From an uncultured Oscillospiraceae bacterium (GTDB lineage: Bacteria > Bacillota > Clostridia > Oscillospirales > Ruminococcaceae), in contig UQGL01000009.1 of assembly GCA_900540595.1 (NCBI GenBank), forward strand, positions 18,961 through 82,960: a DNA stretch of 64,000 nt. The letters run 5' to 3'. Positions 1-64,000 of the stretch are shown here, in pieces; position 1 is the stretch's first letter, and each line of letters starts with the position of its first letter. The position numbers were made by a program, and so were the translations under genes. The notes under the pieces were generated by a model. It saw only the letters and a program-made list of their open reading frames with translations. It was not told the origin of the DNA and did no database searches.

Positions 1-64
1 TCCGACCTCATGTGAACGCTAACACTTTAAGACTGCTTCCATCAGTCTGATATGGTTCCCATTT

Positions 65-93
65 CAATTTTCCAGTCACTGACTGGAAAATTG
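65..93. repeat. 29-bp near-perfect palindrome (copy 1)
   Basis: Two 14-bp arms that are exact reverse complements around one central base (CAATTTTCCAGTCA, C, then the complement). A related palindrome lies at 169-197 with two arm mismatches. Both sit left of the point where the IS3-family transposase sequence stops, so they belong to whatever DNA replaced or interrupted that IS. No gene is visible in 1-216. They could be recombination or protein-binding sites; the function is unknown. Confidence 0.6.
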
Positions 94-168
94 GATGTCT
101 AAGATATGCAAGCCCAAAAATCTAGTTAGACAGATCTCCCAAGGCATATTCAGCTTTTATGCAGAACT

Positions 169-197
169 CAATTTGCCAGACACTGTCTGGTAAATTA
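169..197. repeat. 29-bp palindrome (copy 2)
   Basis: Same design as the palindrome at 65-93: arms CAATTTGCCAGACA and its near complement around a central C. The two copies share the pattern AATTTnCCAGnCACTGnCTGGnAAATT. The start-to-start spacing is 104 bp. The second copy lies about 20 bp from the break point of the IS transposase gene. Confidence 0.6.
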
Positions 198-216
198 GAT
201 AGCCCAATACAACAGG

Positions 217-748
217 CTTATATGCAACGATCCTGCGGTCATACAAATCAAGAAAAGCGCTCAGATACAGCTTCTTTATCACGGGACCGTCATAGTACTT
301 AAACGCTGTGACATCGGTCAGCCACTTTTCATTGGGTCTGTCTGCGTAAAATTCACGATTCAAAATGTTTTCTGCTGTTGTTTCCGGTGTGGACGGAATA
401 TAGCTTGCCCGTTTTCTGCGGCAAACAGACTTTTAAGCGAAGGTATCTCATCAGCCGGCGAATCCGCTTGACATTGTATTGAGTATTTTTGTCACGGTTA
501 ATGGTTATCGTCATTTGCCGATAGCCAAGGATTCCATTCTGCTCTTCATACAATTCCTTGACCCATTCGATGATTCGTCTGTTCTCTGTTTCGACTTGGC
601 TTTCCTTTCGCCGTAACCACTTGTAATAGGAAGATCGATTAAGATTAAGAATATCGCATAATCGGTTGACCGAATAGTGCTTCTCCTCATGTACACTGCG
701 GACTGCAAGATGCTTCTTCTCTTGCCTTACTCCGCTCAGACATCCCAC
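217..748 (-). pseudogene. IS3-family transposase OrfB, frameshifted and truncated
   Basis: The first part (748 down to about 435) encodes the OrfB N-terminal helix-turn-helix region (EKHYSVNRLCDILNLNRSSYYKWL, read as shorter stretches). A second frame continues with NREFYADRPNEKWLTDVT and FLDLYDRRIVAYK, the start of the DDE/rve integrase core with its first catalytic Asp in LTDVT. Joining them needs a one-base shift near 430-436. The sequence ends at the AYK codons (about 217), before the second Asp and the Glu of the DDE triad, so no active transposase can be made. The 5' end overlaps orfA by 13 bp, as expected for an OrfAB frameshift fusion. Confidence 0.85.
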
Positions 749-1257
749 CTCTCCAATTCTTTCAATTTTTTTAACAGAGCAATCTCCATCTCCTTGTCTT
801 TGATCTGTGCTTGAAGCAGCTTGTTTTGCACACGAAGTTTCTCGACTTCGGTCATTTCACTCTCCGGCTTGTTCCTGCCTCTGCCATCCACCAGACCTGC
901 AACGCCTTTTTCTTCGTACTTTCGTACCCATGCGTAAATCTGTTGATACGATACGCCATAAGTCTTTATCGTCAGCGGATAGTTCTTGCCATGTTCAATA
1001 CAAAACGCTACGATCTCCGCGCGTTCCTTTTCTGTTGTCTTTCTGCCCTTGGTCATATAAATCTCCGTTCCGGCTGCTCGCCTCTCCTTGATTTCTTTAT
1101 GACCATTATACCACTTTATCCAGTTCCGCAGCTGCTTTTTGTCTTTAATCCCGTGTTTTTTGCAAATAGTCCGTAAACTGCCACCGCCTCCAAGATAATC
1201 CTGCACTGCTTGCAGCTTTAGTTTCCTGTCGTAGTACTTGTTCCTTCTTCTTGACAT
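736..1257 (-). CDS. IS3-family transposase OrfA (IS150-like)
   Basis: A 173-residue protein with two helix-turn-helix units: an N-terminal one (about residues 8-50, LQAVQDYLGGGGSLRTICKK) and a second at about 75-120 (YPLTIKTYGVSYQQIYAWVRKY). A leucine-zipper-like C-terminus follows (LRVQNKLLQAQIKDKEMEIA). OrfA binds the IS terminal repeats and is normally fused to OrfB by -1 frameshifting at their overlap. The reading frame is intact, but its partner OrfB is destroyed. About 70 bp of non-coding terminal sequence separates its start from the IS end at 1328. Confidence 0.88.
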   Translation of the reverse strand: MSRRRNKYYDRKLKLQAVQDYLGGGGSLRTICKKHGIKDKKQLRNWIKWYNGHKEIKERRAAGTEIYMTKGRKTTEKERAEIVAFCIEHGKNYPLTIKTYGVSYQQIYAWVRKYEEKGVAGLVDGRGRNKPESEMTEVEKLRVQNKLLQAQIKDKEMEIALLKKLKELERWDV

Positions 1258-1357
1258 AATAAAGCCCCCTTAGTGTAGACTTGAAAATTTTTGCTTCTTT
1301 AGATGTCTACTCTAAGGGGACTATATCAGTTCATCCTTTGAACTGCCGGGACGTTGT

Positions 1358-2143
1358 TCATTCTTTTCGTCGCTGATACTCCGTAGGGGTCAGGCCGTAC
1401 TGCTGCTTGAACTGCCGGGCGAAGGCGCTCGGGCTGGGGAACGCCAACAGATTGGCCAGCGTGGCGATGGTCGGAGAATAGTTGTCCAAAATATAGCGGG
1501 CGTAGTTCAGTTTTTGTGCGCGGATGTACTCGGTGGGGCGAAAGCTGGTTTCCTTAAGAAACAGTGCGGACAGATGATTGGGAGAAAGATTGACCAGCTC
1601 GGCCAGTTCCGTCAGGCTGATGGGCTCGTGGATGTGCATCAGGATATACTCGCAGCACTGCTTGATCTCCTTGCGGCAGGATTGCAGCCGCCAGTCCTGC
1701 ATGACCTGGCAGTATTCCCGGAACGCGCTGAGGGATAAGAACTGGATCTCCTCAATGCTTTCGGTCTCGTCTAAGTGCAGCAAATAGGAATCGCTGATGC
1801 TGTAGGCGAGATTCTCCGGAAAGCCGTTGTCGATGGCCGTGCGGCAAAACAGCGTGACCGAAGCCACGGTGGCGTATCGCGCCTGCTGGATCGACGAGGT
1901 GCTCATCACCCCAAAGCGAAACGATTCCTGCTTGTTGTAAGCACGAGCCAGAAACTCATCGGCCAGCACGGCGTTGCCCAGTGCGATGAACGACAGAAAG
2001 CGTTTTTCCTTGACGCGATTCGAGTCTCCACTTGCCGTTTCCTCCAACTGTGCGTAGGTGCTCGCCCGATAACGCTCACGAATCTTGACCGTGACTTCCT
2101 TCAAGTGGTTGTTGGATTTTTCCTCAAAGATACCGGGCCGCAT
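1358..2143 (-). CDS. AraC-family transcriptional regulator
   Basis: A 261-residue protein. The C-terminal ~100 residues hold the two AraC helix-turn-helix motifs (LTELAELVNLSPNHLSALF and the second ending FKQQYGLTPTEYQRR). The N-terminal ~160 residues form an effector or oligomerisation domain without a recognisable cupin motif. The start has AAGGTG about 7 bases upstream. It is divergent from the GH3 beta-glucosidase at 2281, and the 137-bp gap between them is the natural control region for the glycan cluster. By position it is the likely activator of the 2281-15514 genes in response to a plant glycoside; the ligand is not known. Confidence 0.85.
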   Translation of the reverse strand: MRPGIFEEKSNNHLKEVTVKIRERYRASTYAQLEETASGDSNRVKEKRFLSFIALGNAVLADEFLARAYNKQESFRFGVMSTSSIQQARYATVASVTLFCRTAIDNGFPENLAYSISDSYLLHLDETESIEEIQFLSLSAFREYCQVMQDWRLQSCRKEIKQCCEYILMHIHEPISLTELAELVNLSPNHLSALFLKETSFRPTEYIRAQKLNYARYILDNYSPTIATLANLLAFPSPSAFARQFKQQYGLTPTEYQRRKE

Positions 2144-2205
2144 AAAAAATCACCTTTTCGTTGAAATCGTGTTGAGATAGTTTATACCATATAGTCATTA
2201 TACGT

Positions 2206-2226
2206 CTTGCTGTGTAAAATAGCAAG
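2206..2226. promoter_or_regulatory. Inverted repeat in the AraC/GH3 divergent control region
   Basis: CTTGCT and AGCAAG are separated by 9 bases, midway between the divergent AraC regulator and GH3 genes. A palindrome of this size could be a half-site pair or part of an early hairpin. The RBS of the GH3 gene (AAGGAG, about 2269) is downstream. AraC proteins often bind direct repeats, so this assignment is tentative. Confidence 0.3.
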
Positions 2227-2280
2227 TAAGGAATGCGCGGTACAATGCCGTTGCCAAATAACAGACAAGGAGAATAGAAT

Positions 2281-4536
2281 ATGAAGCGCGATTTGAAAGC
2301 ATTGATCGGCCAAATGACATTGGAAGAAAAAGCCAGCCTTTGCTCCGGCTCGGATTTCTGGCACACGCAGGGGATCGAGCGGCTGGGCATCCCGGCCGTG
2401 ATGGTGACCGACGGCCCGCACGGTCTGCGCAAGCAGGCAGGTGAAGCGGACCACCTCGGCCTGAACGACAGCGTCGAGGCTGTCTGCTTCCCGGCCGGGT
2501 GCGCCACCGGTTCCAGCTTTGACCCCGACCTTTTGGAGCACATGGGTCAGGTTTTGGGCGACGAGTGCCAGGCCGAGGATGTCAGCATCCTGTTGGGACC
2601 CGCCGTCAACATCAAGCGCAGCCCGCTGTGCGGCCGCAATTTCGAGTACATTTCTGAGGACCCGTATCTGGCCGGTAAGCTGTCCGCTGCGTACATTCGC
2701 GGCGTACAAAGCCGGGGCGTGGGGACCTCCATCAAGCACTTTGCCGCCAACAATCAGGAGACCCGCCGCCTGACCATCTCCTCGGACCTCTCGGAGCGTG
2801 CGCTGCATGAGATCTACCTGCCCGCCTTTGAGGAAGCCGTCAAGGCCGCCCAGCCCAAAACGGTGATGTGCAGCTACAACAAGATCAACGGCGTGTATGC
2901 TTCCGAAAACAAGATGCTGCTCACCGACATCCTGCGGGACCAATGGGGCTTTGAGGGGTACGTCGTCAGTGACTGGGGTGCCGCCAATGACCGTGTGAAA
3001 GGCTTGGAAGCGGGTCTTGACCTGGAGATGCCTTCCTCCAACGGTTACAACGATGCCAAGATCGTCGCGGCCGTACAGAACGGCTCGCTGGACGAGGCGG
3101 TACTGGACCGCGCGGTGGAGCGCATCCTGAAGGTCGTGTTCTCCTATGTGGATGCCCGCCGCCCCGACACCGTGTTCGACCGCGCCAAAGACCACGCCGA
3201 GGCCGTTGCCGTCGAGACGCAGTGCGCGGTACTGCTGACCAATCAGGGTGTTTTGCCGCTGGGCACGGATCAGAAGATCGCCTACATCGGCGAGTTTGCC
3301 GCGGCACCGCGCTATCAGGGCGGCGGCTCCAGCCACATCCATCCCAGCCGCGTGACCTCCGCGTGGGAGGTTGCGCAGCAAAAGGGCCGCAACGTCTGCT
3401 ACGCCAAGGGCTTCTCGGCGATGCGGGACGAGATGACCGACGCAGAGTTGGCCGAGGCCATTCAGGCGGCACAAAACGCCGATGTCGCCGTTGTCTTTGC
3501 CGGTTTGCCCGAATTGTTTGAGTCTGAAGGGTATGACCGCACTTCGATGGAACTGCCCGCCTGCCAGAATCGCCTGATCGACGAGATCGCAAAGGTCCAG
3601 CCCCATGTGGTCGTGGTCCTGCACAACGGCAGCGCGGTCGAGCTGCCGTGGGCCGACCGCGTCTCGGCCATTCTGGAACTGTATCTCGGCGGCGAGGGTG
3701 TCGGTGAGGCCGCCGACCAACTGCTGTACGGCGAGGCCAACCCCAGCGGACATCTGGCTGAGACCTTCCCGCTCCGTTTGCAGGACAACCCCAGCTATTT
3801 GCACTTTCCGGGCAATGACAAGCGTGTTGCCTATGGCGAGGATGTCTTTGTCGGCTACCGCTACTACGATACCAAGCAGGTCCCTGTCCGCTTTGCGTTC
3901 GGTCACGGCTTGTCCTACACCGAGTTCGCTTACAGCAATTTGCAGCTTTCCGCGCCCGCATTGCAGGATGGCCAGACTGTCACCGTCAGTGTGGATGTGA
4001 CCAACACCGGCAAGGTGGCCGGGCGCGAGGTCGTCCAGCTTTACGTCCGCGACAAAAACGGCACACCGGAGCGTCCCAGCAAAGAGCTGCGCGGCTTTGC
4101 CAAGGTACTGCTGGAACCGGGCGAGTGCAAGACGGTGACCCTGACGCTGGCGGCACGCGACTTGAGCTACTATGAGGAACGCCTGCACGACTGGTTTGCC
4201 CCCAGCGGCGTGTATGAGGTCATGGTGGGTCGCGCCAGCGACGACATCCGCCTGACGGCCGAGTTGTCCTTTACCACCGAAAAACAAATTCCCTTTGTCG
4301 TAACACTGACCACCACACTGGGCGAGTTGCTGACCTGCCCCAAGACCGCGCCGACCATCATGCAGTTGTTGGCCCCGCTTGCGCAAAGCGCCGGTACCGA
4401 CGGGTTGGATGAAGGGTTGATGAACATGATGAAAAAGATGATCATGGAAATGCCGCTGAAATCTCTGGTCAGCGTGATGCCCGGTGATCAGATCGAGCTG
4501 CTGATCCAGCAGATGAACCTGCTGCTGGCGCAGTAA
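2281..4536 (+). CDS. Glycoside hydrolase family 3 beta-glucosidase
   Basis: A 751-residue protein without a signal peptide, so probably cytoplasmic. It has the usual GH3 order: an N-terminal barrel (about 1-290), the alpha/beta sandwich (about 310-530), and a C-terminal fibronectin-III-like domain (about 560-660). The nucleophile is Asp231 in VVSDWGA, and the substrate-binding motif KHFAANNQE is present. Family members remove terminal beta-linked glucose (or related sugars) from oligosaccharides and plant glycosides. A C-terminal extension of about 80 residues is predicted to be helical. RBS AAGGAG lies 8 bases before ATG. It is the first gene of the rhamnoside cluster and is divergent from the AraC regulator. 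The exact sugar specificity cannot be read from sequence. Confidence 0.92.
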   Translation: MKRDLKALIGQMTLEEKASLCSGSDFWHTQGIERLGIPAVMVTDGPHGLRKQAGEADHLGLNDSVEAVCFPAGCATGSSFDPDLLEHMGQVLGDECQAEDVSILLGPAVNIKRSPLCGRNFEYISEDPYLAGKLSAAYIRGVQSRGVGTSIKHFAANNQETRRLTISSDLSERALHEIYLPAFEEAVKAAQPKTVMCSYNKINGVYASENKMLLTDILRDQWGFEGYVVSDWGAANDRVKGLEAGLDLEMPSSNGYNDAKIVAAVQNGSLDEAVLDRAVERILKVVFSYVDARRPDTVFDRAKDHAEAVAVETQCAVLLTNQGVLPLGTDQKIAYIGEFAAAPRYQGGGSSHIHPSRVTSAWEVAQQKGRNVCYAKGFSAMRDEMTDAELAEAIQAAQNADVAVVFAGLPELFESEGYDRTSMELPACQNRLIDEIAKVQPHVVVVLHNGSAVELPWADRVSAILELYLGGEGVGEAADQLLYGEANPSGHLAETFPLRLQDNPSYLHFPGNDKRVAYGEDVFVGYRYYDTKQVPVRFAFGHGLSYTEFAYSNLQLSAPALQDGQTVTVSVDVTNTGKVAGREVVQLYVRDKNGTPERPSKELRGFAKVLLEPGECKTVTLTLAARDLSYYEERLHDWFAPSGVYEVMVGRASDDIRLTAELSFTTEKQIPFVVTLTTTLGELLTCPKTAPTIMQLLAPLAQSAGTDGLDEGLMNMMKKMIMEMPLKSLVSVMPGDQIELLIQQMNLLLAQ

Positions 4537-4624
4537 AGGGCTTTGTATCTGGAGTTCTCTCGTGATCCCCTGTTACACAGCGCGGGACATCCGGAAACTC
4601 AGGTGAAGAAAGAAGATAGTTTGT

Positions 4625-5431
4625 ATGAAAAAAGTAGGAAAAGTCCTTTTGATCATTGCTCTGATCCTGGTCCTGCTATTAGCGCTGGCTTATGGTGCTC
4701 TGCAAGGTCTTTTGGGCCATGGGCCGTTCCGCTTCCTGAACACGATGTACCTCAAAAGCTTGCCCGGCAACGCCGAGATCTACCGCCCCGAAAACGTGGC
4801 GCCGGTGGAAAACAGCCCGTTGAGCGGTATGAACCTGTGCTTTTTGGGGTCCTCGGTGACCTTGGGGGCTACCTCGCTGGAAACCTCCTTTGCGGAGTAC
4901 ATTGCCGTTCGCAACAACTGCACCTATGTCAAAGAGGCTGTCAGCGGCACCACATTGGCCGACAACGACAAGAACTCCTACATCCAGCGGATGCTGCACA
5001 ATATCGACCCCAACGCACAGTTTGATGCGTTCATCTGCCAGCTTTCCACCAACGATGCAAGCAGCGCGATCCCGCTGGGGGAAATCAGCAGTTCCCGCAA
5101 TTTGGAGGACTTTGACACCAAAACCGTCCTTGGCGCGCTCGAATACATCATCGTATATGCCGACACCACATGGCATTGCCCGGTGGTGTTCTATACGGGC
5201 ACCCAGTACGACAGCCCCGCCTACGGCAAGATGGTGGAGCAGCTGCTGAAGTTGCAGGAAAAGTATGAGATCGGGGTCATCGACCTGTGGAATGATGCCG
5301 AGATGAATCAAGTTTCTGAGGAAGATTACAAGCTCTATATGTTCGACGGCATCCATCCCACGCAGGCGGGCTACCTGAACTGGTGGACCCCCAAGATGGA
5401 GGCGTACCTGTACGATTATCTGGGTCAATAA
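4625..5431 (+). CDS. SGNH/GDSL-family hydrolase, membrane-anchored
   Basis: A 268-residue protein. Residues 5-28 form one hydrophobic signal anchor (VLLIIALILVLLLALAYGAL), so the catalytic domain is probably outside the cell. Block I is LGSSVTLG with the nucleophile near Ser76. A block III-like LSTNDAS follows, and the C-terminal DGIHP (Asp241, His244) completes the triad. Family members deacylate sugars or lipids. In this cluster, deacetylation of a rhamnose-bearing glycan is a reasonable guess. It lies 88 bp after the GH3 gene and is followed by a terminator, so the two genes may form one transcript. Confidence 0.82.
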   Translation: MKKVGKVLLIIALILVLLLALAYGALQGLLGHGPFRFLNTMYLKSLPGNAEIYRPENVAPVENSPLSGMNLCFLGSSVTLGATSLETSFAEYIAVRNNCTYVKEAVSGTTLADNDKNSYIQRMLHNIDPNAQFDAFICQLSTNDASSAIPLGEISSSRNLEDFDTKTVLGALEYIIVYADTTWHCPVVFYTGTQYDSPAYGKMVEQLLKLQEKYEIGVIDLWNDAEMNQVSEEDYKLYMFDGIHPTQAGYLNWWTPKMEAYLYDYLGQ

Positions 5432-5458
5432 AGGGCCGCGTTTTCCTTCTTGACACAA

Positions 5459-5496
5459 CAGGAGGCACCCGAAATGGGCGCCTCCTGTTGCATTTT
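5459..5496 (+). terminator. Rho-independent terminator after SGNH gene
   Basis: The stem CAGGAGGC-A-CCC pairs with GGG-C-GCCTCCTG around a GAAAT loop, with one mismatch, and is followed by TTGCATTTT. It lies 28 bp after the stop codon of the SGNH gene. Confidence 0.7.
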
Positions 5497-5507
5497 GAAA
5501 CTATAAA

Positions 5508-5550
5508 AGCGGTGGTCTTGGCGCGGATCGCACCAAGACCACCGTTTGCT
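5508..5550. repeat. Long inverted repeat / second terminator-like hairpin
   Basis: Arms AGCGGTGGTCTTGG and CCAAGACCACCGTTT pair across about 12 bases. On the minus strand the hairpin is followed by TTTTAT, and on the plus strand by TTTGC. It may be a bidirectional terminator or a mobile palindromic unit. The rest of 5551-5708 shows no gene. Confidence 0.5.
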
Positions 5551-5708
5551 ATGGCATACACCGGCGGGTGCGCCCAGAGCCACGCCTACCCGGATACAAG
5601 CCGTTGGTGTTCCCTTGCGGGATGTACTCCGCTTTCCCGGAACTGCGGAGAAAGCCGTTGAAATCATACAGGATTAGTTGTTTCCGTGTGGTGGCAGCAC
5701 GTGGAGCG

Positions 5709-5717
5709 TGCTATAAT
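5709..5717 (+). promoter_or_regulatory. Extended -10 promoter for esterase/rhamnosidase operon
   Basis: TGCTATAAT is a perfect extended -10 (TGnTATAAT). No good -35 is visible at the normal distance, which fits an activator-dependent promoter. It gives a leader of about 135 bases before the gene at 5857; I see no known riboswitch in that leader. Confidence 0.5.
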
Positions 5718-5856
5718 AATGGCGAGAACCAACCCAACAGCGTAAAAAAGTCGGCATCAAAGCCGATGACTGACCATGGACGGCACGCTCTTTGGTTTCC
5801 GTTGGGGTAAAGCAGATTTCCCGTAAGATATTCGTAAAAGGGAGGACGAAACGGGT

Positions 5857-6948
5857 ATGAAAATCGTTTGTGGGGCATTGGCCGCTCTTTTGTTCTGTGT
5901 GGCAGGCGCGATTTGGTATGTGTATCAAAAAAAGGCGGTGTTTCTGCCGGCACTTTTCGGCTTATGCGGCTTCCCCAAAATAAAGGAAAGCTGTTATTAT
6001 GATGAAAGCGGACACTTCCGACCGGCAACCAAGGAGGACAAGGTCGGTTTTTTTATGCAGCATCCAATCTTTGGCGGCTTTAATCATATGTTCTTCAATC
6101 TGGAGGATAACGCGCTAAAAGCCATTGCCCCTGCAAAGTACAAGGATTTCATGCAGGCACAGGGCCGTGCGGAACAGACCGACACCGCGCTGGATGCGTT
6201 CAATTATCTGACGGGCCTTGTGGAGAAGGGACAAGCCAAATTGGTGTCCGGCCTGTACCCGCAGGAAGCCATGAAGGACCATCCCTATCGAAGCCATCTG
6301 ACGGGAATGTTTTACTACGGGCAGCCGGGCAAGCCACTTGCCATTGTGGTTCCCGGGGGCGGTTTCATTTCTAATGTGACGGATTGCGAGGGATACCCCA
6401 TCGCGATGGAACTGCATAAAATGGGATATTCCGTCTTTGTCCTCAGCTATCCGATCGGCAAGCAACTGGGCGAAACAGAGCCGTTGAAGCAGGGGCAGGC
6501 AGCTGCTAAGGAACTGACACAGGCGATCCGTTATCTGACGAACCATCAAAAGGAACTTGCGATCTGTATGGACGATTATGCCATCTTCGGGTTCTCGGCC
6601 GGGGGACTTATGACGACAGCCTATTCTTTTGCAAGCTATGCCGATTGCTGCCACAATCATCACCTGCCAAGACCGAAGGCGATTTTTCCTATGTACGGAC
6701 TGGATTGGAATATCAAAGCACTCCCGGAGGATCAAGGTTTGGCCGTGTTTTCCATCGCAGGGCGTCAGGATGAGTTCGGCTTTGCCAACGTAGAAGCACA
6801 GCTTCCGGCGTTGGAAAAAACACTGGGCAGAGAAAATGTGAGCGTCAAAATCATTGACGGTCTGGGGCATGGCTTTGGCATTGGGTCAGAAACCAAAGTG
6901 AAAAACTGGCTTCAGGAAGCAGTTGTCTTTTGGGAAGCGCACAGATAA
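5857..6948 (+). CDS. Alpha/beta-hydrolase (carbohydrate-esterase-like lipase/acetylesterase)
   Basis: A 363-residue protein with an N-terminal membrane segment (about residues 5-22), then an alpha/beta hydrolase domain. The nucleophile elbow is GFSAG with Ser247. The oxyanion region VVPGGGF lies about residues 163-169, the acidic residue is probably in GRQDEFG, and the catalytic His is in HGFG near residue 331. Such enzymes (BD-FAE or acetyl-xylan-esterase-like) remove acyl groups from plant glycans. RBS GGGAGG precedes the ATG. The next gene, a rhamnosidase, starts 21 bp later, which indicates co-transcription and a shared substrate. Confidence 0.8.
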   Translation: MKIVCGALAALLFCVAGAIWYVYQKKAVFLPALFGLCGFPKIKESCYYDESGHFRPATKEDKVGFFMQHPIFGGFNHMFFNLEDNALKAIAPAKYKDFMQAQGRAEQTDTALDAFNYLTGLVEKGQAKLVSGLYPQEAMKDHPYRSHLTGMFYYGQPGKPLAIVVPGGGFISNVTDCEGYPIAMELHKMGYSVFVLSYPIGKQLGETEPLKQGQAAAKELTQAIRYLTNHQKELAICMDDYAIFGFSAGGLMTTAYSFASYADCCHNHHLPRPKAIFPMYGLDWNIKALPEDQGLAVFSIAGRQDEFGFANVEAQLPALEKTLGRENVSVKIIDGLGHGFGIGSETKVKNWLQEAVVFWEAHR

Positions 6949-6969
6949 CAGAGAAGCGAGGAAAACCGT

Positions 6970-9765
6970 ATGGGCGAGATTTATGCTGCAAAAACCAATC
7001 ACATCACAAACCCTGTAGGCTATGCTCTGAAGCCGCTGGTGTTTTCGTGGAAGGTAAAAGGGTGCAAAGGGCAGGAACAGCGCCACGCAAGGATCGTGAT
7101 CAGCAAAGAGCCGACCTTTACCACGCTTTGCTTCGATACGGGAGAGGCCGCACTTGACAGCCGCGCCGCAAGGGTAGAATTTAATCCACAACCCTACACA
7201 AGATATTACTGGAAAGTCCTTGTGGCAACGGATGCCGCAGAAACGATCGAGTCCGACGTGCAGTTTTTTGAGACCGCCAAAATGGAGGAGCCATGGACAG
7301 CCCAGTGGATCACCTGTGACAGCAGCCAGCAACGTCATCCGATTTTTTCCAAGCGGATCAGCCCGACCCGGGCAGTTGCACGCGCAAGGCTGTATATTTG
7401 CGGTCTGGGATTGTACGAAGCATATTTTCTGGGGGAAACCAGCAAAGTATCAAGCAAAATCGGCGACGAGTATTTAACGCCGTACTGTAACAATTATGCA
7501 CAGTGGATTCAGTACCAGACTTATGATGTTACGGAGCAGGTATCAGAAGGTGGTATGCTGTCGATCCTGCTGGGAAACGGCTGGTACAAAGGGCGGTTCG
7601 GATTCAGCGATCCTGAGCGGAAAGAATACTATGGAAGTGAATGGAAGCTGATCGCGGAGATTCACATTGCGTACCAAGATGGCACAAACGAGGTGGTCGG
7701 CACCGATGAGACTTGGTCGGTAAAACGAAGCAACCTGTGGTTCTCCAACATTTATGACGGCGAACGGCGGGATGATACCTTGCCGCCTACCCCGGAATGC
7801 TGCGCACGGATCGCACAGGCACCGAAGGGGCGGCTTATGGAACGGCTGTCTATCCCGGTCAAGGCACAAATGCTGCGGAAGCCGGTGGCGTTGATCCATA
7901 CGCCGCGCGGTGAAGAAGTATTCGATTTGGGGCAGGAAATCACAGGAATTTTCCAACTGCGTGTGCGGGAACCGGCGGGGACAACGATTCGCATTCAAAC
8001 CGGCGAGGTGCTTCAAGATGGGTGTTTCTATAACGAAAACCTGAGAACGGCACTTTCGGAATATATCTATGTCTCAGATGGAAAAGAAAAAACCATTGTT
8101 CCCCATTTTACATACTATGGCTACCGTTATGTAAAGGTCAGCGGTGTTTCCAACCTGTCATGCGAGGATTTTACAGCCATCGTGCTGCACAGCGATTACG
8201 AGAGCATCGGCAACGTGAAAACGGGCAATGCGCTGGTAAATCAACTGATCTCTAATGTAGAATGGGGCATGAGGGGAAACTTTCTCGATGTGCCAACCGA
8301 TTGCCCGCAACGCGATGAGCGAATGGGCTGGACCGGCGATACGCAGGTCTTTTCCGCAACGGCAAGCTATCTGGCCGATTCGTTTGCCTTCTATCGGAAA
8401 TATTTATACGATCTGTATCAGGAACAGCTCTTGGCTGGCGGTATGGTCCCCGAGATCGTCCCCACATTCGGGCCGAGCAAGTGTTCCTGCGCATGGGGCG
8501 ATGCTGCGTGTATCATTCCGTGGAATGTATATTTGTTCAGCGGTGACAAAACGATCCTTGAAAACCAGATCGAGAGCATGAAAGCATGGGTCGATTATAT
8601 CCGCAAGATCGACGGCGATCACCATGGATGGAGACAGGTTTTTCATTACGGAGACTGGCTGGCGCTTGACCGTGCCGGGGCCGTTGCAAACAGCGTTTAC
8701 GGGGCGACGGATGAAGCCTACATCGCTGACATCTACTATGCGGCAAGTGCCCAGATCGTTGCCAAAGCGGCCGCAGTTCTCGGTCTGGAAGAAACAAGAC
8801 AGAACTACCAGGCCATCGCCGACCGCCAGTGGCAGGTGGTGAAGGAAGAATATTTTACCGCTACCGGCAGATGTGCCGTGAAAACGCAGACAGGGCTCGT
8901 CCTTGCACTGAAATACCATTTGTCGGACAATGAACGCCTGACGGAGCAGATGCTCCGAAAACTCCTTCGGGACAACAAAAATAAGCTGAACACCGGCTTT
9001 GTGGGGACCCCGCTGCTGTGTAACGTCCTGACCGAGCATGGCATGACGGATTTGGCTTATCGGCTGCTCCTGAACGAGGAGTACCCGGGCTGGCTCCACG
9101 AAGTAAAGTTAGGGGCCACAACGGTGTGGGAGCGCTGGAACTCGCTGGATGAAAACGGTCGCATTTCCAGCACCGGGATGAACAGTCTGAATCATTATTC
9201 CTATGGCGCTGTATTGGAGTGGATCTTCCGCCATGTAGCCGGGATCGATGTGACGGAGCAAGGCCCGGGCGGCAAGATGATGCGCATCAGCCCCAAGGTG
9301 GATCACAAGTTGGGCTCGGCAAGCGCGGTTTACGATTCGGCCAGCGGATGCTATCGCTGTGGGTGGCAGATCGCAAACGGCGACCAAATCACAGTCACCG
9401 TCACCGTTCCGTTCGGTGCAAAGGCGCAGGTGATCCTTCCGTATGCGCCAGACTCCGTATACCACGATACGGATAACCCTTTGTTTGAAACAGTGGAAAA
9501 CGGGATCTGCTGCGTAAAGGCCGGGCAATATACGGTCACCTACAAGGCCGCAAGCCCCTTGAAAAAAAGCTACAGCGTAGACTCCACGCTGGAAGACTTG
9601 TTGGCTGAGCCGGCGATCAGGGCGTTCCTTTCCAATATGATGGAGGTGGATATGATCCCGGATCTTGCGTATGGGCTTACGCTGCGGCAGGCCGCAGAAG
9701 CTTTCGCGGGCGGGGTGAGCGCAGAGCAAGCACAACGTCTCAACGCATTGCTGGAAGAATTTTGA
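6970..9765 (+). CDS. Alpha-L-rhamnosidase, glycoside hydrolase family 78 (first copy)
   Basis: A 931-residue protein with typical GH78 architecture: N-terminal beta-sandwich domains (about 1-330), then the (alpha/alpha)6 barrel. Diagnostic motifs are DVPTDCPQRDERMGWTGD (about 440-457, with acidic catalytic residues), CAWGDAACIIPW (about 507-518) and GATTVWERWNSLDENG (about 714-729). It ends with a beta-sandwich plus a ~70-residue extension. There is no signal peptide, so it probably acts on imported oligosaccharides or flavonoid rhamnosides. RBS GAGG lies 9 bases upstream. It is the second gene of the operon that begins with the esterase at 5857. Confidence 0.93.
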   Translation: MGEIYAAKTNHITNPVGYALKPLVFSWKVKGCKGQEQRHARIVISKEPTFTTLCFDTGEAALDSRAARVEFNPQPYTRYYWKVLVATDAAETIESDVQFFETAKMEEPWTAQWITCDSSQQRHPIFSKRISPTRAVARARLYICGLGLYEAYFLGETSKVSSKIGDEYLTPYCNNYAQWIQYQTYDVTEQVSEGGMLSILLGNGWYKGRFGFSDPERKEYYGSEWKLIAEIHIAYQDGTNEVVGTDETWSVKRSNLWFSNIYDGERRDDTLPPTPECCARIAQAPKGRLMERLSIPVKAQMLRKPVALIHTPRGEEVFDLGQEITGIFQLRVREPAGTTIRIQTGEVLQDGCFYNENLRTALSEYIYVSDGKEKTIVPHFTYYGYRYVKVSGVSNLSCEDFTAIVLHSDYESIGNVKTGNALVNQLISNVEWGMRGNFLDVPTDCPQRDERMGWTGDTQVFSATASYLADSFAFYRKYLYDLYQEQLLAGGMVPEIVPTFGPSKCSCAWGDAACIIPWNVYLFSGDKTILENQIESMKAWVDYIRKIDGDHHGWRQVFHYGDWLALDRAGAVANSVYGATDEAYIADIYYAASAQIVAKAAAVLGLEETRQNYQAIADRQWQVVKEEYFTATGRCAVKTQTGLVLALKYHLSDNERLTEQMLRKLLRDNKNKLNTGFVGTPLLCNVLTEHGMTDLAYRLLLNEEYPGWLHEVKLGATTVWERWNSLDENGRISSTGMNSLNHYSYGAVLEWIFRHVAGIDVTEQGPGGKMMRISPKVDHKLGSASAVYDSASGCYRCGWQIANGDQITVTVTVPFGAKAQVILPYAPDSVYHDTDNPLFETVENGICCVKAGQYTVTYKAASPLKKSYSVDSTLEDLLAEPAIRAFLSNMMEVDMIPDLAYGLTLRQAAEAFAGGVSAEQAQRLNALLEEF

Positions 9766-9826
9766 ACGTTTCAGGAACACGTTCCCGATGAAGGAACGCT
9801 AATTTCTACAAGCACAGGAGACCATT

Positions 9827-12472
9827 ATGGAGCTTACAAGACTTAAAGCAAACAGTCAATACAGACCATGCGTGGACGAAAAGCCATATTTTTCATGGGT
9901 CCTAACCAGTGAAAAAAAGAATGTGATGCAGACTTCCTATCATATCACAGTGACAGACCCCGAAGAAGTCGTGTGGGATTCCGGAATCGTGGAAAGCGAC
10001 AAGAGCATTTTTGTGGAGTACGCCGGTCCCCCTCTGAAAAGTCTCTGCGAGTACCGCTGGACGGTGACTGTGACAGACAATACCGGCGACTCTGCGGTTG
10101 CTTCTTCCTCCTTTGAAACGGGATTTATGCAGAAAGAATGGTCGGCGCAATGGGTCAGATCCCCGTTTCCGATGAAAAAAGCGAAAAAAGGAACCGGCGG
10201 GCAGAACGCGGCAGAGTATTTCCGCAAAGCATTCGTGGTCAGAGACCGCGTCAGATGGGCGCGTGTCTATGCCACCTGTCACGGGGCCTATCAGCTCAGT
10301 ATAAACGGCACCCGCCCCGATGACAGAGAATTTGCACCGGAGTTTACCGTTTACTCCCAATATCTGTGTTACCAGACCTATGATATTACGCCCCTTTTAC
10401 AGACAGGCGAAAATGTCATCGGGATGCTGGTGGGTGATGGCTGGTATAACTGCGCGAATTTTAAGCCGTTGAGCAGGAAATTCAAACCCGAACACGCGGT
10501 TCTGTTCCAGGTCAAAATCGAGTATGAAGATGGAACCAACGAGATGGTGGTTTCCGATGGCGGCGTAACCGTCTCCGATAGTCCGGTGCGCTCCTCTGAC
10601 CTGTTTGCGGGGGAACTTTACGACGCACGGATGGAACAGGAAGGCTGGGATTGCCCGGGATTTGACGACAATTCCTGGAAAGCCGGCATCCTGTCAGGCA
10701 ATGATCCCGCAAATCTGGTCGCCCAGTACGGGGAGCCGGTGCGCCCGGTTCTGGAACTCCCGGCGGTTGGGCTGACGGTCAGCCCCAAGGGGGAGACGAT
10801 CCTTGATTTTGGTCAAAATCTGGCCGGCGTGCTTCGTGTAAAGACTTCTCTGCCGTCCGGGGCAAAAATCGTACTGGATCATTTTGAAACGCTGGATCAG
10901 CACGGGAATTATTTCAATAATATTATGATGGCCGAAAAAATAGGTCGTACCCAGCGCGATGTTTATATTTCAAACGGAAAGGCGTCCTTCTATCAGCCGC
11001 ATTTTACGTATCATGGGTTTCGCTACGTGCGCGTGAGTTGTGACGTTCCGATCCGCCCGGAAGATTTCACCGCGATCGTCCTGTCCTCCGACAATGAGGA
11101 TCTCGGAACGTTTGAAACCTCCCGCAAGGACATCAATCGACTTTACGAAAACACCCGCTGGTCGCAGCGGTCCAACCTGTTCTCGATCCCTACGGACTGC
11201 CCACAGCGAGAAAAGGGTGGCTGGACCGGTGACATCCAGATTTATGCGGAAACAGCCCTGCTCAATGAAAATGTGACTCCGTTTTTAACGAGGTGGCTGC
11301 GCAACGTGACTTGTAGCCAACAAAAAAACGGCGCAGTCCCCGCCGTGGTTCCCAACACCGGCATTTATGATTTCTTTGAACGAGTGAACCGTATTGCGTA
11401 CCGCAATTTTTCGCCGGTCGGAGAGGCGGGATGGGGCGATGCTGCCTGCATCGTACCGTGGAGTATGTACCAAATGACAGGAAACGTCAGGATTCTCCGG
11501 GAACAGTATGACACGATGAAACGCTGGTGTGACTATATCATCACGACAGCGAAAAAGCTCCGCGGGAAAATGAAACTTCCCAAAGAGATCGATCAGTATC
11601 TTTGGAATACCGGGCACCAATATGGAGAGTGGCTGATCCCCAGCCAGACGGTAGACGGAGTCGACCGCACCAATGCAAACCATATTGATACGGCAGCGTA
11701 CTGTGCGCCGATTTTTGGATGGAATTCCTGCAAGATCATAGCAGATACAGCAGCGCTTCTTGGGCACAAGGCGGATGAACGATATTACAGGGGGATTGCC
11801 TCCAAAATGAAGACCGCCATCCAAAAAGGTCTGATCGCCGAGGACGGAAAAATGCCGTTTGACATGATGGGCGGCTATGTACTGGCGATTGCCTTTGACC
11901 TTGTGCCCGAAAGCAGAAAAAAGAGCATGGCAGGGCATCTGATTCGCAAGATCGAAGAAAACGGGGGCTGCCTTGACACTGGTTTTCTTGCGACGCCGTA
12001 TCTGCTGGATGCGATTTGTAAGACCGGCAGGGTCGATCAGGCCTATCAACTTTTGCTCCAGACCAAGTGCCCGTCATGGCTCTATGAGGTGAAGCATGGG
12101 GCGACAACGATTTGGGAAAACTACATCGCTTACAAGGAAGATGGGACCCCTGTTATGACAAGCCTGAACCATTATGCCTTTGGCTGTGTGGACGACTGGA
12201 TGTTCCGTAAGATCAGCGGCATTCAGCCAGCGGCACCCGGCTTTAAGGAAATCGTGATCGCACCGGAGTTGAATGACGCATTCACCAATGCAAAACGCGC
12301 CTATATGAGCGAATACGGGAAAATTGCAACTGCATGGAATCTCAAAGATGGCAAGTTCCATATAGAAGTGGATATCCCCTGCAACACTACGGCAGTGGTA
12401 AACCTGCCAGACGGAAGTTCGTACAAGATCGGAAGCGGTCCCTATACGTTTGATTGCGATGTAAAGCAGTAA
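9827..12472 (+). CDS. Alpha-L-rhamnosidase, glycoside hydrolase family 78 (second copy)
   Basis: An 881-residue protein with the same domain order as the preceding gene. Its key motifs are SIPTDCPQREKGGWTGD (about 450-466), GWGDAACIVPW (about 534-544) and HGATTIWENY. It lacks the ~70-residue C-terminal extension of the first copy. The two proteins are clearly diverged paralogues rather than a recent tandem duplication, which suggests different linkages or positions in one glycan. RBS CAGGAG lies 6 bases before ATG. It is 61 bp after the first GH78 and 83 bp before the transporter, so it is probably in the same operon. Confidence 0.93.
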   Translation: MELTRLKANSQYRPCVDEKPYFSWVLTSEKKNVMQTSYHITVTDPEEVVWDSGIVESDKSIFVEYAGPPLKSLCEYRWTVTVTDNTGDSAVASSSFETGFMQKEWSAQWVRSPFPMKKAKKGTGGQNAAEYFRKAFVVRDRVRWARVYATCHGAYQLSINGTRPDDREFAPEFTVYSQYLCYQTYDITPLLQTGENVIGMLVGDGWYNCANFKPLSRKFKPEHAVLFQVKIEYEDGTNEMVVSDGGVTVSDSPVRSSDLFAGELYDARMEQEGWDCPGFDDNSWKAGILSGNDPANLVAQYGEPVRPVLELPAVGLTVSPKGETILDFGQNLAGVLRVKTSLPSGAKIVLDHFETLDQHGNYFNNIMMAEKIGRTQRDVYISNGKASFYQPHFTYHGFRYVRVSCDVPIRPEDFTAIVLSSDNEDLGTFETSRKDINRLYENTRWSQRSNLFSIPTDCPQREKGGWTGDIQIYAETALLNENVTPFLTRWLRNVTCSQQKNGAVPAVVPNTGIYDFFERVNRIAYRNFSPVGEAGWGDAACIVPWSMYQMTGNVRILREQYDTMKRWCDYIITTAKKLRGKMKLPKEIDQYLWNTGHQYGEWLIPSQTVDGVDRTNANHIDTAAYCAPIFGWNSCKIIADTAALLGHKADERYYRGIASKMKTAIQKGLIAEDGKMPFDMMGGYVLAIAFDLVPESRKKSMAGHLIRKIEENGGCLDTGFLATPYLLDAICKTGRVDQAYQLLLQTKCPSWLYEVKHGATTIWENYIAYKEDGTPVMTSLNHYAFGCVDDWMFRKISGIQPAAPGFKEIVIAPELNDAFTNAKRAYMSEYGKIATAWNLKDGKFHIEVDIPCNTTAVVNLPDGSSYKIGSGPYTFDCDVKQ

Positions 12473-12555
12473 TTCCGGGCAAAAACGTCAGATCAGCGGG
12501 CGGCACCGCGATGGAACGCCCCATTTTCCAACACACGGAAAGGAAGGATAACATA

Positions 12556-13932
12556 ATGGAAAACACTGTTACCAAAAGGGAAAAATTCAGCTACGGTATG
12601 TATTTTATGGGCCAGAACGTATTCTACGGCCTGATTGGATACATGACCACTTATTTCACGGATGTCGGCATCACGGCGGCTTTGGTTGCGGTCGTGGCAC
12701 TGATCACAAAAGTATGGGATGCCATCAACGATCCCATCTTCGGCATGATCATGGATAAGGTGCATTTTAAGAAAGGAAAATTTCTCCCCTGGCTCCGAAT
12801 GTCTGTCATCGCGATCCCGGTCTCTACCATTCTTCTTTTCGTGATCCCTACGGGCATCCCGTTGGTGGCCAAGGTCATCTGGGCGACCCTTGCCTATATG
12901 CTGTGGGATACGGCCTATACGCTTTGCGATGTGCCGATTTTTGGCATTGTCACTACAATGACGCTTGACCAGAAAGAGCGCGTGTCCCTGAATAGCATCG
13001 GAAGATTTTTTGCAATTTTTGCCGGCATTGTGACCGGCATCCTTTTGCCACTGGTCCGACAGAGTTTGGGCGGCTGGGCTACGACTGTGATCGTGTTGTC
13101 CATTTTGTCCGCTGCCATGATGATCCCGATGTGTCTGTTTGCAAAAGAGCGCGTGATCGAAAAAGAAAAAGCACTGGATGGAGGAGCCGAGGAAAACTAT
13201 ACGCTGCGCGATATGGTCGAATGCCTGCGTTCCAATAAATACCTGTTGATTTTCTTTGCTGCTCCTCTTATCAGCAGTCTGCTCAATGTTGGTGCCACCT
13301 GGGGGTTATACATTGCTCGGTATTGCCTCGGCGGCGAAGAAATTGCTTCCTTTGTCTCGATGGCGGTGATCGTTCCGACACTGATCGGTGCGGTAATTGC
13401 TGTACAACTATGCAAGAAATATGACAAATTCAAAATTCTCTATTTCTCCTATATGTTTGCTTTGATTTTGGGCTTCGTTCGCTACATAGCCGGATATGAG
13501 AACATGATGGTCTATGTGATCCTAAACGCACTGGGTGGATTTCCTCTGGGCATCTCCGTGATCCTGCAATACCAATTCACCCCCGATTGTTATGAGTACG
13601 GGCAGTACAAAACCGGACTGAAAATGCGTGGCGTTACTTTTGCGGCGCAGACGTTCTTTACCAAACTGAACGGTGCGATCGCAACCGCCGTCAGCGTTTT
13701 TGCCCTGACTCTGATCGGTTTCAAAGAAGGTGAGGGCGTCATTCAGGCGGCAGGATTTGCCGATAAATTGTGGACCTTCAGCTGCCTTGGCAGCATCATT
13801 GGGGGGATCTGCACGCTGCTCATCCTGCGCCTGTACAAACTCAACGACCATGATGTTCAGCTCATGTCCAAGTGCAACAATGGTGAGATCACCCGCGAGG
13901 AAGCGGAAGCACAGATGATCAATCGGTACTAA
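12556..13932 (+). CDS. GPH-family glycoside:cation symporter (MFS), copy 1
   Basis: A 458-residue protein with about 12 hydrophobic segments. The GPH signature is visible near the N-terminus (KVWDAINDPIFGMIMDK, about residues 54-70), together with the cytoplasmic loop motif KKGKFLPWL. Family members import glycosides with Na+ or H+. I chose ATG 12556 because AAAGGAAGG lies just upstream; an in-frame extension back to 12454 overlaps the GH78 gene and adds no recognisable sequence. As last gene of the rhamnosidase run it probably imports the rhamnoside substrate. Confidence 0.88.
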   Translation: MENTVTKREKFSYGMYFMGQNVFYGLIGYMTTYFTDVGITAALVAVVALITKVWDAINDPIFGMIMDKVHFKKGKFLPWLRMSVIAIPVSTILLFVIPTGIPLVAKVIWATLAYMLWDTAYTLCDVPIFGIVTTMTLDQKERVSLNSIGRFFAIFAGIVTGILLPLVRQSLGGWATTVIVLSILSAAMMIPMCLFAKERVIEKEKALDGGAEENYTLRDMVECLRSNKYLLIFFAAPLISSLLNVGATWGLYIARYCLGGEEIASFVSMAVIVPTLIGAVIAVQLCKKYDKFKILYFSYMFALILGFVRYIAGYENMMVYVILNALGGFPLGISVILQYQFTPDCYEYGQYKTGLKMRGVTFAAQTFFTKLNGAIATAVSVFALTLIGFKEGEGVIQAAGFADKLWTFSCLGSIIGGICTLLILRLYKLNDHDVQLMSKCNNGEITREEAEAQMINRY

Positions 13933-13983
13933 GTCATCTCTACGTCAATCCCTTGCGGCTGAGAAGCACTTTTTCCTGCATCC

Positions 13984-14027
13984 CTCCCAAAAATCCAATC
14001 GGCATCAGAATCCCGGATTTTTTGGGG
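13984..14027. repeat. Transporter-downstream repeat, copy 1
   Basis: AAAATCCAATCGGCATCnGAAT is followed by CCGGATTTT-like sequence. The same segment reappears at about 15545-15585 after the second transporter at roughly 75 percent identity over about 55 bp. It can fold into a weak hairpin (AAAATCC with GGATTTT) and may act as a terminator. The rest of 13933-14164 shows nothing else beyond the RBS region of the next gene. Confidence 0.45.
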
Positions 14028-14164
14028 GGGATTTTTGCCGCATGATCCCGTTGGACGATCTGATCGGCTGTTTCTCGTTTGTACGGGAGAACAGCATAAA
14101 ATCATTTATTTTGCTAAACTTTGGAGGCAAGCTGCAACACATGAATGGATAGGAGCGTATTAAA

Positions 14165-15514
14165 ATGAAGGCGAAAAGTCAGAAAATCGGCGCGCTGGAA
14201 AAGGTCAGTTTCTTCTTGGCCAATGTCGGCAATATTCCTTTGATGTCTCTGCTCTCGTCGTTTTTCACACTGTTTTATACCACGATCGTTGGTCTTGATC
14301 CGGCAGCGCTGGGCACTCTGTTCCTGATTTCCAAGGTAGCGGACGGCATCAGCGACCCGATCATGGGCTATTTTCTTGACAAATTTCCCGTGACCAAAAT
14401 GGGAAAATTCCGACCTATGTTGATCCTTGGCACGGTGATTTGCGTAATCAATTACATTTTCCTGTGGTTTGGTGCGGTATGGAGTCCCGTTGGAAAATAT
14501 GTGATCGTATACATCACATACCTCCTGCTTGGGTGGACCTTTGACATCATGGACATTTCCCTGAACAGCCTCTTGCCGGTCATGACAGCCGAAAACAAGG
14601 AGCGAAATTCCCTGTCCCTCATCAAGGCACTCGGATACGGCCTTGGCGGCGCGGCGATTTCTATTCTCGCTCCCATCATCGTTGCGTCGGGCACACTGGA
14701 AAGCTACTATATCCTGATTTTCGGCTCCATGGCTGTCACCTTAGTGTTCTCCATCCTTGGCGCTTTGGGGGTCAAGGAGCGCGTAACGCCCAAAGGCACC
14801 GACGATGAACGGTATAGCCTGCGGGAATTGTTTCAGTTCCTTCGCTTCAAGCCAGTCTGGACGCACTTCCTCACGATTCTGCTATCCACGGTCGGCACCT
14901 CCCTTGGCAGTGGCACCGGCACCTTTTTCTACACTTATATTATGAAGGATCTCAAACTGATGTCAGGTGTTTCGGTTGTTTCCCTTGTGATTACTCTGCT
15001 CGGCATGGCTGTGGCACCTGTTTTGGCAAACAAACTCGGAAAGAAAAACGTTTTTCTCGCGGGGATCATCGTTGCCGTAGGTGGGTCACTGATCCGTTTT
15101 ATAGATGTCCGGTCTCTGCTGCTGATCTATGTGGGCGCTGTTTTCGCCGGGATCGGTGGGGGCTTTATCGGGCCCCTTGCCTACGGCATTCAGGCCGACA
15201 ACACGATGTATGTGCAATATAAAACCGGCAAACGAGCCGAAGCCGCCGTCGCATCCCTGTCCTCTTTTGTCTCCAAAGCCGCCCAAGGCGTTGCGGGGGC
15301 AATCCCTGGATATATGTTGGCGGCAACAGGATTTATTGGAGGAGCAGCGCAACAACCGCAGAGCGTCGAAGGCGGCATCATCTTCTGTTCCATCACGCTT
15401 CCGCTGATCCTGTGCGCTGCTGCCGGGCTGGTTTTTGGGACCTTGTACCCTCTTGGAAAAAAAGAAGTCGATGAAATAACTCTGGCGATTGAACAGGGTG
15501 TCTCCACAAAATGA
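14165..15514 (+). CDS. GPH-family glycoside:cation symporter (MFS), copy 2
   Basis: A 449-residue protein with 12 predicted membrane segments. The signature KVADGISDPIMGYFLDK (about residues 58-74) and the following KMGKFRPM loop place it in the GPH family. It is only distantly similar to the transporter at 12556, so the cluster has two importers, possibly for two products of glycan breakdown. RBS GGAG lies upstream of the ATG. It is separated by 232 bp from copy 1. A degenerate fragment of a related transporter tail follows at 15544-15626. Confidence 0.88.
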   Translation: MKAKSQKIGALEKVSFFLANVGNIPLMSLLSSFFTLFYTTIVGLDPAALGTLFLISKVADGISDPIMGYFLDKFPVTKMGKFRPMLILGTVICVINYIFLWFGAVWSPVGKYVIVYITYLLLGWTFDIMDISLNSLLPVMTAENKERNSLSLIKALGYGLGGAAISILAPIIVASGTLESYYILIFGSMAVTLVFSILGALGVKERVTPKGTDDERYSLRELFQFLRFKPVWTHFLTILLSTVGTSLGSGTGTFFYTYIMKDLKLMSGVSVVSLVITLLGMAVAPVLANKLGKKNVFLAGIIVAVGGSLIRFIDVRSLLLIYVGAVFAGIGGGFIGPLAYGIQADNTMYVQYKTGKRAEAAVASLSSFVSKAAQGVAGAIPGYMLAATGFIGGAAQQPQSVEGGIIFCSITLPLILCAAAGLVFGTLYPLGKKEVDEITLAIEQGVSTK

Positions 15515-15543
15515 CACCCCCAAACACTTTTTCTTACACGCCA

Positions 15544-15626
15544 TCCACCAGAAAATCCAATCGGCATCGGAATGCCGGGATTTATTACGGAAGCAACGCA
15601 GCAACCACAGAGCAATGAAGCATAAT
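15544..15626 (+). pseudogene. Remnant of a GPH transporter C-terminal region
   Basis: In one frame this stretch reads NPIGIGMPGFITEATQQPQS then NEA and stop. The intact transporter just upstream contains TGFIGGAAQQPQSVEGG, so about 12 of 15 aligned residues match (GFI, QQPQS, E). It is therefore a decayed duplicate of a transporter end, cut off by the IS fragment that starts at 15674. No start codon or full domain is present. Confidence 0.6.
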
Positions 15627-15673
15627 GCTGCTCAAGAATGCCAGCGCAGAGGAAAAACGGGAGTTCGCGCGGA

Positions 15674-15905
15674 CCTTTTCTGTTGTCTTTCTGCCCTTGG
15701 TCATATAAATCTCCGTTCCGGCTGCTCGCCTCTCCTTGATTTCTTTATGACCATTATACCACTTTATCCAGTTCCGCAGCTGCTTTTTGTCTTTAATCCC
15801 GTGTTTTTTGCAAATAGTCCGTAAACTGCCACCGCCTCCAAGATAATCCTGCACTGCTTGCAGCTTTAGTTTCCTGTCGTAGTACTTGTTCCTTCTTCTT
15901 GACAT
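15674..15905 (-). pseudogene. IS3-family OrfA, 3'-truncated
   Basis: The N-terminal 77 residues are identical to the OrfA at 736-1257 (through KTTEK). The frame then runs into unrelated DNA. The second helix-turn-helix and zipper are missing. Confidence 0.88.
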
Positions 15906-15976
15906 AATAAAGCCCCCTTAGTGTAGACTTGAAAATTTTTGCTTTTTTAGATGTCTACTCTAAGGGGACTATATCA
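15674..15976 (-). mobile_element. 303-bp fragment of the same IS3-family element
   Basis: Matches 1026-1328 over its full length without gaps and with one visible difference in the non-coding end (C to T in the run after TTTTTGCTT). It holds the IS terminus (15976) and the first part of orfA, and it is cut at 15674, where the sequence switches abruptly. It is in the same orientation as the left copy, so the glycan cluster lies between two direct copies. Confidence 0.9.
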
Positions 15977-16076
15977 ATTGTCAGCGCATTATCAGTGAAT
16001 ACAACTATTCAAAAATGAGCATTTTGATATATATCATAGGAGATTACGGTACAATTCCCCAAATTCTTTGTCACCC

Positions 16077-16109
16077 CCGCTGTATCACCCGATACAGCGG
16101 TATTTTTTT
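16077..16109 (+). terminator. Rho-independent terminator-like hairpin
   Basis: A perfect 10-bp stem CCGCTGTATC / GATACAGCGG with an ACCC loop is followed by TATTTTTTTA. It lies just upstream of the DUF3846 fragment and probably ended a gene that has been lost. Confidence 0.7.
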
Positions 16110-16129
16110 ATCAAAAAGGAGTTTTCTAC

Positions 16130-16490
16130 CTGATAAACGAGAACAAAATCCGTATTCTGTATGTTCAGCCGGGCAAGCATCCGGAAAAACGGTTCGCTAT
16201 GAATAAGCTGCGCACTCTTCAGCAGCTTGTCGGTGGGGATATGCAAGCCGTATACCCATGGTCAAAGGACGATGTGGCGCTTATCTGCAACGATTCGGGC
16301 AAGGTGGATGGTCTGCCGCTGAACCGTTCCCTTGAGGATTATGATATTATCGCGGGCAATTTTTTTATTTGCGGTTTTTCCGGAGAGGAATTTTGCAGCC
16401 TGACCGACAAGCAGCTCCGACACTACGAAAAGCTGTTTCGTGACCCGGAGCTGTTCTTGCCGACCCCCATTGGCATTATGGGCATCGCCC
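16130..16490 (+). pseudogene. DUF3846-domain protein, 3'-truncated
   Basis: In frame from 16130 the translation gives ENKIRILYVQPGKHPEKR, then LQQLVGGDMQAVYP, VALICNDSGKVDGLPLNR, YDIIAGNFFICGF and EEFCSLT. This is the DUF3846 pattern typical of conjugative elements and phages. AAAGGAG lies 8 bases before a CTG codon at 16130, and no ATG is in a suitable place; the next ATG (16199) would cut into the domain. After about 16490 the frame continues only through the reverse complement of another gene. I read it as a decayed piece of an older mobile element. The break position is approximate. Confidence 0.6.
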
Positions 16491-17806
16491 TGTCCATTGA
16501 ACACGGGCAGGGTTATTCCTGCCGTAGCCACATACTGGCAGCTGTCCCATGGAGAATCGTTGCGGCCAGCCTTGAGCAGCTTCAGCACTACTGTCCTGTC
16601 AGCAAATTCCGCGGCGGTTTTGGCTGCGGGATCTGTATCTGTGTCGCTCAGATAGTAGCAGTTGGTGGGGTTGTTATTAGCTTGGCCGTAGCCTACGATT
16701 TTACTAACATAATTGCCACCAGTGATTTCGCCGACATTATAGCAGTTGAAAATTCGTCCGGAAAGATTATAACCGCAGATACCGCCGGTGTCGCTACTGC
16801 CGGTGATGTTGCCGATGTTATAGCAATCGCAGATTATTGTCATAGAACTTGAACTGGGGACATATCCGACAATTCCGCCGACTCTGGCATCTTTGCCTGT
16901 GTAGGAGACCGTGCAGAGGCTGGCGCAGTTTTCAATGGTTTCTCTCTCAGCGTAGCCCGCAATGCCGCCGCACCACCCCTGGTCAACAGTACATGACACC
17001 GAGCCTGCCACCGTCAGTTTCCGGATGGCACCGCCTATTACGCAGCCGAACAGATCGGCGCGCTTGACATCGCCGGTTATGCTCAGATTCCTGACGGTGT
17101 GTCCCTGCCCGTCAAAGGTACCGGTATAGGCACTGGATTCACTCGGGCCGATGGGCGTCCATTCCTCATTATTCAAATCAATGTCCGCAGTCAGCACAGC
17201 GCAGATTTTGGTTTCATCTGGGGTTTTGGCATTATTCACCTTATCCCGGAACCATTTCAGCCCCTCGGCGGTGGAAATCTGATAGGGGTCGTTCTCCGTG
17301 CCGCTGCCGGTGGCAAGCGCGGGGGTGCCGGTGATCGTACCGTTGAATGTGCCGCCGATGATGGTACCGTTGTTGGTCACCTTGCCGTTGTACATGCCGC
17401 CGGTGATGGTTCCGTTGTTGATGACCTCGCCGTTGAATTTACCGCTTTCGATGGTGCTGCTGGGGGTAACGGTCACTTTGCCATTGAACACAGTCCCGCC
17501 GGAGCCTGTAATGGTACAGGGACCGTCTATTGTATCTCCCAGCACGACGTCGCCGTCAACCGAACCGCCGATGGCGTAAAGCTCCCCATAGCTGGAATTA
17601 TTCTTAGAGCCGGTGATGTATAGTCCGCTTCCGTTTACCGCAGCACATTGGGAAATTTGCGCGTTGCCCTCCAAGGTGATCCACCTCATGCAAGCGGCGC
17701 TCACGCCGCCGCCATAGGTTTCGCCGGGGTTGATGGAATGTTCTGTTGGAACAGCAGACATATTATAAAACGGAAAATGAATAACAGCCGCAAATAGGAT
17801 CCTCAC
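16490..17806 (-). pseudogene. Fragment of a GLUG-motif surface (adhesin-like) protein
   Basis: The frame shows beta-helix-type repeats (NNGTITGGMYNGKVTNNGT), then a segment ENDPYQISTAEGLKWF, and GLUG-like units (RVGGIVGYV, DTGGICGYN). This is typical of large secreted cell-surface proteins of gut Firmicutes. The protein has no signal peptide and starts in mid-repeat (YGGGV, about 17700). Its C-terminal reading runs into the antisense of the DUF3846 fragment and has no LPXTG or other anchor. Both ends are therefore missing. Confidence 0.7.
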
Positions 17807-17819
17807 ACAAAATCATCTA

Positions 17820-17894
17820 AAACCAAGGAAAGCACACGCGATACTAATCCATCTGATTTTTTCAGCGGATTTGGTCGTGTGTGCTTTTCTTGGT
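17820..17894. repeat. 20-bp inverted repeat with 33-base loop
   Basis: AACCAAGGAAAGCACACGCGA pairs with TCGTGTGTGCTTTTCTTGGT with two mismatches. It lies downstream of the XRE gene (minus strand), so it may be that gene's terminator. It is also the leftmost structure of the mobilizable element and could mark its edge. Confidence 0.5.
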
Positions 17895-17934
17895 ATATGA
17901 TTTTATGGATGGTTATGGAACGCGGTGATACCTT

Positions 17935-18495
17935 TTATTTGGCTTTTCTCCATTTTCTTTTCGGTTCGCGCTTCCCGGCCATATCGGAGGAAGCGGGCCA
18001 TTGGAGCAACCATTCGAGATACTCGGATTTTGTGATAGTGCCGGAGGCGAGTTCCTGCTTTCGGGTAAGCCACTCCTTCATGAGGTCATTAAAGAGTGGT
18101 ACATTCACCCACAGTACGGTTGCGGGTGCGATTGAGTCGCCCCATGTGGTGCAGGCGTTGCCGCGCAGTTCGATTGTTTTACTTTCTATCGGCGCAATCG
18201 AAGCATCAAGCGTGGTTTCAGCCAGTTTGAAAGATCTTCTATGTTCAAAATCATACCACATAATTGTCCGCAGAATATCCGGAAGAAACTTGTCGCTCAC
18301 GAAAAATGTTTCTTCTTTGACATCCAAAACTTTTGCGATTTCTTTTAGTAGAGATGGCTTGGGAACACGGTATCCTATTTCATATTGTGCGATTCGATTT
18401 GCGCCGCCGTCCCCAAGATTGAGAAGGTCACCCAGTTGTTTTTGTGTCAGACCTCTATGAAGTCGTACTAGTTTGATTTTTTGACCTACTTCCAT
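17935..18495 (-). CDS. XRE-family helix-turn-helix repressor of the mobilizable element
   Basis: A 186-residue protein. Residues 1-62 are a Cro/cI helix-turn-helix (KLVRLHRGLTQKQLGDLL, then NRIAQYEIGYRVPKPSLL). The rest is an uncharacterised domain with a Trp-rich segment and a basic tail (KREPKRKWRKAK). GGGAGGAC lies upstream of the ATG. It is divergent from the small HTH gene at 18676, whose promoter carries two identical-design palindromes. This is the arrangement of a repressor controlling excision or replication genes of an integrated element. Confidence 0.83.
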   Translation of the reverse strand: MEVGQKIKLVRLHRGLTQKQLGDLLNLGDGGANRIAQYEIGYRVPKPSLLKEIAKVLDVKEETFFVSDKFLPDILRTIMWYDFEHRRSFKLAETTLDASIAPIESKTIELRGNACTTWGDSIAPATVLWVNVPLFNDLMKEWLTRKQELASGTITKSEYLEWLLQWPASSDMAGKREPKRKWRKAK

Positions 18496-18523
18496 AAAAA
18501 AAGTCCTCCCATAAATTTTCTCT

Positions 18524-18553
18524 ATTGTAACACACTATAACATGAAAGCGCAA
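18524..18553 (-). promoter_or_regulatory. Promoter of the XRE repressor gene
   Basis: TTGCGC (18553-18548) and TACAAT (18529-18524) are separated by 18 bases on the minus strand. The gene's RBS and ATG follow about 10-30 bases later. Confidence 0.5.
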
Positions 18554-18589
18554 GTAAAAAATCGAAAAATGAATTTTTTGTGACTTCTA

Positions 18590-18644
18590 TTGACATTCGC
18601 TCGTGGGCGAAGTATCTTATATGTATACTTCGCTTGCAGGCGAA
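18590..18644 (+). promoter_or_regulatory. Promoter with two operator palindromes (TTCGC-N6-GCGAA)
   Basis: -35 TTGACA (18590-18595) and -10 TATCTT (18613-18618) have a 17-base spacer. One palindrome, TTCGC-TCGTGG-GCGAA, fills 18596-18611 inside the spacer. The second, TTCGC-TTGCAG-GCGAA, fills 18629-18644 at the start of the transcript. The centres are 33 bp apart (about three helix turns), which suits cooperative binding by the divergent XRE protein and repression of the gene at 18676. Confidence 0.7.
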
Positions 18645-18675
18645 GGAGAAATACTGATATAAGGATGGTGATCGA

Positions 18676-18912
18676 ATGGATTGTAAAGAAATCAGAGAAA
18701 TGTACAAGCTCATGTTTGCGGAGTACCCGGACATTGTAACGGTCAAGGATCTGCAAGCCATGCTGGGCATCAGCCGCCACGCGGCCTATGACCTGCTGGG
18801 GGAGGGCGAAATCAGCTGCATCCGGCTGGGAAACGCCTACAAAATCCCCAAAATCAATGTGATCAATTATGTTCTGAAAAGTCCGTGCGGTCAGACCCGC
18901 GTGAGCGCGTAG
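18676..18912 (+). CDS. Small helix-turn-helix (excisionase-like) DNA-binding protein
   Basis: A 78-residue protein with a MerR/Xis-type winged helix: VKDLQAMLGISRHAAYDLL, then ISCIRLGNAYKIPKINVINYV. Such HTH_17 proteins act as excisionases or transcription activators in integrative elements. It sits 32 bp after the operator-bearing promoter, divergent from the XRE repressor. The integrase lies at the other end of the same element (22568), so a role as directionality factor is plausible but unproven. Confidence 0.75.
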   Translation: MDCKEIREMYKLMFAEYPDIVTVKDLQAMLGISRHAAYDLLGEGEISCIRLGNAYKIPKINVINYVLKSPCGQTRVSA

Positions 18913-19662
18913 GAGCTGCCTTGATTCTGGCAAGAGCACCTCCCCGTCTCAAATAGATTCGGCACCTTGAAAACTGCATATCCGACAAGCAAGGTACATT
19001 CACCACATTGCCGTCAACTTACGAGTACGGCAGCGCAGACAGAGTACGCGCCATGACTGCCACCGGGCACGAGCGATTCAGTCTCTGGTAAACACCCCGT
19101 GGCGGAGTGGAGCGCAATGACAGATGTGGTCGTAAAGATACTTCCGTCCAGTCATAGTTCACACAATGAGGGCGGCAGGCAGAGAACCTGGCTGGGGTAA
19201 AAATACCCATGATGCCGTTGCAGCCGAACGGCAGCCTTGCAAGTCGTCCCCGCAGCTGGGGCAAAGTGGACAAATGCAGCTGCAAATCGAAAAGTTATCC
19301 CGAAAGTATGCGAAACCGATTCGCGTTTTCCAGTCTAATAAAAGTAGGGAATCAAAACCGTATACTTTCGGGGAATTTATTGCAAGTGAATCAGATTTGA
19401 TTCACTTTCCAGAGCGTAAGGCATAAAAGTGAATCAGTTCTGATTCACTTGCAGTAACCGCCCAAATCCGCCCGGTGTGGGGCGGATGCCCCGCGTCGCA
19501 CACGGACGCGACATCACCCGCAGACCCGCCGTTGGGCGCGTTTGTGGCGCTGTGGGGCGGCGTGAGCCGTACAATTTAACACTAGAGAATAAAACTTACT
19601 ACACACAAAAAGACGATAGTATGAGATAATAGATATATACCAAAACAGAAAGGACGATGCGA
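18913..19662. other. 750-bp non-coding control region of the mobilizable element (possible origin / oriT)
   Basis: No convincing gene is present. The region contains a pair of 24-bp palindromes (19384-19450) and a GC-rich stretch of short inverted repeats (about 19460-19570). An AT-rich run (19570-19650) precedes the RepA-like ATPase gene. In mobilizable elements of this layout, replication and transfer origins usually lie in the space before the rep and mob genes. I could not identify a nic site. Confidence 0.4.
19384..19450. repeat. Two tandem 24-bp palindromes
   Basis: AAGTGAATCA-GATT-TGATTCACTT at 19384-19407 and AAGTGAATCA-GTTC-TGATTCACTT at 19427-19450 have identical 10-bp arms and a 43-bp start-to-start spacing (about four helix turns). 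They look like paired binding sites for a dimeric protein, upstream of the ATPase/mob operon. Confidence 0.7.
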
Positions 19663-20847
19663 ATGAATTATGAAACACTTCCAAAAACGATCTCTGCCGA
19701 AGAACTGCTCTCCACGCCGCTGCCGCCGGTCAAATGGATCATCCCCGATCTGCTCCCGGCAGGTCTGGCGCTGTTTGCCGGCCCCAGCAAAGCGGGCAAA
19801 AGTTGGCTGACTTTGTGGCTGTGTTTGCAGGTCGCGCAGGGCAAGCCCATGTGGGGACGCGAAATTGAGCCGCACACCGTGCTTTATCTCTCGCTGGAGG
19901 ATACCTTTAACCGCCTGCAAAAGCGCCTTCTCCAGCTTGTGGGCAGCGAAGAAGCCCCCGAACGGCTGGTCATGCAGACGGAATGCAGCAGCATCGGGCA
20001 GGGGCTGGAGGAACAGCTTGTCAGCTTTATCTACCAGCACCCAGATACCGGGCTGATCGTCATCGACACCTTGCAAAAGGTGCGTTCCAGCGACCAGAAC
20101 AACAGTATGTATGCCAGCGATTACAAGGAAATCAGCGCCTTGAAAGCACTGGCAGACAAGTACAATGTCTGCATTTTGCTGATCCACCATCTGCGTAAAC
20201 AAGCCGCAGATGATCCGTTCCAGCAGATTGCAGGCTCCAACGGTTTGATGGGCGCGTCCGATACCAGTTGGGTCATGCAGCGCAAGCGTATGAGCCAGAC
20301 CGCCAGCATCTTGGTGACCGGGCGCGATATGGATAACAAAACGCTGCGTCTGCACGAAGAAAACTGCGTTTGGATACTGGACGAGGAAGAAAGCACCGAA
20401 CAAATTATCGCTAAGGCTGTGCCGAGTTACCTTTGGAAAGTGGCTGACTACATCGATAGTGTCGGAACATGGCAGGGCACAGCCACCGAACTGCTTTCCG
20501 CAGCCGATATTGAGGGCGTTTTGCCCCACCAGCTGACCCGAAAAATCGTGGAACACTTCGATACGGTGTTCACGCCAAGAGGTATCCGCTATGAAACCCA
20601 CCGCACCTCGCAGGCGCGGCAGATGAAGTTCTCCCATGACGGAAATGACGCAGATGACGCTAATGACGCTGAAATTGACATAACTCAGCTTTTCAAATGG
20701 GATATCTCACAAACAGCGTCATCAGCGTCATTAGCGTCACAAAGGTCGCGTAAGGAGAGCAAGCATGGGCGAAGTGTTGCCACAGGGCAACCCGCCGAAA
20801 AGCCTACGGGGACAGCCCCGAACCCCTGTGAGGCTGCTGGCGCATGA
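19663..20847 (+). CDS. RepA-like AAA family ATPase (plasmid-type helicase)
   Basis: A 394-residue protein. The Walker A motif GPSKAGKSW lies near residues 40-48, a Walker B-like run LIVIDTL near 127-133, and ILLIHHLRK further on. This is the RecA-fold of RSF1010 RepA / AAA_25 proteins, hexameric helicases that help replicate mobile elements. The C-terminal ~120 residues are not conserved in appearance. I prefer ATG 19663 to 19657 because AAAGGA is then 9 bases upstream. It overlaps mobC by 4 bp (ATGA), so it is translationally coupled to the mobilization genes. Confidence 0.8.
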   Translation: MNYETLPKTISAEELLSTPLPPVKWIIPDLLPAGLALFAGPSKAGKSWLTLWLCLQVAQGKPMWGREIEPHTVLYLSLEDTFNRLQKRLLQLVGSEEAPERLVMQTECSSIGQGLEEQLVSFIYQHPDTGLIVIDTLQKVRSSDQNNSMYASDYKEISALKALADKYNVCILLIHHLRKQAADDPFQQIAGSNGLMGASDTSWVMQRKRMSQTASILVTGRDMDNKTLRLHEENCVWILDEEESTEQIIAKAVPSYLWKVADYIDSVGTWQGTATELLSAADIEGVLPHQLTRKIVEHFDTVFTPRGIRYETHRTSQARQMKFSHDGNDADDANDAEIDITQLFKWDISQTASSASLASQRSRKESKHGRSVATGQPAEKPTGTAPNPCEAAGA

Positions 20848-21113
20848 GAAAGCGCAGCGTTGGAATCAATGTCCGCGTCAGCGTCACAGAGAAACGAAAA
20901 ATGACGCTGATGGCTAAACGATGCGGGCTGTCGCTCTCGGAATACTTACGCCAGCGGGCGCTGGGATATGAACCGGGTGAACACCCGCCCAAGGAGGCAT
21001 TTGATGTGCTGGATAAATTGGATGAAATTGCAGAGAACTGTTCTGCACGGGAAGGGGCGGCCATCAACGCCCAGACTGACCGCTTGAGGGACCTGCTCAT
21101 TGGCGGTAACTAA
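20844..21113 (+). CDS. mobC: MobC-family relaxosome accessory protein
   Basis: An 89-residue basic protein. It begins with a ribbon-helix-helix-like region (INVRVSVTEKRKMTLMAKRCGLSLSEYLRQRAL) typical of MobC/BfmC proteins. These proteins bind oriT and help the relaxase to open DNA for nicking. It overlaps the ATPase gene by 4 bp upstream and the relaxase gene by 14 bp downstream. Confidence 0.85.
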   Translation: MRKRSVGINVRVSVTEKRKMTLMAKRCGLSLSEYLRQRALGYEPGEHPPKEAFDVLDKLDEIAENCSAREGAAINAQTDRLRDLLIGGN

Positions 21114-22443
21114 GATCTGGGCAATCAAGGACAGCTTACAGCGCGTCCTTGACTATGCAGCCAATCCGGACAAAACCGAATACGATGCTCTTGCCCAAGC
21201 GCTGCACTACGCAGAAAACGATGCCAAGACCAAGTTGAACGAGAGCGCCCAGCTTGTCACCGGCATCCATTGCAGACTAGACCACGCATGGGAAGATATG
21301 CGGGCTGTACAGGAACGCTTTGGTAAAGCAGACGGCGTGGTGGCGCTCCACGCCTACCAAAGCTTCCGCGAAGGAGAGATTACTCCAGAGCAGTGCCACG
21401 AAATTGGCGTGGCGCTGGCCCGCAAAGTTTGGGGCAAGCGCTTTCAGGTGCTGGTCTACACCCACATGAACACGGATAACCTGCACAACCACTTTGTCAT
21501 CAATTCCGTATCGTATGTGGACGGCAAGAAGTACGAGCAGCGCCGCAGCCAGTATGCCGAGTTCCGGGCAGCATCCGACAAGCTGTGCCGGGAGTACGGC
21601 TTGTCGGTGGTGGAGCAGCCCAAGGTAAAAGAACCTGCACGATATGCCCGGATGCGGGAGGCTATCGACCAAGCCTGTGAGGATGCCAGCGCCGCCGAGG
21701 ATTTTCACAGAGCGCTGTATCGGCAAGGGTATATTTTCGGCAGTGACCCTAACCGTAGGTACGCAACCATCCGGGCGCGGGATGGCGGCCGTGCAGTGCG
21801 GCTTTATAGGCTGGGAGAAGAATACGATTTACCTGCCATAGATGACCGACTGCGCGGGAACTACTTACTGTATGGGCCAAGGCTGTATGAGTTGAAACAC
21901 CCGCCCCGGCAGTACACGCCGAAACGGTATCGTCCTACGGAAAATAGAAGCATCCTCCAAATTTTCTTTGAGGTATTCTTCGGGGAATCCCAGATGCACC
22001 GCTTATATCTGTACTACTGTTACCAACTGGGCATCTTACCCAAGAAGCAGCAGCCCCGCATCAACCGCCCGGAATTAGAGCGTATATGGAAAGACACTGA
22101 GAGAATCCTTGCCGAACACGCCTTCGTTCATGACCACAAGTTCCCATCTTTGCAGGCCATCGTGGACTATCGCAAGGGCTTGTCCCAGCAGATGGAAACC
22201 CTTACCGCGCAGCGTGCCGAGGTCGTCAAGCAGATGCGCCGAAAGGATGCTCCGCCGGAACTGGCAGACCAACGCATGGCGTTGACCTGTGAGATTGCCA
22301 AACTCCGCAAAGAGGATAAGATTGCAGAGGGAGCAATCAAGCGTATTCAACGCACACGCGAATCCAACCGTATTGACCGGGAAAACAGAATGCCGCAACA
22401 TCCCAGACCACGCCGTCGCAGCCGGGAACAGGAGCGCGAATGA
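21100..22443 (+). CDS. MobP-type relaxase / mobilization nuclease
   Basis: A 447-residue protein. The N-terminal relaxase domain has the HUH-type metal site (HMNTDNLHNHFVIN, about residues 122-135) and an upstream conserved His in VALHAYQSF. The nucleophilic Tyr is probably within the first 25 residues (VLDYAANPDKTEYD). A coiled, basic C-terminus (about 360-447) should bind DNA. It starts at TTG 21100 inside mobC; there is no upstream ATG in frame. The protein nicks oriT and leads the strand into the recipient. No conjugation pore genes are present, so the element needs a helper. Confidence 0.85.
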   Translation: MAVTKIWAIKDSLQRVLDYAANPDKTEYDALAQALHYAENDAKTKLNESAQLVTGIHCRLDHAWEDMRAVQERFGKADGVVALHAYQSFREGEITPEQCHEIGVALARKVWGKRFQVLVYTHMNTDNLHNHFVINSVSYVDGKKYEQRRSQYAEFRAASDKLCREYGLSVVEQPKVKEPARYARMREAIDQACEDASAAEDFHRALYRQGYIFGSDPNRRYATIRARDGGRAVRLYRLGEEYDLPAIDDRLRGNYLLYGPRLYELKHPPRQYTPKRYRPTENRSILQIFFEVFFGESQMHRLYLYYCYQLGILPKKQQPRINRPELERIWKDTERILAEHAFVHDHKFPSLQAIVDYRKGLSQQMETLTAQRAEVVKQMRRKDAPPELADQRMALTCEIAKLRKEDKIAEGAIKRIQRTRESNRIDRENRMPQHPRPRRRSREQERE

Positions 22444-22449
22444 TGTCAG

Positions 22450-22570
22450 TTTGCACCCAATGTGCAGGACGGTTCTTGTGCAATTCTGTGAATAGCTTTC
22501 CGGCAGGATTGCTGGTATCGTTGTACCGAACCCAAAATGCAGCAACTTGAAAAAAGGAGAGATGCCTATG
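22450..22570 (+). repeat. Integrase-upstream direct repeat, copy 1
   Basis: About 121 bp just before and including the integrase start region. It is repeated at 23804-23927 after the gene at roughly 75 percent identity. Shared blocks include TTCTGTGAATAGCT, GATTGCTGGTAT, TGTACCGAACCC and the RBS/start GAGATGCCTAT. Confidence 0.8.
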
Positions 22571-23752
22571 GTAGCAGGACGCTTACAGGAGAAAAACGGA
22601 TTTTATTACATTGTGCTGAGTTACACGGACTCGGCGGGCAAACGCCGTCAGCCGTGGATCGGCACAGGGCTGCCCGTCAAGGGCAACAAAAAACGCGCCG
22701 AAAAAATGCTGGCGGATACGCGAAAGGATTTCACGATTCCCAAGGGTCAGGTGTCCGAACTCAGCCCCGATATGGCATTCAGCGACTATATGCGGTACTG
22801 GCTGAAAATGATGCGCACAGCCGTAACGGAAACTACTTACTCGTCCTATTGCTTCAATGTGGAAAAGCACATTATTCCTTACTTTGAACCGCTGGGCGTA
22901 ACGCTGGCAGGGTTACAGCCGCGGCAAATCCAGAGCTTCTATCTGCACGAAGCGGAAACGCTGAAAAACACCTCTATCCTGCGATTCCACGCCAATCTTC
23001 ACAAGGCGCTGAAATACGCTGTGCGCATCGACCTGATAGCCAGCAACCCGGTGGACAAGGTGGACCGCCCCAAGCCGCAGGCGTTCATGGCAAGCTATTA
23101 CAGCGCCGAGGAAATGGAAAAGCTCTTTGAAGCCGCCCAAGGCCATAAGCTGGAACTGATTATCCAGCTTGCAGCTTTTTACGGCTTGCGCCGAGCCGAG
23201 GTGATGGGCTTGCGGTGGGAGGCCATCGACTTTGAAGCCAAGACGCTGACCATCCGCCACATCGTGACCAGCACCCGCATTGATGGCAAGAAGATTTTGG
23301 TGGAGGCTGACCGAGCCAAAACAAAATCCAGTCTGCGCACCTTGCCGCTGATAGACCCGATTGCCGAACGCTTAAAAGCCGTCAAAGAGCAGCAGGAATA
23401 CAACCAGAAAATCTGCGGCAACTGCTATAATCAAGAGTACCTTGGCTATGTATTTGTGGATGCAATGGGAAATCTGATCCAACCGGATTCCGTGACGACA
23501 GGCTTTCCGCAGCTGCTGAAAGAGAATGGTCTGCGCAGGATCCGATTCCACGACTTGCGCCACTCCTGTGCCAGCCTATTGCTGAAAGAGGGCGTGCCGA
23601 TGAAGCAGATTCAAGAGTGGCTGGGTCACAGCGATATTTCCACCACAGCCAACATTTACGCGCATCTGGATTCGCAGTCCAAGAACCTGAGCGCCCGGAC
23701 GATGGCAAACACGCTGACATTGCCGGAGGCACAGCCCATAAAGAAGTGGTAA
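22568..23752 (+). CDS. int: Tyrosine recombinase / integrase of the mobilizable element
   Basis: A 394-residue phage-type integrase. It has an N-terminal AP2-like arm-binding region (about 1-60), a SAM-like core-binding domain (about 70-160) and a catalytic domain with the R...H-x-x-R...H...Y set: LRRAEVMGLRW (first Arg), HDLRHSCASLL (His and second Arg), LGHSDISTTANIYAH (His and the Tyr nucleophile). AAGGAGA lies 7 bases before ATG 22568; ATG 22562 is a less likely start because it is one base from the SD. It inserts the element into the 3' end of tRNA-Ser, to which it is adjacent. Confidence 0.92.
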   Translation: MVAGRLQEKNGFYYIVLSYTDSAGKRRQPWIGTGLPVKGNKKRAEKMLADTRKDFTIPKGQVSELSPDMAFSDYMRYWLKMMRTAVTETTYSSYCFNVEKHIIPYFEPLGVTLAGLQPRQIQSFYLHEAETLKNTSILRFHANLHKALKYAVRIDLIASNPVDKVDRPKPQAFMASYYSAEEMEKLFEAAQGHKLELIIQLAAFYGLRRAEVMGLRWEAIDFEAKTLTIRHIVTSTRIDGKKILVEADRAKTKSSLRTLPLIDPIAERLKAVKEQQEYNQKICGNCYNQEYLGYVFVDAMGNLIQPDSVTTGFPQLLKENGLRRIRFHDLRHSCASLLLKEGVPMKQIQEWLGHSDISTTANIYAHLDSQSKNLSARTMANTLTLPEAQPIKKW

Positions 23753-23763
23753 TTTGAACAGCG

Positions 23764-23797
23764 GCGGCACCTGAGAAATCGGGTGCCGCCTTTTTTG
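23764..23797 (+). terminator. Terminator after integrase
   Basis: GGCGGCACC pairs with GGTGCCGCC around TGAGAAATCG and is followed by TTTTTT. It is 11 bp after the integrase stop. Confidence 0.85.
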
Positions 23798-23803
23798 CTG
23801 TTA

Positions 23804-23927
23804 ATTTGTACCCAAGCTGCGGGAAGAATCTTGTGTAGTTCTGTGAATAGCTATTTGCCGCGATTGCTGGTATGATTTGTACCGAACCCGAAAATCACTA
23901 CTTGAAAATAAAGGGGAGATGCCTATA
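23804..23927 (+). repeat. Integrase-upstream direct repeat, copy 2 (likely remnant of a second integrase start)
   Basis: Homologous to 22450-22570, and includes AAAGGGGAGATGCCTAT, that is, an SD and the first codons of an integrase. The coding sequence that should follow is gone after about 10 bp. The simplest reading is the relic of a second, related element whose integrase was deleted. An alternative is a duplicated attachment/arm-site region. Confidence 0.75.
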
Positions 23928-23959
23928 AGAAAAGCATGAGGATTTTGCAAAGCGGCAAT

Positions 23960-23995
23960 AAAAAATCACTACCCAATGTAGAATTGGGTAGTGAT
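23960..23995 (-). terminator. Terminator-like hairpin, minus strand
   Basis: A perfect 12-bp stem TCACTACCCAAT / ATTGGGTAGTGA with a 5-base loop. On the minus strand it is followed by TTTTTTATT. It would stop transcripts coming from the tRNA-Ser side. Confidence 0.7.
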
Positions 23996-23998
23996 ACT

Positions 23999-24116
23999 TG
24001 GCGCAGGCGGTGAGATTCTCCCGCGCCCTTGCAACAGTCCGCAGGACTGTTGCAGCCCGGCGGGACGCAAAGCGCCGGGCACGGGCTGTTCGAATCCCAC
24101 CTTGCAACCCTTGCAT
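23999..24116 (-). other. Degenerate tRNA 3' end plus GC-rich hairpins between integrase and tRNA-Ser
   Basis: At 23999-24023 the minus strand ends in ...CACCGCCTGCGCCA, a decayed copy of the tRNA-Ser 3' end (...CACCGTCTGCGCCA). Next to it are two hairpins: GCAACAGTCC/GGACTGTTGC and GCCCGGC.../GCGCCGGGC. A plus-strand T-arm-like GTTCGAATCCCACC lies near 24090. Together they look like repeated integration and repeat-insertion scars. Confidence 0.5.
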
Positions 24117-24133
24117 AGTTTGTTGCAAAAATA

Positions 24134-24162
24134 AAAAGCAGCGCCCCGCAGGGTGCTGCTTT
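24134..24162 (-). terminator. Terminator of tRNA-Ser
   Basis: On the minus strand, immediately after the encoded CCA, AAAAGCAGC...GCTGCTTTTTATTTTT forms a GC-rich stem with a T-run. Confidence 0.8.
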
Positions 24163-24251
24163 TGGCGCAGACGGTGGGATTCGAACCCACGTGGCATTGC
24201 TGCCAAATTGATTTCGAGTCAATCTCGTTACGACCGCTTCGATACGTCTGC
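24163..24251 (-). tRNA. tRNA-Ser (anticodon CGA)
   Basis: An 89-nt class II tRNA read on the minus strand. Acceptor GCAGACG pairs with CGTCTGC, discriminator G is followed by encoded CCA, and the T-arm is GGTTCGAATCC. The anticodon loop ACTCGAAAT gives CGA, and there is a long variable arm. It is the integration target of the element on its left. Broken 5' halves of related tRNA-Ser genes follow on its right. Confidence 0.93.
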
Positions 24252-24401
24252 TTATTTAATTTTTATCGCACCGCCTCGCATAGCGTTTGGAAAAATGCGA
24301 GATTTCGATGCAAGATAACGATGAAAAGTTGAGTACGCGACACCCGATAAAGCCCGCCGTTATGGGATTTCCTGCGGACAAGGTGACCTGCCGGATGCAA
24401 A

Positions 24402-24442
24402 CTTTCGAGTGCTCCCTCTTACGACCACTTGAGTACATCTGC
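24402..24442 (-). pseudogene. tRNA-Ser 5'-half fragment 1
   Basis: On the minus strand it starts GCAGATGTACTCAAGTGG and runs through the D-arm to the anticodon loop ACTCGAAAG, then turns into unrelated sequence. The flank before it (TATTTAATTTT on the plus strand) is also shared with the intact tRNA. So this is a displaced copy of the real gene's 5' part, broken at the anticodon loop. Confidence 0.75.
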
Positions 24443-24481
24443 CTATTTAATTTTGTTGCAAGGGACTTCCCGCAAGGCGTG

Positions 24482-24522
24482 ATTTCGAGTGCTCCCTCTT
24501 GCGATTGCTTGCGTACATCTGC
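24482..24522 (-). pseudogene. tRNA-Ser 5'-half fragment 2
   Basis: On the minus strand GCAGATGTACGCAAGCAATC continues to GAGCACTCGAAATC and then diverges. It is broken at the same anticodon-loop position as fragment 1. The identical segment GAGTGCTCCCTCTT is shared by both fragments but not by the intact tRNA (which has GAGTCAATCTCGTT). Confidence 0.75.
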
Positions 24523-24697
24523 TTATTCAGCAGCCTGCTGTACAAGGCAAATCGCGTATACAGTATTATACCAGCTGCAGCGGGGATTGTCAATTCTTCG
24601 GGGGCGGGAAGTTGGAAAATTTGGCGGGCGCTGTGCGGATGGCGGTGCTTCTAAGGTGCGGCCGGTGCGTTTGCGTAGATAGGCGGGGAAAACAGTC

Positions 24698-24746
24698 GCA
24701 AAAACGCCGCGCGGGACTCCCGGGGTGGGAGACGCCGTGCGGCGTT
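24698..24746 (-). terminator. Terminator of the small membrane protein gene
   Basis: AACGCCGCACGG and CCGCGCGGCGTT pair (one G-U) on the minus strand and are followed by TTTTTGCG. It lies 34 bp after the stop codon at 24780. Confidence 0.7.
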
Positions 24747-24779
24747 GTGTTGGATGGATGCGGTAAAGACCCTGCGCGA

Positions 24780-25004
24780 TCAGGCGCAGTTTTTCAGGAT
24801 GTCGAAGGCGGCGGCTACCAGCGCCAGAGGCAGCAGCAGCGGCAGCAGGCTGCCCAGAATGGCGAAAACCACCAGCAGCGGCAGTGCGATGACGAAGAGC
24901 AGCGTGGCGACAATTTTGGCAAGGCCCCAGGTGACATGAAAAGCCAAGCCGACCGATTTGACGAAAAGCCAGACAAAAACAAAAATGACAAACAGGGTAA
25001 ACAT
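24780..25004 (-). CDS. Small hydrophobic membrane protein of unknown function
   Basis: A 74-residue protein, almost wholly hydrophobic, with two probable membrane segments (about residues 2-20 and 26-68, the second possibly two helices). It has an acidic/Lys-Asn tail (FDILKNC). A good SD (AAAAGGAGAT) lies upstream of ATG 25004 and a terminator lies downstream, so I take it as a real gene. No family is recognised. It is unlikely to belong to the mobile element because its composition matches the core genes to the right. Confidence 0.65.
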   Translation of the reverse strand: MFTLFVIFVFVWLFVKSVGLAFHVTWGLAKIVATLLFVIALPLLVVFAILGSLLPLLLPLALVAAAFDILKNCA

Positions 25005-25203
25005 ACGATCTATCTCCTTTTTTCTGCGTGTCGATGCAAGCTGCAGACAGGCAAGCCACCTTCGAGATGTCGGGACGATCGGGGCTGCCTTACTGTGTAA
25101 TACGATTCTAGCATGCGGCTTATTGCAAAAACAGGAAGAAAAAAGAAAAATAGAGGGCTTTATTCTCTCCTGTCAGAGAAAATAGCGGCTGCGCGGCGGC
25201 GTC

Positions 25204-25716
25204 TTATGGCTGCGACAGCTTGGCCTTGTAGGCCTCGGCATCGATCTGGCCGTTGGCGAGCATCCGCTCGGTCCAGAGCTGCAGCGTTTCGACGGTGACC
25301 GAGATGCGCTCAAGTTCCTGACGGATGCGGATGAAGTCATCGATCTCATCGCTGGAGATCTGGCCATCGGCGGTGATCTCGATCAGGCGCTCCTTTTTCT
25401 TGTCCATTGCGTTCAGGGAGGCCAGCATCTCGAGCACGATGGCGGACAGCTCCCGCACCGAGACCTGCGGCACATACTCCCGGCCGATGGGGCACTGGCG
25501 CGAGCAATAGTAGTTGCACAGTGCGGGCCGCTTGTATTTTTCGGCCATGGTCAGCACCTCATCGGGGCGGGGCACGGTGCGCTCGTTCTCAATTTTTTCA
25601 ATGCGCTCGGGGGCTATCGTTTCCAGCAACTCACTGGCCTTTTCCCGGGTGAGGCCCAGTTCCTCGCGGGCAAGCTGATAGCTGTTTTTGTTTTCTTTGG
25701 TGGATGTACGTCCCAT
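25204..25716 (-). CDS. XRE-like helix-turn-helix regulator
   Basis: A 170-residue protein. Residues 10-65 are a Cro/cI-like HTH (YQLAREELGLTREKASELL, then RIEKIENERTVPRPDEVLTMAEKY). A short Cys cluster follows (ALCNYYCSRQCPIG, three Cys), which could bind a metal or be redox-sensitive. A helical C-terminus contains EF-hand-like text (EITADGQISSDEIDDF). I chose ATG 25716; an upstream in-frame extension to 25863 overlaps the opposite gene's leader and looks non-coding. Divergent from the rhomboid-like gene. Confidence 0.75.
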   Translation of the reverse strand: MGRTSTKENKNSYQLAREELGLTREKASELLETIAPERIEKIENERTVPRPDEVLTMAEKYKRPALCNYYCSRQCPIGREYVPQVSVRELSAIVLEMLASLNAMDKKKERLIEITADGQISSDEIDDFIRIRQELERISVTVETLQLWTERMLANGQIDAEAYKAKLSQP

Positions 25717-25861
25717 GTTTGGCCTCGTTTCCTTATTATAGATAAAAGCGTAGCACATTTTCCGGTTTGCCGCAAGGGATTCGACAGGGAATTGTTGCAC
25801 TTTGCGCGCGAAATTGCTATAATATATTCTGTAAATTTGTATGCAACGGAGGGCTTCTCCC

Positions 25862-26506
25862 ATGAACTGGATCGATAAACTCGAACGCCGCTATGGCAAC
25901 CTTGGTATACCGTACCTTATCAACGGGCTGATGATCGGTCAGCTGGCAGCGGGCCTGATCGTGCTGCTGTTCGACTGGAAATTTGCCTCGATGATCTCGC
26001 TCAGCCGCATTTCGGTGCTGCAGGGGCAGATCTGGCGTCTTGTCACATTTTTGTTTCAGCCCATCTGGCTGGGCGGCGTGCTGGGCGTGTTGAACCTTGT
26101 GTTTTACTTCTGGATCGGCAACGCGCTGACCCGCGTCTGGGGCGATTTCCGGATGACGCTGTTTATGGCGTTGGGCGTGCTGGGTGCCTGGGTGGGCTGC
26201 TTCCTGACCGGCTCGGCCGGGCCGAGCGCCATCTTCCAGAGCATGCTGTTTGCCTACACCTGGCTTTGGCCGGACCAGATGGTGCTGCTGTTCGGCATCA
26301 TCCCCTTTAAAATGAAGTATCTGGGCTGGTTTGAGCTTGCCTTGTGGGCCGTCAGCTTTGTGATGGGCGACTTTGCGACCAAGATCAGTCTGGTGCTGGG
26401 GCTGTCCGGTTTTCTGGCGTTCTACGGACGCGAGGTCTTTGACTGGTGCCGCGACGCCCTGACAAGCTGGAAGCGCCGCCGCGACTGGGAAAACCGCAAC
26501 CGCTGA
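25862..26506 (+). CDS. Rhomboid/derlin-like membrane protein, probably non-proteolytic
   Basis: A 214-residue protein with about six membrane segments and a rhomboid-like layout. The catalytic GxSG motif is replaced (SAGPSAIFQSM), and no conserved His is seen in the last membrane helices. It resembles derlin-type pseudoproteases rather than an active rhomboid. ATG 25862 has GGAGG 9 bases upstream. It is the first gene before darA-holB-ricT; the 44-bp gap to darA with its own SD suggests a shared transcript. Confidence 0.6.
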   Translation: MNWIDKLERRYGNLGIPYLINGLMIGQLAAGLIVLLFDWKFASMISLSRISVLQGQIWRLVTFLFQPIWLGGVLGVLNLVFYFWIGNALTRVWGDFRMTLFMALGVLGAWVGCFLTGSAGPSAIFQSMLFAYTWLWPDQMVLLFGIIPFKMKYLGWFELALWAVSFVMGDFATKISLVLGLSGFLAFYGREVFDWCRDALTSWKRRRDWENRNR

Positions 26507-26550
26507 TTTTGCATGGATACCAAACTACCGATAGAAAGGGCGAATGTATT

Positions 26551-26874
26551 ATGAAACTGATCACTGCGATCGTCAATAAAGAGGATTCGAGAAATGTCTG
26601 CAATGAGCTGCTGAAAAGCAAGTTCTATGTCACCCGTCTGGCCACGACCGGCGGCTTTTTGATGGCGGGCAACATGACGCTGCTGATCTGCACCGAGGAT
26701 GAGCGTGTCGATGACTGCATCAATGTAATCTCGAAGTGCTGCAAGCAGCGCACCGAGATCGTGCCCGGCACCGCCACGATGGGTCTGGGCATCGAGAGCG
26801 CCATGCCGATGGAGGTCACGGTCGGCGGCGCTACCGTGATGGTTACGAACGTCGAGCGCTTCGAGAAGCTGTGA
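26551..26874 (+). CDS. darA: Cyclic-di-AMP receptor DarA/PstA (YaaQ family)
   Basis: A 107-residue PII-like protein (DUF970). It starts MKLITAIVNKEDSRNVCNEL, has the conserved LATTGGFLMAGNMTLL loop around the ligand site and ends EVTVGGATVMV. It binds c-di-AMP as a trimer. Its position directly before holB and ricT is the conserved Firmicute arrangement (yaaQ-holB-yaaT). SD GAAAGGGCG lies upstream. Its stop codon overlaps the holB start (TGATG). Confidence 0.92.
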   Translation: MKLITAIVNKEDSRNVCNELLKSKFYVTRLATTGGFLMAGNMTLLICTEDERVDDCINVISKCCKQRTEIVPGTATMGLGIESAMPMEVTVGGATVMVTNVERFEKL

Positions 26875-27800
26875 TGCTCGAACGCCTGGCCGGCAATGAC
26901 GCGCTCAAGCGTGAGCTTGGCACGGCGCTGCACAGCGGGCGGCTGCCCCATGCGGTTTTGCTGGTGGGGGAGCCGGGCTGCGGTGCGGGCTTTGCCGCGC
27001 GCTGCCTTGCGGCAGATTACCTCTACCCGGCGGGCGGCCCCCATGCCGAGGCCGTGCTGAAGGGGGAGGATACCGAGTGTCTGGCCCTGCGGGGCGAGGG
27101 CGCCAGCGGGCAGATCCCCGTCAAAAGGGTCCGCGAGGCCCGCGAGGCGATCCAGCGCTCGGCGCTGTCCACCGATGCGGCGGGCCGTGTGCTGTTCATC
27201 TACGGTGCGCAGAACCTGAACGGAACGCAGGGCTCGTCTGCCAATGCGCTGCTCAAAATCATTGAGGAACCGCCCGAGGGGGTGTTGTTTTTGTTGACGG
27301 CACCCAGCGCAGCGGTGGTGCTGCCGACCATTCGCAGCCGGTGTGCGGCCTATACGATCGCGCCAGTGCCGGTGGCGGACTGTGCCGCCCACCTGCGCGC
27401 CGAGCGGCTGCCTGCCGCTGCGGCCGAGGAGCTGGCCTTTCTGTATGAGGGGCATATCGGCACAGCACTGAAAAGCTGGAACGACCCGCCGACAAAGGCG
27501 GCGCTGGGCATGGCAAAAACGCTGTGCGGCTATGCGGCGCAGGGGGATACCTACCGGGCACTGGCGCTGCTGACAAAGTACGAGCGCGACAAGGAGGGCT
27601 TTGCCGCGCTGCTGTGGCAGCTGGACCAGCTGTGCAGTGCGGTGCTGCGCCGCCCCGCCTACGGGCAGGAGCAATGCGGCGGCCTGACGCCCGAGGGTGC
27701 CGCTAAGATCCTGCGGGCCGATGCCGGGGCGCGCCGCAGCCTGCAGGGCAACGGCAACCTGCGGTTGAATGTCGCCGTGCTGGCGGGGAAATTGACATAA
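26874..27800 (+). CDS. holB: DNA polymerase III subunit delta' (clamp-loader)
   Basis: A 308-residue protein: MLERLAGNDALKRELGTALHSGRLPHAVLLVGEPGCG, then QNLNGTQGSSANALLKIIEEPP and LPTIRSRC (sensor-type SRC), the standard delta' signature. The P-loop is degenerate (no Lys), as is normal for delta', which does not hydrolyse ATP. The zinc-finger cysteines of classic delta' are not obvious. Start ATG 26874 overlaps the darA stop, indicating coupling. Confidence 0.9.
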   Translation: MLERLAGNDALKRELGTALHSGRLPHAVLLVGEPGCGAGFAARCLAADYLYPAGGPHAEAVLKGEDTECLALRGEGASGQIPVKRVREAREAIQRSALSTDAAGRVLFIYGAQNLNGTQGSSANALLKIIEEPPEGVLFLLTAPSAAVVLPTIRSRCAAYTIAPVPVADCAAHLRAERLPAAAAEELAFLYEGHIGTALKSWNDPPTKAALGMAKTLCGYAAQGDTYRALALLTKYERDKEGFAALLWQLDQLCSAVLRRPAYGQEQCGGLTPEGAAKILRADAGARRSLQGNGNLRLNVAVLAGKLT

Positions 27801-27885
27801 ACATCTGCCGCTGCGTTCCCGGGTCGTCGGGGACGCCGCCCCCTACACTTATTTTCTTATATACCAACAATAAAAGGACCGACCC

Positions 27886-28722
27886 ATGAAAGTAGTTTCC
27901 GTTAAATTTAAAGAAAATGGCCGGGCATATTATTTTGACCCGGGCGAGTTCAAGATCAAGGAGGGCGACTTTGTGGTCGTCACAACGGCCCGCGGCACCG
28001 AATGCGGCGAGGTCGTGCGCGCGGCGCATGAGGTGCCGGGCTTCTCCCGCGAGGTAAAGCCGGTGCTTCGGATCGCAGATGCCGTGGATGTGCGCCGTAT
28101 GCGCCAGAACCGCGCCGATGTGCAGCAGGCCTACCAGATCTGCGAGCAGCGCATCGCCGCCCACGGCCTGAAGATGAAGCTGGTCGATGCCGAGTACACG
28201 CTGGACCGCAGCAAGCTGGTGTTTTATTTCACCGCTGACAACCGGGTCGATTTCCGCGAGCTGGTCAAGGATCTGGCATCGCAGTTCCACACCCGCATCG
28301 AGCTGCGCCAGATCGGCGTGCGCGATGAGAGCAAGATGCTTGGCGGTCTGGGCCTGTGCGGCCAGCCGTTCTGCTGCAGCCGGTTCCTGAAGAACTTCCA
28401 GCCGGTGTCCATCAAGATGGCCAAGGAACAGGGCCTGAGCCTGAACCCCGCCAAGATCAGCGGCTCCTGCGGGCGGCTGATGTGCTGCCTTGCCTATGAG
28501 CAGAAAAGCTACGAGTACCTCAATTCCATCACCCCGCAGGTAGGCAGCATCGTCCGCACGCCGGACGGCGAGGGGACCGTGATCGAAACAAATGTGGTCG
28601 CCGGTACGCTGAAGGTGCGCTCCAATGTCGAGATTCTGGCACCGCGCATTTACAAGCGGGAGGAATGTGTCTATATCCGCGGCGGCAAGCGCGCGCCGCA
28701 GCCCGCTGACCCGGAGGATTGA
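27886..28722 (+). CDS. ricT: RicT / YaaT, PSP1-domain regulator of RNase Y
   Basis: A 278-residue protein. The N-terminal PSP1 domain starts MKVVSVKFKENGRAYYFDPG. The conserved Cys set appears in LGLCGQPFCCSRF and SGSCGRLMCCLAYE (about residues 155-205), the Fe-S ligands of the RicAFT complex that tunes RNase Y and, in spore formers, phosphorelay. RBS AAAGGACC lies upstream. It is the third gene of the darA-holB-ricT row. Confidence 0.92.
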   Translation: MKVVSVKFKENGRAYYFDPGEFKIKEGDFVVVTTARGTECGEVVRAAHEVPGFSREVKPVLRIADAVDVRRMRQNRADVQQAYQICEQRIAAHGLKMKLVDAEYTLDRSKLVFYFTADNRVDFRELVKDLASQFHTRIELRQIGVRDESKMLGGLGLCGQPFCCSRFLKNFQPVSIKMAKEQGLSLNPAKISGSCGRLMCCLAYEQKSYEYLNSITPQVGSIVRTPDGEGTVIETNVVAGTLKVRSNVEILAPRIYKREECVYIRGGKRAPQPADPED

Positions 28723-28782
28723 CGGCCTGCGGCTGTGGGAGTTGCTTGTGTCTTACCGCTGAAAAAAATCAAGATATGGCAC

Positions 28783-28811
28783 TTGCCAAAATCGAACGGA
28801 TATGATACACT
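28783..28811 (+). promoter_or_regulatory. Promoter of ferredoxin gene
   Basis: TTGCCA (28783-28788) and TACACT (28806-28811) are separated by 17 bases. This gives a leader of about 100 bases before the ferredoxin ATG. Confidence 0.45.
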
Positions 28812-28922
28812 ATGTATAACGCAGTAGGCAGAGCAAACCGACTGTGTGCCGATCCGGGGAGCAGCCGTGCAGGGCCGGATAGGTACAAAATATACAATTA
28901 GCACGGAGATAAGGAGTACATG

Positions 28923-29090
28923 ATGGCTCATTCCGTTAACGAGTCCTGCGTTGCTTGCGGTGCATGTGTTGACACCTGCCCTGTTGGCGCAATCACTCTG
29001 GAGGACAAGGCTGTTGTCAATGCAGACACCTGCATCGATTGCGGCGCTTGCGAGGGCGTCTGCCCCACCGGTGCTATTCAGGCTGAGTAA
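28923..29090 (+). CDS. 2[4Fe-4S] ferredoxin
   Basis: A 55-residue protein (56 if the adjacent ATG 28920 is used). Two complete cluster motifs are visible: CVACGACVDTCPVG and CIDCGACEGVCPTG, each C-x2-C-x2-C-x3-CP. This is the clostridial ferredoxin that carries electrons for pyruvate:ferredoxin oxidoreductase and hydrogenase. AAGGAG lies 6 bases upstream, and a strong terminator follows, so it is a monocistronic gene. Confidence 0.95.
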   Translation: MAHSVNESCVACGACVDTCPVGAITLEDKAVVNADTCIDCGACEGVCPTGAIQAE

Positions 29091-29110
29091 GCTACATTAG
29101 CACAAATTCA

Positions 29111-29148
29111 GCGCGTTCTCTCCGGCAAAGAGAGAACGCGCTTTTTTG
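29111..29148 (+). terminator. Strong terminator after ferredoxin
   Basis: A perfect 12-bp stem GCGCGTTCTCTC / GAGAGAACGCGC with a CGGCAAA loop, followed by TTTTTTG. Confidence 0.93.
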
Positions 29149-29183
29149 TTTTGAGAACAGGCGTTTTTTATTGCAGCAGTGCC

Positions 29184-29269
29184 GTAGGGGCCGGGCATGC
29201 CCGGCCCGGCGGTGTACGGTAGACGGGCGCTTGCGGGAAGGCTGCGGGCCGGGCATGCCCGGCCCCTAC
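29184..29269. repeat. Two copies of GTAGGGGCCGGGCATGCCCGGCCC palindrome
   Basis: One copy at 29184-29207 and one at 29246-29269 (ending GGCCCCTAC), separated by 38 bp. The core GGGCCGGGCATGCCCGGCCC is fully self-complementary. The same unit recurs at 32626-32653 and 58304-58327, and related sequences at 58198-58270, 62100-62153 and 63830-64000, always between genes. Confidence 0.85.
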
Positions 29270-29276
29270 AGGTGCG

Positions 29277-30020
29277 TTACAGGTGCGCGGTTATCAGCTT
29301 CGCCTTCAGCAGATCCGCGGGCGGCTGGCCGGGGGCGCTGGCGGCTGTGCCGGAGGTCACGCCGAAGGTGGCGCAGCTGCCGAAGGCCCCGCCGCAAAAG
29401 CGGGTGACGGCACCCAGCGGGCCCATGCTCATCGTGATAAGCGGTGTGCCGGGGCGTGCGGCCATGGCGCAGGCGGTGGCCTCCAGCAGGCGGGCGGCAT
29501 CGGCGGCGGTGTGGGGCATGACGGCCAGCTTGGCAATGTCAGCCCCGGTGTCCGCCATGCCGGTCAGGGCGGCGGTCATCGCCTCGGTGGCGGGGGTGCC
29601 GTCAAAGTGATGCTCGCTGAAAAGCGCGGCGGCACCGGCGGCGCGGGCAGCGCTGCGCAGGGCATCGCGGTGGGGGCCGCAGGCGCGCCACTCAATGTCC
29701 AGCACATCCACGCCGCCGCAGGCCAGCAGGGTGCGGCAGCAGGCTGCGTAGGCATCGGGCGTCAGGGCCAGCTCACCGCCCTCGGCCCGGGTGCGGATCG
29801 TGACGATAAGCGGCTTATCGGTAAGGCTGCGCACCAGCGCCAGCGCGGCGGTGTGGTCGGCGGCGGGCAGCGGGTCAAGGCGCAGCTCCACCAGCTCGGC
29901 GGCGGGGTCGGCCTGCGCGGCGGTGGCCAGAGGACGCAGGGCGTCAAGGCTGCGGGCGAACAGCGGCACGATGATGCGCGGCGCAGCGGCGGTGAGGGTA
30001 AGACCGCGAAGGGTCAGCAT
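29277..30020 (-). CDS. aroD: 3-dehydroquinate dehydratase, type I
   Basis: A 247-residue protein. It has the type I fold markers ELVELRLDPL (metal-free active site entrance), the catalytic His in FSEHHFDGTP, the Schiff-base Lys in IAKLAVMP, and the closing motif TMSMGPLGAVTRF. It converts 3-dehydroquinate to 3-dehydroshikimate in the shikimate pathway. ATG 30020 has GAGAGG 9 bases upstream; other in-frame Met codons up to 30059 lack an SD. It is monocistronic here, with no other aro genes nearby. Confidence 0.9.
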   Translation of the reverse strand: MLTLRGLTLTAAAPRIIVPLFARSLDALRPLATAAQADPAAELVELRLDPLPAADHTAALALVRSLTDKPLIVTIRTRAEGGELALTPDAYAACCRTLLACGGVDVLDIEWRACGPHRDALRSAARAAGAAALFSEHHFDGTPATEAMTAALTGMADTGADIAKLAVMPHTAADAARLLEATACAMAARPGTPLITMSMGPLGAVTRFCGGAFGSCATFGVTSGTAASAPGQPPADLLKAKLITAHL

Positions 30021-30146
30021 GAAGATCATCCTCTCGGGGCGTTTTCTCCATTTTAGCACAATTTGGCCGAAGTGTAAAACAGTCTCGTATTTTCGCTTGA
30101 AACCCGTTTGTCAATACGGTAAAATGCTGAATATGAGGTGAATTTT

Positions 30147-31034
30147 ATGAGCAAAATCACGATACCGGAAAATTCGATCCTGCTGCTGGAGGGCGGCTCG
30201 CTGCGTGGGCTGTACACGGCCGGTGTGCTGGATACATTTATGGAGAACGGGCTGTATTTCCCGGCGGTGGCGGGTGTGTCGGCAGGGGCGCTCAACGCGC
30301 TGAACTATGTCTCGCACCAGCCGGGGCGGGCGGCCAGCATCAACCTGCGCTACCGCCATGACCCGCGCTACTTCGGACCTAAGGCGGCGCTGCGGGGCGG
30401 CAGCCTGTTCGGCCTGAAATTCATGCTGTACGATGTTAAAAAAGAGGTTCCCTACGATGAGGACACCTACCGGCACGGCGGTATGCGGATGATCGCCGTG
30501 GCAACGAATGTCGAGACCGGCAAGCCTGCCTACTTTGAGAAGGGCAAGACGGATTTTGATTTCAACGAGGCGGTGCGCGCATCGGCCAGCCTGCCGCTGG
30601 CGTCCACGCCGGTCATGCTGGATGGCCAGCCCTATCTGGACGGCGGCTGCTCCTGCCCCATTGCGCTGAACTGGGCGCTCAAGCAGGGGTTTGACAAGAT
30701 CGTTGTCGTGACCACGCGGCAGAAGGGCTTCCGCAAGAGTCAGCCCGGCCAGCGGATGGTAGACCTCTACGATGATTTTTACGGCGATAAGCCGCTGTTT
30801 CTGGCCACGATGCTGACCCAGGAGCTGCGCTACAACGCCCTGATGGATGAGCTGGACGAGCTGGAGCAGAACGGCCGCATCTACTGCCTGCGCCCGCAGG
30901 AGCCGATCACGATCAGCCGGTTTGAGGGCAATGTCGATACATTGACCGAGTTGTACGCCCGTGGCCACCGCGAGGGGCGGCAGGCACTGGCGGGCCTGCA
31001 GGCGTATCTTGCAGGGCCTGCCCTGCAGGGGTGA
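30147..31034 (+). CDS. Patatin-like phospholipase
   Basis: A 295-residue protein. It has the glycine-rich oxyanion loop EGGSLRGLYTAGVLD (about residues 12-26), the nucleophile elbow GVSAGALN with Ser near residue 47, and the dyad Asp in DGGCSCP. The enzyme hydrolyses acyl lipids and is probably cytoplasmic or peripheral (no signal peptide). This matches the YjjU/RssA-like bacterial subgroup in length. ATG 30147 has GAGGTG 6 bases upstream. It is divergent from aroD. Confidence 0.88.
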   Translation: MSKITIPENSILLLEGGSLRGLYTAGVLDTFMENGLYFPAVAGVSAGALNALNYVSHQPGRAASINLRYRHDPRYFGPKAALRGGSLFGLKFMLYDVKKEVPYDEDTYRHGGMRMIAVATNVETGKPAYFEKGKTDFDFNEAVRASASLPLASTPVMLDGQPYLDGGCSCPIALNWALKQGFDKIVVVTTRQKGFRKSQPGQRMVDLYDDFYGDKPLFLATMLTQELRYNALMDELDELEQNGRIYCLRPQEPITISRFEGNVDTLTELYARGHREGRQALAGLQAYLAGPALQG

Positions 31035-31170
31035 ACACCGGCGGAGAATGCCGGAATACCCCCGCAAAAGAAACCTGAAACGCCGCGGGCCGGGGTGTTG
31101 CGTGAACGCCAAAACTGCGGTACAATAGCCTTGAACAGACAAAACAAAACCGTGAAAGGATGACCCCCCG

Positions 31171-31827
31171 ATGGTTAAAGGCGTTATTTTTGATATGGAC
31201 GGGCTGATGTTTGACACCGAGCGGCTGTGGGATACCCTGTGGGAGCCGGCCTGCCGGGAGCTGGGACTGCCCCTGCCGCCGGATATGCAAAAGTTTACGG
31301 CCGGTGGGCGCGGGCTGGCGGGGGAAAACCTCTGCCGCCATGTGGCGTCCTACATACCCGGCGATCCGAAGAAGCTGCTGGCCAAGGTCTGGCAGCTGGC
31401 CGACACCCGCTTTGCCGAGGGCGTACCCTGCAAAAAGGGGCTTAAGGAGCTGCTGACGGCGCTGGAGGATCTCGGCATGCCGCGCATCGTGGCAAGTTCC
31501 AGCCCGCGCAATATGATCGAGATGAACCTGCAGACCACCGGCACGGCGCGGTATTTCCATGATGTCGTCTCCGGTACCGAGGTCGCGCACAGCAAGCCCG
31601 CGCCCGACACCTTTCTGCTGGCGGCACAAAAGCTACGGCTTGCCCCTAAGGACTGCCTTGTGCTGGAGGACAGCTTCAACGGCATCCGCGCCGGCCGCGC
31701 CGCCGGCTGCGTGACCGTGATGGTGCCGGACCTTATGCAGCCGACCGAGGAAATCACGCGGCTGTACGACCGGAAATGTGACGATCTGCTGCAGGTGCGG
31801 GATCTGCTGATCGAAGGAAAGCTGTGA
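31171..31827 (+). CDS. HAD-superfamily phosphatase / phosphoglucomutase-like
   Basis: A 218-residue protein. The nucleophile motif FDMDGLMFDTE lies at residues 7-17 (Asp8, Asp10), the motif II Ser in VASSSP, Lys in HSKPAPDTF and the acidic pair in VLEDSFNGI. The helical cap after motif I is that of subfamily IA3 (beta-phosphoglucomutase/YcjU-like). The substrate is a small sugar phosphate, not determinable here. A good SD (GAAAGGATG) precedes the ATG. Confidence 0.87.
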   Translation: MVKGVIFDMDGLMFDTERLWDTLWEPACRELGLPLPPDMQKFTAGGRGLAGENLCRHVASYIPGDPKKLLAKVWQLADTRFAEGVPCKKGLKELLTALEDLGMPRIVASSSPRNMIEMNLQTTGTARYFHDVVSGTEVAHSKPAPDTFLLAAQKLRLAPKDCLVLEDSFNGIRAGRAAGCVTVMVPDLMQPTEEITRLYDRKCDDLLQVRDLLIEGKL

Positions 31828-31952
31828 CCGCCAATTTCCCTCTTGCGTTTTGACGGATATTGCGCTATACTAAGCGTTGGCGGCCCGCCCGGGCCGTACA
31901 TTTGCGCTGTACTCCCGAATTGTAGGAGACGGCAGCAGGAGGAAAATTGAAT

Positions 31953-32564
31953 ATGAAAAACCGTACCAACATCCGTTGGCTGACCCAGCTTGCACTGCTG
32001 GTCGCCATTCTGCTTGTGCTGAACTACACCCCGCTGGGCTACCTGCAGATCGGCCCGCTGTCGGCCTCACTGCTGACGGTGCCGGTGGCGATCGGCGCCA
32101 TGACGATGGGCCCCACGGCGGGCGCGATCCTCGGCGGCGTGTTCGGCGCAACGAGCTTTATTCAGGCGCTGGAGGGCAAGTCCGCAATGGGCAGCGCCCT
32201 GTTTCAGGTCAGCCCGTTCGGCACCTTTGTGGTCTGCTTTGTGGCCCGCGTGCTGGTGGGCCTGTGCGCCGGCCTGATCTTTAAGGCGCTGTGCAAGGCA
32301 CTGCCCAAAAAGGAAAAGCTCTGCTGCTTTCTGGGCGGTCTGGCAGCCCCCGTGCTGAACACCGCATTCTTTATGGGTTTTCTGGTACTGATCTTCTATA
32401 ACTGTGAGTATGTGCAGAATCTGGCCGGTACGCTGGGCGCTACGAATGCGTTCATGTTTATCGTGCTGCTGGTCGGCGTGCAGGCGATTTTTGAGTGGGT
32501 CATCTGCTGCCTCGTGGCAGGCGCGGTTTCCCTGCCGGTGCGGAAATATTTGAAGATGAATTAA
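31953..32564 (+). CDS. ECF transporter substrate-binding (S) component
   Basis: A 203-residue protein with six hydrophobic segments. It has the ECF S-component N-terminus (LALLVAILLVLNYTPLGYLQIGPLSASLLTVP) and the Gly-rich loop MGPTAGAILGGVFG. S components bind a vitamin and dock on the shared EcfAAT module, which is not in this window. PanT-like (pantothenate) or another vitamin specificity is possible; I see no decisive residue and no riboswitch upstream. ATG 31953 has CAGGAGGA 9 bases upstream. Confidence 0.82.
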   Translation: MKNRTNIRWLTQLALLVAILLVLNYTPLGYLQIGPLSASLLTVPVAIGAMTMGPTAGAILGGVFGATSFIQALEGKSAMGSALFQVSPFGTFVVCFVARVLVGLCAGLIFKALCKALPKKEKLCCFLGGLAAPVLNTAFFMGFLVLIFYNCEYVQNLAGTLGATNAFMFIVLLVGVQAIFEWVICCLVAGAVSLPVRKYLKMN

Positions 32565-32575
32565 AGATTTATAAT

Positions 32576-32617
32576 AAAAAAGCGATGGAACGGGAAATGT
32601 TCCATCGCTTTTTATTT
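32576..32617 (+). terminator. Terminator after ECF S component
   Basis: A perfect stem AAAGCGATGGAAC / GTTCCATCGCTTT with a GGGAAAT loop, followed by TTATTT. The A-run on the other side makes it bidirectional, so it can also stop birA transcripts. Confidence 0.92.
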
Positions 32618-32625
32618 ATGGAGAT

Positions 32626-32653
32626 GTAGGAGCCGCACATGCCCGGCCCCTAC
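32626..32653. repeat. GCATGC-type intergenic palindrome
   Basis: GTAGGAGCCGCACATGCCCGGCCCCTAC, a slightly degenerate copy of the unit at 29184 and 29246. Confidence 0.75.
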
Positions 32654-32663
32654 GGTGCGAGTG

Positions 32664-33398
32664 TCACACCGCACCGTAGATTCCCCTGACGCTGACCTCG
32701 CCGGTGAAAACGCGGGTGTCGCCGCGCTCATCATGGACGATCAGGCGGCCGTCGGTATCGACATCGGTTGCAATACCGGCACCGCCGTCATAGGTCACGC
32801 GGCGGCCCAGATTGACGCAGAGGGCCTTGTAACGCTCCCGATAGGGGGCAAAGCCCTCGGCCTCATAGGTGTAGAGCGCGCGGTCAAAGCCGAAATCCGT
32901 CAGATACTGCGCCAGCCACTCGGGGTCGGCGGTCGTATCGACCGGCACACCCTGCAGGGCAAGGCTGGTGCCGTGGGGCAGGCCGGCGGCATCGAAATAG
33001 GACTGCGGCTGGGCAAGGTTGATGCCGATGCCCACCACGATGCTGTGGCCGTCCGGCGCGCCCTCGCAGAGGATGCCGACGATCTTTTTGCCGTTCAGCA
33101 GCAGGTCGTTGGGCCATTTGATCTGACATTCCACGCCGTAGCGGGCACGCAGGGCATCGCAGACGGCAAGGCTGGCAAAGAGCGGCAGGGTAGCGGGCTG
33201 CACAAGGTCTACCCGGATGACTGCCGTGTAATAAAGCCCCAGACCCGGGGCATCGGTCCAGCTGCGGCCCAGACGGCCGCGCCCGGCGGTCTGGTGGGTC
33301 GAGTAGACCGCGCCGACCGGGCCGAATTTGTCAAGGTTTTGCTTGGCCCAGAGGTTGGTGCTGTCTACCTCCGGCAGATAGATAACGCTTTCATTCAT
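32664..33398 (-). CDS. birA: Biotin-[acetyl-CoA-carboxylase] ligase, group I
   Basis: A 244-residue protein. It contains the biotinyl-AMP motif HQTAGRGRLGRSW (about residues 35-47), the active-site KWPNDLL, and the VVGIGINLAQP dimer region. There is no N-terminal HTH, so this is a monofunctional ligase, not a repressor. It attaches biotin to carboxylase carrier proteins. It overlaps the upstream phosphoesterase gene by 4 bp (ATGA). Confidence 0.92.
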   Translation of the reverse strand: MNESVIYLPEVDSTNLWAKQNLDKFGPVGAVYSTHQTAGRGRLGRSWTDAPGLGLYYTAVIRVDLVQPATLPLFASLAVCDALRARYGVECQIKWPNDLLLNGKKIVGILCEGAPDGHSIVVGIGINLAQPQSYFDAAGLPHGTSLALQGVPVDTTADPEWLAQYLTDFGFDRALYTYEAEGFAPYRERYKALCVNLGRRVTYDGGAGIATDVDTDGRLIVHDERGDTRVFTGEVSVRGIYGAV

Positions 33399-33880
33399 AG
33401 TGAGGGCACCCTCTTCCAGCTGAATTCACAATGGCCGTCCTTAATGGTGATGACGCCGTAGCTGCCGCCGTCCCGCAGGCTGCCGGGGTTAAAGACGGTG
33501 GCCGCCGTGCCGACGCCGCGCACCAGCTCCCGGCGGTGGGTGTGGCCGAAAAGCGCAACATCGGCCCCGCGCTCACCGGCGGATTCAGCCAGACGCTCGC
33601 TGCCCATCTTGACGCCGTAGTGGTGGCCGTGGGTGTAGAAGAAAAGCACCCCGCCGAAGGGGGCCAGCCCCTCAGACGGCTCGCTGTAGTTGACATCGCA
33701 GTTGCCGGCCACCCGGTAGATGGGGTAGGGGATCGGCGGTTTGCACATCTCAAGGGCGGCGTTCAGGTCATACAGACCATCGCCCAGATAGAACATGGCA
33801 TCGGCGGTCTCATGCGCCAGCACCCAGCGCAGGTCCCGCAGGCGGCCGTGGACGTCAGATACGACGAGGATTTTACACAT
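33395..33880 (-). CDS. YfcE/MJ0936-family metallophosphoesterase
   Basis: A 161-residue protein with all calcineurin-like metal motifs: SDVHG (residues 8-12), YLGDG, AGNCD (GNxD variant), HGHHYG, and FGHTHR near residue 118. Family members are Mn2+-dependent phosphodiesterases. ATG 33880 has AGGAG 8 bases upstream. It forms a two-gene operon with birA. Confidence 0.9.
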   Translation of the reverse strand: MCKILVVSDVHGRLRDLRWVLAHETADAMFYLGDGLYDLNAALEMCKPPIPYPIYRVAGNCDVNYSEPSEGLAPFGGVLFFYTHGHHYGVKMGSERLAESAGERGADVALFGHTHRRELVRGVGTAATVFNPGSLRDGGSYGVITIKDGHCEFSWKRVPSL

Positions 33881-33907
33881 AGAAATACTCCTAAAAAGAT
33901 ACAAGGT

Positions 33908-34025
33908 AATAGATAAAAGATAATAAAATTGGTGGATCGCACCGCTTGCGCGGCGCTTAAAATTTGTTTTTGCCCCGCGGGGCAAAAACTCCACACTTTT
34001 TATTATCTATTATCTTTTATCTATT
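33908..34025. repeat. AT-rich inverted-repeat element with central GC palindrome
   Basis: The left arm TAGATAAAAGATAATAAAA (from 33910) pairs with TTTTATTATC...TTTTATCTA near 33997-34025. The centre (33966-33989) is a perfect 24-bp palindrome with arms GTTTTTGCCCCG. It lies between the ends of rsmI and the phosphoesterase promoter. It may serve as a terminator and may be a small MITE. A related AT-rich segment occurs at 34933-34955. Confidence 0.6.
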
Positions 34026-34035
34026 CTCTAAAAAA

Positions 34036-34872
34036 TCACCCATTGATGAGTTGGCGGTACACCTCACCTTTACTGAACGGTGTCCCGGCGGCAGCCTGCT
34101 TGGCGGCGGCGGCGGGGGGCAGGCCGCCTGCCTGCAGGGCGCGGGCGGCGGCTACGGCCTGCTCCAGCGTGGGGGCGGCGGCATCGGTCACGGCGGCGGG
34201 GTCGGCACCGGCCAGCACCAGCACATACTCACCGCGGGGGTCGTTTTCCTTATAGTAGGCAACGGCCTCGCCCAGCGTGGTCTTTTTGATCTCCTCGTGC
34301 AGCTTGGTCAGCTCACGGCAGAGGGATACCGGGCGGTCCGCGCCGAACGCGGCAGCAAGATCATCAAGGGTGCCGCGCAGCTTGTGCGGTGCCTCGTAGA
34401 AGATCATCGTGCGGGTTTCGTTCTGCAGAAAGGTCAGTCGCTCCCGCCGGTCGCGCTTGGGGACAGGCAAAAAGCCCTCAAACACAAAGCGGGCGGTGGG
34501 CTGACCGCTGGCAGCCAGCGCCGTGACGCAGGCGGATGCGGCCGGGATGGGCACGACCCGGATGCCGCGCGCATGGGCCTCGCGGACGATCTGCTCCCCG
34601 GGGTCGCTGATGCAGGGCATACCGGCGTCACTGCAGAGCGCGCAGTTCTCCCCGGCCTCAATGCGGTTTAAGATGGCCTCGCCGTGGTGGAGGGCATGCT
34701 CGTAGTAGCTGACCATCGGCTTTTTGAGGCCGAGATGGTTCAGCAGACGCAGGGTCACGCGGGTGTCCTCGGCGGCGATGAAGTCCGCCATGCCGAAGGT
34801 GGCAGCCACGCGGGGCGGCATATCATCAAGATTGCCGATCGGCGTGGCGACAAGATACAAAGTGCCGGGCAA
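34036..34872 (-). CDS. rsmI: 16S rRNA (cytidine1402-2'-O)-methyltransferase
   Basis: A 278-residue protein: GTLYLVATPIGNLDDMPPR, AAEDTRVTLRLLNHLG, LCSDAGMPCISDPG (the SAM-binding tetrapyrrole-methylase signature), SGQPTARFVFEGFLP. It methylates C1402 of 16S rRNA near the P-site. I chose the TTG at 34872 because GGGGG lies about 8 bases upstream; ATG 34926 is possible but has no SD. The gene marks the left border of the AT-rich defence island. Confidence 0.9.
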   Translation of the reverse strand: MPGTLYLVATPIGNLDDMPPRVAATFGMADFIAAEDTRVTLRLLNHLGLKKPMVSYYEHALHHGEAILNRIEAGENCALCSDAGMPCISDPGEQIVREAHARGIRVVPIPAASACVTALAASGQPTARFVFEGFLPVPKRDRRERLTFLQNETRTMIFYEAPHKLRGTLDDLAAAFGADRPVSLCRELTKLHEEIKKTTLGEAVAYYKENDPRGEYVLVLAGADPAAVTDAAAPTLEQAVAAARALQAGGLPPAAAAKQAAAGTPFSKGEVYRQLING

Positions 34873-35021
34873 AACGGCACCCCCTAACTTTTGATATAAT
34901 ATACTATTATACCCGTGCGGAAACATCTGCGCAATAAGATAATAGATAAAAGGCGGCAAAACAGTTTGATGCCCGATAAAATCACACACAAATATCATGA
35001 AAATGTGAGTGATTTTATTCT

Positions 35022-35049
35022 TGCGGGCCGGGACGGTATTTGGTATAAT
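35022..35049 (+). promoter_or_regulatory. Promoter of the abiE / BcgI-like island
   Basis: TTGCGG (35022-35027) and a consensus TATAAT (35044-35049) have a 16-base spacer. Transcription would begin near 35056, just before the GTG start of abiEi. Confidence 0.6.
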
Positions 35050-35076
35050 AATTCCAAACACAATAGAGGTGTAATT

Positions 35077-35715
35077 GTGTTTGATTTTACAGAAGAAGTA
35101 GGTGAGACGGTGGGCATAAGGGAACAGGTGAAAGCAGTGCTTGACGAAAATGGCGGAATTGCAAAGTCGGCAGATTTTGTCTCGTCTGGCATCCGTGCGA
35201 TGGAGTTGGTCAATCTTTGTAACACCGGGTATCTTACCCGTGTAAGGCACGGATACTATGAGCTTGCGAAGAACAGCGAGGTTTCGGAGGAAAGTATGCT
35301 GGCGGCGCTGGTTCCGCAGGGGATTGTATGTGTCGAGTCGGCACTGTTCCACTTTGGATATGGTGACTTCGCTCCGCGCAAGTGGTCGGTGGCCGTTCCT
35401 CGATCAATGTCACGAGCAAAGCTGAAGATTGATGTCCTTGCCATTCAGCCCTACTATGTGAAGGAAAATTTGTACGGACTGGGGAAAACGATAGAAGATT
35501 TTAATGGTGTTGCGTTGCCTGTGTATGACCGGGAGCGTACGATTTGCGATTGTTTTAAATACCGTAACAGACTGGATAATGAGCTGTTTGGAAAAGCTTT
35601 GCATGCGTACGCAAACGATGCAGATAAAAATTTGAAAAATCTATCAGAGTACGCAAAGCAACTGCGTGTCTATAAGAAAGTTACAGAATTGATGGAGGTG
35701 CTGCTCAATGGCTGA
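35077..35715 (+). CDS. AbiEi-like type IV antitoxin / transcriptional repressor
   Basis: A 212-residue protein if GTG 35077 is the start (AGAGGTG lies 5 bases upstream; GTG 35110 is an alternative). The N-terminal winged helix (REQVKAVLDENGGIAKSADF, then YLTRVRHGYYELA) is the AbiEi antitoxin domain. The C-terminal AbiEi_1 domain has the typical RTICDCFKYRNRLDNELFGKAL. AbiEi represses its promoter and counteracts AbiEii. It overlaps the toxin gene by 8 bp. In-frame codons upstream of the promoter are ignored. Confidence 0.85.
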   Translation: MFDFTEEVGETVGIREQVKAVLDENGGIAKSADFVSSGIRAMELVNLCNTGYLTRVRHGYYELAKNSEVSEESMLAALVPQGIVCVESALFHFGYGDFAPRKWSVAVPRSMSRAKLKIDVLAIQPYYVKENLYGLGKTIEDFNGVALPVYDRERTICDCFKYRNRLDNELFGKALHAYANDADKNLKNLSEYAKQLRVYKKVTELMEVLLNG

Positions 35716-36604
35716 TAGGGCGGCGTCTGTGCTGGCACGGCTCAAGAACAAGGCGGCGGAAAGCGGAAAAAGCTATCAGCTTTGTTTGCAGCTTTTTTGC
35801 CAGGAGGAATTTCTGCGCCGTTTGGAGCGGTCAAGGTATTCAGGAAATTTGGTCCTCAAGGGCGGCTTGTTTATCTACTCCCTCACAAATTTTGACAGCC
35901 GTGTGACGATGGATGTTGATTTCTTGCTTCGCAGTATTCCCAATACGCCGGAGCAGTTACAAGCTGTGCTGGAAGAAATTATTGCAGTTCCGACAGAAAA
36001 CGAATTTATTACATTTAAAATCAAGAGTGTAGAGCCTATCTCTGTGACTAAGAAATATGCGGGTGTGGGAGCGTCTCTTGTCGCAAGAATCAAAAATACC
36101 CGAACGCCGTTCAGCATTGATTTTGGTGTGGGCGATGTCATTGTGCCCAAGCAGGAAACGCGGAAAATCCCTACACAGCTGGACGATTTCCCGGCACCGT
36201 TGGTCAACACCTATTCGCTGGAAACAACCGTTGCCGAAAAGATTGATGCTATTTTGACACTGATGGAATTTTCCAGCAGGATGAAGGATTATTACGATAT
36301 TTATTACCTTGCCAACAGGTTTGATTTTGACGGCGCAACGCTGGCAGAAGCACTGAAAAAGACATTCGCAAATCGTGGACACAGTTTTACCGCGGCGCAA
36401 TTTGAGCAGGTGATAAAGTTTGCCGACGATGCGGCAATGCAGAAGAAGTGGAAGGCGTTTTGCCGAAAAATCGATACAAAAACGGATGTATTTGGCGCGG
36501 TGCTGAGAACGATACAGGTGTTTTTGAGTGAACCATTTAAGGCGGCTGTAGAACAAGATGCGTTTGAAATGAAATGGTCGGCCGAGATGCAGGAGTGGCT
36601 GTAA
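35708..36604 (+). CDS. AbiEii-like nucleotidyltransferase toxin
   Basis: A 298-residue protein of the DUF1814/AbiEii family. It has motif I LKGGLFIYSL (GS/GG helix, about residues 47-56), then MDVDFLL (D-x-D, metal ligands), motif III-like FSIDFGVGD, and motif IV MKDYYDIYYL with the conserved Lys/Asp. Such toxins transfer nucleotides to RNA and stop growth on phage infection. All key residues look intact. AT-rich composition sets it apart from the GC-rich neighbours and supports horizontal transfer. Confidence 0.87.
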   Translation: MADRAASVLARLKNKAAESGKSYQLCLQLFCQEEFLRRLERSRYSGNLVLKGGLFIYSLTNFDSRVTMDVDFLLRSIPNTPEQLQAVLEEIIAVPTENEFITFKIKSVEPISVTKKYAGVGASLVARIKNTRTPFSIDFGVGDVIVPKQETRKIPTQLDDFPAPLVNTYSLETTVAEKIDAILTLMEFSSRMKDYYDIYYLANRFDFDGATLAEALKKTFANRGHSFTAAQFEQVIKFADDAAMQKKWKAFCRKIDTKTDVFGAVLRTIQVFLSEPFKAAVEQDAFEMKWSAEMQEWL

Positions 36605-36651
36605 AGCCTTCGAAAGACTTGCAAGAAACGCATATGGAGGAAAGCGATATT

Positions 36652-38448
36652 ATGGCAAGAGTATCATCTAAAACCGAGGATCAAGTTCGGGATGAAGCAA
36701 AAATTATATTAGGATTTGATAAAAAAGAAGCAAAAATACAGCAAGGAACGGGACAAATCACAACATTTAATCAACTTGGTTTTAAGGGGGTCGTTGATAA
36801 GCCTGATGGATGGTACCTTTCTGACGACCTAAACTCTCCAGCTATCATTTTGGAAACAAAATCGGAGGCAGAAGATATATCACTGCAGAAGTGGGCAAAC
36901 GAGCTTTTTAAAAATTGCAAAATTGCTTTGTCCAAGTACAAGCAGGTGGTAGGAATCTTATATAATGGTGTTGATGTCCGGGTTTTCTTGAATAACAGTG
37001 AAATATCCGATGTGGCGCCAACACTGCAGAACAAGACCTATTACATGTCTCTGTTTACAAAAAATGCAATAGATAAGAAACGCATTTATAATCTGACGAA
37101 GAAAATCAATGACTGCCTGCATATTGACTTTGGCATCAGGAATTTATATCACCGAATGATTTTTACGGCGTGTGCACTTGTTGGAAAAAGATATGGTGCT
37201 ATACTCATAAAAGGAATGGATTTTACACTGATGAAAAACTCCATTCTCAGTACCTTATCGAAATCCTTGGGGGATGATCGAAAACAGAACCTAAAACTCG
37301 ATATTTTGATTGAAGTGTATGCGGAAATCAAAATGAACAATACAACAAATCAAGAAGCTATTGATAACTTCATTGAATGGGTTTCTGAAATATCCGACTG
37401 CGTCAATTCTGACTATTGGAATGGCGAGGATGTTATGGGAATATTCTTCAATGAGTTTAATCGTTATAAGAAGAAATCTGAAAGCGGACAGGTATTTACA
37501 CCAGACCACATCACTTCTTTTATGTATCGGCTCATAAATGTGAATAAGAATGACAGGGTCCTTGACGCGGCATGTGGTTCTGGGGCGTTTCTTGTTAAGG
37601 CCATGTGCAATATGATAAAAGAATCTGGCGGTATTCAGACAAAGAAAGCGGCAGATATTAAGAAAACGCAGCTATTTGGTATTGAATTTGATAGAGAAAT
37701 ATTTGCCCTTGCGTGTGCCAATATGCTGATTCATAAAGATGGGAAAACAAATTTGGAGCAGTTTGATAGCCGTTCGCAGGAGGCGTGTGATTGGATAAAG
37801 TCGAAGCAGATTACCAAAGTACTTATGAATCCGCCTTTTGAATCAAAATATGGTTGTCTTACCATTGTAGAAAATGTTTTGAAGAATGTGCCAGAACATA
37901 CGAAGTGCGCTTTTATTCTTCCAGACAAGAAGCTTGAAAAAGATAAAAAGGGCCCTAAACTGCTGAAACACAGCACCCTTGAAAAAATAATTAAGCTACC
38001 AGAAAAAGTGTTCGCCGAGGGAGTTACAACATCTATATTTATTTTTGAAGCTGGTGTACCCCAAAACAAAAAAGAAATTTTTGCCTGCTATATAGAGGAT
38101 GACGGACTTGAAACAGTTAAAAATCAAGGTCGCCAAGATATAAAAGACCGTTGGCAGGCGATTGAAGACAAGTGGGTTGAAATTATAAGAAAGCAATCCG
38201 GAAGCAATACCATCCAGTGGATCAAACCTGCAGACCATCTTAGCTACCAAATGCCAGAAAAAGAATTTGAAATCTACGATGAGGATTTCACCAAAACGAT
38301 GATGGATTATCTGATGTTTAGAGAAGGCGTTGATGTTAAAGTGTTTGGAGAAAAACTACTAGCAAAAGTATTGTATAACAGTTCTGTGGAGTCAATAGGG
38401 GATGGTGTTTCAATTATGCTGAAAAACAGGGATGATAACAATGAGTAA
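36652..38448 (+). CDS. BcgI-like fused restriction nuclease / N6-adenine methyltransferase (type IIB RM subunit)
   Basis: A 598-residue protein (604 from ATG 36634; 36652 has GGAGG upstream). The N-terminal ~150 residues resemble an HsdR-N type nuclease with a PD-(D/E)xK core (ILETKSEAED, Glu68-x-Lys70). The middle and C-terminal part is an N6-adenine methylase: LDAACGSGAFL (motif I, about 303-313) and NPPF (motif IV, 393-396). There is no helicase, unlike type I HsdR. Nuclease plus methylase in one chain with a separate specificity subunit next door, at lengths close to BcgI A and B, points to a type IIB system. It overlaps the S gene by 8 bp. Confidence 0.82.
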   Translation: MARVSSKTEDQVRDEAKIILGFDKKEAKIQQGTGQITTFNQLGFKGVVDKPDGWYLSDDLNSPAIILETKSEAEDISLQKWANELFKNCKIALSKYKQVVGILYNGVDVRVFLNNSEISDVAPTLQNKTYYMSLFTKNAIDKKRIYNLTKKINDCLHIDFGIRNLYHRMIFTACALVGKRYGAILIKGMDFTLMKNSILSTLSKSLGDDRKQNLKLDILIEVYAEIKMNNTTNQEAIDNFIEWVSEISDCVNSDYWNGEDVMGIFFNEFNRYKKKSESGQVFTPDHITSFMYRLINVNKNDRVLDAACGSGAFLVKAMCNMIKESGGIQTKKAADIKKTQLFGIEFDREIFALACANMLIHKDGKTNLEQFDSRSQEACDWIKSKQITKVLMNPPFESKYGCLTIVENVLKNVPEHTKCAFILPDKKLEKDKKGPKLLKHSTLEKIIKLPEKVFAEGVTTSIFIFEAGVPQNKKEIFACYIEDDGLETVKNQGRQDIKDRWQAIEDKWVEIIRKQSGSNTIQWIKPADHLSYQMPEKEFEIYDEDFTKTMMDYLMFREGVDVKVFGEKLLAKVLYNSSVESIGDGVSIMLKNRDDNNE

Positions 38449-39469
38449 AATTGATACCTCCAAGTGGGAGCCGTTTCCGATAGGTAAGCTGTTTACAGTT
38501 GTTAAGGGAACTCGTTTAACAAAAGCAAATATGAGAGACGGCAGTATAAATTTTATTGGGGCAAGCGCTATAAATAATGGGATAACGGCCCATATATCAA
38601 ACAACGAACACATTCATCCGAAAAATACTATTACGATTACATATAATGGCTCTGTTGGTGAGGCGTTTTATCAGGATACTCCTTTTTGGGCATCAGATGA
38701 TGTGAATGTTCTATACCCGGTCTTTACTTTGAATAGGTATATTGCGCTTTTTATCATACCGATTTTAAAACAAGCCGGGAAAAGGTACGCATTTGTCGAT
38801 AAATGGAAAAAAGAAGATATGGAAAGGGATTGCATTTTATTACCAGTTGATGAGAATCATCAACCTGATTTTTCATATATGGAATCATATATGAAAAATC
38901 AGGAAATTGCAGTCAGCGCTTCGCTGACTAAATTGCAGTCAGCGAAGTATTGTCTCAGATCAAAAAATGTTGATGTTGAAAAATGGAAAACTTATAAAAT
39001 TAAGGATATTTTCCCGGAAATTGTAAAGCCGATGGTCTACCATACTCGTGAAGTAAAAGAAAGCCTAGGCGGAATCCCTTATGTTATCAGAAGCAAATTT
39101 AATAATGGCATTAAATATAATGTGAAACGTCCGCTTGGAAAGGTCAATCCAGCAAGGGTGATTTCGTTTGGTGCTGAAAACACAACATTCTTTTACCAGA
39201 AAAAGGAATGGATATCTGGGAGAGATATGTATTATATTGACACCAGAAATATTGACGAATATGCTTGCCTATTTATTACATCGTGCTTACAACCGATAGC
39301 CCAAAAGTATTCATATAACTATGGTATGTTTCCAAACTTGCTTAAAGAGGAAAGCATCAAACTTCCGGCAAATGCAAGCGGTGCGCCTGACTACGAGTAT
39401 ATGGAAAAATATATGAAAGAAGTTGAAAGCAAATCTTATAATGTGATTAGGTGTTTGGGGGTAGTATAA
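38441..39469 (+). CDS. Specificity (S) subunit of the BcgI-like restriction system
   Basis: A 342-residue protein with two target-recognition halves. Half 1 begins about residue 10 (WEPFPIGKLFTVVKGTR) and half 2 about residue 182 (VEKWKTYKIKDIFPEIVK), each ending in a similar YMExYMK helix (near 149 and 328). Two halves joined by conserved helices imply a bipartite recognition sequence. ATG 38441 is preceded by AGGGA and overlaps the RM gene. The size is essentially that of BcgI B. A terminator follows. Confidence 0.83.
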   Translation: MSKIDTSKWEPFPIGKLFTVVKGTRLTKANMRDGSINFIGASAINNGITAHISNNEHIHPKNTITITYNGSVGEAFYQDTPFWASDDVNVLYPVFTLNRYIALFIIPILKQAGKRYAFVDKWKKEDMERDCILLPVDENHQPDFSYMESYMKNQEIAVSASLTKLQSAKYCLRSKNVDVEKWKTYKIKDIFPEIVKPMVYHTREVKESLGGIPYVIRSKFNNGIKYNVKRPLGKVNPARVISFGAENTTFFYQKKEWISGRDMYYIDTRNIDEYACLFITSCLQPIAQKYSYNYGMFPNLLKEESIKLPANASGAPDYEYMEKYMKEVESKSYNVIRCLGVV

Positions 39470-39485
39470 TACCGTACCTAACCTT

Positions 39486-39535
39486 AAACAGCCAAGGCGG
39501 TAGGGAATTCCCTGCTGCCTTGGCTGTTTTGTTTG
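39486..39535 (+). terminator. Terminator of the defence island
   Basis: AAACAGCCAAGGC pairs with GCCTTGGCTGTTT, with an inner CAG-AGGGAATTCCCT hairpin, followed by TGTTTGC. It marks the right edge of the AT-rich island and could also end the acylphosphatase transcript from the other side. Confidence 0.9.
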
Positions 39536-39538
39536 CAT

Positions 39539-39823
39539 TTATTCACCGCTGCGCACAGTAAAGCCGTACTCGCGGTCCTTGGCGGGCAGGTCGGTGACTT
39601 CAACGCCCTCGATGCGGGCCCAGCGGTTCGCGCGCTCGATCGTGGGGACAAGCTCGTCCAGCGCGGCGCGGGTGCCCTGAGCCTCCAGCGTGACGCTGCC
39701 GTCCCAGTTGTTGGCAACCCAGCCGGTCAGGCCCAGATGCTGGGCGGCGGCGCGGGCGTAATAGCGGAAGCCAACCCCCTGCACCTCGCCGGTAAAGCGC
39801 CAGCGGCGGCGGATGACACTCAT
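39539..39823 (-). CDS. acyP: Acylphosphatase
   Basis: A 94-residue protein with the family signature GEVQGVGFRYYARAAA (phosphate-binding loop, catalytic Arg near residue 20) and GWVANNWDGSVTLEAQG (catalytic Asn). It hydrolyses acyl phosphates. Start ATG 39823 overlaps the copper ATPase stop by 4 bp, so it is translationally coupled to copA. Confidence 0.93.
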   Translation of the reverse strand: MSVIRRRWRFTGEVQGVGFRYYARAAAQHLGLTGWVANNWDGSVTLEAQGTRAALDELVPTIERANRWARIEGVEVTDLPAKDREYGFTVRSGE

Positions 39824-40032
39824 GCGTCGATGCCCGTGACGGTGTAGTCCTTGGCCTCCACGGCGGCCTTCAGGTCGGCATCGGCTACATCGCGGCTCAG
39901 GGTGACAACGGCCGTGCCGGCCTCGTGGCTGACCGCGGCGCCGGTCACGCCGTCCAGCGCCTCCAGTGCCTTTTTCACGGTGGCCTCGCAGTGGCCGCAC
40001 ATCATGCCTTCAATATGAATGGTCTTGTTCAT
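39820..40032 (-). CDS. copZ: Probable internal start giving free CopZ-like copper chaperone
   Basis: Inside copA, in frame, ATG 40032 is preceded by GGAGG (40045-40041) with an 8-base spacer, better than most starts in this window. Translation from here gives a 70-residue protein MNKTIHIEGMMCGHCEATV..., a complete stand-alone HMA chaperone. The sequence before it (ETNDTTEEVI) is linker. So the gene may produce both the fused ATPase and a separate CopZ, or the fusion may be recent from two adjacent genes. Expression is inference from the SD. Confidence 0.6.
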   Translation of the reverse strand: MNKTIHIEGMMCGHCEATVKKALEALDGVTGAAVSHEAGTAVVTLSRDVADADLKAAVEAKDYTVTGIDA

Positions 40033-42420
40033 AATAACTTCCTCCGTTGTATCGTTTGTTTCGGCGGGCTGCACAGGGCAGCTGCCGGTGGGGCAGGCAG
40101 CAGGCGCGGCGGCCGGTGCGCGCGCCGGGGCTTTGCGCTTCGGCGGGGCATCGTGGGCGGCGCTGCGCGGATCAAAGGTGTTGAGGCGCAGTGCATTCGT
40201 GACCACGCAGACACTCGACAGGCTCATCGCGGCCGAGGCAATCATTGGGTTGAGGGTGATGCCGAGGCCGGTGAAAACACCCGCCGCCAGCGGAATGCAG
40301 ACGGCGTTGTAGAAGAACGCCCAGAACAGGTTCTGGTGGATGTTGCGCACGACCGCGCGGGACAGCCGCACGGCGGCGGGGACATCGGCCAGATCGCTGC
40401 GCACCAGCACGACATCGGCGGCATCAAGCGCTACATCGGCACCGGCACCGATCGCAATACCGGTCTCGGCGCGGGTCAGGGCGGGGGCATCGTTGATGCC
40501 GTCACCGACCATGGCCACGCGGCCCTGCTTCTGCAGGCGGCGGACCTCGGCCTCCTTACCGGCGGGCAGGACCCCAGCAATGACATGGTCGGCGTCCAGA
40601 CCGACCATCGCGCCGATGTGGCGCGCGGTGGCCGTGTTGTCACCGGTCAGCAGCACGACCTGCAGGCCGAGCGCCCGCATCTGGTCGATGGCGGGCTTGG
40701 AGGTGGGCTTGACGACATCGGCCACGCCGATGACACCGGCCGGCCGCCCCGCCAGCGAGAAGTACAGCGGGGTAATGCCGTCGCGGCTCATCTCGGCACC
40801 GGCCTGTATAAGGTCATCGGGCAGGGTGCAATGCGTGGCGATGAAATCGGCGTTGCCGCCCGCGATGACCTTGCCTGCGACCTTGCCCTGCAGCCCCTTG
40901 CCGGGGATGGCAGTAAAGTCCGACACCGTGGTGTAGGAGAGCTTGTCGGTGTCGGCGCGCTGCAGGATCGCGCGTGCCAGCGGGTGCTCGCTGCGCAGCT
41001 CCAGCCCGGCGGCCATGCTGAGAAGGAATTTTTCCGGCACATTGCGGGTGCCGATGATCCGGACAACGCTCGGCTCGCCGGTGGTGACGGTGCCGGTCTT
41101 GTCCAGCAGGACGGTGTCAGTGTAGCCGGTGGTCTCAAGGCTGGCGGCTGTTTTAAACAGGATGCCGTTTTTGGCACCCACACCGCTGCCGACCATGATG
41201 GCTACCGGCGTGGCCAGCCCCAGTGCGCAGGGGCAGCTGATGACCAGCACGCTGATGCCGCGCGCCAGCGCAAAGGTGAAGGTCTGGCCGAGCAGCAGCC
41301 AGATCAAAAAGGTGGCCGCCGCAATGCAGATGACGGTGGGTACAAAGATGCCGGAAACTTTGTCGGCAGTCTTGGCCAGCGGGGCCTTGGTGGCGGCGGC
41401 ATCCCGCACAAGGCGGATGACCTGCGACAGGGTGGTGTCCTGGCCGACACGCTCGGCCCGGCAGGTCAGTGCGCCGTTCTGGTTGATGGTGGCGGCGCTG
41501 ACCGGGGAGCCGGGGAACTTGTCCACCGGCATACTCTCGCCGGTGAGGGCCGCCTCGTTGACCGAGGAAAGCCCCTCGGTGACGGTGCCGTCCACAGGGA
41601 TGCTCTCGCCGGGGCGGACTAAGAACAAATCGCCGACAGCGACCTCACTGACAGGGACGGTGACCTGCTCCCCATCGCGCAGTACGCAGGCGGTCTGGGG
41701 GGCCAGCTTCATCAGGCTTTTCAGCGCATCGGTCGTTTTGCCCTTGCTGTAGGCCTCCAGCGTTTTGCCGACTGTGATCAGCGTTAAGATCATCGCCGCC
41801 GACTCAAAGTAGAGGTCGTGGCGGTACTGCATGACGAGGTCGTCATTGCCGGAGGAAAGGCCGAGGCAGATCATGACAATGGCAAACAGGCCGTAGGCGA
41901 GCGAAGCGCCTGCGCCGAGGGCCACCAGCGTGTCCATGCCGGGGGCGCGGGTTTTCACGCCCTTCCAGCCAGAAATGAAGAAGGCGCGGTTGATCCAGCA
42001 GACCGGCAGTGTCAGCGCAAGCTGCGTGCCGGCGTACAGGATGGCATGCCAGCCGCCGCCGTGGAATACGCTGCCGAGCGGCAGGCCGATCATGTGGCCC
42101 ATCGAGACATACATGAGCGGCACAAGGAAGCAGAGGCTCGCAATCAGGCGCTTTTTCAGCCGGGGGGTCTCGGTGTCCTCCAGCTCAGCGCTTTCGCTCT
42201 CGGCGGTGGCGGGGGATGCGCCGTATCCGGCAGCATCCACGGCGCGGAGGATGCGTTTGGCGGTGGCGTCAGGGTCGGCATCGGGGGCATAATCGACCTG
42301 CATCGAGTTGGTCAGCAGGCTTACCGTGACCGATGCCACACCCGGCACCGCCGCAACGGCTTTTTCTACATGGCCGGCGCAGGCCGCACAGCTCATGCCG
42401 GTGATATCGTAGCGTTGCAT
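39820..42420 (-). CDS. copA: Cu+-exporting P1B-type ATPase with C-terminal CopZ-like domain
   Basis: An 866-residue protein. It has an N-terminal HMA domain (MSCAACAGHVEKAV), eight membrane segments, the actuator TGES, the ion-site SCPCALG, the phosphorylation motif DKTGTVTTGEP (near residue 438), HP in SEHPLA and GDGINDAP. A Pro/Ala-rich linker (PAPAAAPAACPTGSCP) then leads to a second HMA domain with GMMCGHCEATV. It exports Cu+ across the membrane. The C-terminal metal domain is unusual for CopA and looks like a fused copper chaperone. No CsoR regulator is visible nearby. Confidence 0.93.
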   Translation of the reverse strand: MQRYDITGMSCAACAGHVEKAVAAVPGVASVTVSLLTNSMQVDYAPDADPDATAKRILRAVDAAGYGASPATAESESAELEDTETPRLKKRLIASLCFLVPLMYVSMGHMIGLPLGSVFHGGGWHAILYAGTQLALTLPVCWINRAFFISGWKGVKTRAPGMDTLVALGAGASLAYGLFAIVMICLGLSSGNDDLVMQYRHDLYFESAAMILTLITVGKTLEAYSKGKTTDALKSLMKLAPQTACVLRDGEQVTVPVSEVAVGDLFLVRPGESIPVDGTVTEGLSSVNEAALTGESMPVDKFPGSPVSAATINQNGALTCRAERVGQDTTLSQVIRLVRDAAATKAPLAKTADKVSGIFVPTVICIAAATFLIWLLLGQTFTFALARGISVLVISCPCALGLATPVAIMVGSGVGAKNGILFKTAASLETTGYTDTVLLDKTGTVTTGEPSVVRIIGTRNVPEKFLLSMAAGLELRSEHPLARAILQRADTDKLSYTTVSDFTAIPGKGLQGKVAGKVIAGGNADFIATHCTLPDDLIQAGAEMSRDGITPLYFSLAGRPAGVIGVADVVKPTSKPAIDQMRALGLQVVLLTGDNTATARHIGAMVGLDADHVIAGVLPAGKEAEVRRLQKQGRVAMVGDGINDAPALTRAETGIAIGAGADVALDAADVVLVRSDLADVPAAVRLSRAVVRNIHQNLFWAFFYNAVCIPLAAGVFTGLGITLNPMIASAAMSLSSVCVVTNALRLNTFDPRSAAHDAPPKRKAPARAPAAAPAACPTGSCPVQPAETNDTTEEVIMNKTIHIEGMMCGHCEATVKKALEALDGVTGAAVSHEAGTAVVTLSRDVADADLKAAVEAKDYTVTGIDA

Positions 42421-42445
42421 GTGGATAGGACTCCTTTTCTATACA

Positions 42446-42583
42446 GCCTTCCCCTGCGGGGGAAGGTGGCGCAAAGCGCCGGATGAGGGGAAAGTATAGG
42501 GTTGTCTGCCGTTTGCGGGCAGCGGTGGCAGGGCCGGCCCTCATCAGTCTGCTTCGCAGACAGCTTCCCCCGCGGGGGAAGCC
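42446..42583. repeat. Composite intergenic repeat, copy 1
   Basis: Begins with a hairpin CCTTCCCCTGCGGGGGAAGG, then GCGCAAAGCGCCGGATGAGGGG, and ends with CCCTCATCAGTCTGC...GCAGAC and the hairpin CTTCCCCCGCGGGGGAAG. The ends pair with each other (GATGAGGG with CCCTCATC). Related elements are at 53409-53556 and 60190-60340. It fills the gap between copA and gluQ. Confidence 0.8.
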
Positions 42584-42598
42584 ATGGGGCTGCTTCCA

Positions 42599-43519
42599 TT
42601 AAAACAGCCCTTCCGGCAAAACAATGTCGTTTTTCGGCACCTTGGCCCAGTCGAAGGTGCGGGCCAGATCCTGCGGGGTCGCGGGGGTCGGGCGGTCCTG
42701 CAGGCCGCAGGCAAAGGCCAGCCTGCCGATGATCTCCTCGGGCGAATAGCGGGCGCGCAGGTGTTCAAGGCTCTGGTCGCCGTCCCGCTTGGAGAGGCGG
42801 CGGCCGTCACTGGCCAGCAGCAGCGGCAGATGGTAAAACTGCGGGGCGCGCAGGCCCAGCTCGCGGTAAAGCCAGAGCTGGCGCGCCGTGCTGGACAAAA
42901 GATCGCTGCCGCGCACGACCTCGTTGACCCCCATCAGGGCATCGTCCACAACGACCGCCAACTGGTAGGCGAACACGCCGTCCGCCCGGCGCAGGTAAAA
43001 ATCCCCGCAGTCCCGGGCCAGATTCTCGGCGCAGGGGCCCATGTGGCCGTCCTCAAAGGCGATGACCTCATCGGGCACCCGCACCCGCCAGGCGGGGGCA
43101 CGGGTCTTGGCGCGCTCGGTGATCTCAGCAGGCGTCAGGCTGCGGCAGGTCCCGGCGTAGACGACCTGACCGTCACTGCGGTGGGGCGCACTGGCGGCGT
43201 GAAGCTGGCTGCGGCTGCAAAAGCAGGGGTAGACCAGCCCGCAGCGGGATAATTCGTCGAAATACCGCTGATAAATTTCGCTGCGCTCGCTCTGGTAGAC
43301 CGGCGGTGTCGGGCCGTCGGCGGCAAGGCCCAGCCACGCCAGATCGTCTATGATGGCGTCCGCGTAGCGGCGCGGGCAGCGCTGGGCGTCCAGATCCTCT
43401 ATGCGCAGCAAAACCTGCCCGCCCTTGCTTTTGGCGCTCAGCCAGGCGAGCAGGCAGCACATCAGGTTGCCCAGGTGCATCCGCCCGCTGGGGCTGGGTG
43501 CATAGCGTCCGGTCGTCAT
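42599..43519 (-). CDS. gluQ: Glutamyl-queuosine tRNA(Asp) synthetase
   Basis: A 306-residue protein, a truncated GluRS catalytic domain: GRYAPSPSGRMHLGN (HIGH equivalent), LRIEDLDAQRC, a zinc site CFCSR...C (about residues 98-124), and RLSKRDG (KMSKS equivalent). The anticodon-binding domain is absent, which is diagnostic for GluQ. It attaches Glu to queuosine in tRNA-Asp. The stop of the aminopeptidase gene overlaps its start by 4 bp (43516-43519). Confidence 0.92.
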   Translation of the reverse strand: MTTGRYAPSPSGRMHLGNLMCCLLAWLSAKSKGGQVLLRIEDLDAQRCPRRYADAIIDDLAWLGLAADGPTPPVYQSERSEIYQRYFDELSRCGLVYPCFCSRSQLHAASAPHRSDGQVVYAGTCRSLTPAEITERAKTRAPAWRVRVPDEVIAFEDGHMGPCAENLARDCGDFYLRRADGVFAYQLAVVVDDALMGVNEVVRGSDLLSSTARQLWLYRELGLRAPQFYHLPLLLASDGRRLSKRDGDQSLEHLRARYSPEEIIGRLAFACGLQDRPTPATPQDLARTFDWAKVPKNDIVLPEGLF

Positions 43520-44814
43520 TCCAGCGTGTAGGTGCCGTCGCCGAGGGCACGCAGGTGGACGCGGTAGAAGGCGGCCACGGCCTTGGTCATCGCCTCGGCA
43601 TCCGCCACGGAGGCCGTCTCAACGGCGCTGTGCATGGCCAGCTGCGCACAGCCGATGTCCGCCATCGGGATGGGCAGGGTGTGGCTCTGCAGGTTGCCCA
43701 GCGTGCTGCCGCCCGGCTCATCGGCGCGGTTGGTAAAGACCTGCACCGGCACGCCGGCCTTCTCACACACAGCGCGGAAAACCGCACCGCTCACGGCGTT
43801 GGTCGTGTACTTCTGGCTGGCGTTGTACTTCAGCACGACACCGCCGCCCATCCGCACGGGGGCGCAGGGGTCAGCCTTCTGCGGGAAGTTCGGGTGGGTG
43901 GCGTGGGCGTTGTCGGCGCTGAGCATAAAGCTGTTCGCCATCGCGCGCGCGGCAGCCTGCCCGCTGTGGGGCACAGCGTCGAGGATGCGGTCCAGCACAT
44001 CCCGCAGGAAGCTGCTCTCGGCACCCATCCGGCTGGAGGAGCCGACCTCCTCGTTGTCAAACATGGCCCAGACGGGGGCGCAGGCGCTGTCGGCCTCGCC
44101 GGAGGCATCCAAAAACGCGAGCAGCGTTGTGGCGGCGCACTCCAGATCGTCGATGCGCGGGGCCATGAAATATTCGTTGTCGGGGCCGATCTGCACGGGG
44201 GCCTGCCGGGTGACAAGCTGCAGATCCCAGTCGAGGATCTCCTCCGCCGTGATGCCAAGCTCCTCACAGACAAGGTCGGTCAGCGTGCGGCTGCCTGCGG
44301 GACCCCACAGCGGCTGCATGTCGATCTGGGAATTGAACACCTTGCCCTTGTTCACATCCCGCTGGAAGTGGATGGCCAGTGACGGAATGACGAGCAGGTC
44401 GCGGTCGATGTAGACAAGGCGGCTCTGCACGCCGTCCTGCGTTTTGACCAGCACGCGGCCGCCCACGGTCAGCGGGCGGTCCAGCCAGCTGGCCATGATC
44501 ATGCCGCCGTAGCCCTCCACGCTCAGTCGGCGGCAGCCCTCATTCTCGGGCATGTCGGCCTTGATCTTCCAGCAGGGGGAGTCGCTGTGGCTGGCAGCGA
44601 TGCGCCAGCCGCCGATGGCGTGCTGCGGCACCCGCCATGCAATGACAGCCGAGCCGTTGCGGGTGATGTAATAGCCCTTGCCGGGCTCCAGGTTCCAGTA
44701 GTCGGCCTCCTCCAGACGGGTGAAGCCGGCAGCCGCAAGCCAGCTTTCAGCGGTGGCGGCGGCGTGGAACGGGGTGACGGATTCCTGCAAAAATTCTACG
44801 AGTTCATCGTACAT
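43516..44814 (-). CDS. apeB: M18-family aspartyl aminopeptidase
   Basis: A 432-residue protein with M18 motifs: ASHSDSPCWKIK (His metal ligand), MAPRIDDLECA (bridging Asp), FDNEEVGSSS (catalytic Glu), SADNAHATHPN and PMADIGCAQLAMHSAVET near the C-terminus. It cleaves acidic N-terminal residues and is cytosolic. ATG 44814 has GAGGAG upstream. It is divergent from hxlR and co-transcribed with gluQ. Confidence 0.92.
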   Translation of the reverse strand: MYDELVEFLQESVTPFHAAATAESWLAAAGFTRLEEADYWNLEPGKGYYITRNGSAVIAWRVPQHAIGGWRIAASHSDSPCWKIKADMPENEGCRRLSVEGYGGMIMASWLDRPLTVGGRVLVKTQDGVQSRLVYIDRDLLVIPSLAIHFQRDVNKGKVFNSQIDMQPLWGPAGSRTLTDLVCEELGITAEEILDWDLQLVTRQAPVQIGPDNEYFMAPRIDDLECAATTLLAFLDASGEADSACAPVWAMFDNEEVGSSSRMGAESSFLRDVLDRILDAVPHSGQAAARAMANSFMLSADNAHATHPNFPQKADPCAPVRMGGGVVLKYNASQKYTTNAVSGAVFRAVCEKAGVPVQVFTNRADEPGGSTLGNLQSHTLPIPMADIGCAQLAMHSAVETASVADAEAMTKAVAAFYRVHLRALGDGTYTLE

Positions 44815-44911
44815 AGGTTGTTTTCTCCTCTTACACATTTCCCTGCGCGAAGGGCGGGGCGATCGTTCGATGTATGCTACTATTCTAACGCAAAAGCGGT
44901 GCAGAAACAAG

Positions 44912-44940
44912 TTGCAAACGCGGGAAAAATGCTCTATACT
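44912..44940 (+). promoter_or_regulatory. Promoter upstream of hxlR-type regulator
   Basis: TTGCAA (44912-44917) and TATACT (44935-44940) with a 17-base spacer, followed by a leader of about 65 bases to the ATG at 45014. Confidence 0.6.
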
Positions 44941-45013
44941 CAGTATATTCCAATGGTCGCTTTTGACAAGTACGCACTTTTTGGAAACCGCTACCCAAAA
45001 GGAGAGTGTGACA

Positions 45014-45397
45014 ATGCACCCGAACGAACACTGCAACTGCCGCTATGCCGATGTGGGCTGTGACAAGATGGAACAGGTCATGGACCAGATCAGCGGCAAA
45101 TGGAAGATGCGCATATTATTTATGGTGGGCGCGCACGGCACCCTGCGCTATGGTGAGCTGCGCAGGCTGCTGGACGGTGTGACCCACAAGATGCTGTCCA
45201 ACCAGCTCAAGGAGCTGGCCGCAGACGGTCTGGTCGAGCGGATCGACTACAACGAGGTCCCGCCCCGGGTCGAATACCGGCTGACCCCGAACGGCGAGGC
45301 GCTGATGCCGATTTTTGATGATATTCAGGAGTATATCCGCAAAAATACCTGCAAGAGCTGCTGCGCCCCGGATACAAGGCGGGGCTGCTGCGAATAG
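45014..45397 (+). CDS. HxlR-family transcriptional regulator, Cys-rich
   Basis: A 127-residue winged-helix protein: ISGKWKMRILFMVG, LRYGELRRLLDGVTHKMLSNQLKEL, and RVEYRLTPNGEALMP, the HxlR pattern. Unusual Cys clusters occur at both ends: CNCRYADVGC at the N-terminus and CKSCCAPDTRRGCC at the C-terminus. HxlR proteins often sense thiol-reactive compounds by Cys oxidation, so redox or metal sensing is likely here. SD GGAG lies 9 bases upstream. Confidence 0.88.
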   Translation: MHPNEHCNCRYADVGCDKMEQVMDQISGKWKMRILFMVGAHGTLRYGELRRLLDGVTHKMLSNQLKELAADGLVERIDYNEVPPRVEYRLTPNGEALMPIFDDIQEYIRKNTCKSCCAPDTRRGCCE

Positions 45398-45436
45398 TAT
45401 ACGGCAGAGGAAAAGTACCACACAGGGGGGATCATG

Positions 45437-45913
45437 ATGCGCAGGCTTGCAGTTCTTTTGGCGGCGGCAGTTCTTTTGGCGGGGTGCGGCGCGGGGGCGG
45501 CCCCGCCGACCGGGCCTTCACCAGCCCAAAGCGCAGCTGCCGGGGCACCGTCTGCCGCAGACACCGCAGCGGCGGTGCTGGACGGCTTTGTCTGCTATGG
45601 AGCGGATACGGCCGGCTGCAGCCTGAAAAGCGCACAGGCGGCGGCCGTGCTGGTAGAATACCTGAGCCGCGCCGACATCAGCGCCGAAACCGTGACCGAC
45701 TGGCAGGGCGGGCTGGACGCGCAGCAGCAGGAGCTGCTTGTCTTGAACTGGGACGGCATCCTGTACAACGCCCGTCAGATCTGCGAGGACCCGGCTGACG
45801 GGAGCGGCCTGTTGGAGGCTGCCGGCGTGACAACGGACTTTGGTACCATCGACCTGAGTGCAGTGCCCCAAAGGCTGGACGCGCTGGACGAGGTGCTGCG
45901 GCCTTCCGCATAG
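45437..45913 (+). CDS. Small lipoprotein of unknown function
   Basis: A 158-residue protein with a type II signal peptide: MRRLAVLLAAAVLLAGC with lipobox LAGC (Cys17), then an Ala/Pro/Ser-rich linker to about residue 45. The folded part has no recognised domain. It starts 36 bp after hxlR, so the two genes may be co-transcribed. ATG 45434 directly before is an alternative start. Confidence 0.7.
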   Translation: MRRLAVLLAAAVLLAGCGAGAAPPTGPSPAQSAAAGAPSAADTAAAVLDGFVCYGADTAGCSLKSAQAAAVLVEYLSRADISAETVTDWQGGLDAQQQELLVLNWDGILYNARQICEDPADGSGLLEAAGVTTDFGTIDLSAVPQRLDALDEVLRPSA

Positions 45914-46067
45914 CGGAAAAACGCTTTGCAGGGCTGGGCGTGTGACCGGCCTTTTTCGACAGCGGAAAACAACCATCCCCAAAATAAACCGGCGTTCGGT
46001 CTTATAAACCAGCAGGATTCGACAGCGCGCTGTGTTACGATATACCTGCAAGCCGAAGAAAAGCAGA

Positions 46068-46247
46068 CTAAGGCAATACCGCACAATTCCCGCCTGACGG
46101 CTTAAGCACCGCTCCGGCGGCTGCGGCACGGCATCTGCGTTGCCAAAATGCTCGATAAGACATCCAGTATTATCTGCGCTTTTGGCTTAGCAGCTGCCGC
46201 ACCTCGCTCGCCGTATCGGCACTTAGAATTATGCGGTATTGCCCTAG
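46068..46247. mobile_element. MITE-like element, 180 bp
   Basis: Terminal inverted repeats of about 20 bp: left AGGCAATACCGCACAATTC, right (complement) GGCAATACCGCATAATTC, with two mismatches. CTA directly flanks both ends, which fits a 3-bp target duplication. The interior is partly self-complementary and codes nothing. The right end lies 2 bp from the DUF1540 stop codon, so it could supply that gene's transcript end. Confidence 0.75.
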
Positions 46248-46248
46248 T

Positions 46249-46557
46249 TCATCCGTTGTTTTCCTTCGGGGCGCGGGTGGCGCACTCGGGGCCGCAGCTG
46301 CACTCGTCAATGCTCACATGGTCCGCGCAGCAGCAGCGTCCCTCCAGATAGCGGCAGCCCTTGTCGTCACAGTGGATGTCGGTCTCGGGCGAGGCGGGCG
46401 GGTTGTCGGTGGCGACATTGCCGCAGCCCTCGCTGTTGCGGTAGCTGCCGCAGACAGCATCCCCGGGGCCGGTGTGGCGGACCTGAATGCTGTTCAGGCA
46501 GCAGCAGCCCGCCTTATTATGGCAGCAGTCATACTGCGCACAGTCAAGATAGTTCAT
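46249..46557 (-). CDS. DUF1540-domain cysteine-rich protein
   Basis: A 102-residue protein with 17 Cys in two repeats of the DUF1540 type: LDCAQYDCCHNKAGCCCLNSI and IHCDDKGCRYLEGRCCCADHV, each C-x4-C-x(5-6)-C. The pattern suggests metal binding. A third partial repeat (ECSCGPEC) lies at the end. The function is unknown; such proteins are common in clostridia and spore formers. Confidence 0.85.
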   Translation of the reverse strand: MNYLDCAQYDCCHNKAGCCCLNSIQVRHTGPGDAVCGSYRNSEGCGNVATDNPPASPETDIHCDDKGCRYLEGRCCCADHVSIDECSCGPECATRAPKENNG

Positions 46558-46639
46558 AGCTAAACACCTCCGTACCGACAGTATGCGCAGGGGCGGGGGT
46601 GTTTATGCAGGGGACATTCGTTCAAAGGGGCCGCTCACC

Positions 46640-48202
46640 TCAGACCACCGCCCGCTCTGCCTTGAGCGCCCGCTCATACTCCCGGAGGAAGGCGGCAAAC
46701 CCGGCCACATCAGCGGCATCGGGGGTCACGGTCGTGCTGCGTGCCCCGGCAAAGACGCGGGTCTTGAGGTAGTCGGCCAGCGTCTCACCCTCGGCGCGGT
46801 GCAGGCGGTAGGCTGCAAGCAGGGCCATGCCGTAGGGGCCGCCCTCGCCCGCCGTCTCCATGCAGGTGACGGGTGCGCCCGCCGCCGCTGCCAGATACCG
46901 CTGGGCAACGCCCGGCGTCTTGAACAGCCCGCCGTGGCCCAGCAGGGTATCCACGGCCACATCCTCGTTCCTCAAAATCTCCAGCCCCATGGCCAGCGTG
47001 GCAAAGGCCGAGTAGATGTTGGCCCGCATGAAGTTGGCCAGCGTAAAATCGGCATCGGGGCGGCGCAGCAGCAGCGGCAGGCCGGCGTCAAAATGGGTCA
47101 CGCTCTCGCCGGAGAAGTAGTTCACCGGGGTCACGCCGCCGCAGTCGGGTGCGCCACTGAGCGACGCATTGAACAGCTTTGTGAAAAGCGTTCCCTTATC
47201 GACCTCAACCCCGCAGAGCGCCGCGCTCTCGGCCAGCAGGCTGACCCACGCGTTCAGATCGCTTGTGCAGTTGTTGCAGTGGACCATGGCCACAGCCTCG
47301 CCGCTGGGGGTCGTGACCATGTCGATCTCGGGGTAGACGCGGGAGAGCGGCTTTTCCAGCACGACCATTGCAAAGATGCTGGTGCCGGCGCTGACATTGC
47401 CGGTGCGCGGGGCCACGCTGTTCGTGGCGACCATGCCGGTCCCGGCGTCCCCCTCCGGCGGGCAGAACGGCACGCCGGGCTGCAATGTCCCTGTGGGGTC
47501 CAGCAGGCGGGCGCCCTCCGCCGTCAGCGCACCGGCATCGGCACCGGCGGGCAGCACTGCGGGCAGCAGCTCGGCCAGCTCACGCCCGAAGCCGTGACCG
47601 GCGATCAGTCGGCTGCAGGTCTTGAGCATTTCGGCATCATAGCCGCCGGTGGCGCTGTCGATGGGGAACATGCCGCTGGCATCGCCCACGCCCAGCACCT
47701 TTTGCCCGGTGAGCTGCCAATGGACATAGCCCGCCAGCGTTGTAAAGAAGGCCAACTCACCCAGATGTGCCTCCCCATTGAGAAGCGCCTGATAGAAATG
47801 CGCGATGCTCCACCGCTGGGGAATGTTGAAGCCGAGCGCCTCGGTCAGCTCGGCCGCTGCCGGGCCGGTCATCGTATTGCGCCATGTGCGGAAGGGCACC
47901 AGCAGACGGTCGGCCCCGTCAAAGGCCAGATAGCCGTGCATCATCGCAGAGATCCCGATGCAGCCCACCGTTGTAAGGGGCTGCCCGTATTTTGCCTGCA
48001 CATCGGCGGCCAGCGCGGCGTAGGCGTGCTGCAGGCCGGTATGCACAGCCTCCAGCGGGTAGGTCCAGACGCCGTCCTTCAGCTGGTTTTCCCAAGTGAA
48101 GTCCCCCTGCGCCACCGGGGCATGGCTGCCGTCCACCAGCACCGCCTTGATGCGGGTCGAGCCGAATTCAATACCGAGTGCGCACTGTCTGAGGTCGAGC
48201 AT
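46640..48202 (-). CDS. FGGY-family carbohydrate kinase
   Basis: A 520-residue protein with the actin-like ATPase fold. Phosphate-1 [16 protein letters not shown] lies near the N-terminus, the sugar-binding region [12 protein letters not shown] is near residue 85, [11 protein letters not shown] is the hinge, and [17 protein letters not shown] plus [14 protein letters not shown] are the C-terminal ATP motifs. FGGY kinases phosphorylate pentoses or related sugars. No isomerase or transporter is adjacent, so the substrate is open. I chose ATG 48202, with AAGGAG upstream, over 48220. Confidence 0.85.
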
Positions 48203-48381
48203 GGTATCACTCCTTGCCAAATTCTGTCTGTTTTGTATGCGGACATTCTGCCGCCAGTATCGTGCTTTTATTATAACAGACAGCGCAGCCGCCGACCAGT
48301 GCCTGCTGTTTTAAAAGGTGGATTTTTGTTCAAAAAAGTGCAGTCGGTCCTGCCGGGCTTCTGCGGGCGGGGTGCGGTGGC

Positions 48382-49047
48382 TTATCTGCACTCCTTCTTC
48401 ATAGCGGAATAGCCGATCAGCACCGTCCAGACATAAGCGCAGGTCTTGGGGATCATCAGCATACCGATCATCGGGATTGCATCGGCCCACAGCACGACCG
48501 GGATATAGAAGCCAAAGCTCAGCACGATGGTCAGCCACATCCAGCGGAACGCTTCGTCGTTATGCTCTTTGGCGCTGCGGAAGAACAGCACGATGATCAG
48601 AAGGCCCATCAGGGCAAAGGGAATGTTGCGGTAGATGCCCCAAGAGAGCGGGGATTCGGCGCTGAGCCACTGGTTCTGCGGCATCATGCAGAGGATGACG
48701 CGCACGGCGGCCAGCCCGTAGACGGCGGCGGTCAGGCCCTTCCGGCCCTCGACCTTATAGCGCTGACGCCACACATAGTAGAGCAGCACATAAAAGATCG
48801 TCATCGTGACCGAGGTGATCCACTTGCCGAGGCCCAGCGGCACGGTGTAGTTTTCCAGACCCGTGGTGCAGAGCGCCAGCGCGCGGGGCACCAGATGGAA
48901 GGAGTCACCGGCGCCCAGCACAACGGCCATCAGGCCAAACAGACGGAACTGCGGGTTACCCTTGCTCCCACGGATCATCAGGATACCGATGGTGATGACA
49001 GATACCAGATAGACGGCATCAAATACAGTTTCTACGATTGCTTGCAT
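48382..49047 (-). CDS. Seven-helix integral membrane protein, TetR-regulated, unknown function
   Basis: A 221-residue protein with about seven hydrophobic helices and short loops. No family motif is recognised. An acidic/His pair (GAGDSFHLVPRALAL) in helix 2-3 and conserved-looking Pro/Trp residues are notable. Its upstream region holds TGAACATTGTTCA at 49090-49102, identical to the site before the tetR gene, so it is probably under TetR control. Confidence 0.7.
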   Translation of the reverse strand: MQAIVETVFDAVYLVSVITIGILMIRGSKGNPQFRLFGLMAVVLGAGDSFHLVPRALALCTTGLENYTVPLGLGKWITSVTMTIFYVLLYYVWRQRYKVEGRKGLTAAVYGLAAVRVILCMMPQNQWLSAESPLSWGIYRNIPFALMGLLIIVLFFRSAKEHNDEAFRWMWLTIVLSFGFYIPVVLWADAIPMIGMLMIPKTCAYVWTVLIGYSAMKKECR

Positions 49048-49089
49048 AGCTCAATTTCTCCTTTTTGCTGATGTTTTTTGTAGGCATTG

Positions 49090-49102
49090 TGAACATTGTT
49101 CA
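49090..49102. promoter_or_regulatory. TetR operator upstream of the membrane protein gene
   Basis: The perfect 13-bp palindrome TGAACA-T-TGTTCA lies 43 bp before the membrane gene start and 52 bp after the tetR stop. It is identical to 49725-49737. Confidence 0.75.
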
Positions 49103-49153
49103 GTTTGAGGCATTTAAAATTCCCACACGCTGGTGGGAATGAAAAGCCGGTGG

Positions 49154-49711
49154 TCAATATAAGGTTCTTCGCACGATCTCCAGCACGGCGCTGGGGTCAT
49201 AATCCTGCCGCAGCAGCGCGGACAACAGCTGTGAAAACAGCACTTCGGCAAATTTTTCTGCCGTGAACTGCTCATCAAAGGCATCGGGCCGGATTCTGGC
49301 ATCCTGCCTGAGGACTGCGCACAGCCCCATGAGCATGTGGTGCCAGGCCTGCTGCATATGGCGCTTGCCGTCAGCCTTTTCGTCCCGCATAAAGCCGAGC
49401 GAATGCAGTGTGAAAAAGCCGGGATACTGCTCACAGCCGTAGGCCATCCGCTCATACATCCAGATCACGCAGGCCTGCACATCCTGAAAGACGGCGGCAT
49501 CCTCCGGGCGGTGGAAGATCTCGCACCAGACGCTTTCAACGGTGGCGCTGACCAGCTCCGCCTTGGAGTCAAAATAGTTGTAAATAGAGCCTACCGACAC
49601 CCCGCACGCCGCCGCAACAGAGCGGATGCTGACAGCAGACCACCCCTGCTCTTGGATCAGCGCACGGCTGGTTTTCAGGATCTCCTCTTTGGATGTGACG
49701 ATCGTATTCAT
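49154..49711 (-). CDS. TetR/AcrR-family regulator
   Basis: A 185-residue protein. The N-terminal TetR HTH is SKEEILKTSRALIQEQGWSAVSIRSVAAACGVSVGSIYNYFDSKAEL (given as separate blocks: helix 1 SKEEILKTSRALIQEQG, helices 2-3 SVAAACGVSVGSIYNYF). The C-terminal ligand domain is not assignable. ATG 49711 has GAGGTG upstream. It lies upstream of the membrane protein gene in the same direction, and both carry the same operator. Confidence 0.88.
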   Translation of the reverse strand: MNTIVTSKEEILKTSRALIQEQGWSAVSIRSVAAACGVSVGSIYNYFDSKAELVSATVESVWCEIFHRPEDAAVFQDVQACVIWMYERMAYGCEQYPGFFTLHSLGFMRDEKADGKRHMQQAWHHMLMGLCAVLRQDARIRPDAFDEQFTAEKFAEVLFSQLLSALLRQDYDPSAVLEIVRRTLY

Positions 49712-49724
49712 GGGCACCTCAATA

Positions 49725-49737
49725 TGAACATTGTTCA
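49725..49737. promoter_or_regulatory. TetR operator upstream of its own gene
   Basis: TGAACA-T-TGTTCA lies 14 bp before the tetR start, the typical position for autorepression. Confidence 0.75.
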
Positions 49738-49857
49738 CTTACGGCTTTTATTATAGCTGCGCCCCTGCCCCCTGTCAACAGGAACGGAAAGGTTTTTTAT
49801 GAACTTTTTTCACAGGGAAGGCCCGGCCGCGCAGGGCACGGCGCGCCGCCTTGCCAT

Positions 49858-49917
49858 AAAAAAAGCCCCCTAGAAGAATGCCGCAAACCAACTTGGCTGC
49901 GTCATTTTCTATGGGGC
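49858..49917 (-). terminator. Terminator of the Arg-His-Gln tRNA operon
   Basis: On the minus strand GCCCCATAGAAAATG pairs with CATTCTTCTAGGGGGC across a 22-base loop, followed by TTTTTTT. It begins 2 bases after the tRNA-Gln CCA. Confidence 0.85.
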
Positions 49918-49918
49918 A

Positions 49919-49993
49919 TGGTTGGGCCGGCCGGATTTGAACCGACGGATGGAGGAGTCAAAGTCCTCTGCCTTACCGCTTGGCGACGGCCCA
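49919..49993 (-). tRNA. tRNA-Gln (anticodon TTG)
   Basis: 75 nt with encoded CCA. Acceptor TGGGCCG/CGGCCCA, anticodon arm AGGACTTTGACTCCT, T-arm GGTTCAAATCC. It is the third gene of the tRNA operon. Confidence 0.94.
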
Positions 49994-50040
49994 TTATAAA
50001 AAGAAAAGACCGCGCAGGAACGGGCCTGAACGGTCTTTGG

Positions 50041-50117
50041 TGGGGTGCCTAGAGAGATTCGAACTCTCGGCCTCCAGAGCCACAATCTGGCGCGCTAACC
50101 AACTGCGCCATAGGCAC
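50041..50117 (-). tRNA. tRNA-His (anticodon GTG)
   Basis: Acceptor GTGCCTA/TAGGCAC, an extra G at 50118 that can pair with the discriminator C, as in tRNA-His, anticodon loop TTGTGGC, encoded CCA. Confidence 0.95.
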
Positions 50118-50124
50118 CACATAA

Positions 50125-50198
<74 letters not shown>

Positions 50199-50239
50199 TT
50201 ATTGCGGGTTCTGCCCACAAGGGACATACTGCGTAAGTT

Positions 50240-50268
50240 ATTATAGCAACGCAATCGGTCTTTGTCAA
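50240..50268 (-). promoter_or_regulatory. Consensus promoter of the tRNA operon
   Basis: TTGACA (50268-50263), 17 bases, TATAAT (50245-50240) on the minus strand, the exact sigma-A consensus, about 40 bp before tRNA-Arg. Confidence 0.92.
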
Positions 50269-50286
50269 GCTTTTTCGGTAAGTTTT

Positions 50287-52134
50287 TTACAAAATCGGCG
50301 GTTTTTGCTCTACAAAGTACACCTCATACCATTCTATAAAGCAGTAAAACGCCCATATCTTCGTCATAGCGTTTGTTTTACCTGCCCGGTGGTCATCCAG
50401 CAGGGCGCAGAGCGCCCCGGTGTCGAAAAAGCGCTCGGCCACCGGGCCGGTGAATTTGGCCTTCACCCGCGCATAGTATTCGTCCTGCCGCAGCCAGTCG
50501 GCCAGCGGCACGGGGAACCCGCGCTTAGGGTTTGTGGCCAGCGCCCGGGGCAGGCGGCGTGCCGCAGCGGCGCGCAGGGCAATCTTGCCCCGCCGCGCGG
50601 TGCAGCGGTACCGCCGGGGCAGCCCCAGCGCCACAGCCAGCACCCGCCGGTCCAAAAACGGCACCCGCAGCTCAAGGCTGTGGGCCATACTCATCCGGTC
50701 CGCCTTGCGCAAAATGTCCCGCGGCAGCCATGTCTGCAGATCCACCCACTGCAGGGCCGTCGGCTCATCCAAGCCGCGCACCTTATCAAAATACGGCTTG
50801 CAGCGGTGGGCCGGGTCGGGCGTGTTGGGCGAGCGCTTCAAATATTTATCGCGCTCCTGCGGGGTCTCAAACACATAGTTGGCCCGGGCGCAGCGCTGCC
50901 AGCGGGTCTGTGTGCCCCGGCGCAGAAGGCCGCACCCCGGCAGCAGTGCAGCCAGCGCGCGGCGCACCGGGCGCGGCATCCGCTGCCAGCCCTCGGCCCA
51001 GACGGCCTGCCGGTACAGCGGGTAGCCGCCGAACAGCTCATCCGCCCCCTCACCTGACAGCACCACTTTTACACGCTGCCGCGCGGTTTTGCACAGAAAA
51101 TACAGCGGCACCTCCGCCGGGTTGGGCATCGGCTCGTCAAGATACCACTGGATCGCGCGGTTGGCGTCAAAGAACGCCTCGGCCGTAACAGTCGTTTCGG
51201 TCAGGGGCACGCCCAGCGCCGTCGCAGCCGCGCGGGCGGCGGGCAGCTCGGAATACTTTTCCTCCCGATAGCCGACCGAAAAGCACTGTACCGCAGGCTG
51301 GTTGCGCGCCGTCTCCCGCACGACCAGCGAGGAATCCACCCCGCCGGAGAGAAAGCACCCGACCTCCACATCCGCGATGCGGTGGGCGGCGGCGCTGTCC
51401 GCCAAAGCATCGCCGATTGCTTGCGCCCAGCTGCGCAGGCTGCGGCCCCGCTGTACCCGAAAGCGCGGCGCGGCGTAGCGCTGCAGGGTCACGCGGCCGT
51501 TTTGCCAGCACAGCGTATGGGCAGGCGGCAGCTCATACACGCCCGCAAACAGTGTTTCCCGGTCGGGCAGGTACTCCATGCTGAGCCAGTCGGGCAGGCG
51601 GGCCTCGTTCAGCCGCTTTTCAAAGGCCGGGTGCGCCAGAAACGCCTTGATCTCGCTGGCAAAAAGCAGGCACGCCCCCTTTTGGTAATAGTACAGCGGC
51701 TTGATGCCGAAAAGATCCCGCGCGCAGAACAGGGTACCGGCGGCGCGGTCCCACAGAGCAAACGCGAACATCCCGCGCAGATGCCGGGGCAGCGCCGCGC
51801 CCCATGCCTCATACCCGTGCAGCAGGACCTCGGTGTCGGAGTCAGTGGCAAAGGTGTGGCCCAACCGGCGCAGCTCTGCGCGCAGCGGCTTATAGTTGTA
51901 GATCTCGCCGTTGAACACCACCACAAGGGTGCCGTCCTCGTTGAACATCGGCTGGCCGCCGCCGTTCACATCTATGATCGACAGACGGCGGTGGCCCAGT
52001 GCGGCGCGCGTGTCGGCATAATAGCCCTCGCCGTCCGGCCCGCGGTGGCGGATAAGCGCTGCCATTGCCTTGGCCGTTTGCCGGGCCGATGCCGGGTCAA
52101 GGTATTCTGCCGTAAAACCGACGATGCCGCACAT
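50287..52134 (-). CDS. asnB: Asparagine synthase (glutamine-hydrolysing), paralogue 1
   Basis: A 615-residue protein. It has an N-terminal class II glutaminase with Cys2 (MCGIVGF), RHRGPDGEGYY and NGEIYNY, then a synthetase domain with the pyrophosphate loop FLSGGVDSSLV (about residue 260), SGEGADELFGGYP and SMAHSLELRVPFLDRRV. The family aminates a carboxylate through an acyl-AMP. GGGGTG lies 8 bases before ATG, and it starts 8 bases after the ATP-grasp gene, so they are one operon. Besides free Asn synthesis, AsnB/AsnH proteins amidate diaminopimelate or D-Asp in peptidoglycan, a credible role here given murE and the ATP-grasp gene. Confidence 0.92.
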   Translation of the reverse strand: MCGIVGFTAEYLDPASARQTAKAMAALIRHRGPDGEGYYADTRAALGHRRLSIIDVNGGGQPMFNEDGTLVVVFNGEIYNYKPLRAELRRLGHTFATDSDTEVLLHGYEAWGAALPRHLRGMFAFALWDRAAGTLFCARDLFGIKPLYYYQKGACLLFASEIKAFLAHPAFEKRLNEARLPDWLSMEYLPDRETLFAGVYELPPAHTLCWQNGRVTLQRYAAPRFRVQRGRSLRSWAQAIGDALADSAAAHRIADVEVGCFLSGGVDSSLVVRETARNQPAVQCFSVGYREEKYSELPAARAAATALGVPLTETTVTAEAFFDANRAIQWYLDEPMPNPAEVPLYFLCKTARQRVKVVLSGEGADELFGGYPLYRQAVWAEGWQRMPRPVRRALAALLPGCGLLRRGTQTRWQRCARANYVFETPQERDKYLKRSPNTPDPAHRCKPYFDKVRGLDEPTALQWVDLQTWLPRDILRKADRMSMAHSLELRVPFLDRRVLAVALGLPRRYRCTARRGKIALRAAAARRLPRALATNPKRGFPVPLADWLRQDEYYARVKAKFTGPVAERFFDTGALCALLDDHRAGKTNAMTKIWAFYCFIEWYEVYFVEQKPPIL

Positions 52135-52142
52135 GTCTGCTG

Positions 52143-53357
52143 TCACCCCTTTTCCAATCGCTGTCGCTGCCCCTGCAGCTTGCGGGCATACCCGCATTGC
52201 CGCATCACAAACCAGATCCGCCGGGGCGCGCCCTCCCCTGCCGCCAGCAGATGGGCGCTGGCTCTGCCGCGGCGCCGCAGGAGAGCGGCGCGGTGCAGCA
52301 GCAGCCTGCTGGAGCAGTGCCGCCGCACCACGCACCATGGCGCAGTGTGCCAGACGGCGGGGCGCAGCTTAGGCGGCGTGACAGGGCCGCAGCAGAGCAG
52401 ATCCTCCACCAGCGGCCTTGCCAGCGGCGCACCCGCGGCATCGCAGTAAAACGATGCGCGGCCCGGGCGGGGGTTCAGCTCAAACAGAACCGGCTCACTG
52501 CGGCGGTCGTATTTCAAATCAAAATTGGCGTAGCCGCGCCAGCCCGCCGCCTGCAACAGCCCCCGCAGGGTGTCCAGCAGGGCGGTGTCCTGCCGGGCAG
52601 GCTCCACCAGCACGGCGGCATAGTTGCCGGTGCCCTCGGGCGTGCGCTCCTGCAAAAGGGGCTGCCCCTGCACGACCCACGGCACGCTGCCGTCCCGCGC
52701 ACAGTAGGCATTCACGACCCCCAGACGGGTATCCGGGCCGGGGATGTACTCCTGCAGGAGCATAGCGCCGCAGTAGCTGCTGCGGCAGACTGCGTCCAGA
52801 ACAGCGCGCAGCGCGGCGGCGTTCCCCGCCAGATACACCTTGCGTTTCCCGGGAAAGCGGCAGCGCGCCCACGCATCGGAGTCCGCCGGCTTGACGATGA
52901 CCGGCCAGCCGAACGGCAGGTCCGGCACCGCGCCGCCGGGGCAGAATACCACCGTTTGGGGCGTGCGCAGCCCGGCAGCGCGGCAGGCGGCGGCAAAGCG
53001 CTGCTTGTCGCTGAGTGCTTCGACGGCCTCGGGCGGCGGGCAGGCAAAGCGGTAGGCCCCGCGCAGGGCATCGGCATGGCGTGCCAGCAGGCGGGTGTAG
53101 CCGTCCGCACAGGGGACGAGCAGCCGCGTTTTGCCGGGGTGCTGTGCGGCCAGACCGAGCAGCGTGGCGGTGAACACGGTGTCCTGCGCAAACGCCGGGT
53201 CCTGCACAGCAACGCGGACAAGGCGGCTGCAGGCCAGCGCCGGCAGCGCACGGCGGCAGACGGCAAGGCTGCGGACACCGCAGGTTTCATAAAAGCTGCG
53301 GGCCATGCCGTAGACATTGGCATCCCCGCCCAGCAGCACCGGCAGAATCTGCGGCAT
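52143..53357 (-). CDS. ATP-grasp carboxylate-amine ligase (D-aspartate-ligase-like)
   Basis: A 404-residue protein. It starts PVLLGGDANVYGMARSFYE, the pre-ATP-grasp Rossmann motif typical of Firmicute carboxylate-amine ligases related to enterococcal D-Asp ligase. The ATP-grasp core has WPVIVKPADSDAW, LLQEYIPGPD, and the metal motif LFELNPRPGR (Glu-Asn). The family joins a carboxylate to an amine through an acyl phosphate. ATG 53357 follows GGGGGG. It is the first gene of the operon with asnB paralogue 1. The C-terminal ~80 residues are Arg-rich and unusual. Confidence 0.75.
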   Translation of the reverse strand: MPQILPVLLGGDANVYGMARSFYETCGVRSLAVCRRALPALACSRLVRVAVQDPAFAQDTVFTATLLGLAAQHPGKTRLLVPCADGYTRLLARHADALRGAYRFACPPPEAVEALSDKQRFAAACRAAGLRTPQTVVFCPGGAVPDLPFGWPVIVKPADSDAWARCRFPGKRKVYLAGNAAALRAVLDAVCRSSYCGAMLLQEYIPGPDTRLGVVNAYCARDGSVPWVVQGQPLLQERTPEGTGNYAAVLVEPARQDTALLDTLRGLLQAAGWRGYANFDLKYDRRSEPVLFELNPRPGRASFYCDAAGAPLARPLVEDLLCCGPVTPPKLRPAVWHTAPWCVVRRHCSSRLLLHRAALLRRRGRASAHLLAAGEGAPRRIWFVMRQCGYARKLQGQRQRLEKG

Positions 53358-53408
53358 AAAAATCCCCCCTGTGGCAGTATATGCCGCAAGGGGGCGTTTA
53401 TTCTTTTT

Positions 53409-53556
53409 GCCTTCTCCCATAGGGAGAAGGTGGCCCCGCAGGGCCGGATGAGGGGCAGGTATACCACAGCCGCCCGGCAAATGGGTTCTGTTGGCAAGGC
53501 TGCCCCTCATCCGCCCTCGGTCGGGGCCTCGGGCACCTTCCCCCAAGGGGGAAGGC
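53409..53556. repeat. Composite intergenic repeat, copy 2
   Basis: Begins CCTTCTCCCATAGGGAGAAGG, then GGATGAGGGGCAG; ends CTGCCCCTCATCCGCC..., GGCACCTTCCCCCAAGGGGGAAGG. The GATGAGGGGC and GCCCCTCATC blocks pair. Same design as 42446-42583 and 60190-60340. Between the ATP-grasp promoter and the HTH gene's 3' end. Confidence 0.8.
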
Positions 53557-53562
53557 TTTCTG

Positions 53563-54747
53563 TTATTTCTCCGTCAGCGGCATTTCCTCCGTCCAGACAT
53601 TTCCATTCGTGTCTGTCACACGCACAACGTACTTCGGCAGCGTCTCGCCGTCGTACTCCCAGCCGTTGATGACGGCATCATCGTAAAACGTGCCATTCCA
53701 GACGCTCTCGGTGCGGGAGGAATTGCCATAGCTGTACTCGCCCTCGCAATCCAGTACGGCGGTGGCTGTCGGCTCCCCGGCGTCGCCGTTCAGACGCAGG
53801 TCTATTTCCACCTGCGCAATCTGCATCCACGGCGGGGCGTCCACCTGCACCTCCACAGGGTAGCAGGTCAGGGTCAGGCGGTACTGCTTATTGCCGACCC
53901 GCCGCACGGAATACCCAAAGTCCAGACTGCTGCCCGCCGCACCCCAGACAATCGTCGGCTCGGTCATTTCGTCGTTGAAGTCCACCGTGCCTAAGCCCTC
54001 ACTGGTGGTCATACTGTCGGCGGTCCACTGCACGCTCAATTCATAGGTGCTGCCCACCGTAAAAATGATACCGCCTGCCGCAAAGCTGCCATCGGGCGCG
54101 GCGGTCATCTCATACAGCTGCGTATCATCACCGCAGCGCACGGCCAGCCGTGCGGTCGTGCCCGCGGCGGCTGTGCGCGGCGTGACCTGCACCTGCACAG
54201 GCATCCAGCTGCCCGCCGCGTCCCTGTGCAGCTTATCGGCAGGCAGCCAGCGCCAGTCCAGCACCGTGGTCTCCCCCATGCGGACGGCGTCCTGCAGCTC
54301 CGAAATCTGCGCCGAAAGGTCCGCCTGCTGGGCCGCGTAGCTGGATTGGATCGCAGCGTAATTCTGGTTCAGTGCGTTGATCTGCCGCTCATACTGCAGC
54401 GCCGTTCCGGCCAGCAGCCCCGCCAGCACAAGGAACGCCGCGCCCGCGGCACCGCCCCACAGCCGGCGGCGGCGCTTTTCCTCGGCATCGCGGGCGGCCA
54501 GCAGGTCGCGCAGGGCGTCCAGCGTCACGGCAGGCGCGGCGGGGTCGGCCTGCTCTGCCCCCAGCAGCGCGTCCACGCCAGTGCCCAGCTCCGCCGCCAG
54601 CGCCTGCAAATTGTCCAGCCCGGGCAGGGCGGTGTCCTTCTCCCACTTGCCCAGCGCCTGCCGGCTGACGCCGATTTTTTCGGCCAGCGCCTCCTGACTC
54701 ATTCCCTTTGCCTTGCGCGCGTTCTGGATGTTCTGTCCCAGTGTCAT
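53563..54747 (-). CDS. Membrane-spanning XRE-type regulator with extracellular domain
   Basis: A 394-residue protein. Residues 1-65 are a Cro/cI HTH (MSQEALAEKIGVSRQALGKWE). One membrane helix spans about 97-116 (GGAAGAAFLVLAGLLAGTAL). A coiled coil follows (ERQINALNQNYAAIQSSYAA) and then about 230 residues of beta-rich, Ig-like extracellular sequence. This is a one-component signal transducer: DNA-binding inside, sensing outside. It is divergent from asnB paralogue 2 + murE-like, with a perfect palindrome between them, so it probably controls the wall-precursor operon in response to an envelope signal. Confidence 0.8.
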   Translation of the reverse strand: MTLGQNIQNARKAKGMSQEALAEKIGVSRQALGKWEKDTALPGLDNLQALAAELGTGVDALLGAEQADPAAPAVTLDALRDLLAARDAEEKRRRRLWGGAAGAAFLVLAGLLAGTALQYERQINALNQNYAAIQSSYAAQQADLSAQISELQDAVRMGETTVLDWRWLPADKLHRDAAGSWMPVQVQVTPRTAAAGTTARLAVRCGDDTQLYEMTAAPDGSFAAGGIIFTVGSTYELSVQWTADSMTTSEGLGTVDFNDEMTEPTIVWGAAGSSLDFGYSVRRVGNKQYRLTLTCYPVEVQVDAPPWMQIAQVEIDLRLNGDAGEPTATAVLDCEGEYSYGNSSRTESVWNGTFYDDAVINGWEYDGETLPKYVVRVTDTNGNVWTEEMPLTEK

Positions 54748-54780
54748 TGTCTCGCCCTCTTTCCGCTTTGTTCTGACAAG

Positions 54781-54805
54781 ATTTTACCACAGCCTGTGGT
54801 AAAAT
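54781..54805. promoter_or_regulatory. Operator palindrome between HTH regulator and asnB/murE-like operon
   Basis: ATTTTACCACA-GCC-TGTGGTAAAAT, 11-bp perfect arms. It lies 34 bp from the regulator start and 66 bp from the asnB start. The GGTAAAAT half resembles a -10 element in both directions, so binding would block both promoters. Confidence 0.7.
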
Positions 54806-54870
54806 GCCAGCAAGTCGAGTGTACAAAACGGTAACGGCAGGTTGCTCTGCCGGGAAAGGACAATGATCTC

Positions 54871-56688
54871 ATGTGCGGAATTGCGGGATTCATCGCCGGG
54901 CAGGGCGCAGCTGATGCCGGGGCGCTTACCCCCATGCTGGCGCGCATCGCCCACCGCGGCCCGGACGGTCAGGGCACCTTTGTGGAGGGGCCTGCCGCCC
55001 TTGGCCACTGCCGGCTGGCGATCATCGACCTTGCGGGCGGTGCCCAGCCGCTGTACAGCGAGGATAAAAATCTGGTCATCGTTTTCAACGGCGAGATCTA
55101 CAACTACAAAGCCCTGACCGCCGAGCTGACGGCGCTGGGCCACTGCTTTGCGACCCGCACCGACACCGAGGTCCTGCTGCACGGGTGGGAGCAGTGGGGC
55201 CGCGAGCTTTTGCCCCGGCTGCGCGGCATGTTTGCCTTTGCGCTGTGGGACCGCCGGGCCGGGACGCTGTTCTGTGCGCGGGACATGTTCGGCATAAAGC
55301 CGCTGTACTACTGCCGCTGTGCGGACGGCACGCTGCTGTTTGCCAGCGAGATCAAGGCATTTCTGGACCACCCGTCCTTTGAAAAGCGGCTGAACGCGGC
55401 GCAGCTGCCGCTCTACTTATCCTGCCAGTATTCGCCGGGGCGGGACACCTTTTTTGCCGGGGTGGAGAAGCTGCTGCCCGGGCATTTTCTTATCTTCTCT
55501 GACGGCATCGTGCGCACAACGCGGTGGGTGCAGCCCGCCTTTCTGCCCGGGGAGACGCCGGTCCCGCCGTCCGAGCTGGAGGCTGTTCTGCGGGACAGCG
55601 CCGCCGCCCACAAGGTCGCCGATGTTGAGGTCGCAGGCTTTCTCTCCGGCGGGGTAGATTCCGCTTACATAACGGCGCTGGCACGCTCCGGCCGCACCTA
55701 CACGATCAGCTACGCCGAGCCGCGCTATGACGAGTCCTTCCCCGCCCGGGCGCTGGCGCGCAGCCTCGGCGTGCGCAACCGGGTGCGGCGCATCAGCCCC
55801 GGGGAGTTCTGGGACGCCGTGCCCGCCGTGCAGTACCACATGGACGAGCCGCTGGCCGATGCCGCTGCCGTGGCGCTCTACTTCCTGAACCGCGAGGCCG
55901 CGCGGGAGGTCAAGGTCTGCCTGTCGGGCGAGGGCGCAGATGAGCTGTTCGGCGGGTACAACATCTACCGCGACCCCTTTACCGCGCAGTGGTATGACCG
56001 TCTGCCGCCCTGGCTGCGCGGCGGTCTGGGCGCGGCGGCCGGGCTGCTGCCGCCCGGGCCGGGGGTGAATTTTCTGGTGCGGCGCGGCTGCCCGCTGGAG
56101 GAGCGGTACTTTGGCCCCACCGCCCTGATGACCGAGCGGGAAAAGCGCCGCCTGCTGGCCGACTATGAGGGGGACGGCGACCCGATGTTCCTGACGGAGG
56201 CCCTGTGGGACAGCACCGAGGGGCTGGACCCGGTGAGCCGGATGCAGCAGGTGGACATAAACCTCTGGCTGGCCGGGGACATCCTGCTTAAGGCGGACAA
56301 GATGAGCATGGCCCACAGCCTTGAGCTGCGGGTGCCGTTTCTGGACAAGGAGGTGTTTGCCCTGGCCGCTGCCCTGCCCGCCGCCGCCAAGGCCGATGCC
56401 CGCATGACGAAGATTGCCCTGCGGCAGGCGGCTGCACGCGCACTGCCCCCGGCCAGCGCCGCCCGCAAAAAGCTGGGCTTTCCCGTGCCGGTGCGGGACT
56501 GGCTGCGGCAGGAGCCCTACACCAGCCGGGTGCGCGCCGCCTTTGCGCGCCCGGCGGCTGCGCAGTTCTTTCGGCCGCAGGTGCTGCATAGTATGTTGAA
56601 CCGGCACCTGCACGGCGGCGACTGCTGGCGGCAGATCTGGTGCGTCTACAGTTTTCTGATCTGGTATGAGCAATTTTTTGGAGCGTGA
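54871..56688 (+). CDS. asnB: Asparagine synthase (glutamine-hydrolysing), paralogue 2
   Basis: A 605-residue protein with the same domain plan as paralogue 1: Cys2 glutaminase (MCGIAGF), RIAHRGPDGQG, NGEIYNYKAL, pyrophosphate loop FLSGGVDSAYI, SGEGADELFGGYN, SMAHSLELRVPFLDKEV. It starts 66 bp after the operator palindrome and is followed after 6 bp by a MurE-like gene. A MurE partner points to amidation of the third residue of the peptidoglycan stem, as known for AsnB of Bacillus and Lactobacillus (diaminopimelate amidation), rather than free Asn synthesis. Confidence 0.92.
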   Translation: MCGIAGFIAGQGAADAGALTPMLARIAHRGPDGQGTFVEGPAALGHCRLAIIDLAGGAQPLYSEDKNLVIVFNGEIYNYKALTAELTALGHCFATRTDTEVLLHGWEQWGRELLPRLRGMFAFALWDRRAGTLFCARDMFGIKPLYYCRCADGTLLFASEIKAFLDHPSFEKRLNAAQLPLYLSCQYSPGRDTFFAGVEKLLPGHFLIFSDGIVRTTRWVQPAFLPGETPVPPSELEAVLRDSAAAHKVADVEVAGFLSGGVDSAYITALARSGRTYTISYAEPRYDESFPARALARSLGVRNRVRRISPGEFWDAVPAVQYHMDEPLADAAAVALYFLNREAAREVKVCLSGEGADELFGGYNIYRDPFTAQWYDRLPPWLRGGLGAAAGLLPPGPGVNFLVRRGCPLEERYFGPTALMTEREKRRLLADYEGDGDPMFLTEALWDSTEGLDPVSRMQQVDINLWLAGDILLKADKMSMAHSLELRVPFLDKEVFALAAALPAAAKADARMTKIALRQAAARALPPASAARKKLGFPVPVRDWLRQEPYTSRVRAAFARPAAAQFFRPQVLHSMLNRHLHGGDCWRQIWCVYSFLIWYEQFFGA

Positions 56689-56694
56689 TGCCGA

Positions 56695-58167
56695 ATGGAT
56701 CTGCGCCGCCTTATCCGGGATACCGGCTGCCGGCTTTTGCGGGGGGACGCCCTGACCGAGATCACCTGCGTCTGCTGCGACTCCCGCAGCGCGGAGCCGG
56801 GGGCGCTTTTTGTCTGTCTGCCCGGCCGCCACACCGACGGCAGCGCCTACGCCGCACAGGCCGCCGCAGCCGGGGCGGCGGCCGTGCTGTGCGGGCCGGG
56901 CTATGCCGGGCGCGATCTGCCCGACCGCTGCGCCGTTTTGCAGGCAGACGACCCGCGCCGCATGATGGCCGTGCTTTCGGCGCGGCTGTACGGCGACCCC
57001 GGCGGGCGGATGACGCTGGTGGGCATTACCGGCACCAAGGGCAAGACGACCACCGCCCACCTGCTGGCGGCCATCCTGCAGGCAGACGGACGGCGGGTGG
57101 GGCTGATCGGCACAAACGGTGCCTGTTGGCCGGGGCACCGCCACGATCTGAACCACACCACGCCCGAGAGCTGCGACCTGCAGGCGCTGCTGCGCCGGAT
57201 GGCCGATGACGGCTGCGACACCTGCATCATGGAGGTGTCCAGCCTCGGGCTGAAGGCCGGCCGGGTCGCAGGGCTGGCGTTCGCCGTCGGCATCTTTACG
57301 AATTTTTCCCCCGACCACATCGGCCCGGGGGAGCATGCGGATTTGGCGGAGTATCTGCACTGGAAGGCGGCGCTCTTTCCGCACTGCGCAGCCGGAGTTT
57401 TCAACAATGACGATGCGTGGGTGGGGAAAATCCGGCAGGGCGCACCCTGCCGCGCCGTGACCTACGGCATAGACCGCCCGGCCGATCTGCGCGCGGACGC
57501 CGACATCACACTGACCCGCACCGGCGGACGGCTGGGGGCAGCCTTCACGGTGGACGGCGTACCGTACACAGTGGGCATGCCCGGGGCGTTCAGCGTTTAC
57601 AATGCGCTGGCGGCGCTGGCGGCGGCGCGGCTGCTCGGCGCCGGGGAGCAGGCTGTCCGCCGGGGGCTGGCCGAGGCGGTCGTGCGCGGCCGGGTCGAGC
57701 CTGCCGCAGTCGGCGCGCCGTTCACGGTGCTGATCGACTACGCCCACAACGAGGCCGCCGCAGAGAGCCTGCTGCGCACGCTGCGGGCCTATAAGCCCGC
57801 GCGGCTGATCGCTGTGTTCGGCTGTGGCGGCGACCGCAGCCGGCTGCGCCGGTTCGGGATGGGCAGCGTCTGCGCGCGGCTGGCGGATTTCTGCGTCATC
57901 ACCGAGGATAACAGCCGCACCGAGCCTGTTGAGCAGATCCTGGCCGACATCCGCGCGGGGCTGCGCTTAGGCAACCCGGCCACACCGTTTGCAGAGATTC
58001 CCGACCGGCGGCAGGCGATCTATTACGCCCTCGACCACGCCCAGCCCGGGGATATTATTGCGATTTTAGGCAAGGGCCACGAGACAACAATCGAGCGCAA
58101 CGGTGTCAGGGAGCCGTTTGTGGAAAGGGAGATCGTGGAGGAGTATTGGGAGGTGAAGAAGATATAA
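56695..58167 (+). CDS. MurE-like UDP-MurNAc-tripeptide synthetase
   Basis: A 490-residue Mur ligase. The N-terminal UDP-binding domain has VCCDSRSAEPGALFVCLPG, the P-loop is GITGTKGKTTTAHLL (about residues 107-121), TTPES binds UMAG, then IMEVSS, FTNFSPDHIG (unusual; classic MurE has a DHLDYH block) and the C-terminal VITEDNSRTEP. The DNSR sequence stands where mDAP-type MurE has DNPR and Lys-type enzymes lack the Arg, so a DAP-like substrate is favoured. Many Firmicutes have a second MurE-like protein, so this may not be the housekeeping enzyme. It is coupled to asnB paralogue 2. Confidence 0.85.
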   Translation: MDLRRLIRDTGCRLLRGDALTEITCVCCDSRSAEPGALFVCLPGRHTDGSAYAAQAAAAGAAAVLCGPGYAGRDLPDRCAVLQADDPRRMMAVLSARLYGDPGGRMTLVGITGTKGKTTTAHLLAAILQADGRRVGLIGTNGACWPGHRHDLNHTTPESCDLQALLRRMADDGCDTCIMEVSSLGLKAGRVAGLAFAVGIFTNFSPDHIGPGEHADLAEYLHWKAALFPHCAAGVFNNDDAWVGKIRQGAPCRAVTYGIDRPADLRADADITLTRTGGRLGAAFTVDGVPYTVGMPGAFSVYNALAALAAARLLGAGEQAVRRGLAEAVVRGRVEPAAVGAPFTVLIDYAHNEAAAESLLRTLRAYKPARLIAVFGCGGDRSRLRRFGMGSVCARLADFCVITEDNSRTEPVEQILADIRAGLRLGNPATPFAEIPDRRQAIYYALDHAQPGDIIAILGKGHETTIERNGVREPFVEREIVEEYWEVKKI

Positions 58168-58197
58168 AGGCAAGGTTGCAAAGCCGGAGGGGCTTTA

Positions 58198-58327
58198 CCC
58201 GTTCACGGGCGCTTGTAGGGCGGCCAGCCCTCTGGCCGCCGCGGAGGGGTCAAGACCCCTCCCTGCAAATCTACCGCAAAAGGGGTTGCAACGGCAAAGT
58301 TACGGGCCGGGCATGCCCGGCCCCTAC
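58198..58327. repeat. Cluster of intergenic palindromes
   Basis: GGGCGGCCAGCCCTCTGGCCGCC (58218 region), GAGGGGTCAAGACCCCTCC (about 58243-58261) and GGGCCGGGCATGCCCGGCCCC (58304-58324). Each unit is self-complementary and the last equals the units at 29184 and 29246. The remainder of 58168-58334 holds no gene. Confidence 0.75.
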
Positions 58328-58334
58328 CGCACAG

Positions 58335-58378
58335 CAAAAAACACCCCTGCGCCATCCCAAAAACGGCGCAGGGGTGTT
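58335..58378 (-). terminator. Terminator of glgB
   Basis: On the minus strand AACACCCCTGCGCC / GGCGCAGGGGTGTT form a 14-bp stem, followed by TTTTTGC. It begins 16 bp after the glgB stop. Confidence 0.9.
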
Positions 58379-58394
58379 GCCTATCCTTGTAAAA

Positions 58395-60164
58395 TCAGAC
58401 CAGCTTATACAGCCGGCCGCTGAACGGGGCCAGCGTCACCTTCAGCGTGCCGTCGCACGCCTTGCCGGCAGCCCGCTTCGGCTTTTCGGTCTTGCCGCCG
58501 AAGCACTGCCAGTCGGTGTCCAAAAGCAGGGTCAGCTTGCCGGCGCGGGGCAGGGTCAGGGTGTAATCCTCCAGCGCGGTATCGCCAAAGTTGAACGCAG
58601 CCAGCACAGCCCACTCGTTCCCCTCGCGCCAGATGGCACAGGCGTCCAGCTCGGGGTGGGCGCAGTCAAGCCACTGGAACGCTGCCGGGTCATACTCGCG
58701 GCTCCAGAAGGCCTCGTTTTTGCAGTAGGTCTCGTTCAGCGCTTTGCGGTAGCGGTGGAAATCATCGTGGTTGGGGTACTGCAGCACCATCCAGTCCTGC
58801 TCGCGGCTTTCATCAAATTCACGCAGCTGCGCAAATTCGTTGCCCATAAAGTCGAGCATCTTGCCGGGGTGGATTGCCATATACAGATACAGCGCCCGCG
58901 CCTGCGGGAACTTGCCCTCGTAGTCGCCGTACATCTTCTGTACGATGGTCGCCTTGCCGTGGACATTCTCATCATGGCTGAACGGCAGGATGTAATGCTC
59001 GTTCCATGCGTACATCATCGAGAAGGTCAGCTTGCCAAGATTTTCCCGGCGCTCCTCGCTGGTCTTTTTAAAGTAGTCCAGCGTGTCGTTCATCCAGCCG
59101 AGATCCCACTTGTAGTCAAAGCCGAGGCCGCCGTACTCCACAGGGGCGGTGACCTTCGGGAAGCTGGTCGAGTCCTCGGCAATGAGGATCGCCGTGGGAT
59201 GGCGCTGCTGCAGCCCCTGATTCATCCCCTTCAAAAATTCCAGCGTTGAGCCGTTCACGCCGCGGTTGGGGTCGCCCTGCCAGTAGATCAGGCGGGAGAC
59301 CGCGTCCATGCGCAGGCCGTCCGCGTGGAACACCCGCAGCCAGTAATCGGCGCAGGACTGGATAAAGCAGCGGATCTCCCCGCGGGAGTGCATAAAGTTG
59401 CAGCTACCCCACTCGCTCTGGCCCACGGCGGCGGCCGGGTACTCATACAGCGGGGTGCCGTCAAATTCCTTCAGGCCGTAGGCATCCACGGCAAAATGCA
59501 CCGGCACAAAGTCGAGGATGACGCCGATGTCCTGCTTGTGGCAGGCATTGACAAATTCGGCCAGCTCGTCCGGCGTGCCGTAGCGGCTGGTCGGCGCAAA
59601 AAAGCCGGTGATCTGGTAGCCCCAGCTGCCGTCAAACGGATGCTCAGCCAGCGGCATCAGCTCAATATGAGTGAAGCCGTTCTCCTTACAGTAGGCGGGC
59701 AGCAGCTCGGCCAGCTCGGCGTAGGTGTACCAGCTGCCGTCCTCCTTCTGCCGCCAGCTTCCGGCGTGGACCTCATAGATATTCATCGGCTTATCAAAGC
59801 ATTTGGTGCGGCTCTGCATCCATTTGTCATCGCTGAAGCCCTTGGGCGTATCGGTGATGATGCTGCGGCCGTCGGGGCGCAGCGTCATGGCGGTGCCGTA
59901 GGGGTCGCAGTGGGCCACGGTCTGGCCATTTGCGCCGCGCACCCAATACTGGTAGACCATGCCCGCGTTGACGCCGGGGGCATCGCACTCCCACACACCG
60001 GGCTGGGTGCGGTGCATGTCAAAGGTGCCGGCCTCGGTATCGACCGCGATATGCTGGGCGGACGGTGCCCACAGCGCAAAATGTGTGCCGCCGAAGTAGG
60101 TGTGCGCACCGAAAAACTCATACGCATCAAAGGCGTGCCCGGTGTAGAAATCCTGCATGTTCAT
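58395..60164 (-). CDS. glgB: 1,4-alpha-glucan branching enzyme (GH13)
   Basis: A 589-residue protein with an N-terminal CBM48 (FFGAHTYFGGTHFALWAPSA) and a GH13 barrel. Region II is DGLRMDAVSRL (Asp nucleophile), region III ILIAEDST (acid Glu), region IV FSHDEN (Asp). The linker between CBM48 and barrel is shorter than in long E. coli-type GlgB, which fits the short bacterial subgroup. It makes alpha-1,6 branches in glycogen. No other glg genes are adjacent. ATG 60164 or 60158; both have AGGAG nearby (CAGGAGTTTTCATC). Confidence 0.9.
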   Translation of the reverse strand: MNMQDFYTGHAFDAYEFFGAHTYFGGTHFALWAPSAQHIAVDTEAGTFDMHRTQPGVWECDAPGVNAGMVYQYWVRGANGQTVAHCDPYGTAMTLRPDGRSIITDTPKGFSDDKWMQSRTKCFDKPMNIYEVHAGSWRQKEDGSWYTYAELAELLPAYCKENGFTHIELMPLAEHPFDGSWGYQITGFFAPTSRYGTPDELAEFVNACHKQDIGVILDFVPVHFAVDAYGLKEFDGTPLYEYPAAAVGQSEWGSCNFMHSRGEIRCFIQSCADYWLRVFHADGLRMDAVSRLIYWQGDPNRGVNGSTLEFLKGMNQGLQQRHPTAILIAEDSTSFPKVTAPVEYGGLGFDYKWDLGWMNDTLDYFKKTSEERRENLGKLTFSMMYAWNEHYILPFSHDENVHGKATIVQKMYGDYEGKFPQARALYLYMAIHPGKMLDFMGNEFAQLREFDESREQDWMVLQYPNHDDFHRYRKALNETYCKNEAFWSREYDPAAFQWLDCAHPELDACAIWREGNEWAVLAAFNFGDTALEDYTLTLPRAGKLTLLLDTDWQCFGGKTEKPKRAAGKACDGTLKVTLAPFSGRLYKLV

Positions 60165-60189
60165 GATGAAAACTCCTGATTGTAAGGAT

Positions 60190-60340
60190 GGCTTCCCCCC
60201 CTTGGGGGAAGCTGTCAGCGGCCCCGACCGCTGACTGATGAGGGGCGGCGCTGGTCATTATTGCCCGGTAAAGGGGCTGCTGCGGGAAGTCTGCCCCTCA
60301 TCCGCCCCTTCGGGCCACCTTCCCCCCTCAGGGGAAGGCT
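60190..60340. repeat. Composite intergenic repeat, copy 3
   Basis: Begins GGCTTCCCCCCCTTGGGGGAAGC, then GACTGATGAGGGGC; ends GCCCCTCATCCGCCCCTTCGGGCCACC and TTCCCCCCTCAGGGGAA. Same plan as 42446-42583 and 53409-53556, inverted arms GATGAGGGGC / GCCCCTCATC. It lies between glgB and mgtE. Confidence 0.8.
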
Positions 60341-60348
60341 TTTTCTCT

Positions 60349-60383
60349 AAAAAAATTGTACCACACCCGGGGGTGTGGTACAA
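60349..60383 (-). terminator. Terminator of mgtE
   Basis: TTGTACCACACCC / GGGTGTGGTACAA form a perfect 13-bp stem around GG. On the minus strand it is followed by TTTTTTT. Confidence 0.92.
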
Positions 60384-60411
60384 CCTACAATATTGAACAC
60401 GGTGTCTAAAA

Positions 60412-61776
60412 TTAGATTTTCAGCAGCGTCCGTGCGATGTTGAAGTAGACGAGCAGCGTCGTAGTATCGACAATGGTGGTAATGAGCGGCGATGCCATGA
60501 CGGCGGGGTCCATCTTGAGCTTCTCGGCAACGACCGGCAGCAGACCGCCGATCAGCTGGGAGAGGATGACCGTGCAGAGCAGTGTCAGGCAGACGACCGC
60601 TGCGACCGGGGGCACGATGCCGTCCAGAAAGATGAGCTTTGCAAAGTTGCAGAGCGCCAGCGTGCCGCCGCAGAGGATGGCAATGCGAAACTCACGCCAC
60701 AGGATTTTAGGCAGGTCGTGCGGCTCAATATCGCCGACCGCCATGCCGCGGATGATGGTGGAGGTACTCTGGCTGCCCGCGTTGCCGCCCGCATCGGTCA
60801 GCATCGGGATGTAGGCGGTCAGCACCGTCACGGCGGCGAGGGCATCCTCATACCCGCGGATGACCATGCTGGAGAAGGTGGACGAGATCATCAGGAACAA
60901 CAGCCACGGTGCACGGCTTTTGTACAGATCCAGCATAGACTGTTTAAAATACGGCTTGTCGGACGGGCCGATAGCGTTCATCTTGGCGATATCCTCGCTG
61001 GCCTCGTCCTGCATGATCGAGATAGCATCATCGATCGTGACGATACCGACCAGACGCTTCTCGTTGTCCACAACAGGAATAGCCAGATAGCCGTACTTCT
61101 CGAACATCTGGGAGACATCTTCCTGATCGGTCGTGGTGTTGACGCTGACCACATTGTCATCCATCATGTCGCGGATCAGCTCATTGTCCGGATCTTTGGA
61201 GAGGACGAGTGCGCGCAGCGATACAACGCCGATGAGGGTGCGGTCGCGGTCGGTGACATAGCAGTTGTTGATGGTCTCCTTGTCAAAGCCGTTCTTGCGG
61301 ATGGCGCTCATCGCCTGCGCCACCGTCCAGTCGGGGCGCAGCTCCATCAGCTCGGTGGTCATGACGCCGCCGGCGGAGTCCTCGGGATATTTAAGCAGTT
61401 CGTTGATCATGCGGCGGGTCGCAGGATCGGCCTGACCCAGAATACGCTTGACTACATTGGCAGGCATTTCCTCGACAAGATCCGTCGCATCATCGACGAA
61501 CAAATCATCTACAACGGCCTTCAATTCCTTATCAGTCAGGCCGTCGATCAGGTTTTGCTGGGTTTCGGTCGTCAGTTCGGCAAAGATCTCGGCCGCCAGA
61601 TCCTTGGGACACAGGCGGAACAGCACCGGGAGCTTCTCGGGCGGGAGATCCTCAAACACGGCGGCCAGATCGGGCGCGGGCAGGGTGGACATAACATCGC
61701 GCAGGCTCTGGTACTTTTTGGCATCATCCAGATTGGCAAGCATGGCGCGCAGGGTTGCGATCGTGGTGTCGGACAT
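60412..61776 (-). CDS. mgtE: Magnesium channel/transporter MgtE
   Basis: A 454-residue protein: N-terminal helical MgtE_N domain (about 1-130, DLFVDDATDLVEEMPANVV), two CBS domains (about 137-262, with GIVTIDDAISIM), then five membrane helices with the pore motif PMLTDAGGNAGSQS. It takes up Mg2+ and is gated by Mg2+ through the CBS domains. The SD GGAGG lies inside a hairpin (61783-61806) directly before the ATG, and a Pro-rich leader ORF lies upstream (61858-61953), so expression is probably controlled by Mg2+-sensitive attenuation. Confidence 0.93.
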   Translation of the reverse strand: MSDTTIATLRAMLANLDDAKKYQSLRDVMSTLPAPDLAAVFEDLPPEKLPVLFRLCPKDLAAEIFAELTTETQQNLIDGLTDKELKAVVDDLFVDDATDLVEEMPANVVKRILGQADPATRRMINELLKYPEDSAGGVMTTELMELRPDWTVAQAMSAIRKNGFDKETINNCYVTDRDRTLIGVVSLRALVLSKDPDNELIRDMMDDNVVSVNTTTDQEDVSQMFEKYGYLAIPVVDNEKRLVGIVTIDDAISIMQDEASEDIAKMNAIGPSDKPYFKQSMLDLYKSRAPWLLFLMISSTFSSMVIRGYEDALAAVTVLTAYIPMLTDAGGNAGSQSTSTIIRGMAVGDIEPHDLPKILWREFRIAILCGGTLALCNFAKLIFLDGIVPPVAAVVCLTLLCTVILSQLIGGLLPVVAEKLKMDPAVMASPLITTIVDTTTLLVYFNIARTLLKI

Positions 61777-61782
61777 AAAAAA

Positions 61783-61806
61783 GCTGCCTCCTTTTCAGGC
61801 GGCAGC
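61783..61806 (-). promoter_or_regulatory. SD-sequestering / terminator hairpin before mgtE
   Basis: GCTGCCGCCT-GAAA-AGGAGGCAGC folds with one mismatch, followed by TTTTTT and ATG. The 3' arm contains the only SD (AAAAGGAGG). So the hairpin can both stop transcription and hide the ribosome site. Its 5' arm GGCTGCC is also complementary to GGCAGCC in the leader ORF (61906-61900), giving an alternative, open structure. Confidence 0.8.
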
Positions 61807-61857
61807 CGAGCACATTTAATTTTAGGCAATGCAAAGCACAGCAATACCGTGCGTTTT

Positions 61858-61953
61858 TTAACGCGCAGTTTGCCTCAGGTTGCCCGGTATAAACATGGTG
61901 GCTGCCTTATTCAAGATACATCGGTACACAGGACTGGGACTGGGGGTATCCAT
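61858..61953 (-). CDS. Proline-rich leader peptide of mgtE
   Basis: A 31-codon ORF in the mgtE leader. It starts MDTPSPSPVYRC, continues ILNKAATMFIPG and ends NLRQTAR. AAAGGTGAGG lies about 10 bases before ATG. The start (acidic residue, then alternating Pro) resembles the design of the enterobacterial MgtL leader peptide, where acidic/proline repeats make ribosomes fall apart at low Mg2+. Codons 16-18 (AAG GCA GCC) contain the sequence that can pair with the hairpin before mgtE. Coding is inferred from SD, codon use and context. Confidence 0.65.
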   Translation of the reverse strand: MDTPSPSPVYRCILNKAATMFIPGNLRQTAR

Positions 61954-62099
61954 TGTGACAACCACCTCACCTTTGTTTGAATTTTTACAAAGCGGCGCTA
62001 TTCGCACCTATAGTTACTTTACCATCTGGGAACGGATTAGTCAACGGTAAATTTCGGTAATTTGCGCAAAAAAACAAAAAAGCCGACCTCCGGTAAGCT

Positions 62100-62153
62100 G
62101 TAGGGGTCGATGCTCACATCGACCCGCGGGCGGATGCAAGCATCCGCCCCTAC
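62100..62153. repeat. Intergenic palindrome pair
   Basis: TAGGGGTCGATGCTCACATCGACCC and GGGCGGATGCAAGCATCCGCCCCTA, two hairpins back to back. Same family as those at 58198 and 63830. The gap 61954-62193 holds this plus the mgtE control region and the terminal region of the isomerase transcript. Confidence 0.75.
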
Positions 62154-62193
62154 AACCTGCCGGAAGTCGGCAGTTTTTATTTCACAGCAAAGC

Positions 62194-62832
62194 TTACGCC
62201 ATCAGTTCCTTGACGGTGGCGGCCAGCTTCTCGTCCTTGCAGGCGGGGAAGAAATACTCGGCGAAGTGCTCACCGGCGAAGGCGCCCTTGACGAGATCGC
62301 GGTCGAGGTCCTTCAGAATGTCGGACAGGTCGCGGAACGCAACGGCGCGCACGCCGTCCAGAATCTTCTTGTTGCGCTGCTCGGGGACAACGCGCTCCTT
62401 CGGGTAGCCCTGACCATGGCCGAAGCCGAACAGCTTCTCAAAGATGTACTCAAGGTTCAGCTCACCGCCCCAGCCGAAGCCCTTGGCAAAGGGCAGCGCC
62501 ACGGCGTTGCCGTCGTTGACATGGGCGAAGGTGTAGGCGTCCACAGGATCCTCGACATGGCCGCAGATCACACCGGGGAAGCTGTTCAGTGCCAGCATGG
62601 CACCCTCGCCGGTGCCGCAGCCGGTGATGACATAGTCGGCTGCGCCGGAGTTGAGCAGCACAGCGGCCAGAATACCGTTCTGGACATAGGTCAGCTGGGC
62701 GGCATCGTCGGCGGTGTACATGCCGTAGTTGACGACCTCATGGCCCATCGGCTCCACGACCTTGCGCAGCGTGGATTCGATCAGTGCGTTCTTGGCAGCC
62801 TGGCTATTCTCATTGATCAAAGCGATTTTCAT
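62194..62832 (-). CDS. RpiB/LacA/LacB-family sugar-phosphate isomerase
   Basis: A 212-residue protein: MKIALINENSQAAKN, LLNSGAADYVITGCGTGEGAML (the CGTG motif with the catalytic Cys of RpiB) and a longer than usual C-terminus (about 60 residues beyond RpiB) with LDRDLVKGAFAGEHFAEYF. RpiB proteins interconvert aldose and ketose phosphates. The extended form may act on another substrate. SD AAAAGGAGAAA lies upstream. The HslV-like gene is 28 bp upstream in the same direction, so they may be one operon. Confidence 0.8.
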   Translation of the reverse strand: MKIALINENSQAAKNALIESTLRKVVEPMGHEVVNYGMYTADDAAQLTYVQNGILAAVLLNSGAADYVITGCGTGEGAMLALNSFPGVICGHVEDPVDAYTFAHVNDGNAVALPFAKGFGWGGELNLEYIFEKLFGFGHGQGYPKERVVPEQRNKKILDGVRAVAFRDLSDILKDLDRDLVKGAFAGEHFAEYFFPACKDEKLAATVKELMA

Positions 62833-62859
62833 AATTTTTTCTCCTTTTATCGTTGTATA

Positions 62860-63441
62860 TCAGCGGACAAGCTGACGGAAATATGTGGTATTGATGCTCT
62901 TGTCGTTCTTGGCCATCTTGGCAATGCAGCCGTCCAGCGTGCGGGCTACATCGTCCAGACTGTGCCAGTCGGCAGCCTGAGGCTTGACCTCCTCCTCGAG
63001 CCAGGGGGCCACATCGGTGTGGGAGCAGGCGCCCTCGATGAGGTAGGCGCCCGGGCGGGCGGCCTGAGTCTGCGGCTCGTAGCCATCGGCGCTGCCCAGC
63101 ATCGTCATAACGAACTCGCCCTTACGGTTGCGCCCGCCCACGATGAGCCGGACGCCCACTGGCTGTACCTGAACCTCGGCGGCCTTCTCACGCAGGATCT
63201 TGACGACCTTTTCCAGCGTCAGGTACTGGGTCTGGTACTCGTCCACGGCATTGATGATCTGTACGGCGGCCAGCGTATCGCCCGCAAAGCCGACCACCAC
63301 ATTGCGGTTGATCTTGCGGACCTTGGGCAGGTCGTTTTTGATGACATGGGGTGTATCGCCGGTGATAGGCTCCTCGACAAAGCGGCCATCACTGACCATA
63401 GCGCAGAAGCCGTCACCGCACACTGCTAAAATCGCACTCAT
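62860..63441 (-). CDS. HslV/CodW-like proteasome-type Ntn hydrolase (orphan)
   Basis: A 193-residue protein. The N-terminus MSAILAVCGDGFCAMVSDGR and KVRKINRNVVVGFAGDTLAAVQII match the HslV core (nucleophile, Asp17-like SDGR, KVRR-type strand, GFAG). Ser2 would be the N-terminal nucleophile after Met removal, as in Bacillus HslV (CodW), instead of Thr. No HslU ATPase is adjacent, and the C-terminal half differs from HslV. It may be a self-standing peptidase or a regulatory protein. AAAGGACG lies upstream of ATG 63441. Confidence 0.6.
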   Translation of the reverse strand: MSAILAVCGDGFCAMVSDGRFVEEPITGDTPHVIKNDLPKVRKINRNVVVGFAGDTLAAVQIINAVDEYQTQYLTLEKVVKILREKAAEVQVQPVGVRLIVGGRNRKGEFVMTMLGSADGYEPQTQAARPGAYLIEGACSHTDVAPWLEEEVKPQAADWHSLDDVARTLDGCIAKMAKNDKSINTTYFRQLVR

Positions 63442-63509
63442 TGCTTTTCGTCCTTTGCTGTTTAATGATAAGGCTATTGTAGCACGAAATTTGCGCGGGT
63501 GCAATGGGC

Positions 63510-63538
63510 TTGACTTAACCTGCGGTGTGCGGTATAAT
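63510..63538 (+). promoter_or_regulatory. Promoter of small RNA
   Basis: TTGACT (63510-63515), 17 bases, TATAAT (63533-63538). No coding gene follows; the transcript meets a terminator about 100 bases later. Confidence 0.8.
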
Positions 63539-63544
63539 AATAAC

Positions 63545-63643
63545 AGAAAAGGCGCTGCGACAAGCGGTTGGCCCTTTCGGTGAATATGTTAAAAGGTTAG
63601 CCTAATAACCGTCACCTGCCGGGGTGGCGGTTATTGCTTTTTA
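63545..63643 (+). ncRNA. Putative ~100-nt antisense RNA (type I antitoxin candidate)
   Basis: Start inferred from the promoter at 63510-63538. It ends in the hairpin AATAACCGtCACC / GGTGGcGGTTATT followed by GCTTTTT (63604-63642). The 3' end overlaps the last 10 codons of the opposite small ORF (63612-63701). Internally CCTTTCGG (63573-63580) is complementary to CCGAAAGG at the SD of that ORF's mRNA. The 5' part (GGCGCTGC, GCGGTTGGCCC) is also the 5' part of the mRNA leader. Confidence 0.65.
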
Positions 63644-63701
63644 CAACTAAGCTCAAAGTAAAGGTCTTGCGACCGATATAGAACGTAAATGTAAATCGCA
63701 T
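63612..63701 (-). CDS. 29-residue basic peptide (type I toxin candidate)
   Basis: Starts MRFTFTFYIGRKTFTLSL and ends VVKSNNRHPGR. It has an alternating Phe/Thr pattern, a hydrophobic middle and seven basic residues at the end or in the middle. A very strong SD (AAAGGAGGTGAG) lies 6 bases before ATG 63701. It has its own promoter (63786-63814) and a structured leader. The small RNA on the other strand overlaps its 3' end and can pair with the SD. I know no named family for certain. Confidence 0.65.
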   Translation of the reverse strand: MRFTFTFYIGRKTFTLSLVVKSNNRHPGR

Positions 63702-63760
63702 GGTCTCACCTCCTTTCGGGGGTGGGGCCAACCGCCTGCCGTTGTGTGCAGCGCCTTACC

Positions 63761-63780
63761 GCCTGTTGAAACAGGCGGTT
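63761..63780 (-). promoter_or_regulatory. 5' hairpin of the small-peptide mRNA
   Basis: ACCGCCTG-TTTCAA-CAGGCGGT, at the inferred 5' end of the transcript. A 5' hairpin is usual for stable type I toxin mRNAs. Confidence 0.6.
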
Positions 63781-63785
63781 TTTGT

Positions 63786-63814
63786 ATTATAGCAGAAATT
63801 TCGATGGTATGCAA
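63786..63814 (-). promoter_or_regulatory. Promoter of the small-peptide mRNA
   Basis: TTGCAT (63814-63809), 17 bases, TATAAT (63791-63786) on the minus strand. Transcription should start near 63779, giving a leader of about 78 bases. Confidence 0.8.
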
Positions 63815-63829
63815 GAAATTTTGCAGCGA

Positions 63830-64000
63830 TCCGCCGGACGCTGCGGGCGGATATGGAATCCGCCCCTACGGTGTAGGGGGCGATGCTCGTCATCGCCCCG
63901 GAAGCGTTGTGACCGCCGCCATGTGCCGCGGGCGAACAATGTTCGCCCCTACAGCACCCCTTTTGAATTGCATTGTAGGGAGGGGTCTTGACCCCTCCGC
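63830..64000. repeat. Run of intergenic palindromes at the window end
   Basis: Units GGGCGGATATGGAATCCGCCC, GGGGGCGATGCTCGTCATCGCCCC, GGGCGAACAATGTTCGCCC and GGAGGGGTCTTGACCCCTCC follow each other, often bounded by GTAGGG or CCCTAC. Each is self-complementary with a different core. No gene is visible in this stretch. Confidence 0.75.

Follow-up and report, generated by a model that had tools for sequence, protein, structure and literature searches.

A new family of likely type I toxin-antitoxin-like modules in Oscillospirales, with a toxin mRNA predicted to be locked end to end

Two promoters face each other near the end of the stretch of DNA analyzed here (64,000 nucleotides from an uncultured Oscillospiraceae bacterium, hereafter the window), on either side of a gene for a very small peptide. 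This locus raises the question of whether the peptide gene and the RNA transcribed against it form a genuine pair of the type I toxin-antitoxin kind and, if so, how the two RNAs meet. An earlier note on this DNA had proposed a type I architecture wired as in Fst/RNAII. The pair does exist and is one member of a family that occurs mainly in the order of the window. Conservation across this family supports the type I-like architecture, and a type I-like pair is likely; the Fst/RNAII wiring did not hold, given that the proposed SD contact is not conserved, the repeats are inverted, and the terminator suits the antitoxin strand better.

Table 1. Elements of the convergent locus (window positions; antitoxin refers to the antisense RNA)
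Feature	Position	Strand	Basis
Antitoxin −35, TTGACT	63510..63515	+	Promoter scan; promoter conserved in family
Antitoxin −10, TATAAT	63533..63538	+	Promoter scan; promoter conserved in family
Antisense (antitoxin) RNA, about 99 nt, both ends putative	63545..63643	+	Promoter, terminator, predicted fold
Antitoxin terminator hairpin; other strand encodes the peptide's last residues	63603..63636	+	Terminator scan, pair counts
Toxin −35-like hexamer TTGCAT (3/6 versus TTGACA)	63809..63814	-	By eye from sequence
Toxin −10, TATAAT, spacer 17 nt	63786..63791	-	By eye; family score separate
Toxin mRNA 5'-terminal hairpin	63758..63779	-	Hairpin scan and folding
Long-distance helix, 5' arm 1, GGCGCTGC	63748..63755	-	Covariation
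Long-distance helix, 5' arm 2, GGCAGGCGGTTGGCC	63726..63740	-	Covariation and G-U asymmetry
SD-holding hairpin, GAAA apex	63707..63724	-	Predicted accessibility; covariation weak
29-codon ORF MRFTFTFYIGRKTFTLSLVVKSNNRHPGR, putative toxin, SD upstream	63612..63701	-	Family conservation, dN/dS
Long-distance helix, 3' arms (complement of antitoxin 5' module)	63551..63573	-	Covariation, folding
U-rich stretch, putative toxin mRNA 3' terminus	63545..63550	-	T-richness in family
Full-length toxin mRNA, putative, about 233 nt	63547..63779	-	MFE −111.3 kcal/mol, z −9.4

The sequence places an antisense gene over the gene of a small peptide and gives each a promoter, as in type I systems. The plus promoter had been described correctly: its two hexamers, 17 nt apart, match the consensus at 11 of 12 positions. 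The minus-strand ORF with its SD and the plus-strand terminator hairpin overlapping the last codons are likewise present. The minus promoter had been called near consensus, which is overstated for TTGCAT; it was missed by the promoter scan since this hexamer has only three of the six bases of TTGACA. The shared module, GGCGCTGC..GCGGTTGGCC, does lie in place as inverted copies (63551-63573 and 63726-63755) but is better read as the two arms of a helix joining the 5' and 3' ends of the toxin mRNA. The 5'-terminal hairpin of this mRNA is absent from some family members (e.g., L061).

The distribution of the family was explored with a profile of the peptide. At E 0.001, matches were found in 19 of 394 genomes of the order versus 1 of 373 genomes outside it in the class sample. 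In the class sample as a whole, 2 of 391 genomes matched at this threshold, one being the genome nearest to the window, with which it shares 24% of sampled words, and the other lying outside the order. Within the taxonomic family, 9 of 247 genomes matched at E 0.001, weaker matches of that search being mostly noise, and within the genus 6 of 35 did at E 0.01. In the genome G070, eight places reach E 3e-4 or better. When 61 related genomes were searched at the DNA level, 12 matched, several over 22 to 27 bases only. The exact 24-base pattern of the terminator occurs in at least 120 stretches of genome contigs and 22 of viral contigs, and in 3 of the 391 genomes of the class; some of its matches lie in records titled Lachnospiraceae (by title only), and one Polaromonas record matches with neither peptide nor promoter, which looks like chance. 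Among the 185 distinct terminator stretches with enough flank, a peptide was called in 147. This call requires an SD motif and flanks, so that some intact frames are missed. After redundancy was removed, 130 loci with a called peptide were left, and removal of one containing N gave the 129 loci used below.

At the chromosomal site of the window, the flanking gene is present in 34 of 35 genomes and the module in 3 of the 30 loci inspected (up to 900 bases). Elsewhere, five family units stand in tandem on a single contig with a spacing of about 450 bases (L110:397-2205). A tblastn search gave one matching record among plasmids and none among phage records. An 861-kb plasmid record of Vescimonas fastidiosa holds three family places with no feature annotated under the match; one of them (L250:3001-3075) is an unannotated family peptide between a LysR regulator gene and nadE. 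The window peptide had no match in Pfam, NCBIfam, or PADLOC, the window locus had none in Rfam, and PHROGs gave weak matches for L168 only (best E 0.011). Literature searches returned no description of the peptide or the family among the matches listed, so that these searches found the family described nowhere.

The peptides of the 129 loci are 25 to 35 residues long with a mean net charge of +5. They come in two main forms, MR.. (66) and MP.. (48), and mostly end in NRHxxK/R; the stop codon is TGA in all 147 called peptides. In the largest group (46 sequences), the median dN/dS is 0.11 (pS 0.50, pN 0.10), and medians of the other groups range from 0.05 to 0.38. Frame +2 of the largest group gave a pS of 0.11 and a pN of 0.24; these shifted-frame controls use stop-free pairs only, and frame +1 gave none in the two largest groups. 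On these comparisons, purifying selection on the peptide holds up. AlphaFold, run on the 35-residue member L185 with an alignment of 54 sequences, places strands at residues 2 to 9 and 12 to 19 (pLDDT 88 to 89 over the first 20 residues, pTM 0.32), and this member is therefore predicted to be a β-hairpin. A Foldseek comparison yielded nothing useful (best E 4.3). According to PMC8309996, the membrane-associated toxins of type I carry an α-helical membrane segment, and the differing prediction here counts against the type I reading; a figure legend of PMC8309996 also mentions β-sheet in type I toxins, so that a β fold among them may have precedent.

Both promoters recur across the family. The best antitoxin promoter reaches at least 9 of 12 consensus positions in 126 of the 129 loci (mean 11.5 versus 7.0 in shuffled sequence), and the best toxin promoter does so in 96 (mean 9.7 versus 7.0), so by this sequence comparison the convergent arrangement is more than chance. 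The antisense RNA has an estimated length of 85 to 92 nt in the middle half of 127 loci. Its terminator hairpin covaries, with 47 double-change cells versus 13.1 in shuffled alignments, and 99.1% of its cells are standard pairs on the antitoxin strand versus 90.2% on the toxin strand. The G-U cells (48 versus 1) also favor the antitoxin strand, although 41 of them come from a single column with a base set by the stop codon, and this column accounts for most of the strand gap.

Loss of the two genes appears asymmetric. A search for the peptide without reference to the antitoxin gave 67 locus records, which reduce to 54 distinct peptide units, one of them at a contig edge; the antitoxin promoter is kept in 50 of the 53 that could be assessed. 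The three exceptions under the promoter rule include L021, where TTGACA is present with TATACA and was missed by the rule, and L056 and L060, which lack the promoter. L056 (G018:C58) has the peptide and the terminator-side codons with no downstream antitoxin promoter and is possibly a lone toxin or a relic. Among the 38 terminator loci where no peptide was called, 31 keep the antitoxin promoter, 13 of these having a possible peptide remnant; an open family-like frame is found in 4 of the 38, apparently intact in L182 and L197. L006, L117, L200, and others have the antitoxin promoter and terminator with no recognizable peptide and are possibly lone antisense RNAs. Such one-sided loss, in which the antitoxin appears to outlast the peptide, is expected of a toxin and its antidote, and is supportive only since the two locus searches are biased differently; L056, L060, and the four open frames speak against it.

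The second contact proposed in the earlier note, an octamer of the antisense RNA complementary to the SD (CCTTTCGG/CCGAAAGG), is present in the window without being a feature of the family: 1 of 41 aligned loci has it, the window itself. Of the two elements that homologous loci were expected to keep, the peptide frame is conserved and the octamer is lost. Of the three other loci at the chromosomal site of the window, L257 still has the octamer and L255 and L256 do not. Over the 129 loci, the longest SD-to-antitoxin complement was 5.04 with the locus's own partner versus 4.98 with swapped partners, and complements of at least 8 nt occurred in 3 of 129 loci versus 1.6% of swaps. Own and swapped partners thus being alike, the octamer contact was rejected.

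A different contact emerged within the toxin-strand RNA. Both anchors of the alignment were present in 42 of the 129 loci; with L232 left out, these gave alignment A2 of 41 rows. RNAalifold, unprompted, found on both sets a long-distance helix of 23 pairs between the leader of the toxin strand and the stretch complementary to the antisense 5' end. The helix is paired in 95.8% of 942 cells versus at most 53.3% for slid versions, and 14 of its 23 pairs show double changes, amounting to 54 cells versus 13.7 in shuffled alignments (none of 500 as high). Its G-U cells number 131 on the toxin strand versus 9 on the other, or 53 versus 9 once two columns made up mostly or wholly of G-U are set aside. 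Outside A2, G-U pairs are 239 of 2,061 on the toxin strand versus 101 of 1,866 on the other. This asymmetry fits pairing of a toxin-strand RNA, unlike copying at the DNA level. In the window, the full-length RNA folds with −111.3 kcal/mol, and without the 3' arm with −78.5. Past the arm, at least five T occur within 8 nt in 32 of the 41 loci.

The 86 loci outside A2, which include L232 from the earlier 42-locus set, were folded individually. At least 14 helix pairs form in 82 of them, with a median of 25 pairs versus 17 for swapped 3' ends; the swapped ends, although giving fewer pairs, also reach 14 in 64% of trials, as does the antitoxin strand in 78 of the 86. Overall, swapped 3' ends reach 14 pairs in 65.5% of cases, and 116 of 127 loci do so on the antitoxin strand. 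The arms are alike across loci, so that swaps also pair, and this counts against the case for the helix. Even where the module differs from one locus to another, its two copies agree within each. Both copies were found by independent anchors in 75 loci, and identity of their flanks within loci was 255 of 336 versus at most 213 in 1,000 shuffles, in a test of 56 of the 129 loci that kept several misanchored rows, which lowers the signal. Duplex energies (RNAduplex) of a locus's own 3' end beat all 30 swaps in 48 of 129 loci, where 4.2 are expected. Swapped pairs show some of the strand preference too (mean −5.2 of −8.8 kcal/mol), and this share hence reflects column makeup; in the 56-locus test, wobble cells were 38 to 11 for own and 54 to 30 for shuffled pairs. 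Taken together, covariation and folding strongly support a lock of the mRNA from end to end.

The leader can also fold upon itself on the toxin strand, with 95.1% and 95.7% of cells paired and G-U cells of 20 versus 1 and 24 versus 3. This self-fold and the long helix are mutually exclusive, and it resembles the metastable hairpins described for AapA3 (PMC6733600). Next to it, the SD hairpin has a GNRA-like apex in 37 of 41 loci; its covariation is weak. The predicted probability of the SD being unpaired averages 0.036 in 123 loci, versus 0.33 with shuffled upstream sequence (a control drawn from the first 60 loci). It is 0.036 in the nascent, 0.037 in the coding-only, and 0.051 in the full-length RNA. 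With the SD predicted to be hidden in all three forms, the helix would not be needed to hide it, which speaks against the lock reading. The coding-only value also bears on the 3' trimming that opens the mRNA in AapA/IsoA and hok/Sok, since the SD here is predicted to stay covered in that form.

From these observations, we consider it probable that the locus belongs to a new family of type I toxin-antitoxin-like modules, with an mRNA locked end to end. Comparison among loci supports the existence of the family, the reading frame of the peptide, the helix together with the strand on which it forms, and the antitoxin terminator; the transcript ends, the toxicity of the peptide, the fate of the duplex, and any activation of the mRNA are parts that we infer. 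The toxin mRNA would start near 63779 and, since the 3' arm lies beyond the antitoxin terminator, would be transcribed across both the peptide gene and the full length of the antisense gene, ending at the U-rich stretch that faces the start of the antisense RNA. Its leader would pair with its own 3' end over about 23 bp in two arms and so close the mRNA, with the SD kept separately in the local hairpin with the GNRA-like apex; before the 3' end exists, the leader may form a local hairpin instead. An antisense RNA of about 90 nt, made from a promoter stronger than that of the toxin mRNA, would match, as their complement, the last codons and everything 3' of them in the toxin mRNA, the 3' arm included. 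It would most likely pair there, displace the leader, and either mark the toxin mRNA for degradation or keep it silent. A more specific version is offered tentatively, as possible rather than probable: the lock would be a mirror image of known ones, the leader-like 5' end of the antisense RNA competing with the leader for the 3' arm, so that pairing both unlocks the mRNA and tags it for destruction, and the cargo would be a type I-like β-hairpin toxin with no membrane helix.

Our comparison suggests hok/Sok and AapA/IsoA, rather than Fst/RNAII, as the models for how the module works, with the 3' arm covered by the antisense RNA. For Sok, competition with the 3' end over a 5' site is reported (Thisted, 1994), whereas the antisense RNA here would compete with the 5' end over a 3' site. 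The AapA/IsoA toxin mRNA is described as closed by a long-distance interaction of its 5' and 3' ends (PMC6733600, PMC8167048), and covariation and folding point to such an interaction here. The antisense RNA and the several chromosomal copies are further likenesses to this system of Helicobacter pylori, and its transient SD-hiding hairpins with covariation are counted as another (PMC6733600, PMC8167048). In contrast, the long-distance interaction of AapA/IsoA is described as sequestering the SD, which here has a hairpin of its own, and the complementarity of the antisense RNA here takes in the 3' arm. An α-helix is described for AapA1 (PMC8309996), unlike the β-hairpin predicted for L185. TxpA/RatA and the CD-RCd pairs of Clostridioides difficile share the convergent antisense and the long 3' complementarity and are taken to act by RNA degradation (PMC8167048, PMC6563280). 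TxpA has 59 residues and the three CD toxins described there have 50 to 53, with membrane segments, versus 25 to 35 here, and the passages on these pairs in both sources make no mention of a closing 5'-3' helix.

The alternative that the locus is an Fst/RNAII-like convergent system, joined only by a shared bidirectional terminator plus a second contact at the SD, is favored by the convergent promoters and the terminator within the last codons. With par of pAD1 the locus shares the convergent promoters, the small peptide with a charged tail, and an SD-holding 5' hairpin, an SD-sequestering hairpin being also known in RNA I (PMC7472228). However, the SD contact is no better than chance, the repeats are inverted rather than direct, and the conserved pairing extends to the antisense start; the terminator hairpin suits the antitoxin strand better, and on the preferred reading it would not be common to both RNAs. 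The Fst/Ldr signature is described as a transmembrane helix followed by Trp (Val in Fst of pAD1) and a charged tail (PMC7472228). Neither this signature nor direct repeats with an SD-covering contact were found; the window peptide has no Trp and L185 is modeled as strands, so that membership in Fst was rejected and this alternative appears improbable. Even less credence is given to a palindromic mobile repeat whose terminal inverted repeats are matched by DNA-level conversion and whose arms have no RNA function. It would account for the inverted arms and for the multicopy, patchy occurrence, including the sparse occupancy of the window's site, but not for the strand asymmetry of the G-U cells, the conserved promoters outside the arms, or the coding selection on the peptide, on which grounds it was rejected.

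There is, finally, the reading that an antisense RNA silences a peptide harmless to its maker, for example a signal or a weapon aimed at competitors, with no toxin-antitoxin pair involved. The basic character of the peptide and the β-hairpin predicted for a family member are consistent with it, and toxicity is only putative. Against this stand the antisense promoter that persists where no peptide is called, how rarely it is missing next to a peptide (in 3 of 53 units under the promoter rule), and the multicopy genomes and tandem arrays. We regard this reading as unlikely, though one to be taken seriously.

If the preferred reading, a type I-like pair with a locked mRNA, is true, end-to-end mRNA locking, described for hok and AapA, would be carried into Clostridia, where, according to PMC6563280, the characterized type I systems are those of C. 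difficile and the others are predictions. Gut Oscillospiraceae and their relatives would then hold a multicopy family with a covarying mRNA lock, whose more than 100 natural variants would make the question of how the mRNA opens testable. Such genes escape annotation, as in the Vescimonas plasmid record, the one annotated record met. Elsewhere in the window, a pemK RNA of Rfam (RF02913) matches at 19132-19212 on the plus strand with 54.8 bits, above the gathering score, and the intergenic stretches at 62080-62175 and 63830-63985 are GC rich and repeat-like.
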